Part shown: piece by piece, positions 1 to 62,344 of the stretch
Layout: each line of letters opens with the position of its first letter
How positions within the stretch are numbered: the first letter of the stretch is position 1
Origin: Candidatus Aenigmatarchaeota archaeon
GTDB taxonomy: Archaea; Aenigmatarchaeota; Aenigmatarchaeia; GW2011-AR5; JACRAC01
NCBI GenBank assembly: GCA_016187395.1
Contig: JACPJV010000006.1
Span: forward strand, 1 to 62,344
Length of the DNA: 62,344 nucleotides
Direction: 5' to 3'
Position numbers and translations under genes: made by a program
The notes under the pieces: generated by a model
Databases searched by the model: none
Seen by the model: the letters and a program-made list of their open reading frames with translations, nothing else
What the model was told of the DNA's origin: nothing

Positions 1-425
1 TCGAGATTTATTTCCGAGGCAATGCGCATTTCCTCTGCCGGAAACGCATCCATAATCAAAACTTTATTGTTCGATATGAGATAGATGTATTCGCCGTCAT
101 TTTTTACAAAGTCCGCCTCGTCCACGCCTGCGACCTGGATGTTTGTAGTGGAATAGTCCGCTGCCTTTGGCGCAGGCGCCTGAGCAGCTGTTGCAAAGGA
201 TTCTGATGTCAAAACTTCAGCAGACGCAATTCCTCGCGAAATTCCAAGGGCGCCTGTATAGTAAATTCCCGAGCCCCTGTTCTCCTCAAGAAAAGCCTTC
301 AATTCCCTTTCAGATGCAAATACATTCAGCTTCTCAACAGAAGGTTCCAGAGACCGGTAATTCTCTATAATGACAGCTCCAGCTATCACGACGATTATCA
401 CGATTGCAGGCAGGATGTGTTTCAT
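1..425 (-). CDS. Secreted beta-propeller domain protein (C-terminus beyond window)
   Basis: Read by hand from the minus strand; it is open to the window edge, so only the first ~141 residues are present. It starts at an ATG followed by a hydrophobic segment (residues ~4-20) that would be a signal peptide or membrane anchor. The stretch 'YSTTNIQVAGVDEADFVKND' with 'YIYLISNNKVLIMDAF' matches the conserved start of the archaeal/bacterial secreted beta-propeller family (PF09826-like). A TATA-like TTTAAG lies ~26 bp upstream, so the transcript is probably leaderless. It is divergent from the membrane winged-helix gene at 523, which may regulate it (inference). The molecular function of this family is not settled. 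Confidence 0.75.
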   Translation of the reverse strand, partial: MKHILPAIVIIVVIAGAVIIENYRSLEPSVEKLNVFASERELKAFLEENRGSGIYYTGALGISRGIASAEVLTSESFATAAQAPAPKAADYSTTNIQVAGVDEADFVKNDGEYIYLISNNKVLIMDAFPAEEMRIASEINL

Positions 426-522
426 GCATTTAATTTCCCAAAAGGCTTCTTAAAGTGACTGCAAATCATTCGGAAAGAACCGAATAATCGAAATTTATAT
501 ATCTTTCGCCCCAATTTCACTT

Positions 523-1062
523 ATGGAAATAGACAAGAGCACCATAAAGGCGCTGGCAAGCGACACAAAGTCAGGCATTTTAAAAAAACTGGAAGAAAGG
601 CGCAAGATGCCCGCAGAGCTTTCAAAAGAACTTAATTTATCGCCGTCAACTGTAGTGGAGCATCTCAAGGCATTGGAAAATCTGGGGCTTGTAAAGAAGA
701 CAGAGACAGGGCATAAATGGGTCTACTATGAATTAACAGAGAAGAGCAGAAACATAGTAAAGCCGAAAATCCCGGTGCAAAACATATTCATGCTATCATT
801 AGGAATCGTCCTAACAATCGGCAGCTTCATTTCCTATTTATTTCAGAGTGCAGCAAGCCAATTTACAGAATCAGCCTCCATACAAAACATTGCAGGAGTA
901 GAGAAAGCTGCACAAGAAATAGCAGAAACACCGCAAACAGCAGACATATCGCAATTTTCTGCTGCAACAGATTACTTTCTTATTGTAATTTTTGCAATAG
1001 GAATTATCCTGATTGCATACAGCATGTGGAAATTGAGGCAAGCTAAGAAGGAGACTCTATGA
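523..1062 (+). CDS. Membrane-anchored winged-helix (ArsR/MarR-like) regulator
   Basis: 179 aa. Residues ~5-75 form a winged helix: 'GILKKLEERRKMPAELSKEL', then a recognition-helix-like 'LSPSTVVEHLKALENLGLV' and a wing 'TGHKWVYYELTEK'. Two hydrophobic segments follow (~87-108 and ~150-168) with a soluble 40-residue stretch between them, so the DNA-binding domain should be held at the membrane. A TATA box (TTTATATAT) lies ~26 bp upstream of the ATG. Its 3' end overlaps the convergent Taw2 gene by 6 bp. The ligand is unknown; a role in sensing envelope state is inference from the topology and from the divergent secreted protein. Confidence 0.75.
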   Translation: MEIDKSTIKALASDTKSGILKKLEERRKMPAELSKELNLSPSTVVEHLKALENLGLVKKTETGHKWVYYELTEKSRNIVKPKIPVQNIFMLSLGIVLTIGSFISYLFQSAASQFTESASIQNIAGVEKAAQEIAETPQTADISQFSAATDYFLIVIFAIGIILIAYSMWKLRQAKKETL

Positions 1063-1893
1063 AACACTCTCTGCCGCAAAATCCAGGCACGTATGCCATA
1101 TTCCAGGGGCATAGCTCTTTACAACATTTCTGCCTGTTATTGAAACAATCCTATAGCCGCTTTTCCTTGCTGCCTTTTCCACATCCTTCAGCGGCTTTTC
1201 CCACAGCTCCTTGTCGCTGTATAAGTTATGGTAATGCACAACGCCCCTTTCTTTTAAAAATTTGAATGCATGTGGCAGGAATTTCTCAGTGCCGGGGAAA
1301 TACCCCATAATCACCCTGTCAGCCTTTTCCCTTATCCTGATCTTTCTGCAGTCGCCGCGTTTCGGTTCTATGCTCCTTATACCATTCAGCTTGATATTCT
1401 GCTTCAGATAATCAAACGCCTTCCTGTTTTTTTCTACCGCGTATATTCTATTTGCAGGCGAATGTTTTGCCAGGCCCAATGAAAAATAGCCTATTCCGGC
1501 AAACATGTCTACTATCGTCTCTCCCTTCTGTATCATTCCTATGAGTCTCTGTCTTTCGCTGAGATTTCCCTTTGAAAACATTATTTTGCCAACATCAATT
1601 TTGAATTTAATCCCATTCTCTGTATGGGTTGTTTCCAGAGTAGGCTTGGAAATGCGGGATGCTAAGATAGTTGTTTTTGGAATTCTAAATTCACCTTCTA
1701 TTCCGTTTATCTCGCACACAGTTTCTATATTGGAAAATGTTTTCAAACAAGTATCTGCTATGGTTTTCCTTTCCTTTTTTCCAGTAGTCTGGAAGAATTT
1801 CAAGAGCATAATGTTTCCTATAGTCTGGTAGCCGTCAGGAATCTTCTCAAGAGAAACGCCTGAAGCAAGAGAAATTATGTCTTTGAAAGACAT
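1057..1893 (-). CDS. taw2: tRNA(Phe) wyosine aminocarboxypropyltransferase Taw2
   Basis: Class I SAM-fold protein of the Trm5/TYW2 family, 278 aa. The SAM motif is 'IVDMFAGIGYFSLGLA', followed by 'YAVEKNRKAFDYLKQNI'. In place of the Trm5 NPPY-type motif it has 'MGYFPGTEKFL', then 'GVVHYHN' and the C-terminal 'SYAPGIWH', which is the TYW2/Taw2 pattern. The family transfers the 3-amino-3-carboxypropyl group of SAM to 4-demethylwyosine at G37 of tRNA-Phe. It is divergent from Taw1, the previous enzyme of the pathway, and one AT-rich TATA element lies between them. I use the ATG at 1893 rather than the TTG three bases upstream. A Trm5-type methyltransferase is the less likely alternative. Confidence 0.85.
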   Translation of the reverse strand: MSFKDIISLASGVSLEKIPDGYQTIGNIMLLKFFQTTGKKERKTIADTCLKTFSNIETVCEINGIEGEFRIPKTTILASRISKPTLETTHTENGIKFKIDVGKIMFSKGNLSERQRLIGMIQKGETIVDMFAGIGYFSLGLAKHSPANRIYAVEKNRKAFDYLKQNIKLNGIRSIEPKRGDCRKIRIREKADRVIMGYFPGTEKFLPHAFKFLKERGVVHYHNLYSDKELWEKPLKDVEKAARKSGYRIVSITGRNVVKSYAPGIWHTCLDFAAESVS

Positions 1894-1944
1894 CAATAAT
1901 AAGAAACGCAGAAAGATTAAATATCTGATGAAATAGCTTATTCT

Positions 1945-2967
1945 ATGGTTATACCATTAATGATGGAACCTGCCACAGAAGAATCGTTGCAACAGTGGAA
2001 CCCCGAGGTTGATGCAAGATTAAGAATGCAGACAGAACCCGGAAAGCCCGTCCTTCCTCAAGAGCTCATCGCAAAAATGGAGCGGAACATGGGCTACCGC
2101 TTTGTCGGCCCTAGCAAGCACAGCGCTGTCAAGGTGTGCACATGGACAAAGAATTCTCTTTGTGGCGAGGGTGCCTGCTACAAGCAGCAGTTTTACGGAA
2201 TAGAATCACATCGCTGCATGGAAATGACGCCCTCCGTGCCATTTTGTACAGAATCATGCCAGTTCTGCTGGCGTTTAAGAGAGCTAAGCGCGCCAAAGTG
2301 GTTCGGTGCAGTTGACCCGCCAGACATAATTATCGAAGAATGTATCAAAGCCAGAAGGCAGCTGCTCCAGGGCTTTGCCGGAAATCCTGATGTGGAAAGA
2401 GGTAAAATTCATCAATCAGAGAGGCCGACGCAGGTTGCTATTTCTTTAGATGGTGAACCGATGCTATATCCGAGAATAAATGAATTGGTTGAGGAAGTGC
2501 TGAGCAGAAAAATGACTGCCTTTCTTGTCACGAATGGAACGCTGCCAGACAAGGTGAAAAACCTGAACCCGGAGCCCACAAACCTGTACATAACGCTCGC
2601 GGGTCCAGATAAGGAAATTTTTGTGAAAACAGTCAAGCCACTGATGAAAAATACATGGGAGCTGCTTATGCAGTCTTTGGCAGAAATAAAGCACAAAAGC
2701 TGCGCGACTGTTATCCGCCTAACCCTTGTCAAAGGGCTGAACATGGTAAATCCTGAAGAATATGCGGAAATTATTGATAGAACCGAAAGCAAATTTGTAG
2801 AATTGAAATCGTTTATGTCAGTAGGGGCGGCGAGGGAAAGACTGCCATACAACACCATGCCCTTGCACGAAGAGCTGCGGGCTTTTGCAGAAGAAGTGGA
2901 AAGAAAAAGTTCTTATCATATATCAGATGAAAACAGCAGGAGCAGGGTTGTACTGATGACACGGTAA
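1945..2967 (+). CDS. taw1: 4-demethylwyosine synthase Taw1 (radical SAM)
   Basis: 340 aa, full length. The radical-SAM cluster is 'CTESCQFCW' (Cx3Cx2C). A preceding cysteine-rich segment 'CTWTKNSLCGEGACYKQQFYG' is typical of archaeal TYW1, which binds a second Fe-S cluster. Also seen are 'QVAISLDGEPMLYP', 'TNGTLP' and a C-terminal 'FVELKSFMSVG'. The enzyme condenses N1-methylguanosine-37 of tRNA-Phe with pyruvate carbons to make the tricyclic base, which Taw2 then extends. The TATA box TTAAATAT is ~25 bp upstream of the ATG, so it is leaderless. Internal Met codons at 1960 and 1963 are alternative starts. Confidence 0.9.
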   Translation: MVIPLMMEPATEESLQQWNPEVDARLRMQTEPGKPVLPQELIAKMERNMGYRFVGPSKHSAVKVCTWTKNSLCGEGACYKQQFYGIESHRCMEMTPSVPFCTESCQFCWRLRELSAPKWFGAVDPPDIIIEECIKARRQLLQGFAGNPDVERGKIHQSERPTQVAISLDGEPMLYPRINELVEEVLSRKMTAFLVTNGTLPDKVKNLNPEPTNLYITLAGPDKEIFVKTVKPLMKNTWELLMQSLAEIKHKSCATVIRLTLVKGLNMVNPEEYAEIIDRTESKFVELKSFMSVGAARERLPYNTMPLHEELRAFAEEVERKSSYHISDENSRSRVVLMTR

Positions 2968-2974
2968 AACTGTT

Positions 2975-4819
2975 CTAGGCACTGCCGTGCATCTCACCGC
3001 CATTTCCACGTACACTCACATGTCTTCGTTGGTGCGTCATCCTATAAACATAGAAGGCAACCGTATGCTCCGGAGGAGCCCTCTCTTTCAGGACAAGCCC
3101 GGAAACCTCGAAACATACTATCTCGTCCGGCTCTTTCAGGTGGAGGTTCCCAAGAACCCTTCCTCCGGGCGTTTCAACAAGGTGCTGCCTTACAAAGCAG
3201 CCGTGAATGCTGGAAGGTGGAACCTCAAGCATATATTTTACTGCGCCGGAAGGAATTGGAACGTTCTCTTCCGCAGGCTCTGGCTGTCCCTCGTCAGGGA
3301 GAGGCGTGTCCTCATCTGTATAATGGCTATCCTGCATTGCATAGTAACGGCTGCTTCTGCGGACAGGATGCCCGTCCTTCTCCTTCCCCTTTCCGTTTCT
3401 GTACAGGCGCATGAATCTCTCCATATGTTCCATCCACGTCAGAGGCACCACAGGCCTTGACGGAGACCTCGGAGGCTCTATCGGCGTTTTCAGGAGGTCC
3501 CTTACCCTGACCCCCTCCTCTACAAGCTCTGCCACGAAATCCCGGAAAGGTATTCTATGAACCTTTCTCAGCACTTCATATGGATGCGGATAATGCCTTT
3601 CAAATTCGCCAGCCTTCATCCACCCTCTTCTTTCCCTTATGCAGTAAAGATATGCCTGCCCTATCCTTTCGCGGGTCCAGAAAAGCCTCCTGCCCTTTTC
3701 CGGATGTCTTTCAGGCAAAGCAGGATGCACTATTTCAGGTTTCACATTCGCATCGGCATCATGATGAAGACCGGCAGGCTCCACAGGCTTTTCAGTGTCC
3801 TTTGCCTTTCTCTGCATGGGAGACCGTCTGTGAGGTCTGGGGGAATTCAGGGAAGGAAGATCCATCCGCTTTATTTCCTCAAGTGAATATCTTTCCTGCA
3901 TATTGCTGCGGAAATCCGGGAAGCTTATCCCATGAATAGTCGCCAAGGCCGGGTATGCGCCTCCGTAGTATGATGACAAATCTCTGCTGTTTGCCCAGCC
4001 TCCCCCTCTTTGCACTGCATGAAGGTATGCCAGCTCTATGTTTTCCATATCCCAGAAGCCGTGATATTCATTGTTTCCTCCAAGAGGATGTGGTTTTTCC
4101 CGCCTTGCCGGGACAACAGCTGCCGGAGAAGCGGTTGTTTCTGAATCCATCGTGTCAGGCAGAAGTATCGGCTCCCTCTTGGCAGGGTCTTTCCTGACAA
4201 TTTCGAACGGTTTGCTTTCCATTTCTTGTTTTGGTCTTTTAAGCGGTTTTATCTCGCATTTTGGAGGCACTGGAGGCTCTATGTCCATTTTCAGGACATC
4301 TTCGAGCCTGTATTTTTCCTGCATTCCAGAGCAGAACTCAGGAAATGTCATGTTATCATATACAGAGGTGCAGGCCCCTCCAAAGGCACGCATGAATATG
4401 TCAGGGCCGGCCCAGTTTCCCCGTTGTTTTGTGGCATAGAGATATGCAATCTCCCTTCTTTCTTCTGTCCAGAAACCAGGCGGAGGTCTTTTTTTGGAGG
4501 TCTCTGTCCCCACGGGCTGCGCATGGAGGGCTTCTCCATTTCCTCCGGCTTCAGAAGATCGCGGCGTATCAGAAATTTTATCGTCAAGCGGCGGAATGCT
4601 CATTTTCATTATGCTTTCAACCGGATGTCGCCTCCTCATCCTTGCCTCGAACACGTCGTAAAATGTATTGTGAGCCCTGTAAAGCGCTCCACACGCCCCT
4701 CCATATGCCCTCATGAATTCCGGCGATGTCGGATACCTCCCAAGCTGTTTTGCTGTAAGAAGCCATGCCCTTTCTACATTTTCTATGTCGCTCCAGAATC
4801 CCTTAGTCCTCCCTCCCAT
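2975..4819 (-). CDS. Four-repeat protein with HNH-associated-repeat-like modules
   Basis: 614 aa. Four copies of a ~60-70 residue module begin 'GFWSDIENVERAWLL', 'GFWTEERREIAYLYA', 'GFWDMENIELAYLHA' and 'LFWTRERIGQAYLYC'. Each continues with G-x-[YW], a (Y/F)GGA-type turn and an aromatic 'F.DF' segment, and the last three end in a [IL]xxPP-type tail. The modules are separated by 60-90 residue low-complexity Pro/Lys/Glu linkers. The first module ('GRYPTSPEFMRAYGG') resembles the homing-endonuclease-associated repeat, suggesting DNA binding, but no HNH or other nuclease motif is visible. The last ~100 residues look like a beta-rich domain. TATAAA lies ~26 bp upstream of the ATG. Function is not known. 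Confidence 0.75.
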   Translation of the reverse strand: MGGRTKGFWSDIENVERAWLLTAKQLGRYPTSPEFMRAYGGACGALYRAHNTFYDVFEARMRRRHPVESIMKMSIPPLDDKISDTPRSSEAGGNGEALHAQPVGTETSKKRPPPGFWTEERREIAYLYATKQRGNWAGPDIFMRAFGGACTSVYDNMTFPEFCSGMQEKYRLEDVLKMDIEPPVPPKCEIKPLKRPKQEMESKPFEIVRKDPAKREPILLPDTMDSETTASPAAVVPARREKPHPLGGNNEYHGFWDMENIELAYLHAVQRGGGWANSRDLSSYYGGAYPALATIHGISFPDFRSNMQERYSLEEIKRMDLPSLNSPRPHRRSPMQRKAKDTEKPVEPAGLHHDADANVKPEIVHPALPERHPEKGRRLFWTRERIGQAYLYCIRERRGWMKAGEFERHYPHPYEVLRKVHRIPFRDFVAELVEEGVRVRDLLKTPIEPPRSPSRPVVPLTWMEHMERFMRLYRNGKGKEKDGHPVRRSSRYYAMQDSHYTDEDTPLPDEGQPEPAEENVPIPSGAVKYMLEVPPSSIHGCFVRQHLVETPGGRVLGNLHLKEPDEIVCFEVSGLVLKERAPPEHTVAFYVYRMTHQRRHVSVRGNGGEMHGSA

Positions 4820-4955
4820 GCGCTATTTTTGGTTTTTGGAGATTTATAACCTTCTTCCCCCTTTCCTGCGGGCTTTTATTTCTCTTGGCATCGGAAAAAG
4901 CAGCAATCCATCTGCTAGGTAAGCCAGAGGAAATCTCTCACCTACAATTTTAACT

Positions 4956-6452
4956 TCATGAAAATAGTTCCCTGTATCCACCGTAAGGGGAATAGTCTGC
5001 GATCTCTGCTACTCCATCACTATCTATATCAACCCATCCTGCCATTCTCCTGACTTGTGTAGCAAATATTTGACCGGAGAACATTAGTTCATACTCATTG
5101 TCATTATCTAAATCGTACAAATAAAATTTAATATCATTTAATCTAAATGAGCATGAACTTGAAGAATCAGCCTCTAGCCAAGAGGGCCTTTCATCAGCAT
5201 ATATCTTCAGATCATCTGGTAGTTCTATAGCGAAATAGTCGGGAGAATGCTTAAAGAACTCACAATTTCTATATTCTCCTTCTTTCTTTCCAGTAAAGGG
5301 ATCTATGTTCTGCCCTTCAAAGGTCAAATATAACTGATTTTCATAAGATAGAAAAGTATCATGCAATCCGAAGGATGCATGTGAAGCCTCGTGACTAAAT
5401 AAGCCAAACATTCCATAGAATTCTAAAAATAAAAGCAACTCTTTTTTATCCGAAGTGAAATTATAGTTTCCACCTATGGCTAATGGTGAATAAGCGAATG
5501 ACATATTCTTCCAAAAACTAGCATAACCACCTGCACGCCTTTCAAGAATAAAAATTGGGGATAATATTAGCATTTGGAAGTTGCTCTGGTTTATCTTATT
5601 GACTGCTGCACTATAAATTTTTTCTATATCATCATTAGAATAGTAATATTGGTAGCTGATTTGTGGAATTGGTCTTTCAATGCCTTCTGGGGGATTTATT
5701 ACAACAGGCGTTATATCATATTGCAGAGGATTATCAACTTCTTGCATTTTTATCATTTTTTCATTCTCAGCTGCTTCAAATTTTTTAGTCCAGTTGATAA
5801 GAGTATACTCAGGATAAACTTCATCAAAATTTATAAATATCAAAAGTGCCCTTACTGTTCTTCCGTATACTGGATAAACTTTATCTATATTGGTAATTAG
5901 TGAACTATTAGTTGAGATGAAATATTCTAAAATAGTTGCTTGTGTACTATTTTTCCATAAAAATGAAGTCAGCGTTGGGGCACTGTCAAGTCCATATGAG
6001 AATGCCACATCCGGAAAAGGCACTTCATAGCCATGCTTACGCCATAAATTAGAAATAAATATCGGTAATCTTCTTGAATACCCATATTGATAATTCATAA
6101 CACCCAATTGTTCTGCCCAGCAGGCTGAAGGGTAAACTATGCCATCCGAATCATGAACAGGATTGTGAACTATAGGGCATGCCATGATTTTCCAGCAAGC
6201 GTGTTGATTACATTCGTCCCTGTAAAATTTGGCACACTCTGGCTCTCCTCGTCCTAATTGAAAGCATTTTGAATTTTCTGGCAAGGGTAGTGGAAGTTGT
6301 CTTTGCTGTGGAAACTGCGTATCTGTGGAGGTTGGTGCTGTGTTCGGAGGCGAGGTTATTAGGTCTGGTAAAGAAGGAATCTCCTTAAAACTTGAATTGA
6401 AATATTTTGATGTTTGTTGTAATATCTTGGGTGCTGCAGTTGCAATTCCCAT
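4956..6452 (-). CDS. Metallopeptidase-like protein with Kazal-like module, AT-rich
   Basis: About 498 aa. I prefer the ATG at 6452: the longer ORF starts at a TTG inside the TATA element (GTTAAATATTG), and a purine-rich GGGGA precedes the ATG. After a Pro/Gln-rich N-terminus there is a Cys-rich segment with 'DSDGIVYPSACWAEQLGV', resembling the core of a Kazal domain. Around residue ~350 'LFSHEASHASFGLHDTF' has the HExxH zinc-protease pattern plus a third His. Near the C-terminus 'DIDSDGVAEIADY' resembles a calcium loop. No clear signal peptide is seen. The gene is visibly richer in A+T than its neighbours, suggesting acquisition. It has no confident family assignment. Confidence 0.7.
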   Translation of the reverse strand: MGIATAAPKILQQTSKYFNSSFKEIPSLPDLITSPPNTAPTSTDTQFPQQRQLPLPLPENSKCFQLGRGEPECAKFYRDECNQHACWKIMACPIVHNPVHDSDGIVYPSACWAEQLGVMNYQYGYSRRLPIFISNLWRKHGYEVPFPDVAFSYGLDSAPTLTSFLWKNSTQATILEYFISTNSSLITNIDKVYPVYGRTVRALLIFINFDEVYPEYTLINWTKKFEAAENEKMIKMQEVDNPLQYDITPVVINPPEGIERPIPQISYQYYYSNDDIEKIYSAAVNKINQSNFQMLILSPIFILERRAGGYASFWKNMSFAYSPLAIGGNYNFTSDKKELLLFLEFYGMFGLFSHEASHASFGLHDTFLSYENQLYLTFEGQNIDPFTGKKEGEYRNCEFFKHSPDYFAIELPDDLKIYADERPSWLEADSSSSCSFRLNDIKFYLYDLDNDNEYELMFSGQIFATQVRRMAGWVDIDSDGVAEIADYSPYGGYRELFS

Positions 6453-6492
6453 TGAATCCCCTTTTCTATTTCTATTGTTCAATATTTAACGA

Positions 6493-7020
6493 TTAGTCAA
6501 CCCCTTCAACCTTCTTCCCCCTTGACTGCGGCTTGATTTTGAGTTTAGCGCCGCGAAATTTCTTTCCAAGTTCTTTGCCCCTGAAGTATTCATGCAGAAA
6601 TATCGCTAAGGCAGCCACCTCGCTGTGCGGCTGGCCTGTGACTGCAATATTAAAATCCGCCTCCTGATACACCTGCGGCGGAACTTTCTCGCCGCCGATG
6701 ATTACAAGGATATTTTTCTTTTTCCTTATCCTTCTGATTACCTTCTGAACAGGCATGCCGTACATCGTCAGATGCACAATTGAAAAATTCCTCTTCCTGT
6801 ATTTTTTCACAACATGCTTCCAGTTTTCCTCATATTTTGCCGAAAAAGGACCGCCCCATCTGTTTGCCGTTTCATTCACGCTTTCCAGAAGGATTTGATC
6901 GCGCTCGCCTGTGTAAATTATCTCCCGCGCACCGAGGGCGCGCGCTACAAGTCCGCAGTGCGTGCTTATCCTTGCATCGCGGCCGAGGCGGTGGCCCAAA
7001 CGCAGAACTGAGATAGGCAT
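6493..7020 (-). CDS. trm56: tRNA 2'-O-ribose methyltransferase aTrm56 (C56)
   Basis: Start set at the internal Met giving 'MPISVLRLGHRLGRDARIST', the conserved N-terminus of the family. A TTTTTAA element lies ~26 bp upstream of this ATG, making it leaderless; the longer ORF start is unlikely. Conserved segments include 'HCGLVARALGAREIIYTGE', 'WGGPF', 'IVHLTMYG', 'ILVIIGGEKVPPQVYQEADF' and 'VTGQPHSEVAALAIFL', the SPOUT-fold SAM pocket. The enzyme methylates the ribose of C56 in the T-loop of archaeal tRNAs. At ~175 aa it is normal length. It lies directly downstream of purF on the same strand but has its own promoter. Confidence 0.9.
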   Translation of the reverse strand: MPISVLRLGHRLGRDARISTHCGLVARALGAREIIYTGERDQILLESVNETANRWGGPFSAKYEENWKHVVKKYRKRNFSIVHLTMYGMPVQKVIRRIRKKKNILVIIGGEKVPPQVYQEADFNIAVTGQPHSEVAALAIFLHEYFRGKELGKKFRGAKLKIKPQSRGKKVEGVD

Positions 7021-7048
7021 GATAATATTTGCTTGCATCGGTTAAAAA

Positions 7049-8566
7049 TCAGACGTCGTAGACCCTTTTGCCTCCTCCATCAAAGGTCTGTGCTATCTGA
7101 AGAAGCCTGCGGCCATCAGGGGTGGGATATTCGCCCGTAAGGCAGGCTGCGTCGGGTGTTGGTATCCCCGCTCTTCTCATGATGCTAACTATAACGTCGG
7201 GTGGATTATACCTGAAGCTCGTGGAGTCTATCCTTTCTGCAAACCTCCTTTCTGTTTCTGCATGAATACGGTCCTTGTCCCATAAAGGATGTTCTTTCCT
7301 TATCTCCTGCTGAATCATATAAATTGCCAGCTTTCTTGGATCCGGAGTATCTATGCCGTAGTAGCAGGGAGATTTGATCCCTGCAGAAGCCCTTTGGTGA
7401 ACTTCCCTTGCCCCTGCGCTGTAAAGTATTCCGGAGAGTGCTTTTGCCGTATCCCCCCTTACAGTTGAGTCATCAGCGGTCGCTACCCGCTTTTCATGAA
7501 TAAAGCGTCTGATAGGAGAATGCTTTCTTATTACCTTCTCCGTTCTGTCAGGATCAGGATCTATGAAAACCCTCCCCCCTCTTTTAACAAGCGCGTGCAC
7601 GACATCGACATGCTTTTTGTGATGATCCCACATCCCTTTTACATATCCGTCTGAATGGTGCAGGCCGCTGTTCTGAATCGGTATAAGAATGTCGTATTCG
7701 CAGTCTTCCCTCCTTGCCAGATCATAACCGAGATCATACCTAAAACCTCCGACGCTCACGCCGTACATTACGGAGTCCGGGCTCGCGAAGTAAATATATT
7801 CGAATATGCACGGAGAATTTCCTTTCTGAACAAGCGTCTTTCTGTGCGCTCCGTTTTCATCGAAAACAACTGCCTCTCCGGGTTCTGGCTCGAAGGAGTA
7901 GTCAAAACCAACGAAATCAAGAGCTGTCGTTTCTGATGCTATCATGAAGCCGCTTTCATTTGTTCCTATAACCATCGGCCTTATCCCATAGGGGTCTTTG
8001 AAAGCCAGCCCTATCATCCTTCCGCTCCTGGTGGCTATCAGTGCTGTGGCTGAATAGGCTCCTTCAACTTTTTGCTGGACTCTCTCAACTGCAGCAAAAA
8101 TATCGTCATCAGTAGGCTCTTCATTGCCATTCAGTTCGCATGCAAGCGCGCCAAGAAGATATCTTGCATCGCACTGGCTTTCTTCATTGACTTTTATTTC
8201 CTTCTCTTCCATTTCCCTCCCTATAATTTTGCAGTTGTTTATATTGCCGTTATGCGCCAGTAGGATGGCACAGCTGCCATAATAGACTTCAGGCTGCGCG
8301 CTTTTTTCCAAGGCTTCTTTCTTCCTCCCACCAAATGTCGGATAGCGTACATGACCAACTGCATGCCGGGAACCATCGACGCCATCAAAAACACCGCGCT
8401 TTATGGCATCAGAAGCCATCCCATCAGTCTTCCTTACTAGAAACTCCATACCATGCGGCACGCCTATCCCAACACCATTCTGCCCCCTGTGTTCCTGCGC
8501 GAGAAGACCTGCTTTAACAATCTCAGAAGCATTTTGCACATTATAGACCAAACAGATTCCGCACAC
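7049..8566 (-). CDS. purF: Amidophosphoribosyltransferase (PurF), GTG start
   Basis: The ORF track extends this frame into tRNA-Gln. The true start is the GTG at 8564-8566, giving (M)CGICLVYN with Cys2 as the N-terminal nucleophile of the glutaminase domain. TATTAAAG lies ~26 bp upstream, so it is leaderless. Visible motifs are 'AQEHRGQNGVGIG', 'GHVRYPTFG', 'AHNGNI', 'DARYLLGAL', 'YGIRPMVIG' and 'FEYIYFASPDS'. The phosphoribosyltransferase half has 'RVATADDSTVRGDT' (PRPP loop, consensus VDDSIVRGTT) and 'CYYGIDTPD'. It makes 5-phosphoribosylamine, the first step of purine synthesis. 505 aa is normal. It is the only purine gene seen in the window. Confidence 0.9.
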   Translation of the reverse strand: MCGICLVYNVQNASEIVKAGLLAQEHRGQNGVGIGVPHGMEFLVRKTDGMASDAIKRGVFDGVDGSRHAVGHVRYPTFGGRKKEALEKSAQPEVYYGSCAILLAHNGNINNCKIIGREMEEKEIKVNEESQCDARYLLGALACELNGNEEPTDDDIFAAVERVQQKVEGAYSATALIATRSGRMIGLAFKDPYGIRPMVIGTNESGFMIASETTALDFVGFDYSFEPEPGEAVVFDENGAHRKTLVQKGNSPCIFEYIYFASPDSVMYGVSVGGFRYDLGYDLARREDCEYDILIPIQNSGLHHSDGYVKGMWDHHKKHVDVVHALVKRGGRVFIDPDPDRTEKVIRKHSPIRRFIHEKRVATADDSTVRGDTAKALSGILYSAGAREVHQRASAGIKSPCYYGIDTPDPRKLAIYMIQQEIRKEHPLWDKDRIHAETERRFAERIDSTSFRYNPPDVIVSIMRRAGIPTPDAACLTGEYPTPDGRRLLQIAQTFDGGGKRVYDV

Positions 8567-8634
8567 AGCGAAATAAGGGAATCGAAGTATTAAAGTTCTT
8601 GTGATGCAGAAATTACTAACTGGAAAAAGGCAAC

Positions 8635-8797
8635 AGCCCCGTCGTCTAGCGGTCAAAGCCGTATGACGAACCGCAGGTTCGTCTTTGTGCGGCTATGGAT
8701 AACGGGCTTTGGATGTCACCAAAGCTTTGAGCGTAAATTGAGTTTACGCTGTGATAAAGGAAACCCGTTGACGGCAGTTCGAATCTGCCCGGGGCTA
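8635..8797 (+). tRNA. tRNA-Gln(TTG) with two introns (D-loop and anticodon loop)
   Basis: The acceptor stem AGCCCCG/CGGGGCT is perfect, with discriminator A. The T-arm is GGCAG-TTCGAAT-CTGCC and the variable loop TGAC. The anticodon stem ACGGG/CCCGT encloses loop CTTTGGA, anticodon TTG. For a normal cloverleaf two segments must be removed. One is ~8657-8696 in the D-loop, folding as AGCCG/CGGCT around the hairpin GACGAACC-gca-GGTTCGTC. The other is ~8714-8762 at the usual position 37/38, with hairpin AGCGTAAA/TTTACGCT. Exons 8635-8656, 8697-8713 and 8763-8797 give a 73-74 nt tRNA; splice sites are uncertain by a base or two. GatD/GatE in this window would act on this tRNA after it is charged with Glu. 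Confidence 0.88.
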
Positions 8798-8928
8798 TCC
8801 AAGCGAGGCGTGCGAGCAACTTAGAATCTAAAATCAAAGTCTGACATAGCAAATCCAAAATTATTGTCACCAGAGCGGTGGCAACCTTTTCTCCTTCCGT
8901 TTCCGCTTATTTCTATAACTGCAATTTT

Positions 8929-9582
8929 CTATATCTTTCTTATCAAAACATTAAACCTGAATCTTGCATTTTCATATCCTTCTAGTTCGTGATCAAAAAT
9001 CTCTGCATCTGGAAATGCCCTGAAGAAATCTCTTTCATAAAACAGTCTCGTAAGATTGTGCGTTTCAGGTTCTTTTGCCTTTTCATACTCTGTTCGTTTC
9101 GCTGAATTGGGGATATCAGCTATGTAAATGATGCCATTTCTATCACAAACCCTTAGCATTTCCAGCACAGACTTTCTTGCATATTCTGGATCAGGGAAGT
9201 ACTGGAACATCGAATGACAGAGTATCTTATCAAAGGAGCCGTCTGCAAAAGGCAGGCGGCTTGCTTCCCCCAATATCCTTGGGGTATGGTTTGGGACATA
9301 TCTGATCATGGAAAGTGAAGCATCGACTCCAATAATTTTTGGTGCACATCTTGATAATGGAACTGTTATAACCCCAGCTCCGCATCCCACATCCAATACC
9401 CTATCGTTCTCTTTTATCTCCAACTTCTCAGCAATAGAACCTACAAGCTTCCTAAGCGTTCTATCTGACAATTTGGCAAGTCTATGACTGTATCCACTCA
9501 TTCTTCTAAGATCCTTCCATCTTCCTTTACCCCTTCTTTCCCAGTATGCTCTCCAGTCTTTGTAATCTCTGTATTTTTCCAT
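8929..9582 (-). CDS. SAM-dependent methyltransferase (UbiE/MenG-like class I)
   Basis: About 217 aa from the Met in 'MEKYRDYKDWRAYWERRGKG'; the 30 residues upstream in the ORF track overlap the divergent promoter and are not used. Motif I is 'VLDVGCGAGVITVPLSRC', motif II 'IIGVDASLSMI', then 'ASRLPFADGSFDKILCHSMFQYFPD' as in class I methyltransferases of the Methyltransf_11 type. The substrate cannot be inferred. A shared TATA region (CTTTTATAC) lies ~22 bp from both this start and the start of the ThiL-like pseudogene. Confidence 0.8.
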   Translation of the reverse strand: MEKYRDYKDWRAYWERRGKGRWKDLRRMSGYSHRLAKLSDRTLRKLVGSIAEKLEIKENDRVLDVGCGAGVITVPLSRCAPKIIGVDASLSMIRYVPNHTPRILGEASRLPFADGSFDKILCHSMFQYFPDPEYARKSVLEMLRVCDRNGIIYIADIPNSAKRTEYEKAKEPETHNLTRLFYERDFFRAFPDAEIFDHELEGYENARFRFNVLIRKI

Positions 9583-9625
9583 CAATATGATAAGCCTTTT
9601 ATACTTTAATCTCTTAGGCAGAGCT

Positions 9626-10500
9626 ATGGACGAGATGGAAATTATTAAAATTCTAAGACGCAGATTGCACAAGCCGCGCTATCTGAAAACATGGCTCGAT
9701 GAAGACTGCGAGATTATCGAATCTCCGAAGGGGTTTCTTCTTGCAACAGTAGATACGGCATCGGAAGGCGCTGATTTTCCATCGGACGCACCAAATGACT
9801 CTATAGGATATTTCTGCACTTCGCTGAGTCTTAGTGATATAGCTGCCTGTGGAGGAATTCCACTAGGCTAATTGGAGGTGATACAAATTCCTCGCATGAA
9901 TTCAGTCTTTCCGTAGTTAGTCTGGGAAATGTCGAGAAGAATCATGTATTACGCAGGCACAAGGCAAGAGTCGGGGACTTGGTTGGTGTGACAGGAGAAC
10001 TCAGCAGATTTAACGAAGGTTTTTTCGCTTACAAACAAGGGGGCGCTAAAGGGGTCGATTTTCAAAGAATGTTGGTGCAAAAACCACCGATAGAAAAAGG
10101 TAGAATATTGGCTTCTTCTGGATGCACTAGTTGCATAGACCTTCCCGACGGGCTTATAAAAGCATTGAACGATACCGCGGGAGATTATGGATTTGTGATT
10201 GATGATTCTGAAATCCCTGTGAACATGGGAGATTATAAGGCAAGTGGTATGAAAATAAGGTATAGGCATGAAATGGCATCGTACCCGGCTGGGGATATCG
10301 AATTGTTATTCACCATCCCAGAAAAAAGGAGGGGAAGTCTTGAAGAAAAATTCGGATATGCTGGATTGAAAATTTACTGGATTGGTAAGGTTGTTTCTAA
10401 ACCAGGTATTCATATCGATTCAGGAGGCGGCAAATTGCTTGAACCAGGGGTTGCCGGTTTTGTCCATCGATTCAAAGGAAAAATGCTTTTCGACAGGTGA
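9626..10500 (+). pseudogene. thiL: Thiamine-monophosphate kinase / AIR-synthase-like gene, frameshifted with internal deletion
   Basis: Two frames carry halves of one ThiL/PurM-like protein. The first (from 9626) has 'FLLATVDTASEGADF' and 'SLSLSDIAACGGIPLG', then stops at 9871. The second frame resumes directly with 'LIGGDTNSS', then 'RVGDLVGVTGELS', 'DLPDGLIKAL' and the C-terminal 'GIHIDSGGGKLL'. In ThiL roughly 45 residues normally separate the 'DIAAMGG.P' and 'IGGDT' motifs, so about 40 codons are missing at the junction and the frame is shifted. The Mg/ATP-binding region is thereby damaged. It is translationally adjacent to the NUDIX gene. A sequencing error alone would not explain the missing segment. 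Confidence 0.75.
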
Positions 10501-11030
10501 TGGTTATGAGCGATGAACTGCTAGATATTGTGGATGGGAAAAATGTAGTTATTGGGCAAGAAAAGCGTGATGTTGCACATTCCAAAGGTCTTTTCCACAG
10601 GGCTGTTAACATTTTCATTTTCAATCCAGAAGGCAAGATTTTTTTGCAGAAGAGAAGCGCAAACAAGGACGTATGCCCATCAACTTGGGATCTCAGCGCC
10701 TCAGAAACCTTGAAGTCAGGAGAGGACCATCATCAGGCAGCTATGAGAGGTGTTCAGGAGGAACTTGGAATAAAACCCAGGCTCATCAAAATCAGAGGCA
10801 TTCATTTACAGAAGAACGAGTATTTCAACGGCAGAATAAGGGATTATGAGTTTGTTGAGTTGTACAAGGCTGTTCATGAAGGGAAGATAAATCTGGATAA
10901 AGATGAAATTGCTGAGGGTCGTTTCTTCGATGCAGAAGAGATAAAGAGAACGCTGAAGGATAACAAGAATAAATTTACCCCATGGTTTCTTGATGAATGG
11001 AAGTTCATGGAAGAGAACAATTTAGTTTAG
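10500..11030 (+). CDS. NUDIX hydrolase (YfcD/IPP-isomerase-like)
   Basis: About 176 aa. It has 'RDVAHSKGLFHRAVNIFIFN', 'FLQKRSANKDVCPSTWDLSA' and a Nudix-type box beginning 'ETLKSGEDHHQAAMRGVQEE' followed by 'LGI'. The box departs from the consensus GX5EX7REUXEEXGU by having S-A-S-E at the start and VQEE instead of REUxEE, so activity may be altered. The family hydrolyses nucleoside or isoprenoid diphosphates. The ATG overlaps the TGA of the upstream pseudogene (GTGATGG), so it was probably translationally coupled. An isopentenyl-diphosphate isomerase activity is possible but not supported by specific residues. Confidence 0.75.
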   Translation: MVMSDELLDIVDGKNVVIGQEKRDVAHSKGLFHRAVNIFIFNPEGKIFLQKRSANKDVCPSTWDLSASETLKSGEDHHQAAMRGVQEELGIKPRLIKIRGIHLQKNEYFNGRIRDYEFVELYKAVHEGKINLDKDEIAEGRFFDAEEIKRTLKDNKNKFTPWFLDEWKFMEENNLV

Positions 11031-11177
11031 ACTCCACGGATCCTTTTATATCAACAACCGAGATTGTTCTTTCTGATTCCCAGGATTCCAATCTTTTTTT
11101 GGCTTGGCCATATATGGCGTAGGAGTCACAAAGCTATTAAACGCTTCTGCTGCACCTAATTTTTAGGTAGAGGAACA

Positions 11178-11621
11178 ATGCCCAGAAAAATCCTCTTCGT
11201 CTGCATGTACAACGCAGGACGAAGTCCTTTTGCGGAGTATGCGATGAGGCAGGCGCTGGATGAAAGAGGAATAGAAGGCGTAGAAGTCTATTCCGCAGGG
11301 CTGAGCGAAGGAACAAGGGAATCTTTGCCTGCACCGTCCCCGGTTTTAGAGGCATCAATGAAATTAGGCGTCAACGTAGCGGGGCACCGCAGGAAGCGGC
11401 TTACAGAGGAAATGGTGAAGAGGGCGAACGAGATATACGTCTTCGAAAGGGAGCATCAGAGGCAAATACAGGCGGCGTATCCGGAAGCTGAGTGGAAGGT
11501 TTACGTGCTTAGAGAAATTCAGGACCTGAAAGGAACGCCCGTTGAAACGCATGTGAAACATCTCAGGGAAATCAGGGATGCGGTGGAAGAGCTGGTTGAA
11601 AAAGAAATTGCCGCAGGATAG
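11178..11621 (+). CDS. Low-molecular-weight protein tyrosine phosphatase / arsenate-reductase-like
   Basis: 147 aa. The N-terminal P-loop 'ILFVCMYNAGRSPFAEY' contains the CX5RS signature of LMW-PTP and ArsC-type thioredoxin-linked arsenate reductases. It is followed by 'VYSAGLSEG' and the conserved 'LGVNVAGHR'. The usual C-terminal DPY acid motif is not obvious; 'VLREIQDLKG' stands at that position. The start has a purine-rich AGGTAGAGG just upstream. Its TAG stop abuts the stop codon of convergent thrS with no spacer (TAGCTA). The substrate is not predictable. Confidence 0.8.
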   Translation: MPRKILFVCMYNAGRSPFAEYAMRQALDERGIEGVEVYSAGLSEGTRESLPAPSPVLEASMKLGVNVAGHRRKRLTEEMVKRANEIYVFEREHQRQIQAAYPEAEWKVYVLREIQDLKGTPVETHVKHLREIRDAVEELVEKEIAAG

Positions 11622-13310
11622 CTATCTGAATTTCTCAACATCCTCCTTAATCCTCTTCACGAAATCCTCCACCTTCACGCCGTATTCAACCTTCCCTTCC
11701 CTTGTTCTTACTGCGATTGTGCCTTTCTCCTCCTCCTTGCCGCCTGTGATAATCATAAATGGAATTTTCTGGAGCTGCGCCTCTCTTATTTTATATTGGA
11801 TTGTATGAGATTGCTCATCAAGTTCTGTTCTTATTCCAGCTTCCTTAAGCTTTTCCAAAATGCCTTCCGCATAATCCCTGTTTTCATCAGATATCGGCAG
11901 AATCTTGACCTGCACAGGCGCGAGCCAGAGAGGGAATTTTCCCTGATAATGCTCGACTAATATTCCTATAAATCTCTCAAGGCTTCCATAGATTGCGCGG
12001 TGGATTATCACAGGCCTGTGGTTCTTGCCATCCTCGCCGACGTAGCTGACGTCGAACCGCTCAGGCATCTGGAAATCCGCCTGTATGGTTGCCAGTTGCC
12101 AGAACCTGCCCAACGAGTCCTTGATATGGAAATCTATCTTCGGGCCATAGAATGATCCTTCGCCTGCGTTAACCTTGTATTTCAGCTTTTTCTCTTTCAG
12201 CGCATTCTCAAGCGCCCTTTCTGCCTTGTCCCATAATTTCCTGTCGCCCATGGATTTCTCAGGCCTCGTGGATAATTCCACGCGATATTCAAAGCCGAAT
12301 GTCTTATAGAAATAATCCACCAGCTCCACTGCTTTCGCAAGCTCATCTTCAAGCTGGTCCTCGCGGACAAAGAGATGCGCGTCATCCTGCGTAAGCGCGC
12401 GCACCCTGAATAAGCCCGAGAGCACGCCGCTCAGTTCGTTCCTATGAACAAGACCAAACTCTGCGAGCCGCAGAGGCAGATCCTTGTAGCTGCGCGAGCG
12501 TGTCTTGAAAACTAAAATAGCGCCAGGGCAGTTCATCGGCTTTACCGCATAATCATCTTCATCGACAGTCGTGAAGAACATATTGTCCTTGTAATGCTCC
12601 CAGTGCCCGCTTATCTGCCATATAGCCTTGCTCATCACAAGCGGCGTCTTCAGTTCCTGGTAGCCGCGCTCCAGCTGGATTTTTCTGGAAAACTGCTCCA
12701 GTATATTTCTTATTATCATGCCTTTGTGGTGGAAAAAAACCATGCCAGGCGCAACCTCGTGGAAGCTGTATAGATCAAGGTTCTGCCCGATAATCCTGTG
12801 GTCGCTGTCACTCAGTTTTTCTGCCTCTATCGTAGGCCTCTTGCCAAGCCTCTGGACAGTTGATTTTATCCCTGCGCTTTCTTTTCCCGCCTTGCCTTCA
12901 GCTGCGCCATAAACCCGCGACTGCTCTGCAAGCGGATGGCCCTTGACTGACAAAGCCAGTTTCTTGTTCCATCCGAAAGGAGCGCGATGAACTTCAATCT
13001 TATTCTTTTTCGCCTCCTCTTCCATTGCCTTTATGATTTTAATTGCGTCAGCAGGCTTTGCTAAATTTGCACTTAGATGAGCGAACGGATAGATGAGTAT
13101 GACGTTCGCCTTTATCTTTTTGAGGAATTCCTTTGCATCCCCGATAACTTTTTCCGCAATGCCTTCTTTATCCCCTTTCTCCACGCACGTGAAAAGAACC
13201 AGAGCATCTTCCAGCCGGTGTTTTTTCCTCTCCACAGATTCCGCTCCCTTTATTTCCTTCTCCAGCGGCTCATATTCTATCCAATCCACGTGCGTCTGAA
13301 GTATGCGCAT
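11622..13310 (-). CDS. thrS: Threonyl-tRNA synthetase, archaeal type
   Basis: 562 aa. Residues 1-~135 ('MRILQTHVDWIEYEPL', 'LIYPFAHLSANLAKPADA') are the archaeal D-aminoacyl-tRNA-deacylase-like editing domain. The class II catalytic core has 'MNCPGAILVFK', motif 2 'GLVHRNELSGVLSGLFRVR', 'QDDAHLF' and motif 3 'HRAIYGSLERFIGILVEHY'. Cys of MNCPG, His of DDAHLF and His of HRAI are the expected zinc ligands. The C-terminal anticodon-binding domain begins 'LWLAPVQVKILPI'. It charges tRNA-Thr. Divergent neighbours are spaced closely and it is convergent with the LMW-PTP gene. Confidence 0.93.
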   Translation of the reverse strand: MRILQTHVDWIEYEPLEKEIKGAESVERKKHRLEDALVLFTCVEKGDKEGIAEKVIGDAKEFLKKIKANVILIYPFAHLSANLAKPADAIKIIKAMEEEAKKNKIEVHRAPFGWNKKLALSVKGHPLAEQSRVYGAAEGKAGKESAGIKSTVQRLGKRPTIEAEKLSDSDHRIIGQNLDLYSFHEVAPGMVFFHHKGMIIRNILEQFSRKIQLERGYQELKTPLVMSKAIWQISGHWEHYKDNMFFTTVDEDDYAVKPMNCPGAILVFKTRSRSYKDLPLRLAEFGLVHRNELSGVLSGLFRVRALTQDDAHLFVREDQLEDELAKAVELVDYFYKTFGFEYRVELSTRPEKSMGDRKLWDKAERALENALKEKKLKYKVNAGEGSFYGPKIDFHIKDSLGRFWQLATIQADFQMPERFDVSYVGEDGKNHRPVIIHRAIYGSLERFIGILVEHYQGKFPLWLAPVQVKILPISDENRDYAEGILEKLKEAGIRTELDEQSHTIQYKIREAQLQKIPFMIITGGKEEEKGTIAVRTREGKVEYGVKVEDFVKRIKEDVEKFR

Positions 13311-13358
13311 AAGATCAATTCACTATAAGTATAGAAAAAGTACTAATTAAAATGCGAA

Positions 13359-13598
13359 TCATCCCATCGTATAAGGAGTAGTGGTAAGTTCCTCAGGACC
13401 GCCACAGGGTCTTCTTTCATTCAAAACCCTGTATCTTCCATCCTCTGTCTTTAATGTGAGCTCTGTGCCGACAGGATATCTTCCTATGTGCGCATGCCTC
13501 AGGGGGACTTCTCTGCCGTTCTCTGTCCTTATAAAAGGACCGTGTCTTCCCATCCCTACAATTGTTGTAAATGGTGTTCCTGAATTGTTCTTTCCCAT
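13359..13598 (-). CDS. Small conserved-looking protein, unknown
   Basis: 79 aa from the ATG giving 'MGKNNSGTPFTTIVGMGRHG'. This start is ~26 bp from ATATTTAATC, the TATA box it appears to share with the divergent lipoprotein gene at 13650. The sequence alternates beta-like strands ('GPFIRTENGREVPLRHA', 'VGTELTLKTEDGRYRVL') and could be a small beta barrel, but I recognise no family. The last ~15 residues look unstructured. No signal peptide or membrane segment. Confidence 0.6.
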   Translation of the reverse strand: MGKNNSGTPFTTIVGMGRHGPFIRTENGREVPLRHAHIGRYPVGTELTLKTEDGRYRVLNERRPCGGPEELTTTPYTMG

Positions 13599-13649
13599 TC
13601 CCAATTTATGGGATAGAAACATATTTAATCGTTTAATTCAAGTAATCGC

Positions 13650-14444
13650 ATGAAAATCATTTCAATTCTTCCTATATTATCAATACTAATTGTAGCTGGT
13701 TGCGTGGGGCAGACAAGCCAGAACGTCGGAGAGCTTTTTCTGGGTTACGCAGAAAAGTCAGCTTCCATAGATAATTACCGGATCCACTATGAAACAGACT
13801 ACCGAATAGAGGGATCGGGCCAGTCGCTGGATTTGGATGGAGAGATGCTCATAAACGAGCAAGGCGATGATTCTTACGTGTTCTATAGCTTCCAGGATCC
13901 AACTTCCCTGAGAACTGTAGAATCGCACGTATACAAGATAGACAGCAACATCTATTCATGCGTCTGGGAAAAAGGCTCGACGCAAAAAAGATGCATAGAA
14001 ACGAAAAACGTGCCGGAAGACCTTGCGCCAGACCCTGTGCAGGAGCGAAGGCAAATACAGGCGCTTCTTGACGAAGGCGTTGTCACACTTGCATACGAAG
14101 GGAGAAAATCAGCCGCCGGATACAATTGCGACAGCATTGTTATTGAATATGATCTTGACAAGCTGAAAGAAAAAGCCCCTCTTGCAGCAATAGGGAGCGA
14201 GATAACATTCATGCGGCAATCGCAGTGTTACGAAATAGATTCAGGCCTTCCATTGATAATGACCCTGAATATGCGCCTCCTTCAAGGGGATGGCGCAATT
14301 GAAAGCACACTTGCAACAACAGCCACTGAATTTTCAAGGGTAAATTCAGAAATAAGCCTTCCGGAAGATGTTGAGATAGCAGACCTGGGGTCAGGGGTTT
14401 TCGGAAACATAACAGGATTTGGAACCAATGAATCTGAGGAATAG
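13650..14444 (+). CDS. Secreted lipoprotein, LolA-like layout
   Basis: 264 aa with a lipoprotein signal 'ILPILSILIVAGC' (lipobox Cys at residue ~18). The mature part contains an 'HVYKIDSNIYSCVWEKGS' strand, two Cys-bearing strands ('GYNCDSIVIEYDL', 'QSQCYEIDSGLP') and a C-terminal 'ISLPEDVEI' segment. This arrangement resembles LolA/DUF4412-like beta sheets used to carry or sense hydrophobic molecules, but similarity is only structural guesswork. The secreted proteins at 24805 and 54920 have a similar plan. Leaderless: TATA ~26 bp upstream, shared with the gene at 13359-13598. Confidence 0.7.
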   Translation: MKIISILPILSILIVAGCVGQTSQNVGELFLGYAEKSASIDNYRIHYETDYRIEGSGQSLDLDGEMLINEQGDDSYVFYSFQDPTSLRTVESHVYKIDSNIYSCVWEKGSTQKRCIETKNVPEDLAPDPVQERRQIQALLDEGVVTLAYEGRKSAAGYNCDSIVIEYDLDKLKEKAPLAAIGSEITFMRQSQCYEIDSGLPLIMTLNMRLLQGDGAIESTLATTATEFSRVNSEISLPEDVEIADLGSGVFGNITGFGTNESEE

Positions 14445-14456
14445 AGGACAACCGCA

Positions 14457-14720
14457 TCAGCAAAATCCCTGAGTAAGTTCAAGTTCAGGATCCATAGGTG
14501 TAATTGCAACGAATCTCGGTTTCCCAAGTCTTCTGAATTCCTTGGGGGTTAAGTTGTATCCAAGACCTTCTCCACAGTAAGCGGCTCTTTTTTCATCAGC
14601 ATCCACTAATCTCATAGTATAACGCCTCCCTACCAGAATTACGCCGTCACCTTCACCCGAAACATCTTCATCTTCATATGGAAGAACCTCAATCAGTGTT
14701 CCAATCTGATCAACAATCAT
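14457..14720 (-). CDS. Small hypothetical protein downstream of TrmB-type regulator
   Basis: 87 aa. A strong ribosome-binding site AAGGAG stands four bases upstream of the ATG at 14720 ('MIVDQIGTLIEVLPYEDED'), so I prefer it to the track start at 14744. The protein is acidic in the middle and has a 'GDGVILVGRRYTMRLV' beta segment. No family recognised. It follows the TrmB-family gene by 40 bp on the same strand and is probably cotranscribed. Confidence 0.6.
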   Translation of the reverse strand: MIVDQIGTLIEVLPYEDEDVSGEGDGVILVGRRYTMRLVDADEKRAAYCGEGLGYNLTPKEFRRLGKPRFVAITPMDPELELTQGFC

Positions 14721-14760
14721 GTTTCTCCTTCCAAAAAGTCGCATAGAATCACAGCAGGAT

Positions 14761-15588
14761 CTACTTCACAGGCTTTGCCTGCTTCCATACCATGTCGTAA
14801 ACTGGCTCCAGGAATCTGGAAGAGGCGTGAGAGCTTTGCGTCCAAAAAGCAATGTCCTGCGTAGGATGAGTCTTCGCATCATCTGTAAGGCCCATCAGGA
14901 ACTCATTCCCGTCAACTATTACGCAATGTCCGAGTATTTTATCAACGTTCTCAATACTCGATACGTCTCTGACATCTGCATACTTGGCAAGCAGTTTTGC
15001 CTGCTCGCCGGTATTTTTCTCGATAGGGGCAAGAATTTTGATCTTCACCCCATTTTCAGAAAGTCTTTTGAACAGAAGCATCTTATTCTCGGCAGTTTCA
15101 TTCAACATGTTTGGAGTTAGAAGCATCTTTACGTGCTTCTTCGATCTTTTCATCATGCTTTCCAGATGCTGGTGCAGCGCATATCTGCCTTTAATGGAGC
15201 CTGATAATTCTTCCGGCTGCACAACCTTCATGCTGCCTTTATGCAGCTTCTGCAACTCCCTGATAATATCCGAATTTTTCATCCTGTCTATCTTGTGCAC
15301 CCGCTCTTCAGTCATTTCCCTTATGCGCTTTTTAGCCCTGTCGAATGCCTCATGCGGAGCCACAGCAACATAGCGCATAGGTTTTCCAGGCTGGACTATG
15401 ACAAAGCCCAGATCTGCAAGTGATTGCAGAACATCATAGCATCTTGATCTGGGAACATTAGAAATATCTGACAACTCTCCGGCCGTGGATGCGCCGCGAG
15501 AAAGCAGCGCTGCCCAGAGGTTTCTCTGATACTTATTAAGGCCTATAGCCCTCAACGCATCCATAGTTTTCGACGAAGCAAGTACCAT
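14761..15588 (-). CDS. TrmB-family transcriptional regulator
   Basis: About 275 aa from the Met giving 'MVLASSKTMDALRAIGLNKY'. The N-terminal winged helix ('NLWAALLSRGASTAGELSDI', 'NVPRSRCYDVLQSLADLGFV', 'GKPMRYVAVAP') is the TrmB/Sugar_trans type. A short coiled coil precedes a PLD-like effector domain ending 'LGHCVIVDGNEFLMGLTDD'. TrmB proteins are archaeal regulators, often of sugar metabolism; the ligand here is unknown. The 39 bases upstream in the ORF track cover a perfect palindrome at 15601-15624 and are excluded. Autoregulation through this palindrome is likely (inference). Confidence 0.82.
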   Translation of the reverse strand: MVLASSKTMDALRAIGLNKYQRNLWAALLSRGASTAGELSDISNVPRSRCYDVLQSLADLGFVIVQPGKPMRYVAVAPHEAFDRAKKRIREMTEERVHKIDRMKNSDIIRELQKLHKGSMKVVQPEELSGSIKGRYALHQHLESMMKRSKKHVKMLLTPNMLNETAENKMLLFKRLSENGVKIKILAPIEKNTGEQAKLLAKYADVRDVSSIENVDKILGHCVIVDGNEFLMGLTDDAKTHPTQDIAFWTQSSHASSRFLEPVYDMVWKQAKPVK

Positions 15589-15600
15589 CGTACCACACCC

Positions 15601-15624
15601 CACGGTGCGTTGCAACGCACCGTG
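15601..15624. promoter_or_regulatory. Perfect 24-bp palindrome upstream of TrmB-type gene
   Basis: The arm CACGGTGCGTTG is followed immediately by its exact reverse complement, with no loop. It lies 13-36 bp upstream of the preferred start of the TrmB-family gene and downstream of a TATA-like element (ACTAAATAG at ~15650). This fits an operator for the dimeric regulator itself acting as a roadblock. A hairpin in the 5' leader is the alternative. Confidence 0.6.
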
Positions 15625-15883
15625 CATTCGTTAGCACAACTCACACTACTATTTAGTGGATTCTGATTTTTAAGCTTTAAATCCCTTTTGCACCCAGCTT
15701 AATTATTATAAAGTGGCTAATATCAGCCCTTTTCATAACCTATAGGCGAGAACTATTAAAAGGTTTTTTGCGTGCATTGAAAACGTATGCTTAAAAACAT
15801 TTGCTATCGATATGCGTATATACGGTCATACGAAAGGCTTAAATAATTTACTTTATAGTAATGACTTTCGATAGGTGAAAAAA
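15625..15883. other. Intergenic region, AT-rich promoters
   Basis: About 260 bp between divergent genes. It holds a TATA-like element for the TrmB gene near 15650 and GGCTTAAATAATTTA at ~15832-15847 for the downstream plus-strand gene. The intervening sequence is AT-rich with no ORF or tRNA that I can support. Confidence 0.5.
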
Positions 15884-16624
15884 ATGAGTGGTGAAGACGT
15901 GGATAAAACTTTCATGACCAGGGAAGATTTGAGAAAACCAGGAGAAGAGAAACGCCGAAAAGTCATTGTACACAGGGTTACATTCCAGAGACCCGAAGAG
16001 GCCCTGGTGAGCCATACTATCAAGGAAGGAGACATGGCAACAAAAGTGGTGAGAAAAATATATGATTATACCCTTCAAAGAATGGCAGAGGGGGAAAGAC
16101 CGGATTATGTAGCTGACATGAAAGAAGATGAAGAGGTTGTCAAGAGAATTCTGCTTAAGAGATTCGATGCAAATGACAGCGATGATATCGAAACAATCCG
16201 CTGGCTTCATAAAACAAGAGAGGGCTTGGTGTATTCTGCAGCAAGGCTTTTTGTCAGTCCAGAATGCAGGCAGGTTTCCAGGACCCACGCAAATATTGTT
16301 CTTAAGGCAAGATTAGCAGAAGGAAGCGGTGGAGTAGTGGAAGAATACTTTGAGTTGCACGATTTGCCTCCGTACAGGGGTGTGCCAAAAACCCGCGTTT
16401 ACAGGGACCATCTTTTCGGAGAATTTTCAACTGAACAGCGCGAGAGATTAATAGCGGCAGGAATCGTAAGGCACGGAACTCAGGATAGTGATTTGGTTAG
16501 AGTCCCGTACAAAGTAGTCCCAGGAAAGCCCTGGAAGCTTCGGGATCAGGACGTAGTAGGTCTTGGTGGGGAGATAGGACAGGACGTCAAACTCACTTAT
16601 TCTGTAACCGCAGAATATGAATAA
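15884..16624 (+). CDS. Hypothetical protein, ~246 aa
   Basis: The ATG at 15884 ('MSGEDVDKTFMTRED') is preferred over the GTG nine bases upstream; a TTAAATAA box lies ~43 bp upstream, leaving a short leader. The protein is charged, with no signal peptide or membrane segment. Residues ~85-150 are helical and the C-terminal third is beta-rich, ending 'GQDVKLTYSVTAEYE'. 'DLPPYRGVPKTRVYRDHLFG' is a distinctive loop. I recognise no family. Confidence 0.6.
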   Translation: MSGEDVDKTFMTREDLRKPGEEKRRKVIVHRVTFQRPEEALVSHTIKEGDMATKVVRKIYDYTLQRMAEGERPDYVADMKEDEEVVKRILLKRFDANDSDDIETIRWLHKTREGLVYSAARLFVSPECRQVSRTHANIVLKARLAEGSGGVVEEYFELHDLPPYRGVPKTRVYRDHLFGEFSTEQRERLIAAGIVRHGTQDSDLVRVPYKVVPGKPWKLRDQDVVGLGGEIGQDVKLTYSVTAEYE

Positions 16625-16631
16625 ATAGCTT

Positions 16632-16829
16632 TGTAGAAATTCTTAGATTTCGAGAGCGGCTTCCTAATGATTTCGGCAAGGATTTCTACAGAGCTGTTAT
16701 TTTTAATGTGAAACAAGGATCCCATGCGAATCGAAGATTCGCATGTACAGGTGAACCAAAGGTTCACCTTGTAAAGCTGCAGGTTTTGCGAGGAGGCTTC
16801 CGCAGATAAAAGATGACCAACTCAATGAA
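16632..16829 (+). other. Intergenic region with tandem hairpins and a partial repeat copy
   Basis: Contains the inverted repeat TGTAGAAAT (16632-16640) / ATTTCTACA (16682-16690), then a copy of the repeat-family left end TTTAATGTGAAACAAGGA at ~16703-16719. This is followed by two perfect or near-perfect hairpins: CATGCGAATC-gaa-GATTCGCATG (16723-16745) and GGTGAACC-aaa-GGTTCACC within TACA/TGTA (16746-16773). A GC-rich stem-like CTGCAGG...TTCCGCAG follows. A complete repeat copy starts directly downstream. No ORF is supported. It could encode a small structured RNA or be a decayed repeat with an insertion. Confidence 0.5.
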
Positions 16830-16927
16830 TTTAATGTGAAACAAGGAAATAATACCGGCATATCCTTGTTTCACAGTATAGTGCACAAGGAATTACCATA
16901 TCCCAACTTATTCCTTGTAGCACTATA
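16830..16927 (+). repeat. Two-hairpin (REPIN-like) repeat, copy R1
   Basis: Hairpin A GTGAAACAAGGA...TCCTTGTTTCAC encloses AATAATACCGGCATA. The linker AGTATA leads to hairpin B GTGCACAAGGAAT...ATTCCTTGTAGCAC, ending in TATA. Nearly identical to copies R5 and R8. The terminal CACTATATAAG is centred ~26 bp before the NAD kinase ATG and looks like its TATA box. Confidence 0.85.
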
Positions 16928-16952
16928 TAAGCTTCTTCTAGCGTCTATTTTT

Positions 16953-17828
16953 ATGCCGAGGAGGAAAGAAAGAAACAGGAAGAAGAAGGGAAGGATGAAT
17001 ATTCTTCTGGTTGCAAAACAGAACCCCACCGGAATAAAGGCTGCGAAGGCTGTTTACAAAAGGCTTCATGAATTCGCAGACGTGCACCTTGACCTTACAA
17101 CCTCGCTGAGGCTGCGAAGGCCGAGGGGAACAGCGCTAAAGAAATTCAACGGAGATGTGATAATCACGCTTGGCGGTGACGGGACATTCCTATGGGCAGC
17201 CTACCAGGCCAAAGTTCCAATACTGCCTGTACGGATAGAGGGGCACGGCTTTCTCTGCACGATAGACTATAAGGATTTTTTGAAAGAAATGGAAAAGATA
17301 CGGCGAAGGGATTATTTCATCGAGAAAAGAATGCGACTGAAATGCACGGCTGTAAGGGAAAAACTTTTGCGGAAGATATTCGGAAAGCCTTATCCGCTTT
17401 CGCTGAATGAGATAGCGTTTGCGAGAAAAAGGCCTTCAAAAGTCCTAAATCTAAGCTTCAAAATAGACGACACTGTTTTTGACCTTACAGGCGACGGTGC
17501 TGTATTCTCAACGCCTTCCGGCTCCTCGGCATATGCTGCATCAGCAGGAGGCCCTATAATTGATCCTTCGCTGGAAGCGATAACTGTCGTACCCCTGTAT
17601 CCGTTTCATTCCCACATAAAGCCGATAATAATGCCTGCCGACAAGAAAATAGAGGTGGAGATCGTAGGAGGCGACTGCGCGCTGATAATAGACGGCCACG
17701 GAGGGGAGTACGTAAAACGAGGGGCAAAATTCTTCGTGGAGCGCGGTGATTCTGTCAAGATTGTGCACCTGAAGGAGCACAGATTCTACCACAAGTACAA
17801 GTCCTCTTTCCTGGAGCGAAAGGTTTAA
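16953..17828 (+). CDS. nadK: NAD kinase
   Basis: About 291 aa from the ATG at 16953 ('MPRRKERNRKKKG'). The track start at 16836 lies inside repeat R1 and is rejected; 'MNILLVAK' at 16995 is a later alternative. Signatures are 'VIITLGGDGTFLWAA' (GGDGT), 'PLSLNEIAFAR' and 'FSTPSGSSAYAASAGGPII', the conserved NAD-kinase fold motifs. It phosphorylates NAD to NADP with ATP or polyphosphate. The promoter is apparently the TATA end of repeat R1. Its TAA stop overlaps the stop of the convergent gene (TTAA). Confidence 0.9.
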   Translation: MPRRKERNRKKKGRMNILLVAKQNPTGIKAAKAVYKRLHEFADVHLDLTTSLRLRRPRGTALKKFNGDVIITLGGDGTFLWAAYQAKVPILPVRIEGHGFLCTIDYKDFLKEMEKIRRRDYFIEKRMRLKCTAVREKLLRKIFGKPYPLSLNEIAFARKRPSKVLNLSFKIDDTVFDLTGDGAVFSTPSGSSAYAASAGGPIIDPSLEAITVVPLYPFHSHIKPIIMPADKKIEVEIVGGDCALIIDGHGGEYVKRGAKFFVERGDSVKIVHLKEHRFYHKYKSSFLERKV

Positions 17829-18526
17829 AGTTCTCTCAACATTCTCATAAGCTCCTCGAAGTCTAAGTTTCTACCCAGAATCAATTCCCATGCTTCTGCG
17901 TGCACCCTATCAGTTTCCATGTCTTTTCTTGAACTTACCCATCGCCTTGCATCTTCCGGATACCTTTCCAGCATGTAAGAAAGTTCTACAAAAGAGGCAA
18001 GCGATTCCTCCACGATATATCTACGTTCATCCAATTTCTGGCCTAACTTGTAAGGAAATTTTATGGCTACAACTCCATGCGTACATTCGTGAACCAAAGT
18101 CGAATCCTCAGGAAAGTCTGCTGCTGGTATGTAACCTCCCAAAGAAAAGCAGAATTTTCTGCTCGGAACCTTTGCATAACCAGGTTCTACTCCTTTCAGT
18201 TCTATAAGAGACGTTGCAATATCTTCCTCGCGGTTCAAATCACGGAGTTCCACCAGATCTCCGTTTCTCCAAGTAGTCCCGAAAAATGGCATAAACCTGG
18301 CGTCAGTTCCGAGACTTCTTACATTCAATTCTCCAAGTTTTTCAGCATCAACCTCCCTCACATAAATGCCGTTGTGCTCTCTGTATCCGCCGAGGGACCT
18401 GTTCACATAAAGAACGACAGTTCCGTCATCTTCCCTGTCCGTAAGAACAGCTGCGCAGTCCCTGCCGAAACGGCTTCTTACGTATTCCGTGCTATCTTTA
18501 AGATGCCGCACCGAAAGCTCGTTCAT
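17825..18526 (-). CDS. Gluzincin-like putative zinc metallopeptidase
   Basis: 233 aa. 'DSTLVHECTHGVVAIKFPYK' carries HExxH, and 'IVEESLASFVELSYML' about 25 residues later could supply the third Glu ligand, a gluzincin arrangement. The N-terminal part ('DCAAVLTDREDDGTVVLYVN') looks like a beta-rich accessory domain. No signal peptide. Leaderless with TTTTAAT ~26 bp upstream, shared with the divergent gene at 18575. The exact peptidase family is not recognised, and activity is unproven. Confidence 0.6.
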   Translation of the reverse strand: MNELSVRHLKDSTEYVRSRFGRDCAAVLTDREDDGTVVLYVNRSLGGYREHNGIYVREVDAEKLGELNVRSLGTDARFMPFFGTTWRNGDLVELRDLNREEDIATSLIELKGVEPGYAKVPSRKFCFSLGGYIPAADFPEDSTLVHECTHGVVAIKFPYKLGQKLDERRYIVEESLASFVELSYMLERYPEDARRWVSSRKDMETDRVHAEAWELILGRNLDFEELMRMLREL

Positions 18527-18574
18527 GCCTTATATAACGAACCGAAACCTTTTAATGATTTTCGCTACTCTAAA

Positions 18575-19414
18575 ATGGTAACAAAAGGTGCTTATATGGA
18601 TGTAAATGTTTCGTCGGATGTTGGGGATATTTATCGTTCGATGCGCCCGCTCTTTACGAAAGGCGACGTAGAAGGGCTTGCCAGAGTTAGGCAGGTCGGA
18701 AGAGAACTCGGCCATTACGGTATTACAGAGGATTCAGCTGTTTACATGCATGCCCTTGAACATGGGTACGATCCAGAACAGATGACCGTGGATGAATGGC
18801 GTGCAAGGGCATCGGAGCTCGTGAATGAGGAAGATCATGTTGCTGCTTTAGGTAATTGCCTGCGTTATGGAAGATTGTCTCCTTTCGGAGAAGGTTTAGA
18901 TGAACGTGCCAGATATTTTCTTCATATTTATCCCGGTCTTATGGGCAGTATTTATGAACGTGTTGAAGAACTGCGTCTTAAACAAGGCCATGAAAAGGAA
19001 TCCAGTGAGCAGATTCCCTCGGAAAGTATGCTTGCTGAAAGTCTTGTGCGCTTGATGGCAAAGGCTGCAACCGCTGGAGAAAGAGAAGGCGCCAGAAGGC
19101 GCGTTCTGGATGCATTGAGTAATGTATTCTACAGATGTCTCGGTAATTGCCTACATATCGGATGGTTTGACATAAGGCTTCTTGCACTTGAGGAAGCCAG
19201 CGGTAATCACGGCGCTGTTATAAGGGCTTACAGACCCGTTGTTGAAAGGCTTCTGGATGAGGGACAAGAAGAGCGGGCAAAGACCATTGCTGAGATGGCA
19301 GGGATAGGCCTGTCTCTACCTGAGCCAAGGCCGAAAGTGACGTCAACATCTAATTTTGGACTTGATCCTCCTATCATGTCATTTCGTAGCGATTTAGTAG
19401 GGAGGCGCGACTAA
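18575..19414 (+). CDS. Hypothetical helical protein
   Basis: About 279 aa from the ATG at 18575, which is ~25 bp from the shared TATA; an in-frame ATG at 18596 with an AAGGTG upstream is the alternative. The track's 445-aa frame runs back through the opposite gene and is not used. The sequence is helix-rich, and two similar segments 'ALGNCLRYGRLS' and 'CLGNCLHIGWFD' suggest an internal duplication. The C-terminal ~40 residues are disordered. No family recognised. Confidence 0.6.
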   Translation: MVTKGAYMDVNVSSDVGDIYRSMRPLFTKGDVEGLARVRQVGRELGHYGITEDSAVYMHALEHGYDPEQMTVDEWRARASELVNEEDHVAALGNCLRYGRLSPFGEGLDERARYFLHIYPGLMGSIYERVEELRLKQGHEKESSEQIPSESMLAESLVRLMAKAATAGEREGARRRVLDALSNVFYRCLGNCLHIGWFDIRLLALEEASGNHGAVIRAYRPVVERLLDEGQEERAKTIAEMAGIGLSLPEPRPKVTSTSNFGLDPPIMSFRSDLVGRRD

Positions 19415-19436
19415 ACGAACTTATATCCTCTTTTTC

Positions 19437-19534
19437 TATATAGTGAAGCAAATTAATAATCCCGACTGGGAAATTTGCTTCACATATAGTGAGCAAGGAA
19501 ATATAATATCCTGATTATTCCTTGCATCACTATA
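19437..19534 (+). repeat. Two-hairpin repeat, copy R2
   Basis: TATAGTGAAGCAAAT...ATTTGCTTCAC with loop AATAATCCCGACTGGG, linker ATATA, then GTGAGCAAGGAA...TTCCTTGCATCAC and TATA. The stems differ from R1 but are self-complementary, and the loop keeps the AATAAT-CCGAC core. It sits just upstream of tRNA-Ile, which has a further TATA (ATATTTAAAT) of its own at ~19560. Confidence 0.8.
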
Positions 19535-19592
19535 AATGCAAATGGCTGTTCAGGTAAATCATATTTAAATCGCTGAACAGCCAAGCGGTTTT

Positions 19593-19858
19593 GGGCCCGT
19601 AGCTCAGTTCCAAATCCTTTTCTTTCCGAAAGAAAAGTCTTTGGAGATTTCCAAAAGAAAGGTCCGGAAGCAAAGCCTCCGGAAATAGAAAAGGATTTTG
19701 AGAGCAATGGCAGAGCACTACGCTGATAACGTAGGGGCCGGGAGTTCGATTCAAGCGAACTAGGCGAGCAAGAGAAAAACGAGGCGAAGCCGAAGTTTTT
19801 CCGCAGCGAGCCGTGTGAGCGCGAAAGCTCACTGCTTGCGAACATCTCCTCGGGCCCA
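19593..19858 (+). tRNA. tRNA-Ile(GAT) with introns in D-loop and T-loop
   Basis: Acceptor stem GGGCCCG/CGGGCCC is perfect, with discriminator A. D-stem GCTC/GAGC; anticodon stem CTACG/CGTAG around CTGATAA (anticodon GAT). The T-stem is GGGAG/CTCCT with loop TTCGATT. Two insertions interrupt it: ~19610-19708 in the D-loop (stem AAATCCTTTTC/GAAAAGGATTTTG with internal hairpins) and ~19752-19845 between T-loop and T-stem (hairpins GTGAGC/GCTCAC and GAAAAAC/GTTTTTC). The anticodon loop is uninterrupted. Exons of 17, 43 and 13 nt sum to a 73-nt tRNA. Exact splice sites are uncertain by a few bases. A TATA box is ~28 bp upstream. Confidence 0.88.
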
Positions 19859-19907
19859 TTTTCAAAAAAAGCATTTAAACAGCAAGGACAACATTATAGC
19901 GATTATT

Positions 19908-20045
19908 ATGCCAGAGACGATAACTATAACAAAAGAAGAATACGATATACTCAAGAAAAAGGAGGAAATAGCGGACGATGTAATATTCCAGCTTTCAAAG
20001 AGCCTTGAGGACATGAAAAAAGGAAGGATAAAGAGGTCTGATTAG
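19908..20045 (+). CDS. RelB-like antitoxin, 45 aa
   Basis: Starts 'MPETITITKEEYDILKKKEE' and ends 'QLSKSLEDMKKGRIKRSD', the typical plan of short archaeal RelB-type antitoxins (a 'TKEEYxxLK' helix followed by 'SLEDIKxGRI'). Its TAG stop overlaps the stop codon of a convergent RelE-like gene (TTAG), an unusual layout because such pairs are normally in one operon. Family call is from pattern recall. Confidence 0.65.
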   Translation: MPETITITKEEYDILKKKEEIADDVIFQLSKSLEDMKKGRIKRSD

Positions 20046-20350
20046 AAGCTATTCAGGAATTCTATGTACTCTTCTTTATGAAGGAGAATGTAATCTATTA
20101 TCTTCTGCTGGTCCTTCTTGGATGCGAAAGAGACCAGTAATATTCTCGGCTTTTTCATTGATATCATGTAGTACAGCCTTTTGTTTTCGAATTTCTTCTC
20201 TCTGAACCACTGGAAACGTAATGGGTCTCCTGCCTTTGGATTTGATTTTAGTTGCCTTTTCATCTTGTTGATCCATTCCCTTTCCGTAGCTGTAAGAGAT
20301 TCGTATATCTTCGAGAAAGTTTCAGTTTCGAATGTTTCGTATTCTTCCAT
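20042..20350 (-). CDS. RelE/ParE-like toxin
   Basis: About 102 aa from the third Met ('MEEYETFETETF'), which lies ~25 bp from TTTATAGG. The chain has 'GDPLRFQWFREKKFENKRLY' then 'YMISMKKPRILLVSFASKKD' and a C-terminal helix 'IIDYILLHKEEYIEFL'. This basic-strand pattern is that of RelE-superfamily mRNA interferases. It is convergent with the antitoxin-like ORF at 19908, so the two would be expressed from separate promoters. Confidence 0.65.
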   Translation of the reverse strand: MEEYETFETETFSKIYESLTATEREWINKMKRQLKSNPKAGDPLRFQWFREKKFENKRLYYMISMKKPRILLVSFASKKDQQKIIDYILLHKEEYIEFLNSF

Positions 20351-20506
20351 GAACATCATTGCGCGTGGAACCTATAAATTGATGAAAGACTTTACAACAA
20401 ATTTCAAAGGGAGGCTGTAATAAATTTAGTGAAACCCCGGTGCCAGAAACCTTTAAAAAGATTTGCTTTCTTATAACCTTTAAGTAGTGATAGAATAGGT
20501 GTGATT

Positions 20507-21464
20507 ATGCTCAACCGACTAGGCTACGTTGCCGCTGCGATGCTCATACCTGCAGCTGCCGCTGCCGGCATAAAAGATGAAATTCCTGCTGCGTACGAAG
20601 AGCTCAGAACATGCGTAACAGATCCCGGAAGGCTTGGTTATGGAAGCAGGAAAGAATGCGAGTCTGGCGTTGCCAGTAAATATTCTATAAGCCCTGAACA
20701 GAAAAAAGAAGCCTACCGGGATATATGCTGGGACCTGCGCGACAAGGATAACACCTCTTCTACAGAAGAAAAAGATCGAAATCTTTTGGGATGCCTCGGA
20801 GATATAAAAAGTGCTGAAGAGGCTGAAGCTGTAAGAAGGCTTCCGGAGGGCAGGGAAAGCTGCTCCGGCTTTGGAGACGAATGGAAAAATATTTTCGATA
20901 CCCTTGACAGGCTGCAAGGCGAAGGCAGGATTATCGGGTGGTGGTGAAGGCAGGATTATCGGGTGGTGGTGCGACGAGGCTACTGTCGTGGAGCCTTATG
21001 CAACGCGCGGCGGAAAGTTTGACCCTAACCAGAAGGAGGGAGTTGTTCCTGCTGTCGTGGCAAGGAGGTATCCGACAGGCGACAAGAAGCCTGACGTGCT
21101 GGTGTGCCCGCAAGGCAGCGTTGTCTGCCAGTCTGTTGAGAACAGCTACAGAGGAAGCGTGGTATTTCTGCCTCAGATAAATTTTCCGCCTGCACAACCA
21201 CAATCAAGCGATTCTGTTAGCACGGATTATGAAGGCCCTATTGTGCAGGAAAAGGCAGGCTTTTGGAAAGGCTTTGGAAGAGGTTTGAGAGGTGCGCTTG
21301 GATTTGGAAAAGGAAAAAAGCCGGAAGATCCTCTGGAGATGGCGACAGGACTGGTTTACGCTCCTGAAGGCGGTTATGCGACAAGAATGGGCGAAAGAAA
21401 AACAGCTAAAGAGGTTATTGCCGAAGGCATAGAAAATGCAAGAAGGGGTGGTATGAGTGAATAA
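20507..21464 (+). pseudogene. Secreted Cys-containing protein, frameshifted by a 25-bp tandem duplication
   Basis: The first frame starts 'MLNRLGYVAAAMLIPAAAAAG' (signal peptide) and runs to '..LQGEGRIIGWW' before stopping at 20947. An exact second copy of GAAGGCAGGATTATCGGGTG GTGGT follows. Removing one copy (25 bp, not a multiple of three) restores a single ~310-residue frame continuing 'CDEATVVEPYATRGG' to the TGA/TAA end near 21464. The C-terminal part has Lys/Gly-rich 'GFWKGFGRGLRGALGFGKGK'. TATA CCTTTAAG is ~25 bp upstream. It overlaps the next gene by 8 bp. Function unknown; it could be phase variation, a recent null allele or an assembly error. Confidence 0.75.
20921..20970 (+). repeat. 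Exact 25-bp tandem duplication causing a frameshift
   Basis: 20921-20945 and 20946-20970 are identical 25-mers beginning GAAGGCAGGATTATC. The unit length shifts the frame of the secreted-protein gene; one copy would keep it open. Confidence 0.95.
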
Positions 21465-21903
21465 ATATTTTATTGTGCTTCTGGGACTGATCATAATCAT
21501 GTCATCTACTGCAAATGCAGTGACGTCATTTGTCCCGGGATCTACGGTGCCAGGCGGCGCTGCAGCTTATGCAACTGCGCCTATACCTTCCCAGCCGGCT
21601 CCAAGCCCGTACAGCGCCGGCTATCTGGTTGGAGTAATGCCATACTATTGCTCTTACTGCTTCGGCTATCCATACTACTATAACTATCCTTACTACGGAT
21701 ACTACCCGAATTATTTCTACACGCTTACGTACAGCACTCCCGGCGTGCATGTCAGTTATACAAACTACGGCGGTGTTGTGCAGTCAGCGACGGTAGTCGT
21801 GAAGAAGAACGACTGGTTCCTGCTTGGCGGCTTTTCCCGTACAACAACAGGAACTACAAGCGGGGTCATTCTTGACAAAAGAAGCCTGTTTGCGATGGGG
21901 TAA
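21457..21903 (+). CDS. Secreted Tyr/Pro-rich protein
   Basis: 148 aa, GTG start overlapping the end of the preceding gene. The signal peptide 'YFIVLLGLIIIMSSTANA' is clear. The mature part has a Pro/Ala-rich stretch, then an aromatic block 'YYCSYCFGYPYYYNYPYYGY' with two Cys, and a beta-like C-terminus 'SATVVVKKNDWFLLGGFSR'. Probably a cell-surface protein cotranscribed with the frameshifted secreted gene. No family recognised. Confidence 0.65.
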   Translation: MNKYFIVLLGLIIIMSSTANAVTSFVPGSTVPGGAAAYATAPIPSQPAPSPYSAGYLVGVMPYYCSYCFGYPYYYNYPYYGYYPNYFYTLTYSTPGVHVSYTNYGGVVQSATVVVKKNDWFLLGGFSRTTTGTTSGVILDKRSLFAMG

Positions 21904-21995
21904 GACGACGATCGAGTGCCTATGGCAAATAAATTCGCTATTGACTTTGCAGAAGATTCTTAATTCCGTTTTTATTTATTCCTTCTTATCTGACA

Positions 21996-22094
21996 ATATA
22001 ATGCTACAAGAAAAGAATCGATAGTATGATGCTTTCTTGTGCACTATATGTAAACCAAATAAGGTATACCGATTATTTATTTGGTTCACTATAT
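21996..22094 (-). repeat. Two-hairpin repeat, copy R3 (reverse orientation)
   Basis: In reverse complement: GTGAACCAAATAA...TTATTTGGTTTAC, linker ATATA, then GTGCACAAGAAAG...CTTTTCTTGTAGCATTATA. The plus-strand end GGTTCACTATATAC is centred ~26 bp before the aRF1 ATG and looks like its TATA box. Confidence 0.8.
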
Positions 22095-22117
22095 ACAATC
22101 TTTTAGTGTGATTTTTT

Positions 22118-23326
22118 ATGACAGACCCTTTGGAAAAGGAGAAGACGAAGCTGAAAAAGCTTGTGCGGGAACTGGGCTCAATCAAGGGCAGGCATACCGA
22201 ACTAGTCACGGTCTACGTGCCTGCCGGGTATAACCTCAATGAGATGATAAATACGCTGCGCAACGAGCAAAGCACTGCCATCAACATAAAATCAAAGGCA
22301 GTGCGAAAGAACGTCACGGCTGCCCTGGACAAGATAATTCAATACCTGGGCAATTACAGAAAAACTCCTCCAAACGGCCTTGCTGTTTTTTGCGGCAATG
22401 TTGCAGAAAAGGAAGGGCAGACTGATATTAAATTGTGGGCATTGGAGCCTCCTGAGCCTCTCAGGGCAAGGCTATACTGGTGCTTCCAGCAGTTTGATTT
22501 GCGGCCGCTGGAAGAGATGGTTGCTGAAAGGGAAATCTATGGAATTATTTTGATAGACAGAAGCGAGGCTGATGTTGCGCTGCTGAAAGGCAAGAAGATA
22601 GAATCCCTGTTCCATGCTGATTCGCTTGTGCCGGGCAAATCGAGGGCGGGAGGACAGAGCTCTGCACGCTTTGCACGGGTGCGTGAGGGACTTAAGCATG
22701 ACTGGTTCAAGCAGGTGACTGAGGCAGCTAACAAGATTTTCTCGGATCATCCGGAGATCCTTGGCATAATGATTTCCGGTCCCGGCCCCACCAAGGAAGA
22801 ATTCCTGAAAGAGGAACTGCTTCATGCAGAAGTGAAGAAGAAGATACTCGGCACTGTTGACACATCGTATACAGGCGACCACGGCTTAAGCGAGACCGTT
22901 GAAAGAGGGCAAGATCTGATAAGGGAAAGCGCTGTTGTGAAGGAAAAGAACCTTCTGCAGCGGTTTTTCATGGAGGTCCAGAAGCCCGGCGGGCTTGCAG
23001 TATACGGGCTGGACGAAACAGTAAACGCAGTTAACAGGGGGATTGTCGAGGAAGTTCTGGCAAGCGAGAAGGTTGAATTTGTAGAAATAGAATATGAGTG
23101 CCATGAAAGGAAAAAAATCTACGCAAAAAGAGGGGAAAGACCTCAGGCGTGCAATGAATGCAACAGAGCCCCTGTCGTGATCGGTGAAAAGGAACTGGAA
23201 GATGCGCTTATGGACGCATCCATACAGTTCGGGACAAAGATCACGATCGTATCTGCGGACACGCGCGAAGGACAGCAGTTTCTGGCGTTTGGCGGAATAG
23301 GCGGTTTTCTGAGATACCGGGCGTGA
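22118..23326 (+). CDS. prf1: Peptide chain release factor aRF1
   Basis: 402 aa, normal for archaeal class I release factors. N-terminal stop-codon recognition domain has 'INIKSKAVRKNVTAAL' (NIKS). The middle domain carries 'SRAGGQSSARFARVREG' (GGQ), the peptidyl-tRNA hydrolysis loop. The C-terminal domain has a Cys pair 'RPQACNECNRAPVV' forming a zinc mini-domain. It terminates translation at all three stop codons. It appears leaderless, with the TATA supplied by repeat R3. An oxidoreductase gene begins 4 bp after the stop. Confidence 0.95.
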   Translation: MTDPLEKEKTKLKKLVRELGSIKGRHTELVTVYVPAGYNLNEMINTLRNEQSTAINIKSKAVRKNVTAALDKIIQYLGNYRKTPPNGLAVFCGNVAEKEGQTDIKLWALEPPEPLRARLYWCFQQFDLRPLEEMVAEREIYGIILIDRSEADVALLKGKKIESLFHADSLVPGKSRAGGQSSARFARVREGLKHDWFKQVTEAANKIFSDHPEILGIMISGPGPTKEEFLKEELLHAEVKKKILGTVDTSYTGDHGLSETVERGQDLIRESAVVKEKNLLQRFFMEVQKPGGLAVYGLDETVNAVNRGIVEEVLASEKVEFVEIEYECHERKKIYAKRGERPQACNECNRAPVVIGEKELEDALMDASIQFGTKITIVSADTREGQQFLAFGGIGGFLRYRA

Positions 23327-23330
23327 TGAT

Positions 23331-24368
23331 ATGAAAGCAGTATTTTTTGAAAAAACAGGCGGAGCAGAAGTGCTCAGACACGGAGAATTTCCAACTCCTA
23401 AACCGCAAAGGGGCGAAGCCCTTGTGCGAGTGCGGGCGGCTGGTCTAAATCGCCTTGATATTTGGTTGCGTGAGGACAAAGAAAATGCCCGCAATATCCC
23501 CATGCCTCACATTTCCGGCTCGGATGCCGCCGGAGTTATCGAGAAGATAAATGGCGAAAGTTCACTTAAAGTCGGGCAAGAGGTAATTTTGAACCCTGCT
23601 ATTCCCTGCGGTACTTGTCCTCGCTGTAAAAAAAGCGAGCCATGCGAGCTCGTTAAAATTTTCGGCGTGAAAAATCAGGGTAGTTACGCCGAGTATGTTA
23701 CTGCGCCAATTTCGCAATTCTATCCAAAGCCCCAAAACATTTCTTTTGTTGAGGCGGCAGCGTTTCCACTTACATTTCTCACTGCTTGGCACATGCTCGT
23801 TGGGCGAGCGAGTCTACGCAAAGGCGAGACAGTTTTTATTTGGGGCGCGTCCGGTGGCTTAGGTTCGTCAGCTATTCAAGTAGCAAAATATCTCGGCGCA
23901 AGAGTGATCGCCGCCGCAAAATCCAAGGAAGACTCAAAACAAATCCGCAAGATTGGCGCAGATGAAATTGTAATTTATACAAATGGAAATGTTGAAAGTG
24001 TTGTAAAGAATCTGACAAATAATCTCGGTGTTGATGTCGTTTTTGAAAGCGTTGGAGCGAAGACATGGAATACGACGCTCGCGATTCTTCGTCCTTACGG
24101 TCGGGCTGTTATTGCAGGAACAACCAGCGGTGATATGGGAACACAGGATCTGAGCGATATTTACGTCCGCCAGCTTTCGATTTTCGGTGCAAGAATGGGA
24201 ACAAAGGTGGAATTTGAAAAAGTTTTAGAATTGGTCGGCGCAGGAAAATTGAAGCCTGTTATTGACAAGGTTTTTCCGCTCAAGGAAGCGGCTGAAGCGC
24301 AACGCAGGATGGAAAAAAGGGGGCATGTTGGCAAGATTGTTTTGGAGGTTAAATCAAATATAATGTAA
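23331..24368 (+). CDS. Zinc-type MDR alcohol dehydrogenase / quinone-oxidoreductase-like
   Basis: 345 aa. The GroES-like domain has 'GEALVRVRAAGLNRLDIWLR', 'GSDAAGVIEKI' and the structural-zinc segment 'PAIPCGTCPRCKKSEPCELV' with four Cys. The Rossmann domain has 'VFIWGASGGLGSSAIQVAKY', an NAD(P)H pocket. The catalytic zinc site is not obvious. Codon choice (frequent TCG, CTC, TTC GGC) looks different from its neighbours, suggesting transfer from bacteria (inference). It uses a GTGATGAT ribosome-binding site inside the end of prf1, so it is cotranscribed with it. Substrate unknown. Confidence 0.85.
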   Translation: MKAVFFEKTGGAEVLRHGEFPTPKPQRGEALVRVRAAGLNRLDIWLREDKENARNIPMPHISGSDAAGVIEKINGESSLKVGQEVILNPAIPCGTCPRCKKSEPCELVKIFGVKNQGSYAEYVTAPISQFYPKPQNISFVEAAAFPLTFLTAWHMLVGRASLRKGETVFIWGASGGLGSSAIQVAKYLGARVIAAAKSKEDSKQIRKIGADEIVIYTNGNVESVVKNLTNNLGVDVVFESVGAKTWNTTLAILRPYGRAVIAGTTSGDMGTQDLSDIYVRQLSIFGARMGTKVEFEKVLELVGAGKLKPVIDKVFPLKEAAEAQRRMEKRGHVGKIVLEVKSNIM

Positions 24369-24526
24369 AGGGGAAAACAAATTAACTATCTGCATAGTTT
24401 ATTCTCTGCAAACCAGTCCGTCTCTAAGAGGGAAACCATGATCGCCTGCATTGAGATGCCTGTTTGCGGCAATATTTCCGGGCGGTATGACAGCCAGAGG
24501 GACGTATCCTAATGCTACGCGTAGAT

Positions 24527-24621
24527 TATAGTGAAACCACAAATAAAACGGAACATGATATTTGTGCTTTCCCATATAGCAAACCAACTTTGCTATGCGG
24601 TTTATTAAGTTGGTTTGCTAT
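24527..24621 (+). repeat. Two-hairpin repeat, copy R4
   Basis: TATAGTGAAACCACAAAT...ATTTGTGCTTTCCC, linker ATATA, then GCAAACCAACTT...AAGTTGGTTTGC. About 90% similar by eye to copy R6 in opposite orientation. It sits in a 430-bp gap; the rest of 24369-24526 holds no ORF I can support, apart from a 40-codon open stretch on the minus strand without a credible start. Confidence 0.8.
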
Positions 24622-24736
24622 CCAAAGGCACAGAACCTCCATAACGATCAAAAGTGCTTTTCAGTTCTTCGTGCACTCTGCCTCCCATAGGAACTGCAAA
24701 GCTGTATACAATAACGGTTCCATTTTCGTTTGTCAT
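24605..24736 (-). CDS. Possible 43-aa protein ending inside repeat R4
   Basis: 'MTNENGTVIVYSFAVPMGGR' and onward, ending in the repeat. A TTTTAATAT element is ~44 bp upstream and is shared with the divergent secreted-protein gene. The last six codons and the stop lie in repeat R4, so the gene may have been truncated by repeat insertion. Composition looks protein-like, but there is no family match. Confidence 0.35.
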   Translation of the reverse strand: MTNENGTVIVYSFAVPMGGRVHEELKSTFDRYGGSVPLDSKPT

Positions 24737-24804
24737 ATATTCAACATCTGTTTTACCTGATATGAAAAATACAGATATTAAAAGTTTGGTTTTTCTCATG
24801 TTCT

Positions 24805-25455
24805 ATGAGTGTTCTTGCGTCAATACTATTGAGCGCACTTTTTGCTTCGCCGCTTTCTGCGAATACAGGCAATACTCTGGATACGCTTCGCATGTATCAG
24901 GAAAGATCGGAGAGAATCTCCTATTTTGCCGCTTATGCCGGCGATGCGAGGGTTAGAAGAGGGGGCGAAAGAAGCAGATATAGCAACACTAGCATATTCG
25001 CAAGAGATGATGAAGGCAATTACCATGCACAGGATCACATCCAGAACGGCAGAATCGTAGTAGACGTATACTTTATTGACGGTGTTGTAACTTTCTGCAA
25101 CCAGCGTGAAAAGGTCTGCAAGAGACAGGATCCGGACAAAACTCCTGGAACAAGAACAGGAGCTGTTATTAAGAAGATAGAAGACGGGGGAATGGATGTT
25201 GTAAATGCGCGATATAGCAAGGCTACTCTGAACGGAAATGAAGCTGTGAGATTCAACGTGGTTCTCAAAAACAACAGCCGGGAAGAAATGATCGTTCTGC
25301 TTCTTGACGAGAAAACCGGGGTTCCGCTTGTATACAGAAGCAGAATTACGGATGAGAACTACAGAAGCGATCTTAAAGAAGAGGTTTTCGCCTTTATCGA
25401 AGTACCGGAAGATCTTTTGGAGATACAGATACCTGAAGAATACGAAGTTGAATGA
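24805..25455 (+). CDS. Secreted protein, LolA-like layout
   Basis: 216 aa with signal peptide 'SVLASILLSALFASPLSAN'. The mature chain has strands 'GRIVVDVYFIDGVVTFCNQR', a Cys pair (CNQREKVCK), 'GNEAVRFNVVLKNN', 'MIVLLLDEKTGVPLVYRSRI' and an end '..PEDLLEIQIPEEYEVE'. The plan of 'conversion/measure strand, then final EIxIPEEY' is like outer-surface lipoprotein carriers of the LolA/DUF4412 group and like the proteins at 13650 and 54920. TATA is ~25 bp upstream. Its TGA stop abuts the stop of the convergent HAD gene (TGATCA). Confidence 0.65.
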   Translation: MSVLASILLSALFASPLSANTGNTLDTLRMYQERSERISYFAAYAGDARVRRGGERSRYSNTSIFARDDEGNYHAQDHIQNGRIVVDVYFIDGVVTFCNQREKVCKRQDPDKTPGTRTGAVIKKIEDGGMDVVNARYSKATLNGNEAVRFNVVLKNNSREEMIVLLLDEKTGVPLVYRSRITDENYRSDLKEEVFAFIEVPEDLLEIQIPEEYEVE

Positions 25456-26166
25456 TCAGGCTGCTGCAATTTCCTTCGCGACAATTCCTTGTATTTCTGC
25501 CACTTTTTTGATGCAGTAATCCGGTGCAAATTTCCTGCATCCGCGGTGCGTGCCTATATGCACGGTGCGCAATCCGGCTTTCTTTGCACCTACGACATCT
25601 TCTTCCGGATTATTACCTACGACTATAACCTCGCTTGGTGTCATGTGCATCTGAGTAAGCGCTTTTTTGAACGGTATGCCTGTGTGTTTTTCATAGCCAA
25701 TCTGCTCGGATACTATAACGAAATCCAGGTGCTTGTTTAATTTCAACGATTCCAGAATCTTGTTCGTGCGTATTACAGTGCCGTTTGCGACAAGGCACGT
25801 GGAAACTCCCTGGGCTTTTATCGATTCCAGAACTTCAATCGTATCAGGATAGTTTTCAGCTAATTCTATCAAGGAAAGCTGCACGTGGTAGTCGAGGTTT
25901 ATTGCTATTGCAGGATCTATTCGAAAGCCCAGCTGCCTGCATGCCTCTACGAACACAAGTCCGATCTGGTGCCTCATCGGGCTGCCCTTGTACCTTACTT
26001 CTACTGCATCAGAGGCATTCTCGAAAACTTCTTTCCATTTTTTCAGCTCCGTCTTATAACCCAGAGAATGAAGAATATCAACGTACTTCCTGTAAGCATC
26101 GTTGCTCTTCCACTTTGAAGTATCTATAAGCGTACCGCCTGAGTCGAATATAACGCCTTTTATCAT
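25456..26166 (-). CDS. HAD-superfamily hydrolase
   Basis: About 236 aa from the Met in 'MIKGVIFDSGGTLIDTSKWK'. Motif I is D-S-G-G-T, so the usual second Asp (acid/base) is Gly, as in several HAD subgroups. Motif II 'TCLVANGT' is close to the S/T position, the Lys of motif III is in 'GYEKHTGIPFKKAL', and motif IV is 'VIVVGNNPEEDVVGAKKAGL' with NxxxxD. The cap is helical (C1). Likely a small-molecule phosphatase; the substrate is unknown. It is convergent with the secreted protein at 24805. Confidence 0.8.
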   Translation of the reverse strand: MIKGVIFDSGGTLIDTSKWKSNDAYRKYVDILHSLGYKTELKKWKEVFENASDAVEVRYKGSPMRHQIGLVFVEACRQLGFRIDPAIAINLDYHVQLSLIELAENYPDTIEVLESIKAQGVSTCLVANGTVIRTNKILESLKLNKHLDFVIVSEQIGYEKHTGIPFKKALTQMHMTPSEVIVVGNNPEEDVVGAKKAGLRTVHIGTHRGCRKFAPDYCIKKVAEIQGIVAKEIAAA

Positions 26167-26297
26167 GCACCGCACCCATCACTAACCCCATCACGCAGCC
26201 TTTAGCTAAAATGCAATTCGTTATGTATAGGTTGACCGAGTCCGATAATAAAGCAAGTGTCCCACACTAGGTGGGAGCATATAGGTAGAAAGGCAAA

Positions 26298-26621
26298 ATG
26301 AAAAGGTTTTCTGTTTTTATCCTTTTCTGCTCTATTTTCTTGATGAGAAGAGAAACATCGTGGCCTGAGCAGCGTGCCGGAAAGAAAGATTTTAGATACG
26401 GAGAAGGGATAAGGGAAGAGCCTCCTATTGCTGGATATAGGTGGATGACAAACGTAGACCGAACAAAGCTTCCGCAGGACACCCAGCGCAGAGAACTTCC
26501 TTACACAGACGAAGAAATAGCGCTTCGCTTTGCTGAAAGGAGAGGCGTTCCTGTTGCTGACATAATGGTTACTGCGTCATTATTGTTTCCGGATGGCAGG
26601 GCTGTTTACATAAAGGAATAG
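26298..26621 (+). CDS. Small secreted or anchored protein, unknown
   Basis: 107 aa. The N-terminal hydrophobic stretch 'FSVFILFCSIFLM' is a short signal or anchor followed by 'RRETSWPEQR'. The rest is hydrophilic, with 'LPYTDEEIALRFAERRGVPV' and 'TASLLFPDGRAVYIKE'. No family recognised. A hairpin TCCCAC/GTGGGA lies ~30 bp upstream. Its TAG stop abuts the stop of the convergent gene (TAGCTA). Confidence 0.55.
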   Translation: MKRFSVFILFCSIFLMRRETSWPEQRAGKKDFRYGEGIREEPPIAGYRWMTNVDRTKLPQDTQRRELPYTDEEIALRFAERRGVPVADIMVTASLLFPDGRAVYIKE

Positions 26622-27728
26622 CTACTTCCTGTCTCTCTCGTAGTAATAGCCTTCGGCAAAGAGGATCGTTTTTCTTCTGTCCTCGTACTTGTTCACGAAG
26701 CCTTTTTTCTTTGCGATCTTCTTCATCTGGTTTATGTTTGCGACCTCTGCCATCCTTTTCAAGACAGGTTTTTTCTTCACCTGTACGATAAACTTCTTGG
26801 GAAGCAGCTCTTTTTGCGCCTTCTTTCCGACCTTGGCGTAGAAAATCACTTTCTTTACGCCTTTTCTTATTTTTGTTTTTCGCTTAGCTTTGGCGTAGAA
26901 TTTGACGAGCTTCCTGCCTTTCCTTTTTTTTACTGCTTTTGGTTTCTTCCTGACTTTGGCGTAGAATTTGACGAGCTTCTTGCCCCTTGCCTTTCTTGCA
27001 GTTCTTCTTTTTAATGTCCTTCTGGTTTTTCTTTTCGCCTTTTTTATCTTGGCGTAGAATACTATTTTTTTCCTGCCTTTCATTATCCTGATCTTCTTCC
27101 TTTTTTTCTTTATCTTCATGATCACCGGCTGCGGCTCTGGAATCCGGATATGGACATATTCTGGCTTCGGAGGCAATTCCTGCTTTACTTTCGTCTCCTC
27201 AATCCTGTCTTTTACATCGATGATCTCTGTTTTAATCTCAGATATCTCCCGAAGCTGCTGGTTCCTTATGATGTCCAGTTCTTCCTTTATTGCGCCAAGC
27301 TGCCTCTGCTCAAACACGGGCTGGCTTGACAGTATCCTTATCTGACCTCTTACTTCGTCGAGCTCTTCTTTAATCTCGTTCAGTCTCTGCGGTTCAAATG
27401 CGGGCTGGCTGGACAAGACTCTTATCCGGCTCCTCACATCATCCACTTCTTCCTTGATTTCCTTCACTTCGCTAAACTGTTTCCGTATGTCATCCAGCTC
27501 TTCCTTTATTTCATTCAGCCGTCTTATCTCTATCGCACTTGCCAAAGGTTTGGCAGAAATAGCTGTTTTTATTTCGTTTAGCCCTTCCTTCACCTCCTTT
27601 ATTTCGTTTGCATCCGGATTGCTGGAATTCTTGAATGCATCCGGAGCGTATATGTGTTCAAGCATCATGTCGTCCCATCCTATATCGGCATCTTTTCTGA
27701 AATAATACTTTGCTCTGACAGGCTCCAT
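26622..27728 (-). CDS. Coiled-coil protein with basic FYAK repeats
   Basis: 368 aa in three parts. Residues ~40-190 are a coiled coil with internal repeats such as 'RLNEIKEELDEVRGQIRILS' followed by SQPxFE. Residues ~205-310 are extremely Lys/Arg-rich and contain four copies of a [VI]-x-FYAK-x-[KR] motif ('KKIVFYAKIKK', 'KLVKFYAKVRK', 'KLVKFYAKAKR', 'KKVIFYAKVGK'). The tail ends 'KTILFAEGYYYERDRK'. The basic repeats suggest nucleic-acid or ribosome binding, and the coiled coil suggests oligomerisation. No family recognised. Leaderless TATA-like TTAATAATTTA lies ~20-25 bp upstream. Confidence 0.7.
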   Translation of the reverse strand: MEPVRAKYYFRKDADIGWDDMMLEHIYAPDAFKNSSNPDANEIKEVKEGLNEIKTAISAKPLASAIEIRRLNEIKEELDDIRKQFSEVKEIKEEVDDVRSRIRVLSSQPAFEPQRLNEIKEELDEVRGQIRILSSQPVFEQRQLGAIKEELDIIRNQQLREISEIKTEIIDVKDRIEETKVKQELPPKPEYVHIRIPEPQPVIMKIKKKRKKIRIMKGRKKIVFYAKIKKAKRKTRRTLKRRTARKARGKKLVKFYAKVRKKPKAVKKRKGRKLVKFYAKAKRKTKIRKGVKKVIFYAKVGKKAQKELLPKKFIVQVKKKPVLKRMAEVANINQMKKIAKKKGFVNKYEDRRKTILFAEGYYYERDRK

Positions 27729-27785
27729 GAGTTATTAACTAGTGGTAAATTATTAAAACGCAGATGAATGCAAGGCTTTAAAAAT

Positions 27786-28232
27786 TCATTTTCTTCTCAT
27801 TTCCCACCACACGAGGGACAATAAAATTGCAGCTACTATGAAAACTACAGGCAAAAATACATCGTCAGGGACGACGCTGCAGTTCTGGACAATTTCCAGC
27901 GGCGCCTGCAATACTGTATTATTCCGGCGCAGCTTGACGGATGCTACGGCATTATCTGTGTCAAGCATTCTTACCCTCACAACTGCCTCGCCGCTGCAGA
28001 GCGCGTTAGGCACGTAAAAAAATGAGTCTTTCCATCCGTCCCTGTGAAGGACCTCCGCAGGCGCTTCTATCTTGACGTCAAAGCAGCCTTCTCCTTCATG
28101 CTCCACGTGCACAAGGAAGTCGCGGCATTCGCCGCTCGCAGACGCGGTAAGGGCGTGGGACGGCGGGATGAAAAATAAAACCACTAGAAGAGAAAAAACA
28201 AAGGCGCGGCGGAATTTTTTTGGGCTGTGCAT
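27786..28232 (-). CDS. Secreted protein with C-terminal membrane anchor
   Basis: About 148 aa from 'MHSPKKFRRAFVFSLLVVLF', a signal peptide; the track start is 16 residues earlier and less likely. The outside domain (~100 aa) has three Cys ('GECRDF', 'GEGCFDV', 'NALCSGEAVV') and a beta-sandwich look. The C-terminus 'VFLPVVFIVAAILLSLVWW' is a single membrane helix followed by MRRK. Type I surface protein of unknown role. Confidence 0.65.
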   Translation of the reverse strand: MHSPKKFRRAFVFSLLVVLFFIPPSHALTASASGECRDFLVHVEHEGEGCFDVKIEAPAEVLHRDGWKDSFFYVPNALCSGEAVVRVRMLDTDNAVASVKLRRNNTVLQAPLEIVQNCSVVPDDVFLPVVFIVAAILLSLVWWEMRRK

Positions 28233-28310
28233 AACCAGATTAGGAAAAGCTGGAAATAAAGGTTTGTGATAGCAAGGCATGGAAGGTGATGAAATCCTTC
28301 TGGAAAAACC

Positions 28311-29075
28311 TCACATTATCCCGAAAACATGCAGCGCATTCTCCGCTGTCTGCGAAAGAGCCTCTTCTTTATCAATGTTCTTGATGTTCGCCACGACTTC
28401 TGCTGTATGAACTATCTTCCAAGGACGGTTGGTCAGCTTCTGCTCAACGCCCGGCGGCCTCTCCGGATCTAGCCACGGTGCGTCTGTCTCCAGAAGCATC
28501 CTTGATAAAGGCACTCCGTGCATCAAACGCGGATGCTTTTTCGTGTAGCAGGCATTTGTAGCAAAGGAAAGGTACCACGCAGGGTGGGTCAGGATAAATT
28601 CTGAAAGGGATTCTGTCCCTGAATAGCAATGGAAGATTACACGCTGCACCTTTTTTTCTGCAAGGATCTTTGGCACATCGTTCCATGCGTCACGGCAGTG
28701 AATTACCAGCGGCTTTTTCAGTTCCATGGCAAGATCTATAAATCTTTTGAAGACTTCCTGCTGCTGGATGGCGTCATAATCGCCGCGATATTCCAGCCCT
28801 ACTTCGCCTATGGCCGCAATGTCAGGGGCTGCGTTCCTTATCATCGTGATGTATTTGCCTATTCCTGCGTCTGAATAATCCTTCACGTGCTCAGGATGAA
28901 ATCCTGCGCATAGAAAAAGAAAGCCCCTATGTTTCCTCTGCAGGATGAGCATGTCTGCCAGGTTTTTGGGGTCAGCAACACTGGTGAATATTGCGCGCAT
29001 CCCTCTTTCCTTCGCCTCATTCACAACATCGGAAGGATTCTCCATGTGTTCAAGGTGACAATGCACATCAATCAT
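28311..29075 (-). CDS. tatD: TatD-family metal-dependent hydrolase
   Basis: About 254 aa from 'MIDVHCHLEHMENPSDVV'. TATAAAAA lies ~26 bp upstream; the 72 residues before it in the track are spurious. Metal ligands are visible in 'DVHCHL' (HxH), 'IGEVGLEY' (Glu), 'PLVIHCRDA' (His), 'VIFHCYSG' (His) and 'LLETDAPWL' (Asp). The family comprises DNases and deacylases; archaeal members are mostly uncharacterised. It is divergent from the membrane gene at 29149. Confidence 0.88.
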   Translation of the reverse strand: MIDVHCHLEHMENPSDVVNEAKERGMRAIFTSVADPKNLADMLILQRKHRGFLFLCAGFHPEHVKDYSDAGIGKYITMIRNAAPDIAAIGEVGLEYRGDYDAIQQQEVFKRFIDLAMELKKPLVIHCRDAWNDVPKILAEKKVQRVIFHCYSGTESLSEFILTHPAWYLSFATNACYTKKHPRLMHGVPLSRMLLETDAPWLDPERPPGVEQKLTNRPWKIVHTAEVVANIKNIDKEEALSQTAENALHVFGIM

Positions 29076-29148
29076 ACTATCAATATTGAAAAGAGGGCTA
29101 TAAAAACAGGTTAAGAAATTTTCGGTGTCTACAGATAGTGGAGGTTTC

Positions 29149-29607
29149 ATGAAAGTGCTGGAAAGAAAGGACTGGAAGTTTTTGAAGAATTCAGGTCTTG
29201 GAACAGGCGCGGGCATTGCTGGTGGTGTAGCAGGGGCGCTGCTCACAGATCTGTTTACAGATTCAAAGGCTGCAATAGCCATATGTTCCACTGCAGTCCA
29301 GTATGCTGGGGCGATAGGAACTTTTTCATGGCTTCATGCACGTGACAATCCTGACATATACAGAGGTAACGGAATATTCAGATGGAGAGACTACATATGG
29401 GATATGGCCAAATTGAATGCGGGTTTTGCTGTTCTTGATTATCTGTACGTGGTTGGAAGGCCTTTTGTTAATTACTGGCTCCTGAGGCGTGGTTATGACC
29501 CGTCAACTGCCTCTCTCCTGTCAGATGCTGTATGCATTCCGATGTACTGGACTGTGGCTCTGCCAGTTGCAAAGGCGCTTGGCGTTATAAGAGAAAGAAG
29601 AGATTAG
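29149..29607 (+). CDS. Membrane protein, unknown
   Basis: 152 aa from the ATG preceded by GGAGGTTTC, a strong ribosome-binding site. Hydrophobic Gly/Ala-rich helix 'GTGAGIAGGVAGALLTDLF' at ~18-36, then 'AAIAICSTAVQYAGAIGTFS', 'LNAGFAVLDYLYVVGRPFV' and 'SLLSDAVCIPMYWTVALPVA' suggest four membrane helices. No family recognised. Confidence 0.6.
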   Translation: MKVLERKDWKFLKNSGLGTGAGIAGGVAGALLTDLFTDSKAAIAICSTAVQYAGAIGTFSWLHARDNPDIYRGNGIFRWRDYIWDMAKLNAGFAVLDYLYVVGRPFVNYWLLRRGYDPSTASLLSDAVCIPMYWTVALPVAKALGVIRERRD

Positions 29608-29612
29608 ACTTT

Positions 29613-29936
29613 TCATTTCATAATACCTGCACGCCGCGCCCATTCGTAGGGATTTCTCAGGTATGCGCTTGCTTCCTTCACTGCTGTTTCCATCGTTCCT
29701 TGAACCAGGATAGAAGGGGGTTCTCTCAGGCTTTTGCGCCTTGCCTCCAATTCCCAGGGCATCTCCCCTCTCCTTTGCGAAGGTCCTGAGTCTATTGTAA
29801 CCGCGTACAATCTATCTTTGTCCATCTCCCATATCTTTGCGCAGGCTGCGTCACCGAACAGGGCTCTCAATTTTGCTCCATGGTTCGAATCCCTCACAGG
29901 CATGTTTTCTGTCCTGTAAACAATCCTTCCGTTCAT
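29613..29936 (-). CDS. Hypothetical protein, 107 aa
   Basis: Start at 29936 ('MNGRIVYRTENMPVRDSNHG'), immediately after the stop of the nucleotidyltransferase gene, with GGGAGGG upstream as ribosome-binding site; the two are an operon. Soluble, Arg-rich, no recognised domain. It is 5 bp from the convergent membrane gene. Confidence 0.55.
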   Translation of the reverse strand: MNGRIVYRTENMPVRDSNHGAKLRALFGDAACAKIWEMDKDRLYAVTIDSGPSQRRGEMPWELEARRKSLREPPSILVQGTMETAVKEASAYLRNPYEWARRAGIMK

Positions 29937-29938
29937 TT

Positions 29939-30676
29939 CTACCCTCCCTTCTCCACCCATCTTCTTGCCTCTTTGAGGGATTCGCTGTCGCCTATGTCAA
30001 ACCACGTTCCATTTCCGTGAAATGCATGCACGGGTGTGCGCTCTACAAACCAGGACATGAAATCGCCCAGCCTGTCTTTCTTTTCGGATTTTTCCAGATA
30101 TTCTGATATGAGCTTCAGGGAATCCACGGTCAAAAAATAGATGCCTGTGCATACGAGCGTTGATGAGGTGTGCCGGGGCTTTTCTATCACTCTGGTAATC
30201 AGGCTTTCGCTGACCTGCGGCACTCCGAATAGCTTTGCTTTTTCCCTTGAACCTATGTCGTAAACAACGTGACACGGCGTTTTCAATCTTCTGAACTGGC
30301 TTGTGAAGTGACTTAGATCAAAGGAAAAAAGGTTATCGCCCATTATCAGGATTAAATCGTCGCTTATTTTTTTCTCGCGCAATGCATAATCTACTGCCGC
30401 CACGGCGCCGAGCTTTTTCTCTGCGGAATCAGCCGGCTCAACAAACAACGTGATTTTTTTACCTATATTTTGTTTTTTTATCCATTTTTGATAGTCACCT
30501 TCAAATTTACGGTTTGTTGATATTACTATTTCATCTATTTCATCTACTTCATCCAACTTATCTATCGTACGCGACAAAACAGCCCTTTTCCCAATCTCTA
30601 TCAAAGGTTTGGAAACGTTCCTGCCTAAAATTCCCAGACGCGTTCCAAATCCGCCGCATAAAACCAAAGCTTTCAT
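29939..30676 (-). CDS. NDP-sugar nucleotidyltransferase (RmlA/GlmU-N-like)
   Basis: 245 aa. 'MKALVLCGGFGTRLGILGRN' followed by 'VSKPLIEIGKRAVL' is the nucleotide-binding signature of sugar-1-phosphate nucleotidyltransferases (here CGGFGTR rather than AGGxGTR). 'LILIMGDNLFSFDL' supplies the metal-binding Asp, and 'GDFMSWFVERTPVHAFHGNG' with 'WFDIGDSESLKEA' closes the fold. It activates a sugar for glycan or glycolipid synthesis. A PAP2-type membrane phosphatase follows upstream on the same strand, compatible with a lipid-linked sugar pathway (inference). Confidence 0.87.
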   Translation of the reverse strand: MKALVLCGGFGTRLGILGRNVSKPLIEIGKRAVLSRTIDKLDEVDEIDEIVISTNRKFEGDYQKWIKKQNIGKKITLFVEPADSAEKKLGAVAAVDYALREKKISDDLILIMGDNLFSFDLSHFTSQFRRLKTPCHVVYDIGSREKAKLFGVPQVSESLITRVIEKPRHTSSTLVCTGIYFLTVDSLKLISEYLEKSEKKDRLGDFMSWFVERTPVHAFHGNGTWFDIGDSESLKEARRWVEKGG

Positions 30677-30713
30677 AGATGTAGAAAATGGAAAGAAAGC
30701 TTAAGAATTTCAC

Positions 30714-31187
30714 TTATGGAAATCCCAGGGATTGAGCTGCACTTGCAATATATGGATTTAGGTAAAGGATCAGAAAAAATGCTATCAAACCTGCGATGAA
30801 CCCGCCTATTGCATCAGCCTTATGATGACGCTTCAGCGAGATGCGCGTGTAGGCTATGAGAATTATTGCAATTATGGATATTATCCAGAATATCGGCGTG
30901 TTGAAAAAAGAGGATACGAGAAACCATAATATTGTTCCTCTTGTCACGTGCTGGCTTGGAAAGGATCCGGCGTCTATTTTATGCATAATATTTGAATAAT
31001 TTTGCCTTTCAGGGCGCTCGCGGAAGAATAAAATACGGAAAGGCGTGACGAACAGGTAGCTGAATAAAAATCCCGCAACAAGCCTGTAAAAAAAATGCAC
31101 GTCTGTATGCAACGCAATAACCGCTATTGCTATGTAAACAGGCGCTCCCCCTAATGAGGTTATGTCACGGAACCATTCGCTGCGCAT
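30714..31187 (-). CDS. PAP2-family membrane phosphatase
   Basis: 157 aa, four to five membrane helices. The acid-phosphatase motifs are in order: 'FRERPER' (C1-like), 'SFPSQHVTRG' (PSxH) and 'TRISLKRHHKADAIGG' (SRxxxxxH-x3-D). The family removes phosphate from lipid phosphates such as polyprenyl or phosphatidic acid derivatives at the membrane. The upstream sugar nucleotidyltransferase supports an envelope role. Confidence 0.83.
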   Translation of the reverse strand: MRSEWFRDITSLGGAPVYIAIAVIALHTDVHFFYRLVAGFLFSYLFVTPFRILFFRERPERQNYSNIMHKIDAGSFPSQHVTRGTILWFLVSSFFNTPIFWIISIIAIILIAYTRISLKRHHKADAIGGFIAGLIAFFLILYLNPYIASAAQSLGFP

Positions 31188-31211
31188 GACATAACTCCGA
31201 AAAGAAATGAT

Positions 31212-31400
31212 TTAAGTATCCCTTTTCTCGAAAAGAGATTGCTGTCTATAAGCTGAAAGTGGATTCTGGCCAGAATCGTAGGCTTCTTTTCTGCCTTCCC
31301 GTTGTCGCATCCTTGCGGCCAGCTCGACTAAAAAGTTGTGCGCTTCGACAGGCGTAAAAAACTTCCGTTCTCTTACAGAATAGCAATCTTCCATAGTCAT
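31212..31400 (-). CDS. Small hypothetical protein, 62 aa
   Basis: 'MTMEDCYSVRERKFFTPVEA', soluble and charged, preceded by GAGGAG as ribosome-binding site and TTAATAATTAA further upstream. Lies 25 bp from the PAP2 gene. No family. Confidence 0.45.
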   Translation of the reverse strand: MTMEDCYSVRERKFFTPVEAHNFLVELAARMRQREGRKEAYDSGQNPLSAYRQQSLFEKRDT

Positions 31401-31464
31401 CACTACTCCTCATTAATTACTACTTCCCATTAATTATTAAGGAAAGAAAATAAAAAAACATTTC

Positions 31465-31668
31465 CTAAGCGTTTGGAGTGTATCTGGGTTCGTCGGAATG
31501 ACCATTTGGGCATGTACCGTTTCCGTTCAGCCTTGCCCTGTGGGAAACATCCTCAGACTTCCTTCTTGCCTCTGCTAATGCGTATGTCCTGACAGTCAAA
31601 GGAATTACACCCCTTCGTCCTTCCCTTATTCTGGCTCCATCCATATCTGGTCTTATCCATTGTGCCAT
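31465..31668 (-). CDS. Small hypothetical protein, 67 aa
   Basis: 'MAQWIRPDMDGARIREGRRG'; the start is ~25 bp from CTATATAG, so leaderless. Arg-rich, ending 'CPNGHSDEPRYTPNA'. No family. Confidence 0.5.
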   Translation of the reverse strand: MAQWIRPDMDGARIREGRRGVIPLTVRTYALAEARRKSEDVSHRARLNGNGTCPNGHSDEPRYTPNA

Positions 31669-31706
31669 AGTTACCACTTAGTAGTAATTACTATATAGAA
31701 AACTAC

Positions 31707-32351
31707 TTAAGCTTTTCGGTTGTATCCTTCTTCGCCTACCAGAGGCACAAAAACGTAATAACCCAGGGATTGCCTTTCTGCCTTGCCTCTTTTCTTTTCT
31801 ATGATAAACATCTCATGGCCTACCGGGATCACCATCTTCCCGCCTTCGTTCATTTGCCTGAAGAGGCTCTGGGGTATTTCGGGCGCCTCTGCTGTTACAA
31901 TAATGCGGTCATATGGCGCCTCTTTTTCGTATCCGAGGCTGCCATCACTCAGAATGGTTTTTACATTTTTGCAGCCTTCTTTTTGCAGGTTGTTTTTTGC
32001 GAAATCATAGAGCTCTTTTAATCGCTCCACAGTCACCACAATGCCTTTTTTCCCAACAAGCTCTGCAATAACAGCTGCCTGATAGCCGCTGCCTGTGCCT
32101 ATTTCCAAAACCTTCTGGCTTTTGTGCAAATCCAATGCCTCTGTCATGGTCGCGACCGTTAGCGGTTGAGAAATAGTCTGGCCAAAGCCTATAGGCAAGG
32201 GCTCGTCCACATAGGCATGTTTTTTGTATTCCTGAGGGACAAAGCTCTCTCTTTTTATTTTTCTGAATGCTTTGATGACTTCCGGGGTTCGCAGGTATCC
32301 CAGGTCTATAAGCCGTTTTATCAGGGCTTTCTTCTCATCCTGCAAAGACAT
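31707..32351 (-). CDS. pcm: Protein-L-isoaspartate O-methyltransferase
   Basis: 214 aa. 'IKRESFVPQEYKKHAYVDEP', 'GFGQTISQPLTVATMTEAL', motif I 'VLEIGTGSGYQAAVIAELVG' and 'YDRIIVTAEAPEIPQSL' are the PIMT signatures. It methylates isoaspartyl residues for protein repair. The ATTTAAC box between this gene and the divergent HTH gene at 32410 probably serves both. Confidence 0.92.
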   Translation of the reverse strand: MSLQDEKKALIKRLIDLGYLRTPEVIKAFRKIKRESFVPQEYKKHAYVDEPLPIGFGQTISQPLTVATMTEALDLHKSQKVLEIGTGSGYQAAVIAELVGKKGIVVTVERLKELYDFAKNNLQKEGCKNVKTILSDGSLGYEKEAPYDRIIVTAEAPEIPQSLFRQMNEGGKMVIPVGHEMFIIEKKRGKAERQSLGYYVFVPLVGEEGYNRKA

Positions 32352-32409
32352 GCTAATCTATTGTTCAGGAGAAATAAGCGGTTAAATAGTTGATTATTAC
32401 GATTCATTT

Positions 32410-33540
32410 ATGTCCACAACCACGCGGGAAGAAAGAATTGCCAGGGTGAAGAGCCTGATTGAGAGAGGGATGAATGCAGAAGAAATGCATGCACAAACCG
32501 GTATCCCTATAAAGACGCTGTATCGATTTAGAATAGACGGCGCACCTCTGCCCAGGAAACGTCATTTCAGGGCGAAAAGAAAGCCAGGGATAGATATTTT
32601 ATTGGATCATTGGGAAGAGCTTCGTCCAGAAGATCTTTCGCTGCACTCGCTTGCCGAGGCAGGAGGATACCAGACTCCGCAAGGTGCCTGGGATTATCTT
32701 TCGAGAACAGTCCGGCTTGGTTTATGGAATGACAGAAAAGAGCGCCTGGAAGCAGCACGGAAAGAGGCAAGGCTGAAGCTTCTGCGGGTGCTTACGAACC
32801 CTGGAGAAAAAATTGCAGCCTTGCTTACAGGGAAAGTCTTAAGAGACGCTGAAGGACAAGGGGCGCTGCATAGAAAGGCCATAGAATATCTTATGAACAG
32901 AAAAAGAATCTCCAGAAACGTCCCTCCGGAAAACGTGCTTAGATTCGTGGAGGCTTACGAGGAGGCGGAAAGAAACGGGGAAAAACCAGGCATTCAGCCG
33001 CTTGCTGAAAGAAGCGGGATCCGTTCTTATGGAACAGGGCGGTTCATTTTAAGAAGGATTGGCAGAGAGCCTTTGAACGGATATGGCATTCCAGGAGAAA
33101 AAGCACAGGCGCTTGAAAGGGCATATGATCTTCTTGATTTTAGCTCGCAGGATTTAGAATACTATACTGGAATTTCAAGGAATTCTATTCTGTATTTCTT
33201 CAGAAAGATCAGAGAAAAGACTGGCAAAAGAAGGAAATCAAGAAAATCTATAACACAGTTCGTCGGGGTTTCTGGAAATACCCTTTGTTACAGGCATGCG
33301 AGCGAAATATACAGGGCATGGGACGCAGGGTTCAGAAGATATGACGAGATATCAGAGCTTGCTGGAAGGGACGTGAGGGTTGTCAGGTTTGCCGTAGAAA
33401 ACAGAAGAAAGGGATTGGACATAGAAAGCCTGATCGTAAATGCCCTCGGTGTGCTTTATCCTGGCCGAGGCACAGACAAACCATACCCAGGAAGCTGGCT
33501 GTCTCAAACAGGCCTGCAGAAACCCATCTCTTCCAGATAA
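32410..33540 (+). CDS. Multi-HTH DNA-binding protein
   Basis: 376 aa, basic. At least three helix-turn-helix-like units: residues ~8-36 ('LIERGMNAEEMHAQTGIPIK'), ~250-280 ('FSSQDLEYYTGISRNSILYF') and ~320-350 ('YDEISELAGRDVRVVRFAVE'). A fourth is possible around 195-215 ('PLAERSGIRSYGTGRFILRR'). No catalytic motif is seen. TTAAATAG lies ~24 bp upstream of the ATG. The last 37 bp overlap the convergent DnaA-domain-IV-like gene, which is unusually long for this window. Confidence 0.65.
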   Translation: MSTTTREERIARVKSLIERGMNAEEMHAQTGIPIKTLYRFRIDGAPLPRKRHFRAKRKPGIDILLDHWEELRPEDLSLHSLAEAGGYQTPQGAWDYLSRTVRLGLWNDRKERLEAARKEARLKLLRVLTNPGEKIAALLTGKVLRDAEGQGALHRKAIEYLMNRKRISRNVPPENVLRFVEAYEEAERNGEKPGIQPLAERSGIRSYGTGRFILRRIGREPLNGYGIPGEKAQALERAYDLLDFSSQDLEYYTGISRNSILYFFRKIREKTGKRRKSRKSITQFVGVSGNTLCYRHASEIYRAWDAGFRRYDEISELAGRDVRVVRFAVENRRKGLDIESLIVNALGVLYPGRGTDKPYPGSWLSQTGLQKPISSR

Positions 33541-33818
33541 GAGAGAACAGACCTGTAGGAATGCATGACTGTTGAATGGTCCCTCAAAAGCATGCGTCCT
33601 ATATTAGGATAGGACACTTCAAATCTTTCTCTCAATACATAAATTGCAACAGCTCTGGCTACTACGTGTCCGCTTCTTTGCGCTCTGCCTCTGAGGTCTG
33701 GTACAGCTATGCCTGTCCTGCGGCTTACAGCCGGAAGGACGCCTTCCAGAGTCATCCCGGCAGTTCCCATCAATTCAGCGATCATCCTTTCTGATCCGGC
33801 CCACTTATCACTGTTCAT
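33504..33818 (-). CDS. DnaA domain IV-like DNA-binding protein
   Basis: 104 aa from the ATG preceded by AAGGTGA. Residues ~52-92 ('HVVARAVAIYVLRERFEVSY' then 'PNIGRMLLRDHSTVMHSYRS') closely follow the DnaA C-terminal signature: IG-x-x-F-x-x-RDHTTV-x-H in E. coli becomes IGRMLLRDHSTVMH with one residue fewer. The N-terminal half is a short helical region. There is no AAA+ domain. It is the third gene of the SRP54 operon, overlapping the zinc-ribbon gene by 4 bp (ATGA). A bacterial-type dsDNA-binding fold in an archaeon is unexpected; plasmid, virus or transposon origin is possible (inference). Confidence 0.72.
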   Translation of the reverse strand: MNSDKWAGSERMIAELMGTAGMTLEGVLPAVSRRTGIAVPDLRGRAQRSGHVVARAVAIYVLRERFEVSYPNIGRMLLRDHSTVMHSYRSVLSYLEEMGFCRPV

Positions 33819-33991
33819 TCTTTCACCTTCTTTTTCATTCTGCGTTTCGCTTTTCTTTTCGCATCTTCTTCCATAATAACAGGCCCGCGATAGCCGCAGT
33901 TGTTGCATAGGTAGAATATTCCTAAGACACCTCCCATCCATATGCCTATAGGGCCTTTCCTGCATTTTGGGCAGATTTTGTCGGCAGGCAT
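33815..33991 (-). CDS. Zinc-ribbon basic small protein, 58 aa
   Basis: Too short for the ORF track. 'MPADKICPKCRKGPIGIWMG' and 'FYLCNNCGYRGPVIM' give two CxxC pairs, then a basic tail 'KRKAKRRMKKKVKE'. It starts 2 bp after the SRP54 stop, and its TGA overlaps the ATG of the DnaA-IV-like gene. Likely a nucleic-acid or ribosome-associated zinc ribbon. Confidence 0.75.
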   Translation of the reverse strand: MPADKICPKCRKGPIGIWMGGVLGIFYLCNNCGYRGPVIMEEDAKRKAKRRMKKKVKE

Positions 33992-33993
33992 TT

Positions 33994-35319
33994 CTACAAC
34001 CCCAGTCCTTTCATCCCGCCGAACTGGCGCAGGAGCTTTGCCATATTGCCTCTCTTCATATTTGCAGGGGAAAACTGCTTCATCATTTTCTTTATTTTGT
34101 TGTAATTGCCCAGAAGCTCGCGCACGTCCTGCTCGCTTGTTCCGGAGCCCTTGGCTATCCTGGATATTCTTGGTGTGTTTATTATATCCGGGCTCTGCCT
34201 CTCATGCCTCGTCATAGAATTCATTATGTGTTTCCACTTGCGCATTTTCTCTTCCTGCACAGAAAGAAGGTCCTTTGGCACCTTGCCCCCGAGTCCTATC
34301 ATGTCTACGATCTGCCCTAATGGTCCCATGCTCTGCATTGATTCCATCTGCTTTATGAAATCCTCCAGGTCAAAATCTGCTTTCGCAATTTTTTCCGTAA
34401 GCTCGGGTTTTACAGCTGCCTTTGCTTTTTCGAGTAATGTCTCCAAATCAGGCATTCCGACAAGCCTTGCAACGAAGCGCTTGCTGTCGTATATTTCCAG
34501 CTTATCAGGCTGCTCGCCGACGGTCACAAAGATGACCTTTGCCCCTGTCTCGTAGCATGCTGTGAGCGCGCCTCCTCCTTTTGCTGTTGCATCCAGCTTT
34601 GTTACTATGACGTCAGTGATTCCCAGAGCCTTTTGGAACGCGGAAGATTGCTCCTTTGCAGCCTGTCCTATATCGGCAGGAATAACAAGTATGCGCTCGT
34701 CAGGCTTTGCTTCTGATGCCACGGATTTTATTTCCTTTACCAGATTTTCATCGAGGGCATCGCGACCAGAGGAATCGAATATGATAACGTCTGTTTTTGT
34801 TTTTTGCAGGGCATTCTTTGCGATCTTTGCTGCATTTATTTCGCCCTTCTCGCCGTAGAACTGCGCACCTATCTGCTGCGACAGCTGGTGCAGCTGCTCA
34901 TACGCGGCAGGCCTGACCGTGTCGCAGCATACCAATCCCACGGAAAACCCTTTTTTCTGGTAAAATCTCGCAAGCTTTGCTGCTGTAGTAGTCTTTCCGG
35001 ATCCAAAAAGCCCGACAAGAAGCATCTTCTTGGGCTTTATTTTTATTTCCGGCTTTTCGCCGCCCATTATTGATGCTAATTCATCGTAAACAGTCTTCAC
35101 TACCAATTCCCTGCGAGTCATTCCAGCAGGAAGTTTGCCAAGAGATTTCTTTCTTATATTCTCTGCAAGCTCTTCTGCGAGATGCACGTTCACGTCGCCT
35201 CCAACCAGCGCGCGCTTTATCTCGCCTACTAATTCACTGACAGCTTTCTCATCAACGCTGCCTATATTTGATATCTTCTGCAGCGCGCTGCGCAGTTTTT
35301 TTGAAAGTGATTCCAGCAT
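33994..35319 (-). CDS. srp54: Signal recognition particle GTPase SRP54 (Ffh)
   Basis: 441 aa, normal length. N domain, then G domain with 'LVGLFGSGKTTTAAKLARFY' (P-loop), 'DTVRPAAYEQLHQL' (G2/IBD), 'IIFDSSGRDALDENLV' (G3, here DSSGR rather than DTAGR), 'TKLDATAKGGGAL' (TKLD) and the Met-rich M domain 'FIKQMESMQSMGPLGQIVDM', which binds SRP RNA and signal peptides. The two substitutions in G3 are unusual but keep Asp and Gly. It heads an operon with a zinc-ribbon protein and a DnaA-IV-like protein. Confidence 0.95.
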   Translation of the reverse strand: MLESLSKKLRSALQKISNIGSVDEKAVSELVGEIKRALVGGDVNVHLAEELAENIRKKSLGKLPAGMTRRELVVKTVYDELASIMGGEKPEIKIKPKKMLLVGLFGSGKTTTAAKLARFYQKKGFSVGLVCCDTVRPAAYEQLHQLSQQIGAQFYGEKGEINAAKIAKNALQKTKTDVIIFDSSGRDALDENLVKEIKSVASEAKPDERILVIPADIGQAAKEQSSAFQKALGITDVIVTKLDATAKGGGALTACYETGAKVIFVTVGEQPDKLEIYDSKRFVARLVGMPDLETLLEKAKAAVKPELTEKIAKADFDLEDFIKQMESMQSMGPLGQIVDMIGLGGKVPKDLLSVQEEKMRKWKHIMNSMTRHERQSPDIINTPRISRIAKGSGTSEQDVRELLGNYNKIKKMMKQFSPANMKRGNMAKLLRQFGGMKGLGL

Positions 35320-35343
35320 GAACAGAAATTGCGCTTAAACACT

Positions 35344-36060
35344 TTAAAGCCTTTTGGGAGTTCCCTCCAGTCCCCACGGATTGGCAAGGTTTTCCGGATC
35401 GTACAACCCTCTTGATATCATAACATCTCTTGCAGTATTATCCAGCCTGTATAATGAATCTGCCAGGGAAAGCCATACCCGGCTTTGGTTCATACTGCGC
35501 ATAGCATGCAGAACTGTGTCTGCATCCTGCTCGCCTCTGTAAGCCCTTGCATTTCTCAGGGCGTCATATCTTTCGCATGCACCAACAAGAAGTTCGATGG
35601 TGTTCTTTTCACGTCTTCTGGTCTTTCTTCCACCCCTTTTTCTCGGGCTTTCCGTCTGGTCTCTATATTGATCTACTACGGTATGATGATCCCTTGCTGT
35701 TTCTGCTACAACAGAGGGAAGTCCGTTGCCTGTACCGGTCAATAACAGGTATCCAAGCTCGGTGTGCCTGCCTACTTCTCTTTTTTCTTCTGCTGTAAAA
35801 TCTCCGGGCTTTTTAAGCAGTTCCGGTCTTGGAAGCATTATCTTTCCTACGTCGTGCACCAGCGCTGATTTAACTGCATCAGGGTCTCCTCCAAGAAGTA
35901 CGACGGAAACCCCTGTCCTGACTGAATGAGGATAGGTGTCAATACCGTATTTTATGTCGTGGCGCCTTATCAATTCTAAAAATCTTAGGATACCAGGGTC
36001 TGAAACAGCTCTAAGCACGTAATCAACCGCACTCTCCACTCCTTCTCGGACATCACTCAT
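35344..36060 (-). CDS. HD-domain phosphohydrolase (HD-GYP-like)
   Basis: About 238 aa; the start uses a GGTGATTTC ribosome-binding site directly before ATG 36060. 'TYPHSVRTGV', 'SALVHDVGKIMLPRPELLKK', 'EVGRHTELGYLLL' and 'ARDHHTVVDQY' place the metal-binding His/Asp residues in the HD-GYP order, though the GYP motif itself is not present. The family hydrolyses phosphate esters such as nucleotides or cyclic dinucleotides. Substrate unknown. Confidence 0.75.
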   Translation of the reverse strand: MSDVREGVESAVDYVLRAVSDPGILRFLELIRRHDIKYGIDTYPHSVRTGVSVVLLGGDPDAVKSALVHDVGKIMLPRPELLKKPGDFTAEEKREVGRHTELGYLLLTGTGNGLPSVVAETARDHHTVVDQYRDQTESPRKRGGRKTRRREKNTIELLVGACERYDALRNARAYRGEQDADTVLHAMRSMNQSRVWLSLADSLYRLDNTARDVMISRGLYDPENLANPWGLEGTPKRL

Positions 36061-36122
36061 GAAATCACCATAAATCTTGAACAAACTTGAATATAAAAGA
36101 AAATGATTTCAAAGGCAGGGCA

Positions 36123-36875
36123 TTAGATCCTGTCTCCCATCATCTCATTCATCAGCCTGAAGGCGTCTGATTCTGCATCGGAAAGAAATCTGCCATAAGC
36201 GGTTCCTGCCATCTTTCTTCTCATCCTTCTGATTCTTTCTGCCGCATTTCTCTGGACATCGCTTTCCTTTCTTAAAAACCCGCTTTCCTCAAGTTCGTGC
36301 GCCAGAACATGGAATTTGCCTCTGTACGACAGGTCTCTGTCTACAAGCAGGAATTCGCCTCTGTCATAATCGCGAAAATGACCCGGATATTTGTCCCTGC
36401 TGACCCTGAATCCGTGCACCCTGTGACCTGTCATCTGTTCTATTGCCTCTATTGGCAATTCAAATACTTCTCTGCCCTCTCTTTTTGCATCATCAAGAAG
36501 CATCTTGTATAATCCTTCGTACTCACGTTCGCCTTCTTCCCCAAGCAGGTACGGGAAAGCAGGTTTCCTTTCCGGCTGTTGCTGGGGTGGCTGAGCTCTG
36601 GGTTTCCGGGATTCCCTGTACTCGTTGACAGCAGCGCTGACTGCATTTAGATTCAATTTCACAGGTGCGTAAGGACCGTCCTTAGGATCTTCGCCCAGTA
36701 CAGAGGTTATGCCGAGCGCGTCTGCCAAAGCCGCTGCATATCTGCGAGTGCTTCCTGCAGGCGCAGAACGCCAGCTGAAGGGCAGTTTTGCCCTGTTCCA
36801 GCTAACCCTGTAGCCTGCGTCCTTGTCTCCCTTCACCCATTCATCGTCCTGAAGCATCAGATCTGCAAATGCCAT
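36123..36875 (-). CDS. Hypothetical protein with HELEE motif, third gene of orphan operon
   Basis: 250 aa. 'GKFHVLAHELEESGFLRKES' sits where metallopeptidases of this window have HExxH, but the second His is Glu (HExxE), so zinc binding is doubtful. The Pro/Gln-rich linker around 95-112 separates two domains. GGTGAT stands just upstream of the ATG, so it is translated from an operon with the two genes upstream (37328 and 36894). No family recognised. Confidence 0.55.
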   Translation of the reverse strand: MAFADLMLQDDEWVKGDKDAGYRVSWNRAKLPFSWRSAPAGSTRRYAAALADALGITSVLGEDPKDGPYAPVKLNLNAVSAAVNEYRESRKPRAQPPQQQPERKPAFPYLLGEEGEREYEGLYKMLLDDAKREGREVFELPIEAIEQMTGHRVHGFRVSRDKYPGHFRDYDRGEFLLVDRDLSYRGKFHVLAHELEESGFLRKESDVQRNAAERIRRMRRKMAGTAYGRFLSDAESDAFRLMNEMMGDRI

Positions 36876-36893
36876 AACATCACCTACATATTC

Positions 36894-37295
36894 CTAATCT
36901 CTCGAAACATACCTTCCAAATGCCCTTGAAAACAGGCTTCCCCTGAAGACAATCCCGCCTCTGAAACCGCCCTCCCCGTTCCACAGGTTCGGATTTGTGT
37001 ATGCATTATTCATGACTGCCGCAAGTTCATCCGCGGCCCGCCTGTCTGATGCATCGGGCAAAGCCGTTTCCATCGAATATCTGAAGCCTGCCCTTCTTGC
37101 ATCCTCCACAACTTCCATTAGTCTGGTATCGCCTCTTACCCAAGCATCAACTCCCATATATCCAGTACCCTCTGCCAGATAAAGCTCCATCTCCTGCGGA
37201 GTTTTTGTAAGCATTCTTATATCAGGCAGCTCTGCCTCTATCTTCGCCCTCGAAGCAGGGCAGTCAAAAAACGCGTAAGCCTTTCCGATGGTCAT
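36894..37295 (-). CDS. Hypothetical protein, second gene of orphan operon
   Basis: 133 aa from 'MTIGKAYAFFDCPASRAKIE', chosen because GGTGATATC precedes this ATG; the track start is 14 codons earlier. Soluble alpha/beta-looking chain, with 'MNNAYTNPNLWNGEGGFRGG' near the end. No family recognised. Confidence 0.55.
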   Translation of the reverse strand: MTIGKAYAFFDCPASRAKIEAELPDIRMLTKTPQEMELYLAEGTGYMGVDAWVRGDTRLMEVVEDARRAGFRYSMETALPDASDRRAADELAAVMNNAYTNPNLWNGEGGFRGGIVFRGSLFSRAFGRYVSRD

Positions 37296-37327
37296 GATAT
37301 CACCTAATTTTACTGATGTCTGGCAAC

Positions 37328-37714
37328 CTACGGCCATTTCGGCCTAACTATTTTTCCTTGCCTCTCAGCGGCTTCAAATGAATCTATTACGCGACCTCCC
37401 AGAAACTTATATTCGCTAGGCTTCTCCCTGAGAGGAGACGTATCGAGAGGTATATCTACAATCCTAACATATGCCTTACGGACTTCTGCTTCTTTAAGTT
37501 TTCTTCCCAATTCCTTAACCTCCCTTCTGCGTTCTCTCATCTCCTGATATACAGGCGTGTTTCTGAGATTTCTAAGTTCTGCAGCTTTTCTGTCGCGCCT
37601 GAAATTTCCGACAGCAGCTCCTACATTGCCTGTCGCCAAAGGAGCAACATAACGCTCAATCATCCTGTCGCTCCAAGTCGGGTTTGCTACTCTGTTTGCT
37701 ATTCTGTATCCCAC
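37328..37714 (-). CDS. Hypothetical basic protein, first gene of orphan operon
   Basis: 128 aa, GTG start with AGGTGAT four bases upstream. 'MGYRIANRVANPTWSDRMIE' then a highly charged helix 'EMRERRREVKELGRKLKEAE'. No family recognised. The next two genes follow at 32- and 18-bp spacings with the same ribosome-binding motif. Confidence 0.55.
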   Translation of the reverse strand: MGYRIANRVANPTWSDRMIERYVAPLATGNVGAAVGNFRRDRKAAELRNLRNTPVYQEMRERRREVKELGRKLKEAEVRKAYVRIVDIPLDTSPLREKPSEYKFLGGRVIDSFEAAERQGKIVRPKWP

Positions 37715-37821
37715 AAAATCACCTGCCTAAATATGGCTCCGCAAGGTATTTAAAGTTTTCGCTTCTGGAAAGTAGTGACAGGGTATTTAAATGCTCCAAA
37801 TAGCTGCATACAGGGATTTTT

Positions 37822-37992
37822 ATGGCTGCGAAGACGGTTTCTATCATGAAAGCCAAAAGCAAAAGCAGCCTTATGGATATAGCCGGCATTCTTACAAAGA
37901 AGGAATCGGAGCTGCTCAGAAAAAGCGTGAAGGAAACGAGGCTCGCCATGAGGAAGAGAATCGGGAAAACGGCAAAGAGGTTGTCTAAATGA
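37822..37992 (+). CDS. Orphan VapB-like antitoxin fragment, 56 aa
   Basis: Not in the ORF track. 'MAAKTVSIMKAKSKSSLMDI' plus 'AGILTKKESELLRKSVKETR' resembles the C-terminal half of archaeal VapB antitoxins ('SLxDIAGxLxxKExxxLxxxIKE'). No toxin gene lies next to it. GGTATTTAAATG is ~35 bp upstream. Gene call moderate, family call tentative. Confidence 0.5.
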   Translation: MAAKTVSIMKAKSKSSLMDIAGILTKKESELLRKSVKETRLAMRKRIGKTAKRLSK

Positions 37993-38089
37993 ATGCACGG
38001 CGAGTGAATGGACATTGAATAAAAAGGGTTGGGAATGATTCACCCTTGAAAATTCTGAAATATTAATATCCTCAAACCATAGTTTTCCT

Positions 38090-39448
38090 ATGCCAGGTCT
38101 GGAAGGATATTCGAAGAAAGTGCAAAAGCTGCTTGGCAAAAAAGGCATACGCATAGGCGACCGCGTTTCTGCGGGCGGCTACGAAGGCATGCTGATGCCG
38201 CGCATAGGCGGCGATGCAAATGCACTGGTCATAAAGCTGGACAACGGATATAATATAGGCGTGCGGGCGGAGAATGCCAGAAAGCTGGCTGGAAAAGCAA
38301 AAATGCAGGAAAGGGAGTGGAAGCTGAAATCTCAAAGGGATCCTGCAAAGCCGACTATTGCAATACTTCACACAGGCGGCACGATTGCGTCGAAGCTTGA
38401 TTACAGGACGGGCGCTGTGGAGCCTGCTATCACTGATGATGAATTGCTGGCGATGTATCCTGAACTCATGGAGCTTGCGAACGTACGCTCGCGCATCGTG
38501 TTCCAGATATTCTCAGAGGACCTGGAACCTGCTCACTGGGAAACGATTGCAAAGAAAGCCTACGATGAGATAGCAGAGGAAGGATGCGACGGCGTTATTA
38601 TCACGCACGGCACTGACACGATGTACTATACTGCTTCTGCCCTGAGCTTTGCGCTTCAAAACCTGCCTGTCCCTGTTTTGCTTGTCGCAAGCCAGCGCTC
38701 TTCTGACAGGCCGAGCAGCGACGCAGGCGTAAATCTTCTGAGCGCCGCGCTCTTCATAGCAAAGGGCGATTATGCTGGCGTGGGCATATGCATGCACTCT
38801 TCGCCATCTGATGACAAATGCTGGATTTTAGAGGCGAACAGGTGCAGAAAAATGCACACGTCACGAAGAGATGCTTATCGGCCAATAAATTCGAAGCCTC
38901 TGGCGGAGATAGACTGGAATGCACGGTCGATAAATTTCCTGAAGGAAGATTACAGAAGGAGAGACCAAAAAAGAATACTGCAGCTAAAGGCGAAATTCTC
39001 AGACAAGGTAGGTCTGCTTAAGATCTATCCGGGCTTTCCTCCGGACCTAATCGATTTTTTCGCAAAGAAATACCAAGGATTGCTCATAGAAGGCTATGCG
39101 TTCGGCCAGATGCCTGTGAATGCAGTGGATTCGAAAACAGATCATCATAAGATTCTCCTCGGAAAAATTGCAGCTCTTGCAAAGAATATCCCCATTGTCG
39201 TGGCTTCGCAGGTGCCTTATGGAATAGCCAATATGAACGTCTACTCGACGAGCCGCGACCTCACGAAGGCAGGGGTTATAGAGGCAAGGATGCCTGCCTA
39301 TTCTGCTTACGTGAAATTGTGCTGGCTGCTTGGAAACGGCAAAAGGCTGGATGATATCAGGAAAAAGATCAATGAGGATATTGCTGGAGAAGTTGTGACG
39401 CGACAAGAGCTTGATGAATTTCCGGACGAGGGGCTGGAGAAGGGATGA
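38090..39448 (+). CDS. gatD: Glu-tRNA(Gln) amidotransferase subunit D
   Basis: 452 aa. The N-terminal ~85 residues are the GatD-specific beta domain ('IGDRVSAGGYEGMLMPRIGG'). The L-asparaginase-like domain has 'IAILHTGGTIASKLDYRTGA' (first catalytic Thr) and 'GVIITHGTDTMYYTASAL' (second Thr/Asp). It releases ammonia from asparagine or glutamine for GatE, which amidates Glu on tRNA-Gln. In many archaea gatD and gatE are adjacent; here a VapBC module and an orphan gene lie between them. Confidence 0.93.
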   Translation: MPGLEGYSKKVQKLLGKKGIRIGDRVSAGGYEGMLMPRIGGDANALVIKLDNGYNIGVRAENARKLAGKAKMQEREWKLKSQRDPAKPTIAILHTGGTIASKLDYRTGAVEPAITDDELLAMYPELMELANVRSRIVFQIFSEDLEPAHWETIAKKAYDEIAEEGCDGVIITHGTDTMYYTASALSFALQNLPVPVLLVASQRSSDRPSSDAGVNLLSAALFIAKGDYAGVGICMHSSPSDDKCWILEANRCRKMHTSRRDAYRPINSKPLAEIDWNARSINFLKEDYRRRDQKRILQLKAKFSDKVGLLKIYPGFPPDLIDFFAKKYQGLLIEGYAFGQMPVNAVDSKTDHHKILLGKIAALAKNIPIVVASQVPYGIANMNVYSTSRDLTKAGVIEARMPAYSAYVKLCWLLGNGKRLDDIRKKINEDIAGEVVTRQELDEFPDEGLEKG

Positions 39449-39519
39449 ACATTGGGAAAATTTCCTTGTTTTTCCCAAAATCTTTAAATATTTTGGGAAA
39501 CAATACTTCTTGTGATTTA

Positions 39520-39765
39520 ATGGAAATTCTCACGATAGACAGGGCTGGAAAGATGTATTTTCCAAAGGCTGTAAGGCATAAAATCAAGGAAAGGAATTAT
39601 GTAGCTGTTATACTGCCAGACGGCACTATAATGCTGCACAAGTTCAGGAGAATCAGGGACCCTAAAAAAGCGCTAAAGGAATTCCAAAAGCTGCCAGAGG
39701 TTACCAAGACGATAAAACAGATAAAGAAGGAGATTTACGACGAGGCTCTGAAGGGTGTGAAATGA
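39520..39765 (+). CDS. vapB: AbrB-type (SpoVT-AbrB) antitoxin, VapB family
   Basis: 81 aa from 'MEILTIDRAGKMYFPKAVRH'; the swapped-hairpin AbrB core ('GKMYFPKAVRHKIKERNYVA') is clear, followed by a basic helix for toxin binding. TTAAATA lies ~33 bp upstream; the longer track start is inside the promoter. It overlaps the PIN toxin gene by 4 bp. Confidence 0.8.
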   Translation: MEILTIDRAGKMYFPKAVRHKIKERNYVAVILPDGTIMLHKFRRIRDPKKALKEFQKLPEVTKTIKQIKKEIYDEALKGVK

Positions 39766-40145
39766 TGTACGCTGATCTGGACTTTTTCCTTGCGTTGCTG
39801 AAGAAGGAGGACTGGCTCAAAGAAAAAGCTGAAGAAATCTACAGGAAGCATCATAGGGAGATATGGACTTCCACCATCACTCTGCAGGAAATAATGCTCT
39901 ACGCATCCAGGGAACGCCTGAACCTATCCGAATTCATTGAGAGGATGCTGTCCCTCACAGAAATACGGGAAATCAATATCACAGTGGAAATGTGCCTTGC
40001 TGTCACCGACCTGATCAGCAGATTTAACATGACTCCCTTTGATGCCTTTCATGCTATGATATGCGAAGGCGATGAAATAATCAGTTCTGACAATTCTTAC
40101 GACAGAATAGGACTGAGACGAGTAAGACTGGAAGGCGACCATTGA
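39762..40145 (+). CDS. vapC: PIN-domain toxin VapC
   Basis: 127 aa. 'MYADLDFFLALLKKEDWLKE' provides the first PIN Asp, 'STITLQEIMLYASRE' the conserved Glu, and 'MTPFDAFHAMICEGDEIISS' plus 'DNSYDRIGL' the later acidic residues. PIN toxins are RNases. Starts at ATGATG overlapping the antitoxin stop. Inserted between gatD and gatE. Confidence 0.82.
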   Translation: MMYADLDFFLALLKKEDWLKEKAEEIYRKHHREIWTSTITLQEIMLYASRERLNLSEFIERMLSLTEIREINITVEMCLAVTDLISRFNMTPFDAFHAMICEGDEIISSDNSYDRIGLRRVRLEGDH

Positions 40146-40334
40146 ATCCCGAAAAATGCGATAAAGGCAAATCAGGGCAAGAAGGAAAGCGTTATCAATA
40201 TGCATAGTCATGGAAAAAGGTGCGCGCAGTTTTGACGGAGCTTTCCAGAAATCAGTGATCTCTGCGAGCCTGTCTCGAATCGCGCTAACGCGCTTTTATG
40301 CCTTGCGCATACAATTCTTTTCTGGTGTGGTGTT

Positions 40335-40763
40335 ATGATCGAAAGGCTTAGCCCTGCAGAAGCTGCGGAAGTGATGAAACGGCATTTTGCAAGATTGGGA
40401 GAATACCAGATGTCGTTAAGAAACGAGCTGCTTGGCGATGTCATCTCTGCAGTTGAAAGTGTCGGTGGAAACGGGTCTAATCCAATGGCGCATGCACAAA
40501 ACAGGGCAGTGGAAAGGTACGGGGATGACCCCAATTTTTATAAAATTCTACCAGTACTTGAAGAAATTGCTCATGATTATTTCCTTCTCCTAGAAAGGTC
40601 TGATTTATTGAGGAGGTGCGAGATGAAAACTGAAATAAGGTCCGCTCTTTTCCAGCCACCGGATGCAAACCGAGTATATGACTTTGTGAGCGATCTTCTG
40701 GTAAGCCTGAGAAGAGCTCAAATCCGGCATTCTAAACATCACGGGGAGCCTCTCAGTTTTTAA
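40335..40763 (+). CDS. Hypothetical protein between VapC and GatE
   Basis: 142 aa, 'MIERLSPAEAAEVMKRHFAR'; helical and soluble, with no recognisable domain. CTTTTATG ~35 bp upstream is a possible promoter. A 42-codon ORF ends on its start codon but is probably chance. Confidence 0.55.
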   Translation: MIERLSPAEAAEVMKRHFARLGEYQMSLRNELLGDVISAVESVGGNGSNPMAHAQNRAVERYGDDPNFYKILPVLEEIAHDYFLLLERSDLLRRCEMKTEIRSALFQPPDANRVYDFVSDLLVSLRRAQIRHSKHHGEPLSF

Positions 40764-40785
40764 CCTTCTGCGGGCATACTTTCTC

Positions 40786-42585
40786 ATGGCTAAAGGCAAA
40801 TATGAACTGCGCTGCGGTCTCGAGATACACCAGCGCCTACACACGAAAAAACTTTTCTGCAATTGCGAAAGCACACAAACAGAAGAGCCGTTTCTTGAGG
40901 TGCGCCGGCAATTAAGGCCTGTGGCTGGCGAGCTGGGCGACGTGGACCCTGCTGCTCTTCATGAAGCGCTTCGCGGAAGGCATTTTTTGTATCAAATATC
41001 CCAGAAAGAAAGCTGCCTTGTTGAATTAGACTGCGAGCCGCCGCATGAGATTAACCTGGAGGCACTGGATGTAGCTCTGTCTGTTTGCAAACTTCTGCAA
41101 TGTACCATACCTGAGGAAATCCATGTTATGAGAAAGACTGTCATTGATGGCAGCAATACAGGCGGCTTTCAGCGCACGGCGGTGGTAGGGATGGATGGAA
41201 AGATCAAGGTCGGCAATGAAATCATAGAGATAGATCAGATAGCTCTGGAAGAGGAAAGCGCCCGGATTGAAAGCAAAAGCGAGCACGAGACAATCTATAG
41301 ACTGTCCGGCCTTGGAATACCGCTTGTTGAAATAACGACTGGTGTGATTGATGATGCAGATAAATTGCAGAAGGTGGCGGAGCATATAGGGCTCCTTTTA
41401 CGGTCATTTGATGTGCAGCGCGGCATCGGAAGCATAAGGCAGGACGTGAATGTTTCTATTGCTAATGGAGCAAGGGTTGAGATAAAGGGTTTCCAGGAAC
41501 TGGAAAAAATGGCAGAGCTTGTGAAGAATGAAGCAAAGCGCCAGCAGGACCTGCTTAACATCATGAATAAACTAATAAAGCGCAAGGCTTCGGTTTCCGG
41601 AGCAGTAAAAGATGTTACGAAATATTTCGGTAATACGGGAAACATTCTCCTGAAAGACATTGTAAATAACAAAGGGCGCGTTTTCGCTTTTCTTCTCAGA
41701 AATTTTGATGGAATGATGACAGAGGAATGCGGCGACCGCACGCTTGGCAAAGAGCTGGCAGGGTATGCGCAGGCATACGGCATAGGCGGCATAATTCACA
41801 CCGATGAAGACCTTGGCAGATACAAGCTGAGGAATGAGTTTGACCTTTTGAAAAAAGAATTCAAGGCGAAGGAAAGGGATTCTATAGTAATCCTTGCAGG
41901 CATGATGCCTGATGTCAGGAATGCAGTTAATGCCGTGTATGAGCGCGCTTTGCACCTGCTTTCCGGAGTTCCGGAAGAAACGCGCTTTTCTGATGGCATA
42001 GGCTCAAAATTTGCAAGGCCCCTGCCAGGAAAGGCGCGAATGTATCCTGAGACAGACGTGCCTCCTATAATTGCAGAAGCGCCGAAAAAACTGCCGAAGA
42101 CGATGTTCGAGAAGGAAAGTGACTTAAAAAAGAGGCTGCCTGCAGAAATGGCGGAGCAGATGATAAGATCACACAGGCTGCCCTTGTATGAAAAACTTGC
42201 AGAAAGGCATGATCCTGTTCTTGTGGCAAACACGCTTCTTTCTACCATGAAGGACTTAAGTAGGCGCGGGTTTGATGTTGAAAGAATAGGCGAGGAAGAA
42301 TTGTCTGCAATATTTTCTATGGTAAAGAAAGGCAAAATCACAAGGCAGGCGATCCCTGAAGCGCTTGCTATGATTGCACAAGGAAAATCGATAAATGATA
42401 TAGAAAAAAGCTTCGGGTCCATGCCAGAAATCCAGCTTCGAGATATAGTGCGTTCTGTTATAAAATCCAATCCAAATGCAAACGAGGGAGCTTTAATGGG
42501 CATTGTAATGAACAAGGCCCGTGGACGCGTTGAAGGCAAGATCGTGGCTAAAATAGTCAGGGAGGAAATGGGAAAGGGCAGGTAG
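40786..42585 (+). CDS. gatE: Glu-tRNA(Gln) amidotransferase subunit E
   Basis: 599 aa. Begins 'YELRCGLEIHQRLHTKKLFC' as in GatB/GatE, with 'HVMRKTVIDGSNTGGFQRTA', 'GIPLVEITTGV', and 'SIRQDVNVSIANGARVEIKG' of the kinase/amidase cradle. A GatE-specific AspRS-like insertion lies around 320-420. The C-terminal YqeY-like tail ends 'IVAKIVREEMGKGR'. With GatD it converts Glu-tRNA(Gln) to Gln-tRNA(Gln), implying no GlnRS. Confidence 0.93.
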   Translation: MAKGKYELRCGLEIHQRLHTKKLFCNCESTQTEEPFLEVRRQLRPVAGELGDVDPAALHEALRGRHFLYQISQKESCLVELDCEPPHEINLEALDVALSVCKLLQCTIPEEIHVMRKTVIDGSNTGGFQRTAVVGMDGKIKVGNEIIEIDQIALEEESARIESKSEHETIYRLSGLGIPLVEITTGVIDDADKLQKVAEHIGLLLRSFDVQRGIGSIRQDVNVSIANGARVEIKGFQELEKMAELVKNEAKRQQDLLNIMNKLIKRKASVSGAVKDVTKYFGNTGNILLKDIVNNKGRVFAFLLRNFDGMMTEECGDRTLGKELAGYAQAYGIGGIIHTDEDLGRYKLRNEFDLLKKEFKAKERDSIVILAGMMPDVRNAVNAVYERALHLLSGVPEETRFSDGIGSKFARPLPGKARMYPETDVPPIIAEAPKKLPKTMFEKESDLKKRLPAEMAEQMIRSHRLPLYEKLAERHDPVLVANTLLSTMKDLSRRGFDVERIGEEELSAIFSMVKKGKITRQAIPEALAMIAQGKSINDIEKSFGSMPEIQLRDIVRSVIKSNPNANEGALMGIVMNKARGRVEGKIVAKIVREEMGKGR

Positions 42586-42644
42586 CTTCGAGCAAGCCGA
42601 TTTCTGTAAAGGAGTGTTGTCGCAACCAGGTTTGATACCTTTAA

Positions 42645-42664
42645 ATACATGTATGACATGTATT
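42645..42664. promoter_or_regulatory. Promoter/operator of VapBC: direct repeats of ACATGTAT
   Basis: ATACATGTAT followed by ACATGTAT at 9-bp spacing, between the TATA (CTTTAAATA) and the vapB ATG. Likely the antitoxin-binding site. Confidence 0.5.
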
Positions 42665-42669
42665 ACATT

Positions 42670-42894
42670 ATGCAATTAAGCGTCAGGAATGTTGCCAAAA
42701 AAACCTTCAAGGAGTTTAAGGCCAGAACCGTTGAGGAGGGCGTCCCTGTTGGGACGGCTCTGACTCTTGCCATGGAGGAGTGGCTTGAAAGGAGGAATAC
42801 TAAGAGGAAAAAATACCTCGAACTAAAGCCTTGGGACTGGGGAACAGGCACGGAAAGAACGAGCAAGGATATTGACAAAATAGTCTACGGGTGA
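42670..42894 (+). CDS. vapB: Ribbon-helix-helix-like antitoxin VapB
   Basis: 74 aa from 'MQLSVRNVAKKTFKEFKART', which follows the operator; the track start at 42649 is within it. N-terminal strand-helix-helix ('VEEGVPVGTALTLAMEEWLE') suggests RHH. The C-terminal 'LELKPWDWGTGTERTSKDID' is a typical toxin-binding tail. It overlaps the downstream PIN gene by 4 bp (GTGA). Confidence 0.75.
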   Translation: MQLSVRNVAKKTFKEFKARTVEEGVPVGTALTLAMEEWLERRNTKRKKYLELKPWDWGTGTERTSKDIDKIVYG

Positions 42895-43307
42895 TTATAA
42901 TCTCCGTTCTTATTGATACCAATATTTTCGTATCCTACTACAATAAAAGAGATGTGGAGCACGAAAGAGCTTCAAAAATAATGCCTGAAATATTTGACGG
43001 GAGGTTCGGTAAACCTATAGTCTCTGATTATATTTTCGATGAGATAATCACTGTCTGCCTTGCACGGCTCAAAGACAAAGAGCATGTTAAGAAAATAGGA
43101 TCTGATATGCTTTCTACGGACATCATCTTCGTCAAGGTCAGTGAAAATGTTTTTTCGGAAGCATGGAAATTCTTCCTTTCGACAGATAAAACTTTCAGCT
43201 TCACTGACTGCACAAATATTGCGCTGCTGAAAATCTATAACATAGATTCCATAGCGACGTTTGATAGTGAATTCAAAAAGGTGAAAGATGTAAAGGTTGT
43301 GCCGTAA
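42891..43307 (+). CDS. vapC: PIN-domain toxin VapC
   Basis: 138 aa, GTG start. 'VLIDTNIFVSYYNKRDVEHE' is the PIN N-terminal motif; 'SDYIFDEIITVCLAR' gives the Glu, and 'FSFTDCTNIALLKIYNIDSI' with 'TFDSEF' the other acidic residues. Cognate of the upstream antitoxin. Repeat R5 begins two bases after its stop. Confidence 0.82.
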   Translation: MIIISVLIDTNIFVSYYNKRDVEHERASKIMPEIFDGRFGKPIVSDYIFDEIITVCLARLKDKEHVKKIGSDMLSTDIIFVKVSENVFSEAWKFFLSTDKTFSFTDCTNIALLKIYNIDSIATFDSEFKKVKDVKVVP

Positions 43308-43308
43308 G

Positions 43309-43406
43309 TTTAATGTGAAACAAGGAAATAATACCGACATGTCCTTGTTTCACAGTATAGTGCACAAGGAATTATTATATCCCGATTTATTCCTTGTAGC
43401 ACTATA
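43309..43406 (+). repeat. Two-hairpin repeat, copy R5
   Basis: GTGAAACAAGGA...TCCTTGTTTCAC, AGTATA, GTGCACAAGGAAT...ATTCCTTGTAGCAC, TATAAA. By eye it is identical to copy R8 (reverse orientation, ~15.7 kb away) and differs from R1 at only a few positions. Confidence 0.88.
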
Positions 43407-43478
43407 AACTCAAAGATCAAACTTCGTTACAAGCCTAGGAAACGCAGAATCTTAGGGTTTTCGTATAAGGGGTGTTAA

Positions 43479-43568
43479 ATGAAATTGCTGATTTTTCTCA
43501 TGATTTTAATTTTCTGTGCCCAAGCTCAAAATATTTATAATGTATTTGATTCATCTATTATCATATGA
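43479..43568 (+). CDS. 29-codon signal-peptide-like leader ORF
   Basis: 'MKLLIFLMILIFCAQAQN...' reads as a signal peptide and ends in a TGA that overlaps the hydrolase ATG (ATGA). It spans the left inverted repeat. It may be a translated leader or a remnant. Confidence 0.3.
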   Translation: MKLLIFLMILIFCAQAQNIYNVFDSSIII

Positions 43569-44364
43569 AAGAAACAAAGGTCTCAATCCTTAACAAACAA
43601 AACGAAAAACTTGTCGGGATAGAAACCGCCCCCTCAATTGAGGAAGAAAAATATCCAACAGTTCTTTTGGTTCATGGTTTTGGCGTCACCAAAGAGGAGG
43701 GTGGAATGTTTGATGAACTTGCAAAGAATCTTGCAGACGCAGAATTTTTGGTTTACAGGTTTGACTTTTCAGGAAGAGGAGAAAGCGAGGGAGACTATAG
43801 TGAAACATCTATATCAAAACAAAAGTCAGATTTAACAAAAATATTGAAATTTGTTAAGTCACAAGAAAAAGTGGATGTTGCAAGAATAGGTATTTTAGCA
43901 CAATCTTTTGGCACATCAGTTACAGTTGCTCTAACTCCCAATGTAAAAACAATCATTCTTATGGGAAGTATTGCACATCCACAAATAGTTTCTGGAAAGC
44001 CCTCCAAATGGGAAGTTTTTGATAAAGAGGGGACCTCAAAAAAAGTCAAACCTAATGGAGAAGTTATCTTCATAAAATCACAATTTTGGAAAGATATGGA
44101 TAATTATAATTTATTGGATTTAATATCCAAAATTGATTGCCCCATATTATTCATTCATGGGTCACTTGATGACAGAGTTCCGCTTTCTGAAATGGAAGAG
44201 TATTTTAAAAATGCAAATGAACCAAAAGAAAAAATAATAATTGAGGGGGCGGATCACGAATTGAGACCTCATAGAGATAAAATGTATAAAATCGTAGTAG
44301 AGTGGTTCAAAAAACAATTAGCTTGAGCTTGGGCACTTATTCTATATGAACGAAAAATCAGCAA
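43485..44364 (+). mobile_element. Inverted-repeat-flanked hydrolase cassette
   Basis: The left end has TTGCTGATTTTTC (43485-43497) and GTGCCCAAGCTCAA (43516-43529). The right end has their exact reverse complements (44352-44364 and 44323-44336) in inverted order, with spacers of 18 and 15 bp. They enclose a single alpha/beta-hydrolase gene of AT-rich composition. An attC-like structure lies just beyond the right end. No transposase or integrase is inside. Confidence 0.65.
43565..44326 (+). CDS. Alpha/beta hydrolase (serine aminopeptidase/esterase-like)
   Basis: 253 aa. 'TVLLVHGFGVTKEEGGMFDE' carries the oxyanion HG motif, 'LVYRFDFSGRGESEGDY' the strand-4 loop, 'IGILAQSFGTSVTVALTP' the nucleophile elbow (Q-S-F-G), 'ILFIHGSLDDRVPLSEMEEY' the Asp and 'GADHELRPH' the catalytic His. 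The gene is distinctly AT-rich compared with its neighbours. Both ends of the ORF lie in or next to matched inverted repeats; the TGA stop is inside the right one. Substrate unknown. Probably horizontally acquired. Confidence 0.87.
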   Translation: MKETKVSILNKQNEKLVGIETAPSIEEEKYPTVLLVHGFGVTKEEGGMFDELAKNLADAEFLVYRFDFSGRGESEGDYSETSISKQKSDLTKILKFVKSQEKVDVARIGILAQSFGTSVTVALTPNVKTIILMGSIAHPQIVSGKPSKWEVFDKEGTSKKVKPNGEVIFIKSQFWKDMDNYNLLDLISKIDCPILFIHGSLDDRVPLSEMEEYFKNANEPKEKIIIEGADHELRPHRDKMYKIVVEWFKKQLA

Positions 44365-44419
44365 CTTGCTCACTATCGTTCGCACCCCGCTGCGCTCTCC
44401 TCCTTTCAGTCGTCGGGTC

Positions 44420-44519
44420 ACTTAACACGGGCTATATGAGAATTTGCTCGGCTCGCAAATTCTCCAAATTTTTCTTCCACTTCGTTCCAGAAAAACTTCG
44501 TATATCCCTAACGTTATGC
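44420..44519 (+). other. attC-like (integron) recombination-site candidate
   Basis: R''-like ACTTAAC (44420-44426, fits RYYYAAC) and R'-like GTTATGC (44513-44519) flank inner arms GGGCTATATGAG and CTTCGTATATCCC. These pair imperfectly with an asymmetric spacer, with internal hairpins GAGAATTTGC/GCAAATTCTC and TTTTTCT/AGAAAAA. This is attC-like in size and layout. It lies between the hydrolase cassette and the stop of aIF6. No integrase is in the window. Confidence 0.4.
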
Positions 44520-44541
44520 CCAATATCCAGTCCCTTTCTAT

Positions 44542-45213
44542 CTATTCCACAAACCCCAGCGCCTCTGCTATTCTCCCAAGCTCCGGGCCGCTGCTTGCGG
44601 ATGATGCGACAAAGCCGGAGCTGTTTGCTATTATGCCTGAGCCTGGATACGGCGAGCCGAACGAGACTGTGCCTATATCTGCTTTGACTGCAAGAACTTT
44701 TTCTATTGCCTTCATTTCACTATTGGTTACCTGCGGATGCAAAAGGCATCCTTTGTTTGTGCACAAAGCTGCTGATCCTATGATGTTTATGTTTGCTATG
44801 GTGGATATTTCCGCATTCAAGCCGCTCACCCTTTCTATATTTTTCTTAAGATGCTTTATCATCGGAGATATGACGATGCCGTTGTCATTTGCGAGGATCA
44901 TGTTTCCTAAAGCTTTCTCTGTTTCTATTTCTACTATCTCAGCCCTGTTTCCAACTGCTTCCGCAATGCTTTTTTTATCGCTGTCAAAAAGAAAGTCCGG
45001 AATGAAAAGCATGGAGGAGTTTCCGGCCAGGAACAATTTCACCAGATCAAGCCCTATTATGGTTGCTTCTCCTGCGTCTGTGCGCAATGTTTTTTCTATA
45101 ATTTCCCTTCTTCTGACCATTTTGCCCATGATGCAGTAGGAATCAGTAGCAAGGCCGTAAAAGCCTATGTTATTATCACCGGCCACATCTGTCTGGGAAT
45201 AAAATTCTGGCAT
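44542..45213 (-). CDS. eif6: Translation initiation factor aIF6
   Basis: 223 aa, full length. 'GDNNIGFYGLATDSYCIMG', 'GLDLVKLFLAGNSSMLFIPD', 'ANDNGIVISPMI' and 'VTNSEMKAIEKVLAVKADIG' follow the five-fold repeat (pentein) of IF6. It binds the large ribosomal subunit and blocks premature joining. The hydrolase cassette ends ~22 bp after its stop codon. Confidence 0.93.
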   Translation of the reverse strand: MPEFYSQTDVAGDNNIGFYGLATDSYCIMGKMVRRREIIEKTLRTDAGEATIIGLDLVKLFLAGNSSMLFIPDFLFDSDKKSIAEAVGNRAEIVEIETEKALGNMILANDNGIVISPMIKHLKKNIERVSGLNAEISTIANINIIGSAALCTNKGCLLHPQVTNSEMKAIEKVLAVKADIGTVSFGSPYPGSGIIANSSGFVASSASSGPELGRIAEALGFVE

Positions 45214-45247
45214 GACTTTAATTGAACGATACGGTTAAAAACAGATT

Positions 45248-45943
45248 TCACACTCTTATTATCCTTTTTGATTTTGGTATGAACCTGCGAAGTTTTGTCT
45301 TGAATTTCTCATAATTATCCTCCTTTGTTTTCACAAAGACTTCCAATTCAACCTCATCTCCTATTTTCATCCCTGTTTTTTCCTGCAAATTGTCATCATC
45401 TATTAATTCTGCCACATCCTCTTCCTGTATACCTACCTCCTCATGAATTATCCAGCACTCCTCGATGAAATTCCTGAAATACAACCTTGCTTTTGCAAGC
45501 CGTGCGTCTATCCACACCCTGCCGTCAAAAAGCACGTGCTGTACCCTTCTTTCTTCTATATCCTCTATCCTTACTGCCTTCTCGAGCTTAACATTAAGAG
45601 TTCCTGGAAACGGCTTGCAGCCTAGAATATGCCTGAGGCGAGGCTCATATCTTTCAACAAGCTCCTTGCCTCTTCCTGTACCGCTGATAACTTTGCCGCG
45701 CAATCTTACTGCTATGCGCTCTTGTTCTTTGGACATTTCTATCGGTATCTGCTCTGACAGTGCGCGCTGCACGGGAAGCTTATCCACTCCTTTTTTCTCG
45801 TTTTGCTCCTCTTCGTGTTTTTCTTCTGTTTTCGGTTCTTCGGAGATTTCTTCCTTGCGTTCTTCCTCCTTTTTAGCAGGCTCCTTGTTTTCTTCGCCCT
45901 TCAGTACAGCTCTTTTGTAACGCTCCAGTTCGTCATCAGCCAT
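45248..45943 (-). CDS. ribK: CTP-dependent riboflavin kinase-like protein (DUF120) with acidic N-terminal extension
   Basis: About 231 aa from 'MADDELERYKRAVLKGEENK'. Residues ~20-60 are a Lys/Glu-rich charged extension. The core has 'VRLRGKVISGTGRGKELVER', 'YEPRLRHILGCKPFPGTLNV' and 'EVELEVFV', matching archaeal CTP-dependent riboflavin kinase (GxVxSGxGxG and PFPGTLNV). This enzyme makes FMN from riboflavin using CTP. The extension is not usual. TATATA lies ~35 bp upstream. Divergent from the zinc protein at 46033. Confidence 0.78.
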   Translation of the reverse strand: MADDELERYKRAVLKGEENKEPAKKEEERKEEISEEPKTEEKHEEEQNEKKGVDKLPVQRALSEQIPIEMSKEQERIAVRLRGKVISGTGRGKELVERYEPRLRHILGCKPFPGTLNVKLEKAVRIEDIEERRVQHVLFDGRVWIDARLAKARLYFRNFIEECWIIHEEVGIQEEDVAELIDDDNLQEKTGMKIGDEVELEVFVKTKEDNYEKFKTKLRRFIPKSKRIIRV

Positions 45944-46032
45944 GAGAAAATATTCTTTACCGCAGATAAAAAACAAATATATACCCTTCCTGACATAATA
46001 ATAGGAGTTCACGGGACACTAAGTGTGGTGCC

Positions 46033-46236
46033 ATGGTAAGCAAGGCAAAACATGTTATTTATGGCAATGGATATCACTGCGATGTCTGCGGCTTTATGTA
46101 CAGAAAAATAACGCATGCACGCTGTTGCGAAAGTTTTTGCAAAAAAAACGGCAAATTCTCTTTAGAGAATGTACGGAAAGCAATAGGAAGGACAGAGACT
46201 CTTCGTAATTCTCTTGAAGCTGAAATAGCGCTTTAA
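46033..46236 (+). CDS. Small zinc-binding protein
   Basis: 67 aa. 'YHCDVCGFMYRKITHARCCE' followed by SFCK gives a CxxC and a CC-x3-C group, a likely zinc site; the C-terminus is a helix 'KAIGRTETLRNSLEAEIAL'. First gene of an operon with prefoldin alpha 24 bp downstream. Possibly ribosome-associated, but not recognised. Confidence 0.65.
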   Translation: MVSKAKHVIYGNGYHCDVCGFMYRKITHARCCESFCKKNGKFSLENVRKAIGRTETLRNSLEAEIAL

Positions 46237-46260
46237 AAACTATTCTGTTCAATTTCTTCC

Positions 46261-46686
46261 ATGACAAAAGAAGAGGACCAGAAGGGATTGCAGAAAAAAT
46301 ATTTGCAGCTTCAGCTGCTGAAGCAGTACGTCACTGCTATGATTGAAGAGAAGGGGAAAATAGAGACAAAAATAGCAGAAAGCGCAGTTACTATGCATGC
46401 AGCAGAAAGCATATCTAATGTGCAGAAGGGTGAGGAATTCTGGGCGCCTCTCGGGTCTGATGCTTACATGCTATCAGACATTGTTGATGTGAAAAATCTT
46501 CTCTTAAACGTTGGTGCGAATGTCTACGTACAAAAAACCATCGAAGAGGCAAATGAGTTGCTGCAAAAGCGAAGAAAGGAGTATGAAGAAGTAAATGAGA
46601 AGATGGGGGCAGAGATTGCAGAAATGGTGCGGCAGATTGAACTGCTCGAGAGACAGGTTCAGGAGATGGCGAAGGAGATAGAATAG
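46261..46686 (+). CDS. pfdA: Prefoldin alpha subunit
   Basis: 141 aa with two long helices forming the prefoldin coiled coil ('QKKYLQLQLLKQYVTAMIEE' and 'EMVRQIELLERQVQEMAKEI') joined by the beta hairpin 'GEEFWAPLGSDAYMLSDIVD' and 'NLLLNVGANVYVQKT'. It forms a hexamer with the beta subunit that passes unfolded proteins to the thermosome. Confidence 0.88.
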   Translation: MTKEEDQKGLQKKYLQLQLLKQYVTAMIEEKGKIETKIAESAVTMHAAESISNVQKGEEFWAPLGSDAYMLSDIVDVKNLLLNVGANVYVQKTIEEANELLQKRRKEYEEVNEKMGAEIAEMVRQIELLERQVQEMAKEIE

Positions 46687-46695
46687 GCGGATGAT

Positions 46696-46941
46696 ATGAA
46701 TTACAAGACAAGAAGGGTCGTGCAGGCTGCGGGCGCTTTGGCATGGGTTGGATCTGTTTTTTTCGGGCTTCCAAGCGTAGTTGGATACCGCATGACAAGA
46801 GGAACGCTTGAAGCCGGATATTCTGAGGGTGAGATAAGAAGAAGAATTTCTGAAGGTTATGGGGAAGGAATGGACACCAAACTTGTTGTGATAAGGGCGT
46901 GGCCTGGCATTGAGGCAGCTCTGTTGTTGCACGGAGAATAG
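46696..46941 (+). CDS. Small membrane protein, unknown
   Basis: 81 aa; one N-terminal hydrophobic helix 'VVQAAGALAWVGSVFFGLPS' then a charged region. Starts 9 bp after prefoldin, same operon. No family. Confidence 0.5.
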   Translation: MNYKTRRVVQAAGALAWVGSVFFGLPSVVGYRMTRGTLEAGYSEGEIRRRISEGYGEGMDTKLVVIRAWPGIEAALLLHGE

Positions 46942-46982
46942 ATATCAGATGCTTTTTTATCGTTTAGCTGCCTAATTTCAAA

Positions 46983-47963
46983 ATGTTCCTTGAGAAGTAC
47001 AAGCCAAAAGGCATAAGCGGTATGATAGCGAACGGGAAGGGGGCTTATGAGATTCTTTCTTTTGTAAAGAACTGGAAGAAAGGATTTGCTGTTATAACCG
47101 GTCCTCCGGGTTGCGGAAAGAGCTTGTCGCTGGAGCTGGTCTCGCAAGAACTTAAATGCGAGCTGATTGAAGGCACGCTAGAAGATGTGGAAAAGGCTTC
47201 GAAAGAGCAGAGCCTGCTTGGAAGAAACAAAATGCTTGCTGTTGACATAGACGAACCTCCTCCATCCTCAATGACGCATAAGCAGTATCTTGATTGCCTT
47301 GAGAAGCTCGCAGAAAAGGCAAGGTGGCCCCTTTTTTTTGTTACCAATGACATTTATCAGGACTCTTTGTGGAGATTCCGGAAGAGATTTCCGGGGATGA
47401 GAATGATAAGGTTCTTCCCCTCCTTTGAGAATGCGCTTTTGCAATTTCTTGGATATGTATGCAAAAGCGAAAGGATCCCCTACGACACGGAGGCTCTTCG
47501 CCTTATTGCGAGAAAAAGCGATGGCGACCTGCGGTTTGCGCTGATTGCGCTAGAAAGCATGCCCAGAATTGCAGTTGAATACTCCGGATCGGTAAGCAGG
47601 GATGGTTTGTACAACATCTATACTGCGCTTGATTCGATCTTTACAGGCGTGAATTTTTCTGAAGATTATGATTCCAATAACATGCTTCAGATAGTTGCGG
47701 AAAACATTCCAAATGTTTACAGCGAAAACCTGCTTGTGCATGCTTACAGGTGCATAGCAATGGCAGAGTGGTTCCAGAAGAAAAGCAAAAGTCACATTTA
47801 CATCCTAACATCCCTTCCAAAGGCTCAAAAGCAGAGAAGGAGCTATATATTTCCCAGGAAAAGTTATGACAATTTCCCCAAAGAAATTTCGCAAAAACTC
47901 CACTGTTCCGCAAAAAAGGTTGTTGCATATAAAAACGTACTTGAAAAGATCGGCGTGTTTTGA
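46983..47963 (+). CDS. rfcL: Clamp-loader ATPase, replication factor C large-subunit-like
   Basis: 326 aa. Begins 'MFLEKYKPKGISGMIANGKG', the RFC-box-I-like start; Walker A 'VITGPPGCGKSLSLELVSQE'; Walker B 'KMLAVDIDEPP'; sensor-like 'PLFFVTNDIYQDSLWRFRKR'; 'LIARKSDGDLRFALIALESM' (SGDLR-type). The fold agrees with the large subunit of archaeal RFC, but it is shorter than usual (~480 aa) and lacks the PCNA-interacting tail. It would load PCNA during replication. Other AAA+ proteins are less likely. Confidence 0.78.
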   Translation: MFLEKYKPKGISGMIANGKGAYEILSFVKNWKKGFAVITGPPGCGKSLSLELVSQELKCELIEGTLEDVEKASKEQSLLGRNKMLAVDIDEPPPSSMTHKQYLDCLEKLAEKARWPLFFVTNDIYQDSLWRFRKRFPGMRMIRFFPSFENALLQFLGYVCKSERIPYDTEALRLIARKSDGDLRFALIALESMPRIAVEYSGSVSRDGLYNIYTALDSIFTGVNFSEDYDSNNMLQIVAENIPNVYSENLLVHAYRCIAMAEWFQKKSKSHIYILTSLPKAQKQRRSYIFPRKSYDNFPKEISQKLHCSAKKVVAYKNVLEKIGVF

Positions 47964-47970
47964 CCAAAAC

Positions 47971-48246
47971 CTATTTCCATAATCTTCTGTTTTCAGAGTA
48001 GTCTGCGATGACTCCGATCAAAACTACCAGAATCAGCGAGATTATGATATAGGTAGGAATCTCTACAGACGGTGCAGCTGTTGGTGAAACCAGAGGCGGT
48101 GACGGTATGGGCGGCGGAGAAGGCAGCCCTGCTTCTAGTTCCAAAGGAGGCGACGGGAGATCCGGGGGTGGTGGTGGGAGCTCCTGCGCATAAACTGCTG
48201 CTGCAAGAACCAGGACTATCACTAATAGCGGCAGGGTCTTGTTCAT
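47971..48246 (-). CDS. Secreted Pro-rich membrane-anchored protein
   Basis: 91 aa. Signal peptide 'TLPLLVIVLVLAAAVYAQ', a Pro/Ser-rich spacer 'LPPPPPDLPSPPLELEAGLP', then a C-terminal helix 'YIIISLILVVLIGVIADYSE'. It lies beside the pilin-like locus and may belong to it. Confidence 0.6.
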   Translation of the reverse strand: MNKTLPLLVIVLVLAAAVYAQELPPPPPDLPSPPLELEAGLPSPPPIPSPPLVSPTAAPSVEIPTYIIISLILVVLIGVIADYSENRRLWK

Positions 48247-48338
48247 TAATATAAAAATAGCAGGTTTCGCTATATAAAGCTTCTCTGACCTGACAATGGT
48301 TTTTGCAAATCTATTATATATCCGGGAGAAATTTAACT

Positions 48339-49169
48339 ATGCGCGGGACTTTTTTAGGGACACTTCTGACGATTCTTTTCTTCATAATCATCATAGGGGC
48401 ATCTTTGTTCGCGATGATATTCTTCTCTTTCTCTTCTGGCGCGCAGGACAACGCTTTATTCCAGCTATTTACCTCGATAAAAGGAACGAGCCTTGGAGGA
48501 GGCCTGTTGCAGTATAGAATCGCAGGCGATCCGGTTACAGACATATCTATACGAACCCTCGCAAGGGGTACTTTGCAAAGTGCAGACGCGAAATCCTTAT
48601 CACTGTACATAGCAAGACTCAGAACAATTTTCAATGATAATCTGAAAGTAAAAATGGATAATTCATTATACGCAACGGGATTTGCCCCTGTATTCTGCGG
48701 AAGTGGCAATTTGATTGCCTACTGCGAGAATGCGGAGAGCGGGTGCTCTTCAGGGAGAATAGGATGCATTGGAAGCGAATGCAACAGCAACGTATGCGGA
48801 GAAGGAAGCGTGTGCTGCAAAGAATTATTCAATGTCCAGACACAAACGTATCAGGAAGAGCCTGAACTGCAGTTGTGCCAGAACAGGAAAGGCATATGTG
48901 AAATAATCGAATGCGCGCCTGGAAGGGGACTGCTGCAAAAGGACGACTCTTGTGCGGTTGCATTATCAAGAGAAAAATCCATGCAGCCTGTGCCGCTGTT
49001 CGGGTTGGAACAGCCGTTTTTGTGCTGCATTCCTTTAGGAAGGGATGAACTTAGAAGAACAGTTGAGAGAAGGGACGAGCCTGTTCTTGAGGTGCCTCTC
49101 TTATCATCGGGCGACCAGCAAAGACCTAGTGGTTACGTAGGGAAAATAGAGATTGTATCAGGTGGGTGA
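48339..49169 (+). CDS. Cys-rich protein with N-terminal anchor, surface locus gene 1
   Basis: 276 aa from the leaderless ATG at 48339 (TTATATA ~25 bp upstream). 'GTLLTILFFIIIIGASLFAM' is an N-terminal membrane helix. The body is extracellular with many Cys ('CGSGNLIAYCENAESGCSSG', 'CIGSECNSNVCGEGSVCCKE', a later CC). Disulfide-rich, probably part of a surface assembly with the next gene, whose start overlaps it via GGTGATC. No family recognised. Confidence 0.65.
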   Translation: MRGTFLGTLLTILFFIIIIGASLFAMIFFSFSSGAQDNALFQLFTSIKGTSLGGGLLQYRIAGDPVTDISIRTLARGTLQSADAKSLSLYIARLRTIFNDNLKVKMDNSLYATGFAPVFCGSGNLIAYCENAESGCSSGRIGCIGSECNSNVCGEGSVCCKELFNVQTQTYQEEPELQLCQNRKGICEIIECAPGRGLLQKDDSCAVALSREKSMQPVPLFGLEQPFLCCIPLGRDELRRTVERRDEPVLEVPLLSSGDQQRPSGYVGKIEIVSGG

Positions 49170-49174
49170 TCAAA

Positions 49175-52006
49175 ATGAAAGGTGTGGGTATCGATTTCAT
49201 ACTAGGAACACTCATAGCAATAGCCATGCTTGGATTATTTTACAACCTTGTGACAACCTCTGTAATTGCAAACAACAGAATAACATCAAAAATCGGCGAT
49301 ATATCTTCTGCCTACGCGGCTATAGATGCATTTCGAATATCTTACGACGGAACGCTTGAAAGGTTAGCCAAAGATTCCGCCTCATTTGCCTTGCAAAAAA
49401 GATTTGGAATGCCTTTTTCTGCAGATTTCACCGATGCAGATATGAACAATGCGTTGGCAAGCGCTTTGGCCACACCTGCCTCTGTTTCTGAATACCTGGA
49501 ATCTGATCTTTCTTCAGCCACAGTTCCGGCTCAGGCAAAACTCGCCTACAACAACAGGCCTTTTGACGTGGTTGTTGACTTTATGCTTAAAACAATATCA
49601 CTGCCTTACGAAGAAGAAGCAAGGTTTCTTTCAGAGGTCAGCCTTCTTGTTGACGGTGTTCAGATAGATACAGATACAAGATATGAGAACGAGGCAACAA
49701 GCGGGAAAAGGATACGGAATACAATATTAAATTCATGGAGCATTGCATCGTTTATAACAAGGACTCATCATCAGCTGCTGGAACCATTACAATATATTGA
49801 AGACACTCCGAGATCAAGAAGGGCAGAATTGTTTGGTATTGTAAGTTCTAATTCTGTTTTTCTTCCGTCCGACTCTGCATCTTATTTCGTTAATGCTAAA
49901 TCAGAAGGCAGTGGAATTTCTTATTCTATATCGTCTGAGATAGGGGAAACCAGAAAAATGTTTGTTACAGGGCTTTCCCCGCCGGAGTGCGGAATAAAAA
50001 AGCAGGAATATGACAGGTATGCAGGTGCTATAGAGAAAGCGCTGCCTGACAGGCTTCTTCCTTACGTAGATAATCCCAGATCTCTTATAGCTGCGGTAAT
50101 AGAAGTGCAATCTTCATGGACTCCGATACGATCAGGACTTACAGGAATGACTGCTTCAAAAACGCCTGGCGAGGAGATTCTCCTGCTTGTTAACGTGCTG
50201 GAGGATAAGGCAGATGAACTGAAGATGGACAAATTTTATGCAGACAGTGGCATGGAGGTTGTAGAAGAGCTGTTAGGCAGGATAGGATTGTCGCCTGATG
50301 AAATTAACAACATTTTAAGTCTTTATAGCAGCTGGGAAAAATGCCCGTTCAATAACCCGTTTCCTGAAGGGAGTTTTTCAAAACCGCTTGAAGGGCCCGT
50401 TATAAAATGCTACGGAGACCCTGCATGTTCAGGAACTGCTCCGTCAGAGGAATTCTATCCAGGCATAGACATATTTGGAAAGCCGGGATCTGATGTATCT
50501 GCAATACACGAAGGTCGCCTGATAAAAGTGACGATAAGGGTTGGCAGCCAGATTTACCAGGATTCTTTCTCTCTGATTTACCAGGATCCGGAGACAAGGC
50601 GCAACTTCATAACTATATACAACAACGTGGAGCCTGTGCCTGACACTTCGCAGAACTACTTCAAGGCAGGAGACAAAATAGGAACTGTTAAGGATATCGG
50701 GAATCTTTCTTACGTGACCATCATAATTGCATTTTTGCCGTTATCAGATCCTTTCCTGCACATAGAAGACTATACGATAAATCCCTGCCTTCTTATAGGA
50801 TGCATCCCGCAAACACCCGGCTTGGGCGAATTCCCTTACGTCTTCAGGGCGCTTGCAAATCCCGAAGATTATGCGGCGTTCCTCTCAGGAAAAAACGAGA
50901 AAAATATATTTCTTGGCGAGAGATTCTGCACAGAAACAAATATCAAGGAACGCGGTTTCCGGAATCTGGGATACAGCTTCTATTCAGCGGATGAAAATCT
51001 GTTTGAGGTCTACCCTGCCTTTCCCGGGAAGGTTGTGAAGGTTATGAGAGGTGACTTCTCAGGATCGGGATCGTGGTACGGATGCGGCGGAGCTGTTTTT
51101 GTAGAGACAGAGACCCCTTCGGGATCTTTCATAACAGCCTACGGTGGCACTACTCCTTTTGTTTCTGAAGGAGATTTTGCAAGCAGGAACCCCTTTCTTG
51201 GAAAGTCAATCATAGGGGGTGTTTCAAATTTTCACGGCCTCTGCCCTGAACCGCATCTGGATGTCCGGATATTCGAGAAGAGCTACATTCCTGAAGAAAG
51301 CATAACAAACGCCTGCGGAACAGCGGTCAGCGAATGCACGGTTGCGCCGCCTGCGCCTGATGAAATAAGCACAACCGTATACGCATTCAAAAACCACTGC
51401 GCAGCGCTTGAATGGGAAGCTGTCTCGCGTGCGTCATTCTCGCCTACATTGGCCAAAAAACAGCTCGCGCTGAATTATGAGAAAATTCCAGAGGCCCTTA
51501 GAACAAGAATGGAAGTCACGTCGCCTGCATCCTGCGAGGGCGACGGGAGATTCAAGTGGCAGGATACAGAAGATGCGTTGTGCATGGATGGACAAATTCA
51601 CATCTGCACGACAACTGAACAGGCTTCCGGGGAGAATATTCTTTATGAAGACATGACGGTTGGAAGTTACACCTGCAGGATATTCGAAGAAGGGCTTCGC
51701 GACAGATGCGTAGAACATTCCGGAAACATCCTGCTTGAGCAGAAATGCGGGCAGAAGATACAGAATCCGGACTTTGAAAAATATGCAAACTGGGTTTCCC
51801 AAAAGCTCGCAGGACCTCCAAGCCAGCCTGAGTCCGGGACGCTGTTCACCAGGGTGATATCAAAGCTGTGCAGTTCAGAGGAGGATCAGAAGGATTACAC
51901 GTGCTGCGTTGCAAGCGGCAAAACCTACAGATGCACAGGAAGCGTGGCCCTGGACCCGACAAGCTTTGAACTAACATGCAACGGAGAGGCTGCGTGCACT
52001 AGCTAG
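49175..52006 (+). CDS. Large secreted protein with pilin-like N-terminus and two LytM-like domains
   Basis: 943 aa. The start ATG at 49175 follows GGTGATC. 'MKGVGIDFILGTLIAIAMLG' has a KG cleavage site and an uninterrupted hydrophobic helix, like archaeal type IV prepilins. Residues ~415-545 ('EEFYPGIDIFGKPGSDVSAI', 'YFKAGDKIGTVKDIGN') and ~600-705 ('VYPAFPGKVVKVMRGDFSGS', 'CPEPHLDVRIFEKS') each resemble a LytM/M23 peptidase barrel, but the usual zinc motif HxxxD is not intact. The C-terminal third is Cys-rich. Probably a structural surface component. No overall family match. Confidence 0.65.
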   Translation: MKGVGIDFILGTLIAIAMLGLFYNLVTTSVIANNRITSKIGDISSAYAAIDAFRISYDGTLERLAKDSASFALQKRFGMPFSADFTDADMNNALASALATPASVSEYLESDLSSATVPAQAKLAYNNRPFDVVVDFMLKTISLPYEEEARFLSEVSLLVDGVQIDTDTRYENEATSGKRIRNTILNSWSIASFITRTHHQLLEPLQYIEDTPRSRRAELFGIVSSNSVFLPSDSASYFVNAKSEGSGISYSISSEIGETRKMFVTGLSPPECGIKKQEYDRYAGAIEKALPDRLLPYVDNPRSLIAAVIEVQSSWTPIRSGLTGMTASKTPGEEILLLVNVLEDKADELKMDKFYADSGMEVVEELLGRIGLSPDEINNILSLYSSWEKCPFNNPFPEGSFSKPLEGPVIKCYGDPACSGTAPSEEFYPGIDIFGKPGSDVSAIHEGRLIKVTIRVGSQIYQDSFSLIYQDPETRRNFITIYNNVEPVPDTSQNYFKAGDKIGTVKDIGNLSYVTIIIAFLPLSDPFLHIEDYTINPCLLIGCIPQTPGLGEFPYVFRALANPEDYAAFLSGKNEKNIFLGERFCTETNIKERGFRNLGYSFYSADENLFEVYPAFPGKVVKVMRGDFSGSGSWYGCGGAVFVETETPSGSFITAYGGTTPFVSEGDFASRNPFLGKSIIGGVSNFHGLCPEPHLDVRIFEKSYIPEESITNACGTAVSECTVAPPAPDEISTTVYAFKNHCAALEWEAVSRASFSPTLAKKQLALNYEKIPEALRTRMEVTSPASCEGDGRFKWQDTEDALCMDGQIHICTTTEQASGENILYEDMTVGSYTCRIFEEGLRDRCVEHSGNILLEQKCGQKIQNPDFEKYANWVSQKLAGPPSQPESGTLFTRVISKLCSSEEDQKDYTCCVASGKTYRCTGSVALDPTSFELTCNGEAACTS

Positions 52007-52814
52007 GCCTGTTTTTTATTATCTCCACTTTTTTATCCGCAACGTCCTGTGAATTCACTTTTCTCACTGTTTCTGTCGCATCCCCTGCTACGTATTCAAC
52101 TCTTTCTCCGAACTTGAAAGGATTCTCCCTGCTATAAACAAGCTCTGCCTCTGTTTTTCTGCATGAAGTGAAGAAATCTATGCTGCCTCTGGACGTTATT
52201 ATCATTGCACGCATGCATATCCTGCCGTCTTCGCCGTATAACTCGCATTCATTGCCTGCACGTGGCTCGCTCACACCGCTTATACCCCTCCCGACACCCT
52301 GGCACAATATCCTTGTGACAACTTCTTTGGCGATCAGTGCCTTCTCTGCGTCGCACGTGAATCTTGACAGCGCATAATCGAATATTACGACGCGCATCTC
52401 TGCAGGCAGAAGGGTTTCTCCGCTCTTTAGCCACACGCCGTATCTGCCGACAAACGTGCTTTCGGAATTCTCTATATTCTCAAAAGTTTTGTCGCTCAAA
52501 AACCCAAAGCTCCAGTTTTCCTCGTAACCGCTTTCATTCAAAAGATAAAACCCGTATCGTGCAGCCATGCTGCACGGTCTGACCAGCTCCTCGTCAGAGC
52601 CATCCATTTTTTTGATCAAATCCAGATCAAAAACCCCCCTGCTTGCCGTGAGGTTTGACTGTAGCATGAGATTTGCAGATTCTGCGGCCACTTTTTCCAT
52701 TGACTGCGTGTTGATCTCGGCGTAAAAGGCGTTGTTCAGGAGGATTGCCATAACAACGAATCCTATTAGCGCCACCATCCTGATCAAAAAATTTACCTGC
52801 TCCGCCATCGACAT
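51999..52814 (-). CDS. Pilin-like anchored protein (MAEQV type), surface locus
   Basis: 271 aa. 'MSMAEQVNFLIRMVALIGFV' begins a single N-terminal helix. The outside part has an extracellular look with paired Cys ('RPCSMAARYGFYLLNESGYE', 'RFTCDAEKALIAKE', 'NECELYGEDGRICMRAMIIT', 'FFTSCRKTEAE'). It follows the 140-aa gene upstream with the same MAEQV start in one operon. Its stop overlaps that of the large protein by 8 bp (CTAGCTAG). Confidence 0.6.
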   Translation of the reverse strand: MSMAEQVNFLIRMVALIGFVVMAILLNNAFYAEINTQSMEKVAAESANLMLQSNLTASRGVFDLDLIKKMDGSDEELVRPCSMAARYGFYLLNESGYEENWSFGFLSDKTFENIENSESTFVGRYGVWLKSGETLLPAEMRVVIFDYALSRFTCDAEKALIAKEVVTRILCQGVGRGISGVSEPRAGNECELYGEDGRICMRAMIITSRGSIDFFTSCRKTEAELVYSRENPFKFGERVEYVAGDATETVRKVNSQDVADKKVEIIKNRPS

Positions 52815-52827
52815 GCTATCGCCTCCA

Positions 52828-53250
52828 CTATGCGGGCTCTGTTGCCTCTACATTTACCTTGTCATCCTGCCTGCGGAAGACAAGCATCTGATTCCTGCTG
52901 CAGTCTTCACTTTTCTGCCAACTTTCAACCAGATACTTTCCATCAACGGATATGATGCTTGCTGCTGAAACTCTTTGCCCGGACTTCAAGTCAACAAAAT
53001 TTTCATGTATCCGGAGTTCGCAGCTGCTCAGCCTTGGCAGCAATAATTCGTACACAGAACCTTCAGGCGCTTCCTGCATTACGCCTGCTATTGACGCTAT
53101 TTCAGCGGTGGTTGCCGCCAAGCTGAATTTTACTGCGTTTTCGCCCATGCTGCTTATTGTTGTGAAAAAAACCACTACAAAAACTAGCATTATCAGGAGC
53201 ATTGCCCACGTCTCCAGCGGCTTGGTGAGTACGTATACCTGCTCTGCCAT
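52828..53250 (-). CDS. Small pilin-like anchored protein (MAEQV type), surface locus
   Basis: 140 aa. 'MAEQVYVLTKPLETWAMLLI' continues into a hydrophobic helix, then 'STAAEIASIAGVM'-like polar heptads and a globular domain with two Cys ('RLSSCELRIHENFVDLKSGQ', 'SEDCSRNQMLVFRRQ'). TATA-like GCTTTAAGC at the edge of repeat R6 is ~27 bp upstream. First gene of a two-gene operon. Confidence 0.6.
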   Translation of the reverse strand: MAEQVYVLTKPLETWAMLLIMLVFVVVFFTTISSMGENAVKFSLAATTAEIASIAGVMQEAPEGSVYELLLPRLSSCELRIHENFVDLKSGQRVSAASIISVDGKYLVESWQKSEDCSRNQMLVFRRQDDKVNVEATEPA

Positions 53251-53277
53251 GGAAATAGTAGTTTGGTTCTTTGCTTA

Positions 53278-53372
53278 AAGCAAACCAACTTAATAAACGA
53301 CATACGAAAAGTTGGTTTGCTTTATGGGAAAGCACAAATAACATGTTCCGTTTCATTTGTGGTTTCACTATA
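53278..53372 (-). repeat. Two-hairpin repeat, copy R6 (reverse orientation)
   Basis: Reverse complement: TATAGTGAAACCACAAAT...ATTTGTGCTTTCCC, linker ATAAA, GCAAACCAACTT...AAGTTGGTTTGC. Homologous to R4. Confidence 0.82.
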
Positions 53373-53434
53373 AAGATTGCAGAGCTTTTCCTCTGAATGA
53401 TTTCAAAGCTCATTCCTCCTTGCATTGCTTCCCG

Positions 53435-53481
53435 TGTAGTGAACCAACTTTCCAGCGGTATTTTTAAGTTGGTTCACTATA
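53435..53481 (+). repeat. Single hairpin of the repeat family, copy R7
   Basis: TAGTGAACCAACTT...AAGTTGGTTCACTATA with loop TCCAGCGGTATTTTT. Half of a two-hairpin unit, directly before the surface gene at 53492. Confidence 0.75.
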
Positions 53482-53491
53482 AATAGTGATC

Positions 53492-54919
53492 ATGGCGCGA
53501 GGCATAGGCTTACCTTTAGTTCTTTTGCTTGAGGTCATGGTTGCAATAATAGCCAGCGTAGTAATTGCGAACTTTCTGAACTCTGCGTGGAATCCGCACG
53601 AGCAAGCTGCGTTTGCGAGCGCGGAGGCGCTGGCGCTGACCATTGACGAGGTATGCGGAAGGCAGCTTGGCTTTTCAAAGGAACTTGACGTCAACGTGCC
53701 GCAGCCGACGCCGCCTGTGATCGGAGGGACTACACTGTTCCCTCAAATAGGAATGCGGATAAACGGCGATCCGCACTATCTTCTCTATTATGAGAATTTC
53801 CCTCCAGGCGAGGCAATATCCTGGGAGATCTACAACAATTTTCCGGAGCGTGCAGTTGTATTTGCCGACCCGGATGAGGGAGAGACGCTGGGAGAATACG
53901 TCGGAAGGTTCAGGCAAAACCTGCAAGCAGCAGGCTTTTCAACAGAGCTCAGCAGGTATGTCTTTGGAAATATAGTGCTGAATGACGTGCCGGAAAAAGG
54001 CGAAACGCGTCTTGCAGGCGACATAGGCCACTGGGAAGGGAATGTATACAAATTTGACAAGACTCCTGTGCTTGCAAAGGCAGACCAGTCGCTTGCCAAA
54101 TACCGCACCTGCAGTCCCTTTTCCCTGTGCTTCAAGACCCGCCAGGGAATTGTGCGGATACCGCTGCATAACTGCAGGCGTGCCAACGTGACGATAATGC
54201 AGGTGGAAAGAGAACCGCCGTCTCATCCAACTGGCGCTGTGGAGGATTACGGCAAGACTGCTCTCGGAGGCATTGCAATAGGCACAGCAACAGGAGCTAC
54301 GATAGGAGCGGTTGCAGGCATCTGGACAGGACCGGGTGTATTGGCAACCACGCTGACAGGTGCAAAGATAGGTGCGTGGGTTGGAGGCTCGCTTGGTGTG
54401 ATAGGCACGTCCTTCAAAAGAGTGAATACCGTTGGCGACGTCTCTGATTTCTACCTGGCCAGTCCGTGCAAGGCAAAGGCAGAGATTACAAAAACCACGT
54501 GCGAATGCAGGAGCAGCAAGTTGCCTGACGCTGTTCTGCCAGAAACATTTAAAAAAGAATATACAAGCGATGAGTTCGGAATATATGAAATATCCTCTGG
54601 AAACCTTGTATCGTCCAAGGAAAAGAGCGCCTGCATACACCAGTATTCAAGGGACGACAAGCTGGAGGAAAGAGAGCTGGAAAAGGAGTGCGTCAAGGTT
54701 CGGCTTGACGTCTCTGAAGGAAGCTTCTGCACAGGAGGGCAGAATGAGCTGGGCCAGGTCACGCTGAGCACTGTGTGGCATGACAGCATCGAGAAAGGCC
54801 TTGCCCAGATGTTTGACACCAAGGAATTGAGGAAGGAGGTGACTGTCGGCGAAAAATCAGGGTTCATCCAGAAGGCTTTTGGCGGTTTAAGGGTTCCGTT
54901 TGGATGGCCGGTTGGATGA
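53492..54919 (+). CDS. Pilin-like surface protein, paralogue A
   Basis: 475 aa. 'MARGIGLPLVLLLEVMVAII' has an RG cleavage-like site and hydrophobic helix. Shared with paralogue B (55734): 'LLYYENFPPGEAISWEIYNN', 'KYRTCSPFSLCFKTRQGIVR' and 'DFYLASPCKAKAEITKTTCE'. A Gly/Ala-rich hydrophobic stretch ('GGIAIGTATGATIGAVAGIW') sits mid-chain. The Cys spacing suggests disulfides. Its TGA touches the stop of the convergent gene (TGATCA). The role is unknown; presumably part of a surface complex. Confidence 0.68.
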   Translation: MARGIGLPLVLLLEVMVAIIASVVIANFLNSAWNPHEQAAFASAEALALTIDEVCGRQLGFSKELDVNVPQPTPPVIGGTTLFPQIGMRINGDPHYLLYYENFPPGEAISWEIYNNFPERAVVFADPDEGETLGEYVGRFRQNLQAAGFSTELSRYVFGNIVLNDVPEKGETRLAGDIGHWEGNVYKFDKTPVLAKADQSLAKYRTCSPFSLCFKTRQGIVRIPLHNCRRANVTIMQVEREPPSHPTGAVEDYGKTALGGIAIGTATGATIGAVAGIWTGPGVLATTLTGAKIGAWVGGSLGVIGTSFKRVNTVGDVSDFYLASPCKAKAEITKTTCECRSSKLPDAVLPETFKKEYTSDEFGIYEISSGNLVSSKEKSACIHQYSRDDKLEERELEKECVKVRLDVSEGSFCTGGQNELGQVTLSTVWHDSIEKGLAQMFDTKELRKEVTVGEKSGFIQKAFGGLRVPFGWPVG

Positions 54920-55612
54920 TCACCTGCCTATATCTGTCGGCTCGCTTCTGCCGCTTATTCTTGTTGCCATCCACCTGTCGGTACCGTCTTTGTCTATGAG
55001 AAACGGCATGCTTATGAAATCCGAATCTGTAGAAAAGCAATATCTTACAGGCGTGGTGTCGCCCGGGATATCCGAAATTACTGCAATAACCTCGCATTCA
55101 TGCCCTGCTATTGTTCTGGTTCCTTCTGGCTTGGCAGATATCAACTTGCTTATTCTGTGGCGCGTTGTCATGGTATCTTCGGGACATCTAAATGGAATGG
55201 AGTACTCGCTTTGCTCAGACCATAAAAGATTTGAAGGCGTTGCAGGCGGAAGGTGATGTCGCATATAAATCTTGCCGCCAACAGAGGCGTACCTTTGGGG
55301 AAACCTGCTTAAAGGCCCTGACCTTGCTCCCTCTGGAAGCATGTCCTCTGGCAAAAAATCAAATCTCCAGTTATTTCCGTGCCTGCTTATATCCACTGTC
55401 CCTTTTTTTTCTCCTGTTTTCTCCCGGCTTAAGGAATAGGCAATGAAGTATTCTCCGCCGTTTTCGCAGTAGCTTTGCATTTTTTTGATCCTATCCTCAA
55501 ACCTTTCTCTTGCATTATTAAACGGATTGACCCTGTCAAGGATTCCTGTAGATGCTGCCCATATGCCTGCCCCTGCAATAAGCAATCCTGACGCAATATA
55601 TGCTAATTTCAT
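54920..55612 (-). CDS. Secreted protein, LolA-like layout, surface locus
   Basis: 230 aa from 'MKLAYIASGLLIAGAGIWAA', a signal anchor. 'TRTIAGHECEVIAVISDIPG' and 'TPVRYCFSTDSDFISMPFLI' give a Cys pair in beta strands, and 'NNWRFDFLPED' the earlier strand, reminiscent of the proteins at 13650 and 24805. Located between paralogues A and B. No confident family. Confidence 0.58.
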   Translation of the reverse strand: MKLAYIASGLLIAGAGIWAASTGILDRVNPFNNARERFEDRIKKMQSYCENGGEYFIAYSLSREKTGEKKGTVDISRHGNNWRFDFLPEDMLPEGARSGPLSRFPQRYASVGGKIYMRHHLPPATPSNLLWSEQSEYSIPFRCPEDTMTTRHRISKLISAKPEGTRTIAGHECEVIAVISDIPGDTTPVRYCFSTDSDFISMPFLIDKDGTDRWMATRISGRSEPTDIGR

Positions 55613-55733
55613 GATGAACACCCAACACCAGTGCATCTGGTGTTCAGCATCTCGAAATAACCCAGTATTTTTAATCGAAGTTCTTTCAGAGATAATCCAA
55701 TTGCAGGCCGAAAGCTATTAAAGCTATGAAGCG

Positions 55734-57248
55734 CTATGGCCACGAATACCCGGCAGCTCCCAGTTTGGTGCTGATGCCGGAAGGCCTTGCAAACTGGTCT
55801 GTGCTCTCCAGGGTAACTATGCCCTGGTAAAGTCCTCCGCCAAGAACAGATGCAGACTGGTAGAGAGGGAATTCACTGCTGCCTTCAACTCCTTTGAACT
55901 TGGAAAAGCAGAAGCCGATGTGATCTTCCACTGTAACGCGGATGCACGAGGGTATTACAGGCGTTTTCTGGTTTAGCTCTTCAAACTTGCTTTCGTCTGT
56001 TTCTTCAACATCGATCTTCTCGCTGTTTCTTATCATCCTCTGCCTGCACCGGAATCCGTCTTCTGCGCGGTTTGCCGTGTAATCATCGCCGCTCCCTTCG
56101 AGCTGCCATTTCTGTGTTTGGAATGCAGTTTTATCAACCGGAAGGAACCCGGGGAAATCAGGGAAATCATCCCAGCACGTGCATGATGTTTTTTCTATCT
56201 TCACGCTTGCCCTGCACGGGCTTGCAAGATAGAAGTCTGTGTTTGACTCGGCTGAAAATATGCTTGAAACATCGTCCGCCTTTCCGCCTACATATGCTGC
56301 TAAGGTTGTCTTCAGAGCTGCTCCTGCCGTGGTTTTTGACAAATCTATGCCCATGCTGAGGTAGCTTGCGGTCTTTTTTGATGAAAACAGGCGCACTATA
56401 GGTTTCCACGTGTGTGCTGTGGCTATCTTCAGAAACTTCCCCACAACCCTGGTCCAGCTAAAAAGCGATATGGTAATAGGAACTGCCTTGCCAATCACGG
56501 TTGTGGATCCCTTGAACATAGGCTGGTAGGTGGTCAGCTGCATGTAATTAATGCCTGCTTCCGCGCACTTGTCAAGGGGATAAACGATTATTTGTTTGGG
56601 TGTTTTGAGGCATAGCGCGTTCACGCCGCATAACCTGTATTTGACCGCTGTTTTGTTCAGAGGGCTTAGCGATTCATAATTGTCAAAGACATACCTGTTT
56701 CCTTCCTTGTTCCATTTTCCAAAGTCGCCGATAAGATTGAAGCCGCCTTTCTGCCTGTCCTTCAAAGGCACATTTGCAAAAACAGCGCTGGAATACTGCA
56801 GGCGCTCCAGCGCGTTTCTTTCCAGAACAGACAGTTGCTCGTCCCTCACAGAGTCTGCGTCAGGATTCTGGTAATATAATACTGCGCGCTTGCCGAAGTC
56901 ATGATATAATTCCCAGCTTATGGCTTCGCCTGGCGGAAACGACTCGTAGTATAAAAGTATATTCGGGTCTCCTCTGCTGGACAGAAGACCTCTTGGGATG
57001 ACGTTCTTTGCAATCACAACCCCGCCAAGATCCACGTCTGCAACAGACTGGGGAAGTGACACTTCTATGCTTTTGGCAGAGCCGCTCTGGCAGACCTCGT
57101 TGATTTCTTTGGCGAGGAGTGCGACAGATGTCTCTGCCTCTGCCTGGAAAGGCTGGAGACCTTCTTTTACAAATCCTCCCAGGACAAACAGCGACAGCAA
57201 AAGCCCCATTACCATGAATAGAAGTTCAAATTCTCCGTCCCCTTTCAT
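55734..57248 (-). CDS. Pilin-like surface protein, paralogue B
   Basis: 504 aa from the leaderless ATG at 57248 (ATTTATTTA ~25 bp upstream). 'MKGDGEFELLFMVMGLLLSL' shows the KG site and helix. Paralogue of the protein at 53492: 'LLYYESFPPGEAISWELYHD', 'KYRLCGVNALCLKTPKQIIV' and 'DFYLASPCRASVKIEKTSCT'. The middle part differs, with 'TTVIGKAVPITISLFSW' instead of the Gly-rich stretch. Presumably part of the same cell-surface system. Confidence 0.68.
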   Translation of the reverse strand: MKGDGEFELLFMVMGLLLSLFVLGGFVKEGLQPFQAEAETSVALLAKEINEVCQSGSAKSIEVSLPQSVADVDLGGVVIAKNVIPRGLLSSRGDPNILLYYESFPPGEAISWELYHDFGKRAVLYYQNPDADSVRDEQLSVLERNALERLQYSSAVFANVPLKDRQKGGFNLIGDFGKWNKEGNRYVFDNYESLSPLNKTAVKYRLCGVNALCLKTPKQIIVYPLDKCAEAGINYMQLTTYQPMFKGSTTVIGKAVPITISLFSWTRVVGKFLKIATAHTWKPIVRLFSSKKTASYLSMGIDLSKTTAGAALKTTLAAYVGGKADDVSSIFSAESNTDFYLASPCRASVKIEKTSCTCWDDFPDFPGFLPVDKTAFQTQKWQLEGSGDDYTANRAEDGFRCRQRMIRNSEKIDVEETDESKFEELNQKTPVIPSCIRVTVEDHIGFCFSKFKGVEGSSEFPLYQSASVLGGGLYQGIVTLESTDQFARPSGISTKLGAAGYSWP

Positions 57249-57353
57249 AGGATTACTTTGCCAGGGCGGTAAATAAATGTTCTGAAGTGAAGCAAATATC
57301 AGGCTGTTCATTTCTTTCCCAGGTTTTTAAATTTTTGTTTCGTTTTATGATGC

Positions 57354-57923
57354 ATGGCTGTTGTTAGTCCTGTTAAACTGTCATGCGTTCGTTTCAGGAG
57401 GTTTGCAAGACATGGAGTGCCCCCTTCTGGTACAGACGTGATTGAAGTTCCAGAATTCCTTTTTTCTGGCGGGGAGCAACACCCCAACGTGTACGCGGAA
57501 AAGGTGAACAGCTTTATGCTCGGCAGATACGACGATAGAATGAAATTTGTACCTGACGAGGAGGGGACTAAAGCGATGAGAGAAAAATGCGTAGAAAATT
57601 CTCCTGAACTTGTCGGGTTTCGCGTGAGCCGCCATGCCGATGATTTACAATTGTTAAGGAAGACCGTAACTGGCGGAAATTTTCACTACGATAGATGGAA
57701 TGGCAAAAGGATCGGGAAGCGCAGGGGATCTTATGCGTTAGGAAGAGCTGTAGCACGTTCCTATGCAGGATTTACACCAGATGAGTTTAGCGCACTGGTC
57801 GGCGATGAAATAATTCCTTATACAGTTGAAGAACGAAGTCCTGCCAGATCCTTTGCTTACCTAAGCGCAGATAGAACAGAGCTGTTTCTGATCAGCGACC
57901 TTAATAGAATACGGCGCTCGTAG
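57354..57923 (+). CDS. Hypothetical protein, 189 aa
   Basis: 'MAVVSPVKLSCVRFRRFARH'; Arg-rich and soluble. 'GGNFHYDRWNGKRIGKRRGS' is a distinctive basic loop. TTTTTAAATTT ~26 bp upstream makes it leaderless. No family; it is 5 bp from the convergent rps2 stop. Confidence 0.55.
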   Translation: MAVVSPVKLSCVRFRRFARHGVPPSGTDVIEVPEFLFSGGEQHPNVYAEKVNSFMLGRYDDRMKFVPDEEGTKAMREKCVENSPELVGFRVSRHADDLQLLRKTVTGGNFHYDRWNGKRIGKRRGSYALGRAVARSYAGFTPDEFSALVGDEIIPYTVEERSPARSFAYLSADRTELFLISDLNRIRRS

Positions 57924-57928
57924 CTGAT

Positions 57929-58591
57929 TCATTCTTCATCTTCTTTCTCCTTTACGCTTTCTTCCCTTTCCCATCCGAAATCCTCTGCCCTTATGCCTGC
58001 TTTTTCTCCTTTTAGCTCCAGGAATTTCTTTGCCAGCCCCCAAAAGACGAGCGAAAGGGCTTTTCTTCCTTTGTTGTTGCATGGAATGACCAGATCTATG
58101 TAGGAGGCGCTGTAAGATGTGTCTGCCAGAGCTATTACAGGAATTCGTGCATTAACAGCCTCTTTGATTGCCTGGGCGTCTGCCGTAGGATCAGCTGCCA
58201 GAAGCAGATCTGCCTCGAAAAAGCCTTTGTAGCTCGGGTTTGTTAATGACCCGGGCATGAACCTGCCCAGATGAACCTTGATCCCCGTAATCTCCCCGAA
58301 CTTCGTGCACGGTTCCCATGCTATTTCTTTCCTGCACACTACAACAGGGTTCTTTGCAGAGGCGAGCATCTGCGCGGCTTTCTGTATCCTTTTATCCAGT
58401 TCGCCTATATTGAGCACTGCAAGGCCGTTTGGCCTGACCTTGTAGACAAAGCGCATCATATCCTTTGTTTTGTGCGTCATGCCGATGTGCGCGCCTGACG
58501 TCAGGTACATTTCCCTTGGCAGATATAGCTGAACGTCTGGTTGCAAATCCTCGTCTTTCTTTTCGGCCATGGCATCACAACAGTTGTTCAT
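57929..58591 (-). CDS. rps2: 30S ribosomal protein S2
   Basis: 220 aa. 'YLTSGAHIGMTHKTKDMMRF', 'KNPVVVCRKEIAWEPCTKFG', 'GRFMPGSLTNPSYKGFFEAD' and 'VIALADTSYSASYIDLVIPC' are clear uS2. An acidic C-terminal tail is usual for archaea. The start could be 58591 (near the TATA) or 58570 ('MAEKKDEDLQ') with GTGATGCC upstream. Elsewhere in archaea it follows the L13-S9-RpoN genes; here the cluster is loosened by inserted genes. Confidence 0.93.
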   Translation of the reverse strand: MNNCCDAMAEKKDEDLQPDVQLYLPREMYLTSGAHIGMTHKTKDMMRFVYKVRPNGLAVLNIGELDKRIQKAAQMLASAKNPVVVCRKEIAWEPCTKFGEITGIKVHLGRFMPGSLTNPSYKGFFEADLLLAADPTADAQAIKEAVNARIPVIALADTSYSASYIDLVIPCNNKGRKALSLVFWGLAKKFLELKGEKAGIRAEDFGWEREESVKEKEDEE

Positions 58592-58646
58592 CTGTTCTTT
58601 CTCTTTCGGAAAGAAGATTTAAATATCGAGATTCATGCTAAAAGAC

Positions 58647-58799
58647 ATGACAAGAAAGAGGGCTGTGAAAAACAAGGCCAGGGCGAGAAAAAATCATAAA
58701 AGCAGCAAAGACATCAGGCTTCTTCAGGAAGGCTTTATCCCGGAACAAACAAAGATGGGCACTCCGTTCAAAGGCAAGAACAAGATAATTGTGGTGTGA
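58647..58799 (+). CDS. Small basic protein, 50 aa
   Basis: Absent from the ORF track. 'MTRKRAVKNKARARKNHKSS' continues to 'GTPFKGKNKIIVV'. An ATG at 58635 adds four residues; the later one is ~28 bp from the TTTAAATA shared with rps2. Very basic N-terminus suggests RNA or ribosome binding. Confidence 0.6.
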   Translation: MTRKRAVKNKARARKNHKSSKDIRLLQEGFIPEQTKMGTPFKGKNKIIVV

Positions 58800-58802
58800 T
58801 AT

Positions 58803-59075
58803 ATGATGAGATTTACTGTCTATAGAGAACTTCCCGTGGGGCTTCGGGTTCACTATCAATTAGGTCCTGAAGGTGGTGTTTCTTTTCCAAGATCGGATGA
58901 AGATGCTATTGAGTACATTTGTAGTGCCATAAGAGACAGGAAGGCTGATAGAGCAGAAATAGATACACTCCATAGTCCTTCAGAAATTCCTTGGAATGTA
59001 CTTCCGTATCCAGCTTTGGATCTGCAGGTAATGAGGGAGCTTGTTGCTGAACAATCTGGAATTCCTGTAGAATAA
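58803..59075 (+). CDS. Hypothetical protein, 90 aa
   Basis: 'MMRFTVYRELPVGLRVHYQL'; 3 bp after the small basic gene, with GGTGTGATAT as ribosome-binding site. Soluble, beta-alpha look. No family. Confidence 0.5.
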   Translation: MMRFTVYRELPVGLRVHYQLGPEGGVSFPRSDEDAIEYICSAIRDRKADRAEIDTLHSPSEIPWNVLPYPALDLQVMRELVAEQSGIPVE

Positions 59076-59086
59076 TTTTTCTAACT

Positions 59087-59183
59087 TATAGTGCTACAAG
59101 GAATAAATCGGGATATAATAATTCCTTGTGCACTATACTGTGAAACAAGGACATGTCGGTATTATTTCCTTGTTTCACATTAT
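59087..59183 (-). repeat. Two-hairpin repeat, copy R8 (reverse orientation)
   Basis: Reverse complement by eye identical to R5 over ~95 bp. Lies between two convergent genes and ends at the stop codon of the minus-strand one. Confidence 0.88.
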
Positions 59184-59740
59184 GCAGCTTCTTCCAGCGG
59201 CTCTTTTTGAATTATCGCTTTTCCATATTCCCTCCACAGGTCTTTTGCAACAGACAATGCATGATCTGTTCCCAGGAACGCTTCGTACTTCCCGACACGC
59301 GCTTCAAGCATTCTGTAGAGCTCTTTTTCCAAAGGATATGGATGCGGGCGCGAGTATCCTATCACGCCTTCTGTCGCTGCGGAGGCTGCGCCTTCTATGA
59401 AGGCTGCTCCTGCTTCGCTTCCCAGTTCTTCAACGTATCTTTCCATTGAACCGCTGAGATGCTGGGCTGTATGAAACTGCTCGTGCGCGATAACTTCCCT
59501 GGCTGTTTCTTCGTTTGCAAGTGATTTTGGATCTATGTAAAGCCTTCCCGGGCGAAGGGGGTTGTATTTTCCCAGGGCGTTGCCGTGAAGCTCCCTGACC
59601 ACTACCTCTCCTTCAGGAAGCCATCTGTAAAGCCTTTCGTCATCCACTCCGAGCTCCCTAAGATAATTTTCAATCTCTCCGGAAACCTGCGGAAGAAGCT
59701 GATTAAGGTGATTTTCGTCAACATTAGCAGATCCGACCAT
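59180..59740 (-). CDS. Putative HExxH metallopeptidase-like protein
   Basis: 186 aa. 'AREVIAHEQFHTAQHLSGSM' carries HExxH, with 'EELGSEAGAAFIEGAASAAT' downstream as possible third ligand. N-terminal half has 'LYRWLPEGEVVVRELHGNAL'. No signal peptide or known family. Stop codon lies in the edge of repeat R8. Confidence 0.58.
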   Translation of the reverse strand: MVGSANVDENHLNQLLPQVSGEIENYLRELGVDDERLYRWLPEGEVVVRELHGNALGKYNPLRPGRLYIDPKSLANEETAREVIAHEQFHTAQHLSGSMERYVEELGSEAGAAFIEGAASAATEGVIGYSRPHPYPLEKELYRMLEARVGKYEAFLGTDHALSVAKDLWREYGKAIIQKEPLEEAA

Positions 59741-59807
59741 GCATATGAATTAGATGCAAAGAAATAAAAGGGTTCTGATGAAGCCTGTCAAAACATTTCT
59801 GCCTTAT

Positions 59808-60002
59808 TTACACCCTGAACCTTCCGATGTCTTTCGATATGTCTTTATGCGTCAGAAACATGGTTCTGCAGCAGTATCTTTCAAGGCCCAGAGAATCGAG
59901 AACTTTTGCAGGCGTTTCGCCTTTCCCTACGCGCTCCTCGTATTCATTCCATTTGCCTCCTACGGGCTTGCCGCAGGTTATGCATCTGACTGGAATTATC
60001 AT
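59808..60002 (-). CDS. rpoN: DNA-directed RNA polymerase subunit N (Rpb10)
   Basis: 64 aa. 'MIIPVRCITCGKPVGGKWNE' with 'LERYCCRTMFLTHKDI' gives the CxxC...CC zinc site of Rpb10. Normal length. In archaea it usually follows rps9; here a VapBC module and a micro-ORF intervene. rpoK is not next to it. Confidence 0.93.
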   Translation of the reverse strand: MIIPVRCITCGKPVGGKWNEYEERVGKGETPAKVLDSLGLERYCCRTMFLTHKDISKDIGRFRV

Positions 60003-60051
60003 TCTATCACCAGAACAATAGAGGCAAGGGATTTAAAGGTGATGCATGCCA

Positions 60052-60147
60052 TCAGCGAATTATTCGGTATGCACATTTTCCCCGAATCTCGTCTTTTGCA
60101 GGCTCGAATGCCAGAACATCTCCGTCGTGAACGTTGAACTGTTCCAC
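60052..60147 (-). CDS. Possible 31-aa protein, leaderless GTG
   Basis: '(M)EQFNVHDGDVLAFEPAKDE' continuing to 'IRGKCAYRIIR'. A TATTTAAGG box is ~25 bp upstream of the GTG, shared with the divergent antitoxin gene. Composition is protein-like; could be a microprotein or remnant of a larger gene in the rpoN operon. Confidence 0.4.
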   Translation of the reverse strand: MEQFNVHDGDVLAFEPAKDEIRGKCAYRIIR

Positions 60148-60174
60148 CTCTTGCCTGCGTCAAAACCCTTAAAT

Positions 60175-60199
60175 ACATGCGCATGCATATGTGCATGCA
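60175..60199. promoter_or_regulatory. VapBC operator with GCATGC repeats
   Basis: GCATGC-ATATGT-GCATGC arms between the TATA and the antitoxin ATG; likely antitoxin binding site. Confidence 0.5.
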
Positions 60200-60207
60200 G
60201 TGATAAG

Positions 60208-60429
60208 ATGGTGAAAGTAATCTCTCTGTCAGAAGAGGCCTACGCAACGCTTAAGAGCCAGAAGGAGAAAAGCGATTCTTTCTCTGATGTCGTGCTCAGG
60301 CTCTCGAAAAGGGAAAGGAAAGACGATATAAGGGAAGTTTTCGGAGTCTGGAAAGGAGACAGGGAAATGGGGAAAATATTCAAGAATATTTTGAAAGAAA
60401 GGCGCGTATACAGGCCGATAAAGCTATGA
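60208..60429 (+). CDS. vapB: VapB-type antitoxin
   Basis: 73 aa from 'MVKVISLSEEAYATLKSQKE'; 'KSDSFSDVVLRLSKRE' is the RHH-like 'SFSDVVxRL' motif of archaeal VapB (UPF0330 type). C-terminal basic tail. It overlaps the PIN gene (ATGA). Inserted between rps9 and rpoN on the opposite strand. Confidence 0.82.
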   Translation: MVKVISLSEEAYATLKSQKEKSDSFSDVVLRLSKRERKDDIREVFGVWKGDREMGKIFKNILKERRVYRPIKL

Positions 60430-60833
60430 CACGGGAGATGACTATGCCTGTTCTTGATACAGATATACTTGTCGGCGCCCTGAGAGGCGACATAGGAGCT
60501 GAACGCAGAATACTTGCGATCGGCGAAAATGCCCGTTTTACGACAACCATATCAGCAGTTGAGATATTCCAAGGCGCGTTTTTACACGCAAAGAAGGAAG
60601 AAAAGCTGGGGGATGCTTTCAGACTTTTCTCGCATCTGAACATATACGAATTTGACTATCCCGCTTCCCTCGTTGCGGCGGATATTTTTGCCAGAAACCG
60701 CCTTTCGGGGAATATTGTCGATGCCTTTGATGTCCTGATAGCTTCTGTCTGCCTTGCAAAAAACGAAACACTCATAACGCGGAATATTTCTGATTTCTCC
60801 AGAATCCCGCGGCTGAAAACCGAGAAATGGTGA
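60426..60833 (+). CDS. vapC: PIN-domain toxin VapC
   Basis: 135 aa. 'MPVLDTDILVGALRGDIGAE' has the first Asp, 'FTTTISAVEIFQGAF' the Glu, 'GNIVDAFDVLIASVCLAKNE' the later Asp and 'TLITRNISDFSRIPRL' the C-terminal Asp/Asn. Toxic RNase partner of the upstream antitoxin. Confidence 0.85.
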   Translation: MTREMTMPVLDTDILVGALRGDIGAERRILAIGENARFTTTISAVEIFQGAFLHAKKEEKLGDAFRLFSHLNIYEFDYPASLVAADIFARNRLSGNIVDAFDVLIASVCLAKNETLITRNISDFSRIPRLKTEKW

Positions 60834-60854
60834 TGAATTGCTTCGCAACTGACA

Positions 60855-61307
60855 TTATCTTTTGCTTTGCTGCTTTTTCCTGCGGGGTCCTGCCGTGCTT
60901 CTTGATGGCTTGTGCGGTTCTGTTCTGCGCGGGTCGGAGACCAGCAAAGAGCGGTCATATTCATGATACAGCTGCTGCAGCTTCTTCCCCCCGCTCCACT
61001 GGACCAATGCATTTGCTATTGCGGTGCGTGCTGCGTCAGCCTGGCCCCATATCCCCCCTCCGCTTACGTTAACAGAAATGTCTGCATTCTCTGCCAAAGC
61101 ACCTGCGATTATCAGCGGTTCCTGGATACGCATCCTTACGTAGCGCGGCTCATAAGAGTCCAATGGCCTATTATTGACTTGTACGAAACCTTTGCCCTGC
61201 CTGATCGTAGCCCTGGCTACGGCTCTTTTTCTTTTTCCAACAGTTGCTATGATCTTTTCTTTTTTCGGTTTTTTCGCCTTCTTTTCCTCCTGCTGCTCTG
61301 TTTCCAT
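60855..61307 (-). CDS. rps9: 30S ribosomal protein S9
   Basis: 150 aa. 'IIATVGKRKRAVARATIRQG', 'VSGGGIWGQADAARTAIANA' and the basic C-terminal tail ending 'KKQQSKR' are uS9. A Lys/Glu-rich N-terminal extension of ~18 residues is present. Its ATG follows the L13 stop directly, with GAGGTG inside the L13 end as ribosome-binding site. Confidence 0.94.
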   Translation of the reverse strand: METEQQEEKKAKKPKKEKIIATVGKRKRAVARATIRQGKGFVQVNNRPLDSYEPRYVRMRIQEPLIIAGALAENADISVNVSGGGIWGQADAARTAIANALVQWSGGKKLQQLYHEYDRSLLVSDPRRTEPHKPSRSTAGPRRKKQQSKR

Positions 61308-61730
61308 CTAGGCACCTCTTAGTTCTATACTCAACTGCTTTAATGTAATATACCGTGATTTGATATGCCTTTGCAATGTTTCTGCCTCTGCATTCTCAAA
61401 GCCTGCGTTGCCGGGGTAAATGCGGAGATTAGCCAGGGCAATCTTTCCTGAAGCCTTCTTGTAAGGGACCATGCCACGTATAGTTCTTCGAAGTATGTCA
61501 GCTGGCTTTGTCGGAAAGAAAGGGCCGTGATGCGGATTGCCCCTTGCCCTTCTTTCATGGTATTTCTTTTTAGCAAAGCTCGGATTTCCGGTTATGATCG
61601 CACGATCTGCGTTTATGATAACTATTCTTTCCCCTTTCAGCAGGCGCTTTGCCACTGAGGACGCAAGACGGCCGATAGGAGTATTAGCGGCGTCAATTAT
61701 TTTGACATCCATAACTTTTTGTTCTGGCAT
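61308..61730 (-). CDS. rpl13: 50S ribosomal protein L13
   Basis: 140 aa from 'MPEQKVMDVKIIDAANTPIG'. 'GRLASSVAKRLLKGERIVII', 'ARGNPHHGPFFPTKPADILR' and 'RRTIRGMVPYKKASGKIAL' are uL13. TATA 'CTTTATATCC', the end of repeat R9, is ~30 bp upstream. Cotranscribed with rps9. Confidence 0.94.
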   Translation of the reverse strand: MPEQKVMDVKIIDAANTPIGRLASSVAKRLLKGERIVIINADRAIITGNPSFAKKKYHERRARGNPHHGPFFPTKPADILRRTIRGMVPYKKASGKIALANLRIYPGNAGFENAEAETLQRHIKSRYITLKQLSIELRGA

Positions 61731-61760
61731 GACGATCACAAGTATACTGAGAATAAAGGA

Positions 61761-61848
61761 TATAAAGTGAAACAATGAAATGAGTTTCATTGTTTCCCGT
61801 AAAGTGATCCAAATTAATAATACCGACTTGGAATTTGGCTCACTTTAA
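61761..61848 (+). repeat. Two-hairpin repeat, copy R9
   Basis: GTGAAACAATGAAA-tga-TTTCATTGTTTCCC, GTAAA, then GTGATCCAAATT-loop AATAATACCGACTTGG-AATTTGGCTCAC, TTTA. Different stems, same loop core. Its left end TATAAAG provides the TATA for rpl13. Confidence 0.78.
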
Positions 61849-61849
61849 A

Positions 61850-62263
61850 CTAATCTCCTTCGCGCGTTCTTACTGCGTTTTGCCAAGACGGACTTTCATC
61901 ATCCCCATCGTGTCCGCTGCGTCTTGCTTTTCCCGGCAAGCTGCTGTAAACGACCCTGTGATGGCCCTTTTCAAGGATGTCATCGAAATTTCCTATTCCG
62001 TGCTCTCGCAATCTGATCCTGCCGCTTGCTTCAAGCTCCCGCAAGTATGCCCAGACAGCTGATTCCGGATAGAGGCTGACGTGCGCCCTGCTTCCGCTTG
62101 CCCCAATTTTACTGGGAACTATCCTGGAAGGCTTCAGGCTGCTTCCTACTGCGCTTGGACCTATTCTCCTGCCAAGGCTGTACGTCATGTCCGTGATTTC
62201 ACGTGCATAGAAGCATCTTTCTCCGACCTTTTCTTCTACAAATTTCCGCAAAGGCTCTTTCAT
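61850..62263 (-). CDS. Hypothetical protein, winged-helix-like
   Basis: 137 aa. 'CFYAREITDMTYSLGRRIGP' plus 'ESAVWAYLRELEASGRIRLR' could be a helix-turn-helix, but no family is certain. GAGGAGTGA serves as ribosome-binding site; it follows a partial upstream gene by 4 bp. Confidence 0.5.
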   Translation of the reverse strand: MKEPLRKFVEEKVGERCFYAREITDMTYSLGRRIGPSAVGSSLKPSRIVPSKIGASGSRAHVSLYPESAVWAYLRELEASGRIRLREHGIGNFDDILEKGHHRVVYSSLPGKARRSGHDGDDESPSWQNAVRTREGD

Positions 62264-62267
62264 TGTG

Positions 62268-62344
62268 TCACTCCTCTCTTTCTGCCATGTCGCTCAAGAC
62301 AATTACGTGACCGGGCTCTTCGTTGACTAATTCGTGCAGCGGCA
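62268..62344 (-). CDS. C-terminal end of an upstream gene (partial)
   Basis: 24 codons open to the window edge: 'PLHELVNEEPGHVIVLSDMA' then EREE and stop. Probably operonic with the 137-aa gene. Too short for a family call. Confidence 0.5.
   Translation of the reverse strand, partial: PLHELVNEEPGHVIVLSDMAEREE

Follow-up and report, generated by a model that had tools for sequence, protein, structure and literature searches.

Why does an archaeal genome carry, close to the gene for its signal recognition particle GTPase, a short gene for the DNA-binding part of DnaA, the starter of chromosome copying in bacteria that, to our knowledge, archaea do not use? The question was raised by a window of 62,344 nucleotides from a Candidatus Aenigmatarchaeota archaeon (assembly GCA_016187395.1, contig JACPJV010000006.1, positions 1 to 62,344), in which the gene at 33504..33818 on the minus strand encodes a protein of 104 aa (P0001). 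An earlier note, made from the sequence alone, had described this protein as a stand-alone DnaA domain IV-like module in an SRP54 operon, and had proposed that it is either a repurposed regulator or a mobile-element relic fixed in a core operon.

Arrangement of the gene and its neighbors

The gene is indeed located downstream of SRP54 (33994..35319, minus strand), which encodes the archaeal signal recognition particle GTPase, but its immediate neighbor is a gene for a 58-aa zinc-ribbon protein (CPKC...CNNC; 33815..33991, minus strand), with SRP54 one gene further away and 2 bases upstream of the zinc-ribbon gene. No Pfam family reached its cut-off with the zinc-ribbon protein. The stop codon of the zinc-ribbon gene overlaps the start codon of the DnaA domain IV gene (ATGA) and the sequence GGTGA is present just 5′ of the ATG, which together make this start credible. 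A longer start, giving a protein of 153 aa, was rejected because it merely runs out of frame through the zinc-ribbon gene. The GC content of the gene is 0.489, similar to that of the adjoining genes.

At its 3′ end, the gene overlaps by 37 bases with a convergent gene (32410..33540, plus strand) encoding a 376-aa orphan protein, which contains several HTH-like segments, matches no Pfam family at cut-off and is missing from every other locus at hand. This orphan is regarded here simply as a neighbor of the DnaA domain IV gene. Elsewhere in the window (39445-40145, plus strand), a small overlapping gene pair resembles, by eye, an AbrB-type antitoxin and a PIN-domain toxin.

Domain identity of the 104-aa protein

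In a profile search, residues 27-91 of P0001 (33546..33740, minus strand) matched positions 4-69 of the 69 positions of PF08299 (Bac_DnaA_C) with 59.5 bits (E 3.3e-16), against a curated gathering cut-off of 31.5 bits. The helix-turn-helix DNA-reading segment IGRMLLRDHSTVMHSYRS (residues 73-90; 33549..33602, minus strand), which the earlier note had recognized as the DnaA signature, lies inside this match, and the model described below has helices at residues 70-77 and 81-98. NCBIfam DnaA models matched the same stretch with their full-length cut-offs unmet, as expected since the domain is isolated. The top PDB sequence match was M. tuberculosis DnaA-DBD (3pvp, E 1.4e-8), and E. coli DnaA (1J1V) was matched with an E value of 0.006.

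A model predicted by AlphaFold2 from a 7-row alignment had a mean pLDDT of 89.2 and a pTM of 0.82. When this model was searched against the PDB using Foldseek, DnaA structures took the first 11 places, with deviations of 1.4 Å from M. tuberculosis DnaA domain IV (3pvp) and 1.6 Å from E. coli 1J1V, the structure that had been suggested for comparison; the Pfam profile and the fold search both point to DnaA, so the domain call of the earlier note withstood the refuting check that it had named. The best match among viral models was a tailed-phage “DnaA C-terminal” protein (1.0 Å over 78 columns, TM 0.92 by target). The AAA+ ATPase domain III of the DnaA replication initiator is absent from the 104-aa protein. 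As judged from profile matches and the modeled fold, the product of 33504-33818 is a stand-alone DnaA domain IV module.

Location on an archaeal chromosome

The contig containing the window is 127 kb long and also encodes ThrRS with an archaeal editing domain, aRF1, GatD and GatE. Among named SRP54 genes, those of Aenigmatarchaeota and of archaeon GW2011_AR5 are closest to the one in the window. The bin has a completeness of 79.6% and a contamination of 0.43%. The gene sits on an archaeal chromosome, and contamination is not a credible explanation for it. The genome contains one Orc1/Cdc6 (347.7 bits), located on contig C3 and not on the contig of the DnaA domain IV gene, and a profile search of the genome found no DnaA ATPase domain above cut-off, which agrees with the earlier view of an archaeal host that initiates with Orc1/Cdc6.

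Distribution in relatives and other DPANN archaea

The idea of a conserved SRP54 operon had to be abandoned. Neither the DnaA domain IV gene nor the zinc-ribbon gene was present at any of the SRP54 loci of relatives (0/26), the 3′ side of SRP54 differs among these 26 relatives, and the order SRP54, zinc ribbon, DnaA domain IV was found solely in the window genome, so that fixation of the gene in a core operon is not supported. The DnaA domain IV gene is also absent from G001, a genome of the same family; conservation is therefore no guide to function, and the arrival of the gene may be recent, even neutral.

In profile searches, PF08299 was detected in 3 of 156 genomes of the host phylum, in 7 of 371 Nanoarchaeota (5 of these over the cut-off), and in 1 of 295 Micrarchaeota, where the match is below the cut-off and has stops inside. 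Several candidates were not accepted as archaeal members. In G314, the match belongs to a complete bacterial DnaA (L130, G314:C43), a probable bacterial contamination of an archaeal bin. The match in G119 lies on a short contig of 3.7 kb (L005, G119:C12), on which an HNH-like plus DnaA_C protein is encoded beside a KAP-like NTPase, again probable bacterial contamination. G341 was represented by short, phage-like contigs, and G598 contained internal stops. Weak matches of the A3 profile in Nanoarchaeota, at positions about 55-94, resembled other HTH families in the cases inspected. Proteins of ~195-211 aa with tandem sigma-70 region-4-like HTH segments (“RDDRTIW”) occur in G193 and G304 (L160 and L162) and in other Nanoarchaeota; they are weakly DnaA domain IV-like, and comparable weak matches are found in many Nanoarchaeota genomes.

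After leaving out G314, G119, G341 and the weak matches, four other loci with free DnaA domain IV on archaeal contigs were obtained. G002 encodes a 298-aa protein (P0002) with diphthamide synthase on the same contig, G195 a 185-aa protein with aTrm56 close by, and G255 a 118-aa protein on a 576-kb contig together with thermosome, proteasome and FttA. In the nanoarchaeotal G478, two adjoining genes (L140, G478:C1, 9332-10697) encode proteins of 152 aa and 283 aa with one and two DnaA domain IV-like copies, respectively, and ribosomal S9 and L13 are close by; this gene pair also adjoins a thioredoxin-reductase-like gene. Pfam finds one copy per protein in G478, that of the 152-aa protein scoring 26.6 bits, below the cut-off. 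A profile built without the G478 sequences gave 29-46 bits for the three copies, so the multiple copies in G478 are independently supported. Copies are single in Aenigmatarchaeota. A second copy in P0002, suspected by eye, was rejected with profile scores of -0.6 to -0.9 bits.

The neighbors of the DnaA domain IV gene are different in each genome. Leave-one-out archaeal profiles gave a mixed outcome (53.6 bits versus 59.5 by Pfam for P0001, and 58.9 versus 46.5 for P0002), and a single archaeal family is therefore not proven. According to these predictions, free-standing DnaA domain IV proteins are sporadic in DPANN archaea. A bolder proposal is that DPANN archaea repeatedly domesticated the ATPase-free DnaA box-binding domain into an archaeal regulator family, possibly touching replication control beside Orc1/Cdc6; we regard this as speculative and rather unlikely.

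DNA-reading residues and DnaA boxes

According to work cited in PMC9638019, T435 of E. coli DnaA contacts bases and R399 contacts the minor groove. In our alignment, E. coli D433, H434, T435 and T436 correspond to D80, H81, S82 and T83 of P0001, each either identical or conservatively exchanged, while R407, K415 and R399 correspond to R55, R63 and Q47; the numbering of E. coli residues other than T435 and R399 was derived from the T435/R399 anchor of PMC9638019. The loop register at Q47/R48 is uncertain, possibly one residue off, and R48 adjoins Q47, so that the apparent loss of the minor-groove arginine (Q47 for R399) is itself uncertain. In GafA, the T435 position is occupied by Ser and the R399 position by Glu (PMC9638019), and these two changed positions align with S82 and, within the same uncertainty of register, Q47 of P0001.

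DnaA-box-like clusters, which the earlier note had suggested searching for, were not found. The genome contains 133 sites of TTWTNCACA and 38 of the reversed pattern, an apparent enrichment that was rejected because it is accounted for by Markov expectations and by the density in relatives: contig C6 has 18 sites versus 14.5-15.7 expected (order-2 and order-3 Markov models), and the density is 0.142 per kb versus 0.104-0.131 per kb in relatives without the gene. No cluster was present among the first 100 of the 133 sites listed in this 42-contig draft. Thus, within the limits of such a draft, the DnaA domain IV protein has no bacterial-style origin behind it.

Known counterparts

Free DnaA domain IV proteins are of a kind already known from phages and alphaproteobacteria; the host domain of life is what is unexpected. 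GafY/HdaB (CCNA_01111) of Caulobacter crescentus is a stand-alone DnaA domain IV homolog for which an effect on replication was reported first; it was later shown to switch on transcription of the cluster for gene transfer agents and is reported as an activator of this kind, not as an oriC factor (PMC9632790, PMC11150451). Compared by description, P0001 shares with it the combination of a stand-alone DnaA domain IV and a different initiator protein in the cell, whereas GafY/HdaB is bacterial, works with GafZ and IHF, and is tied to gene transfer agents; neither gafZ nor gene transfer agent genes were noticed among the neighboring genes examined around the archaeal gene. The N-terminal DNA-binding domain of GafA from Rhodobacter capsulatus is likewise a DnaA-like domain serving transcription (PMC9638019), but it is fused to a sigma-like C-terminal region, while the archaeal protein stops after the domain.

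Tailed-phage proteins annotated as “Chromosomal replication initiator, DnaA C-terminal” (e.g. A0A6J5KNY4) are free DnaA domain IV proteins of about 80-150 aa and give the best structural match; they differ in their location on phage genomes, and their identity with P0001 is only 28%. P0001 shares the fold and the HTH motif RDH[ST]TV with the domain IV structures 1J1V (E. coli) and 3PVP (M. tuberculosis), but it is without the ATPase and N-terminal domains and has S82 for T435 and, apparently, Q47 for R399.

DnaA domain IV was also observed in other viral sequences. A viral contig (L010, 3961-4227) encodes an 88-aa stand-alone DnaA domain IV protein with 66.3 bits, directly upstream of a possible replication gene whose product has 282 aa. 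Unannotated phage records from human faeces of about 4-8 kb (MT837889, MT839073, MT837552 and others) also contain DnaA domain IV-like stretches.

Proposed role and alternative explanations

We favor the explanation that P0001 is a horizontally acquired DnaA domain IV, of bacterial or phage source, that now probably serves as a small sequence-specific dsDNA-binding regulator. Its HTH recognition helix (D80, H81, S82, T83) would read a short DNA sequence through the major groove, and the protein may influence transcription, with its own operon or a few promoters as possible targets, rather than replication initiation, in a mode presumably like that of GafY/HdaB. Since Q47 appears to replace the minor-groove arginine (E. 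coli R399), the protein would probably recognize a sequence other than a classical DnaA box. The regulator reading is supported by the PF08299 score, the predicted DnaA fold, the presence of Orc1/Cdc6, the lack of a DnaA ATPase above cut-off and of box enrichment or clustering, the occurrence of free DnaA domain IV amid archaeal genes in other DPANN genomes, and the precedents of GafY/HdaB and GafA. The “repurposed regulator” of the earlier note would be the best reading.

The other half of that proposal, namely that an integrated virus or plasmid left behind a phage-type stand-alone DnaA domain IV gene that survived by chance after SRP54 with no host role, is less likely, though it deserves consideration. 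Stand-alone DnaA domain IV proteins are common among tailed-phage predicted structures, where P0001 finds its closest structural kind, and one is present in the viral contig L010; moreover, the gene has a patchy spread (3/156 genomes of the phylum) and is missing at all relatives’ SRP54 loci. However, no virus, transposon or other mobile-element gene was recognized among the neighbors examined, the frame is intact, a ribosome-binding site and an overlap with the preceding gene are present as in a functioning operon, and the GC content of 0.489 matches that of the neighbors.

A role in chromosome replication, in which the protein binds origin DNA and aids or restrains Orc1/Cdc6, appears improbable. 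It would correspond to the ancestral role of the domain, and the major-groove residues D80, H81 and T83 are largely retained; yet Orc1/Cdc6 is encoded on another contig (C3), the DnaA boxes show no cluster among the sites listed and no enrichment, and most relatives are without the gene. A free DnaA domain IV can bind a specific site, but alone it cannot open DNA or load helicase, which is the task of other DnaA domains, and no DnaA ATPase domain is available for opening DNA.

We consider it very unlikely that P0001 is not derived from DnaA and is instead an archaeal sigma-70 region-4/TrpR-like HTH protein with a motif acquired by convergence. The proteins at L160 and L162, of a type common in Nanoarchaeota, bear similar “RDDRTIW” segments and give weak archaeal-profile matches, but proteins of this type match Sigma70_r4_2 or HTH_23 and reach at best 13.5 bits with DnaA_C, whereas P0001 matches DnaA_C across the whole domain with 59.5 bits and the fold search ranks DnaA first. 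Bacterial contamination does occur in such metagenome bins, as in G314 and G119, but it can practically be dismissed here because ThrRS, aRF1, GatD/GatE and SRP54 of archaeal type surround the gene on its 127-kb contig, unless this contig is chimeric, and the bin figure is 0.43%.

In a limited search of the open-access literature, which is weak evidence of absence, we found no published description of an archaeal DnaA domain IV. Because DnaA is not used by archaea, the presence of its intact domain IV on an archaeal chromosome shows that such a DNA-binding module moves by itself from one domain of life to another, just as it moves between bacteria and phages. Whether it has retained or lost the reading of DnaA boxes could bear on how archaea with tiny genomes, many of which depend on partners, come to employ components of bacterial origin.
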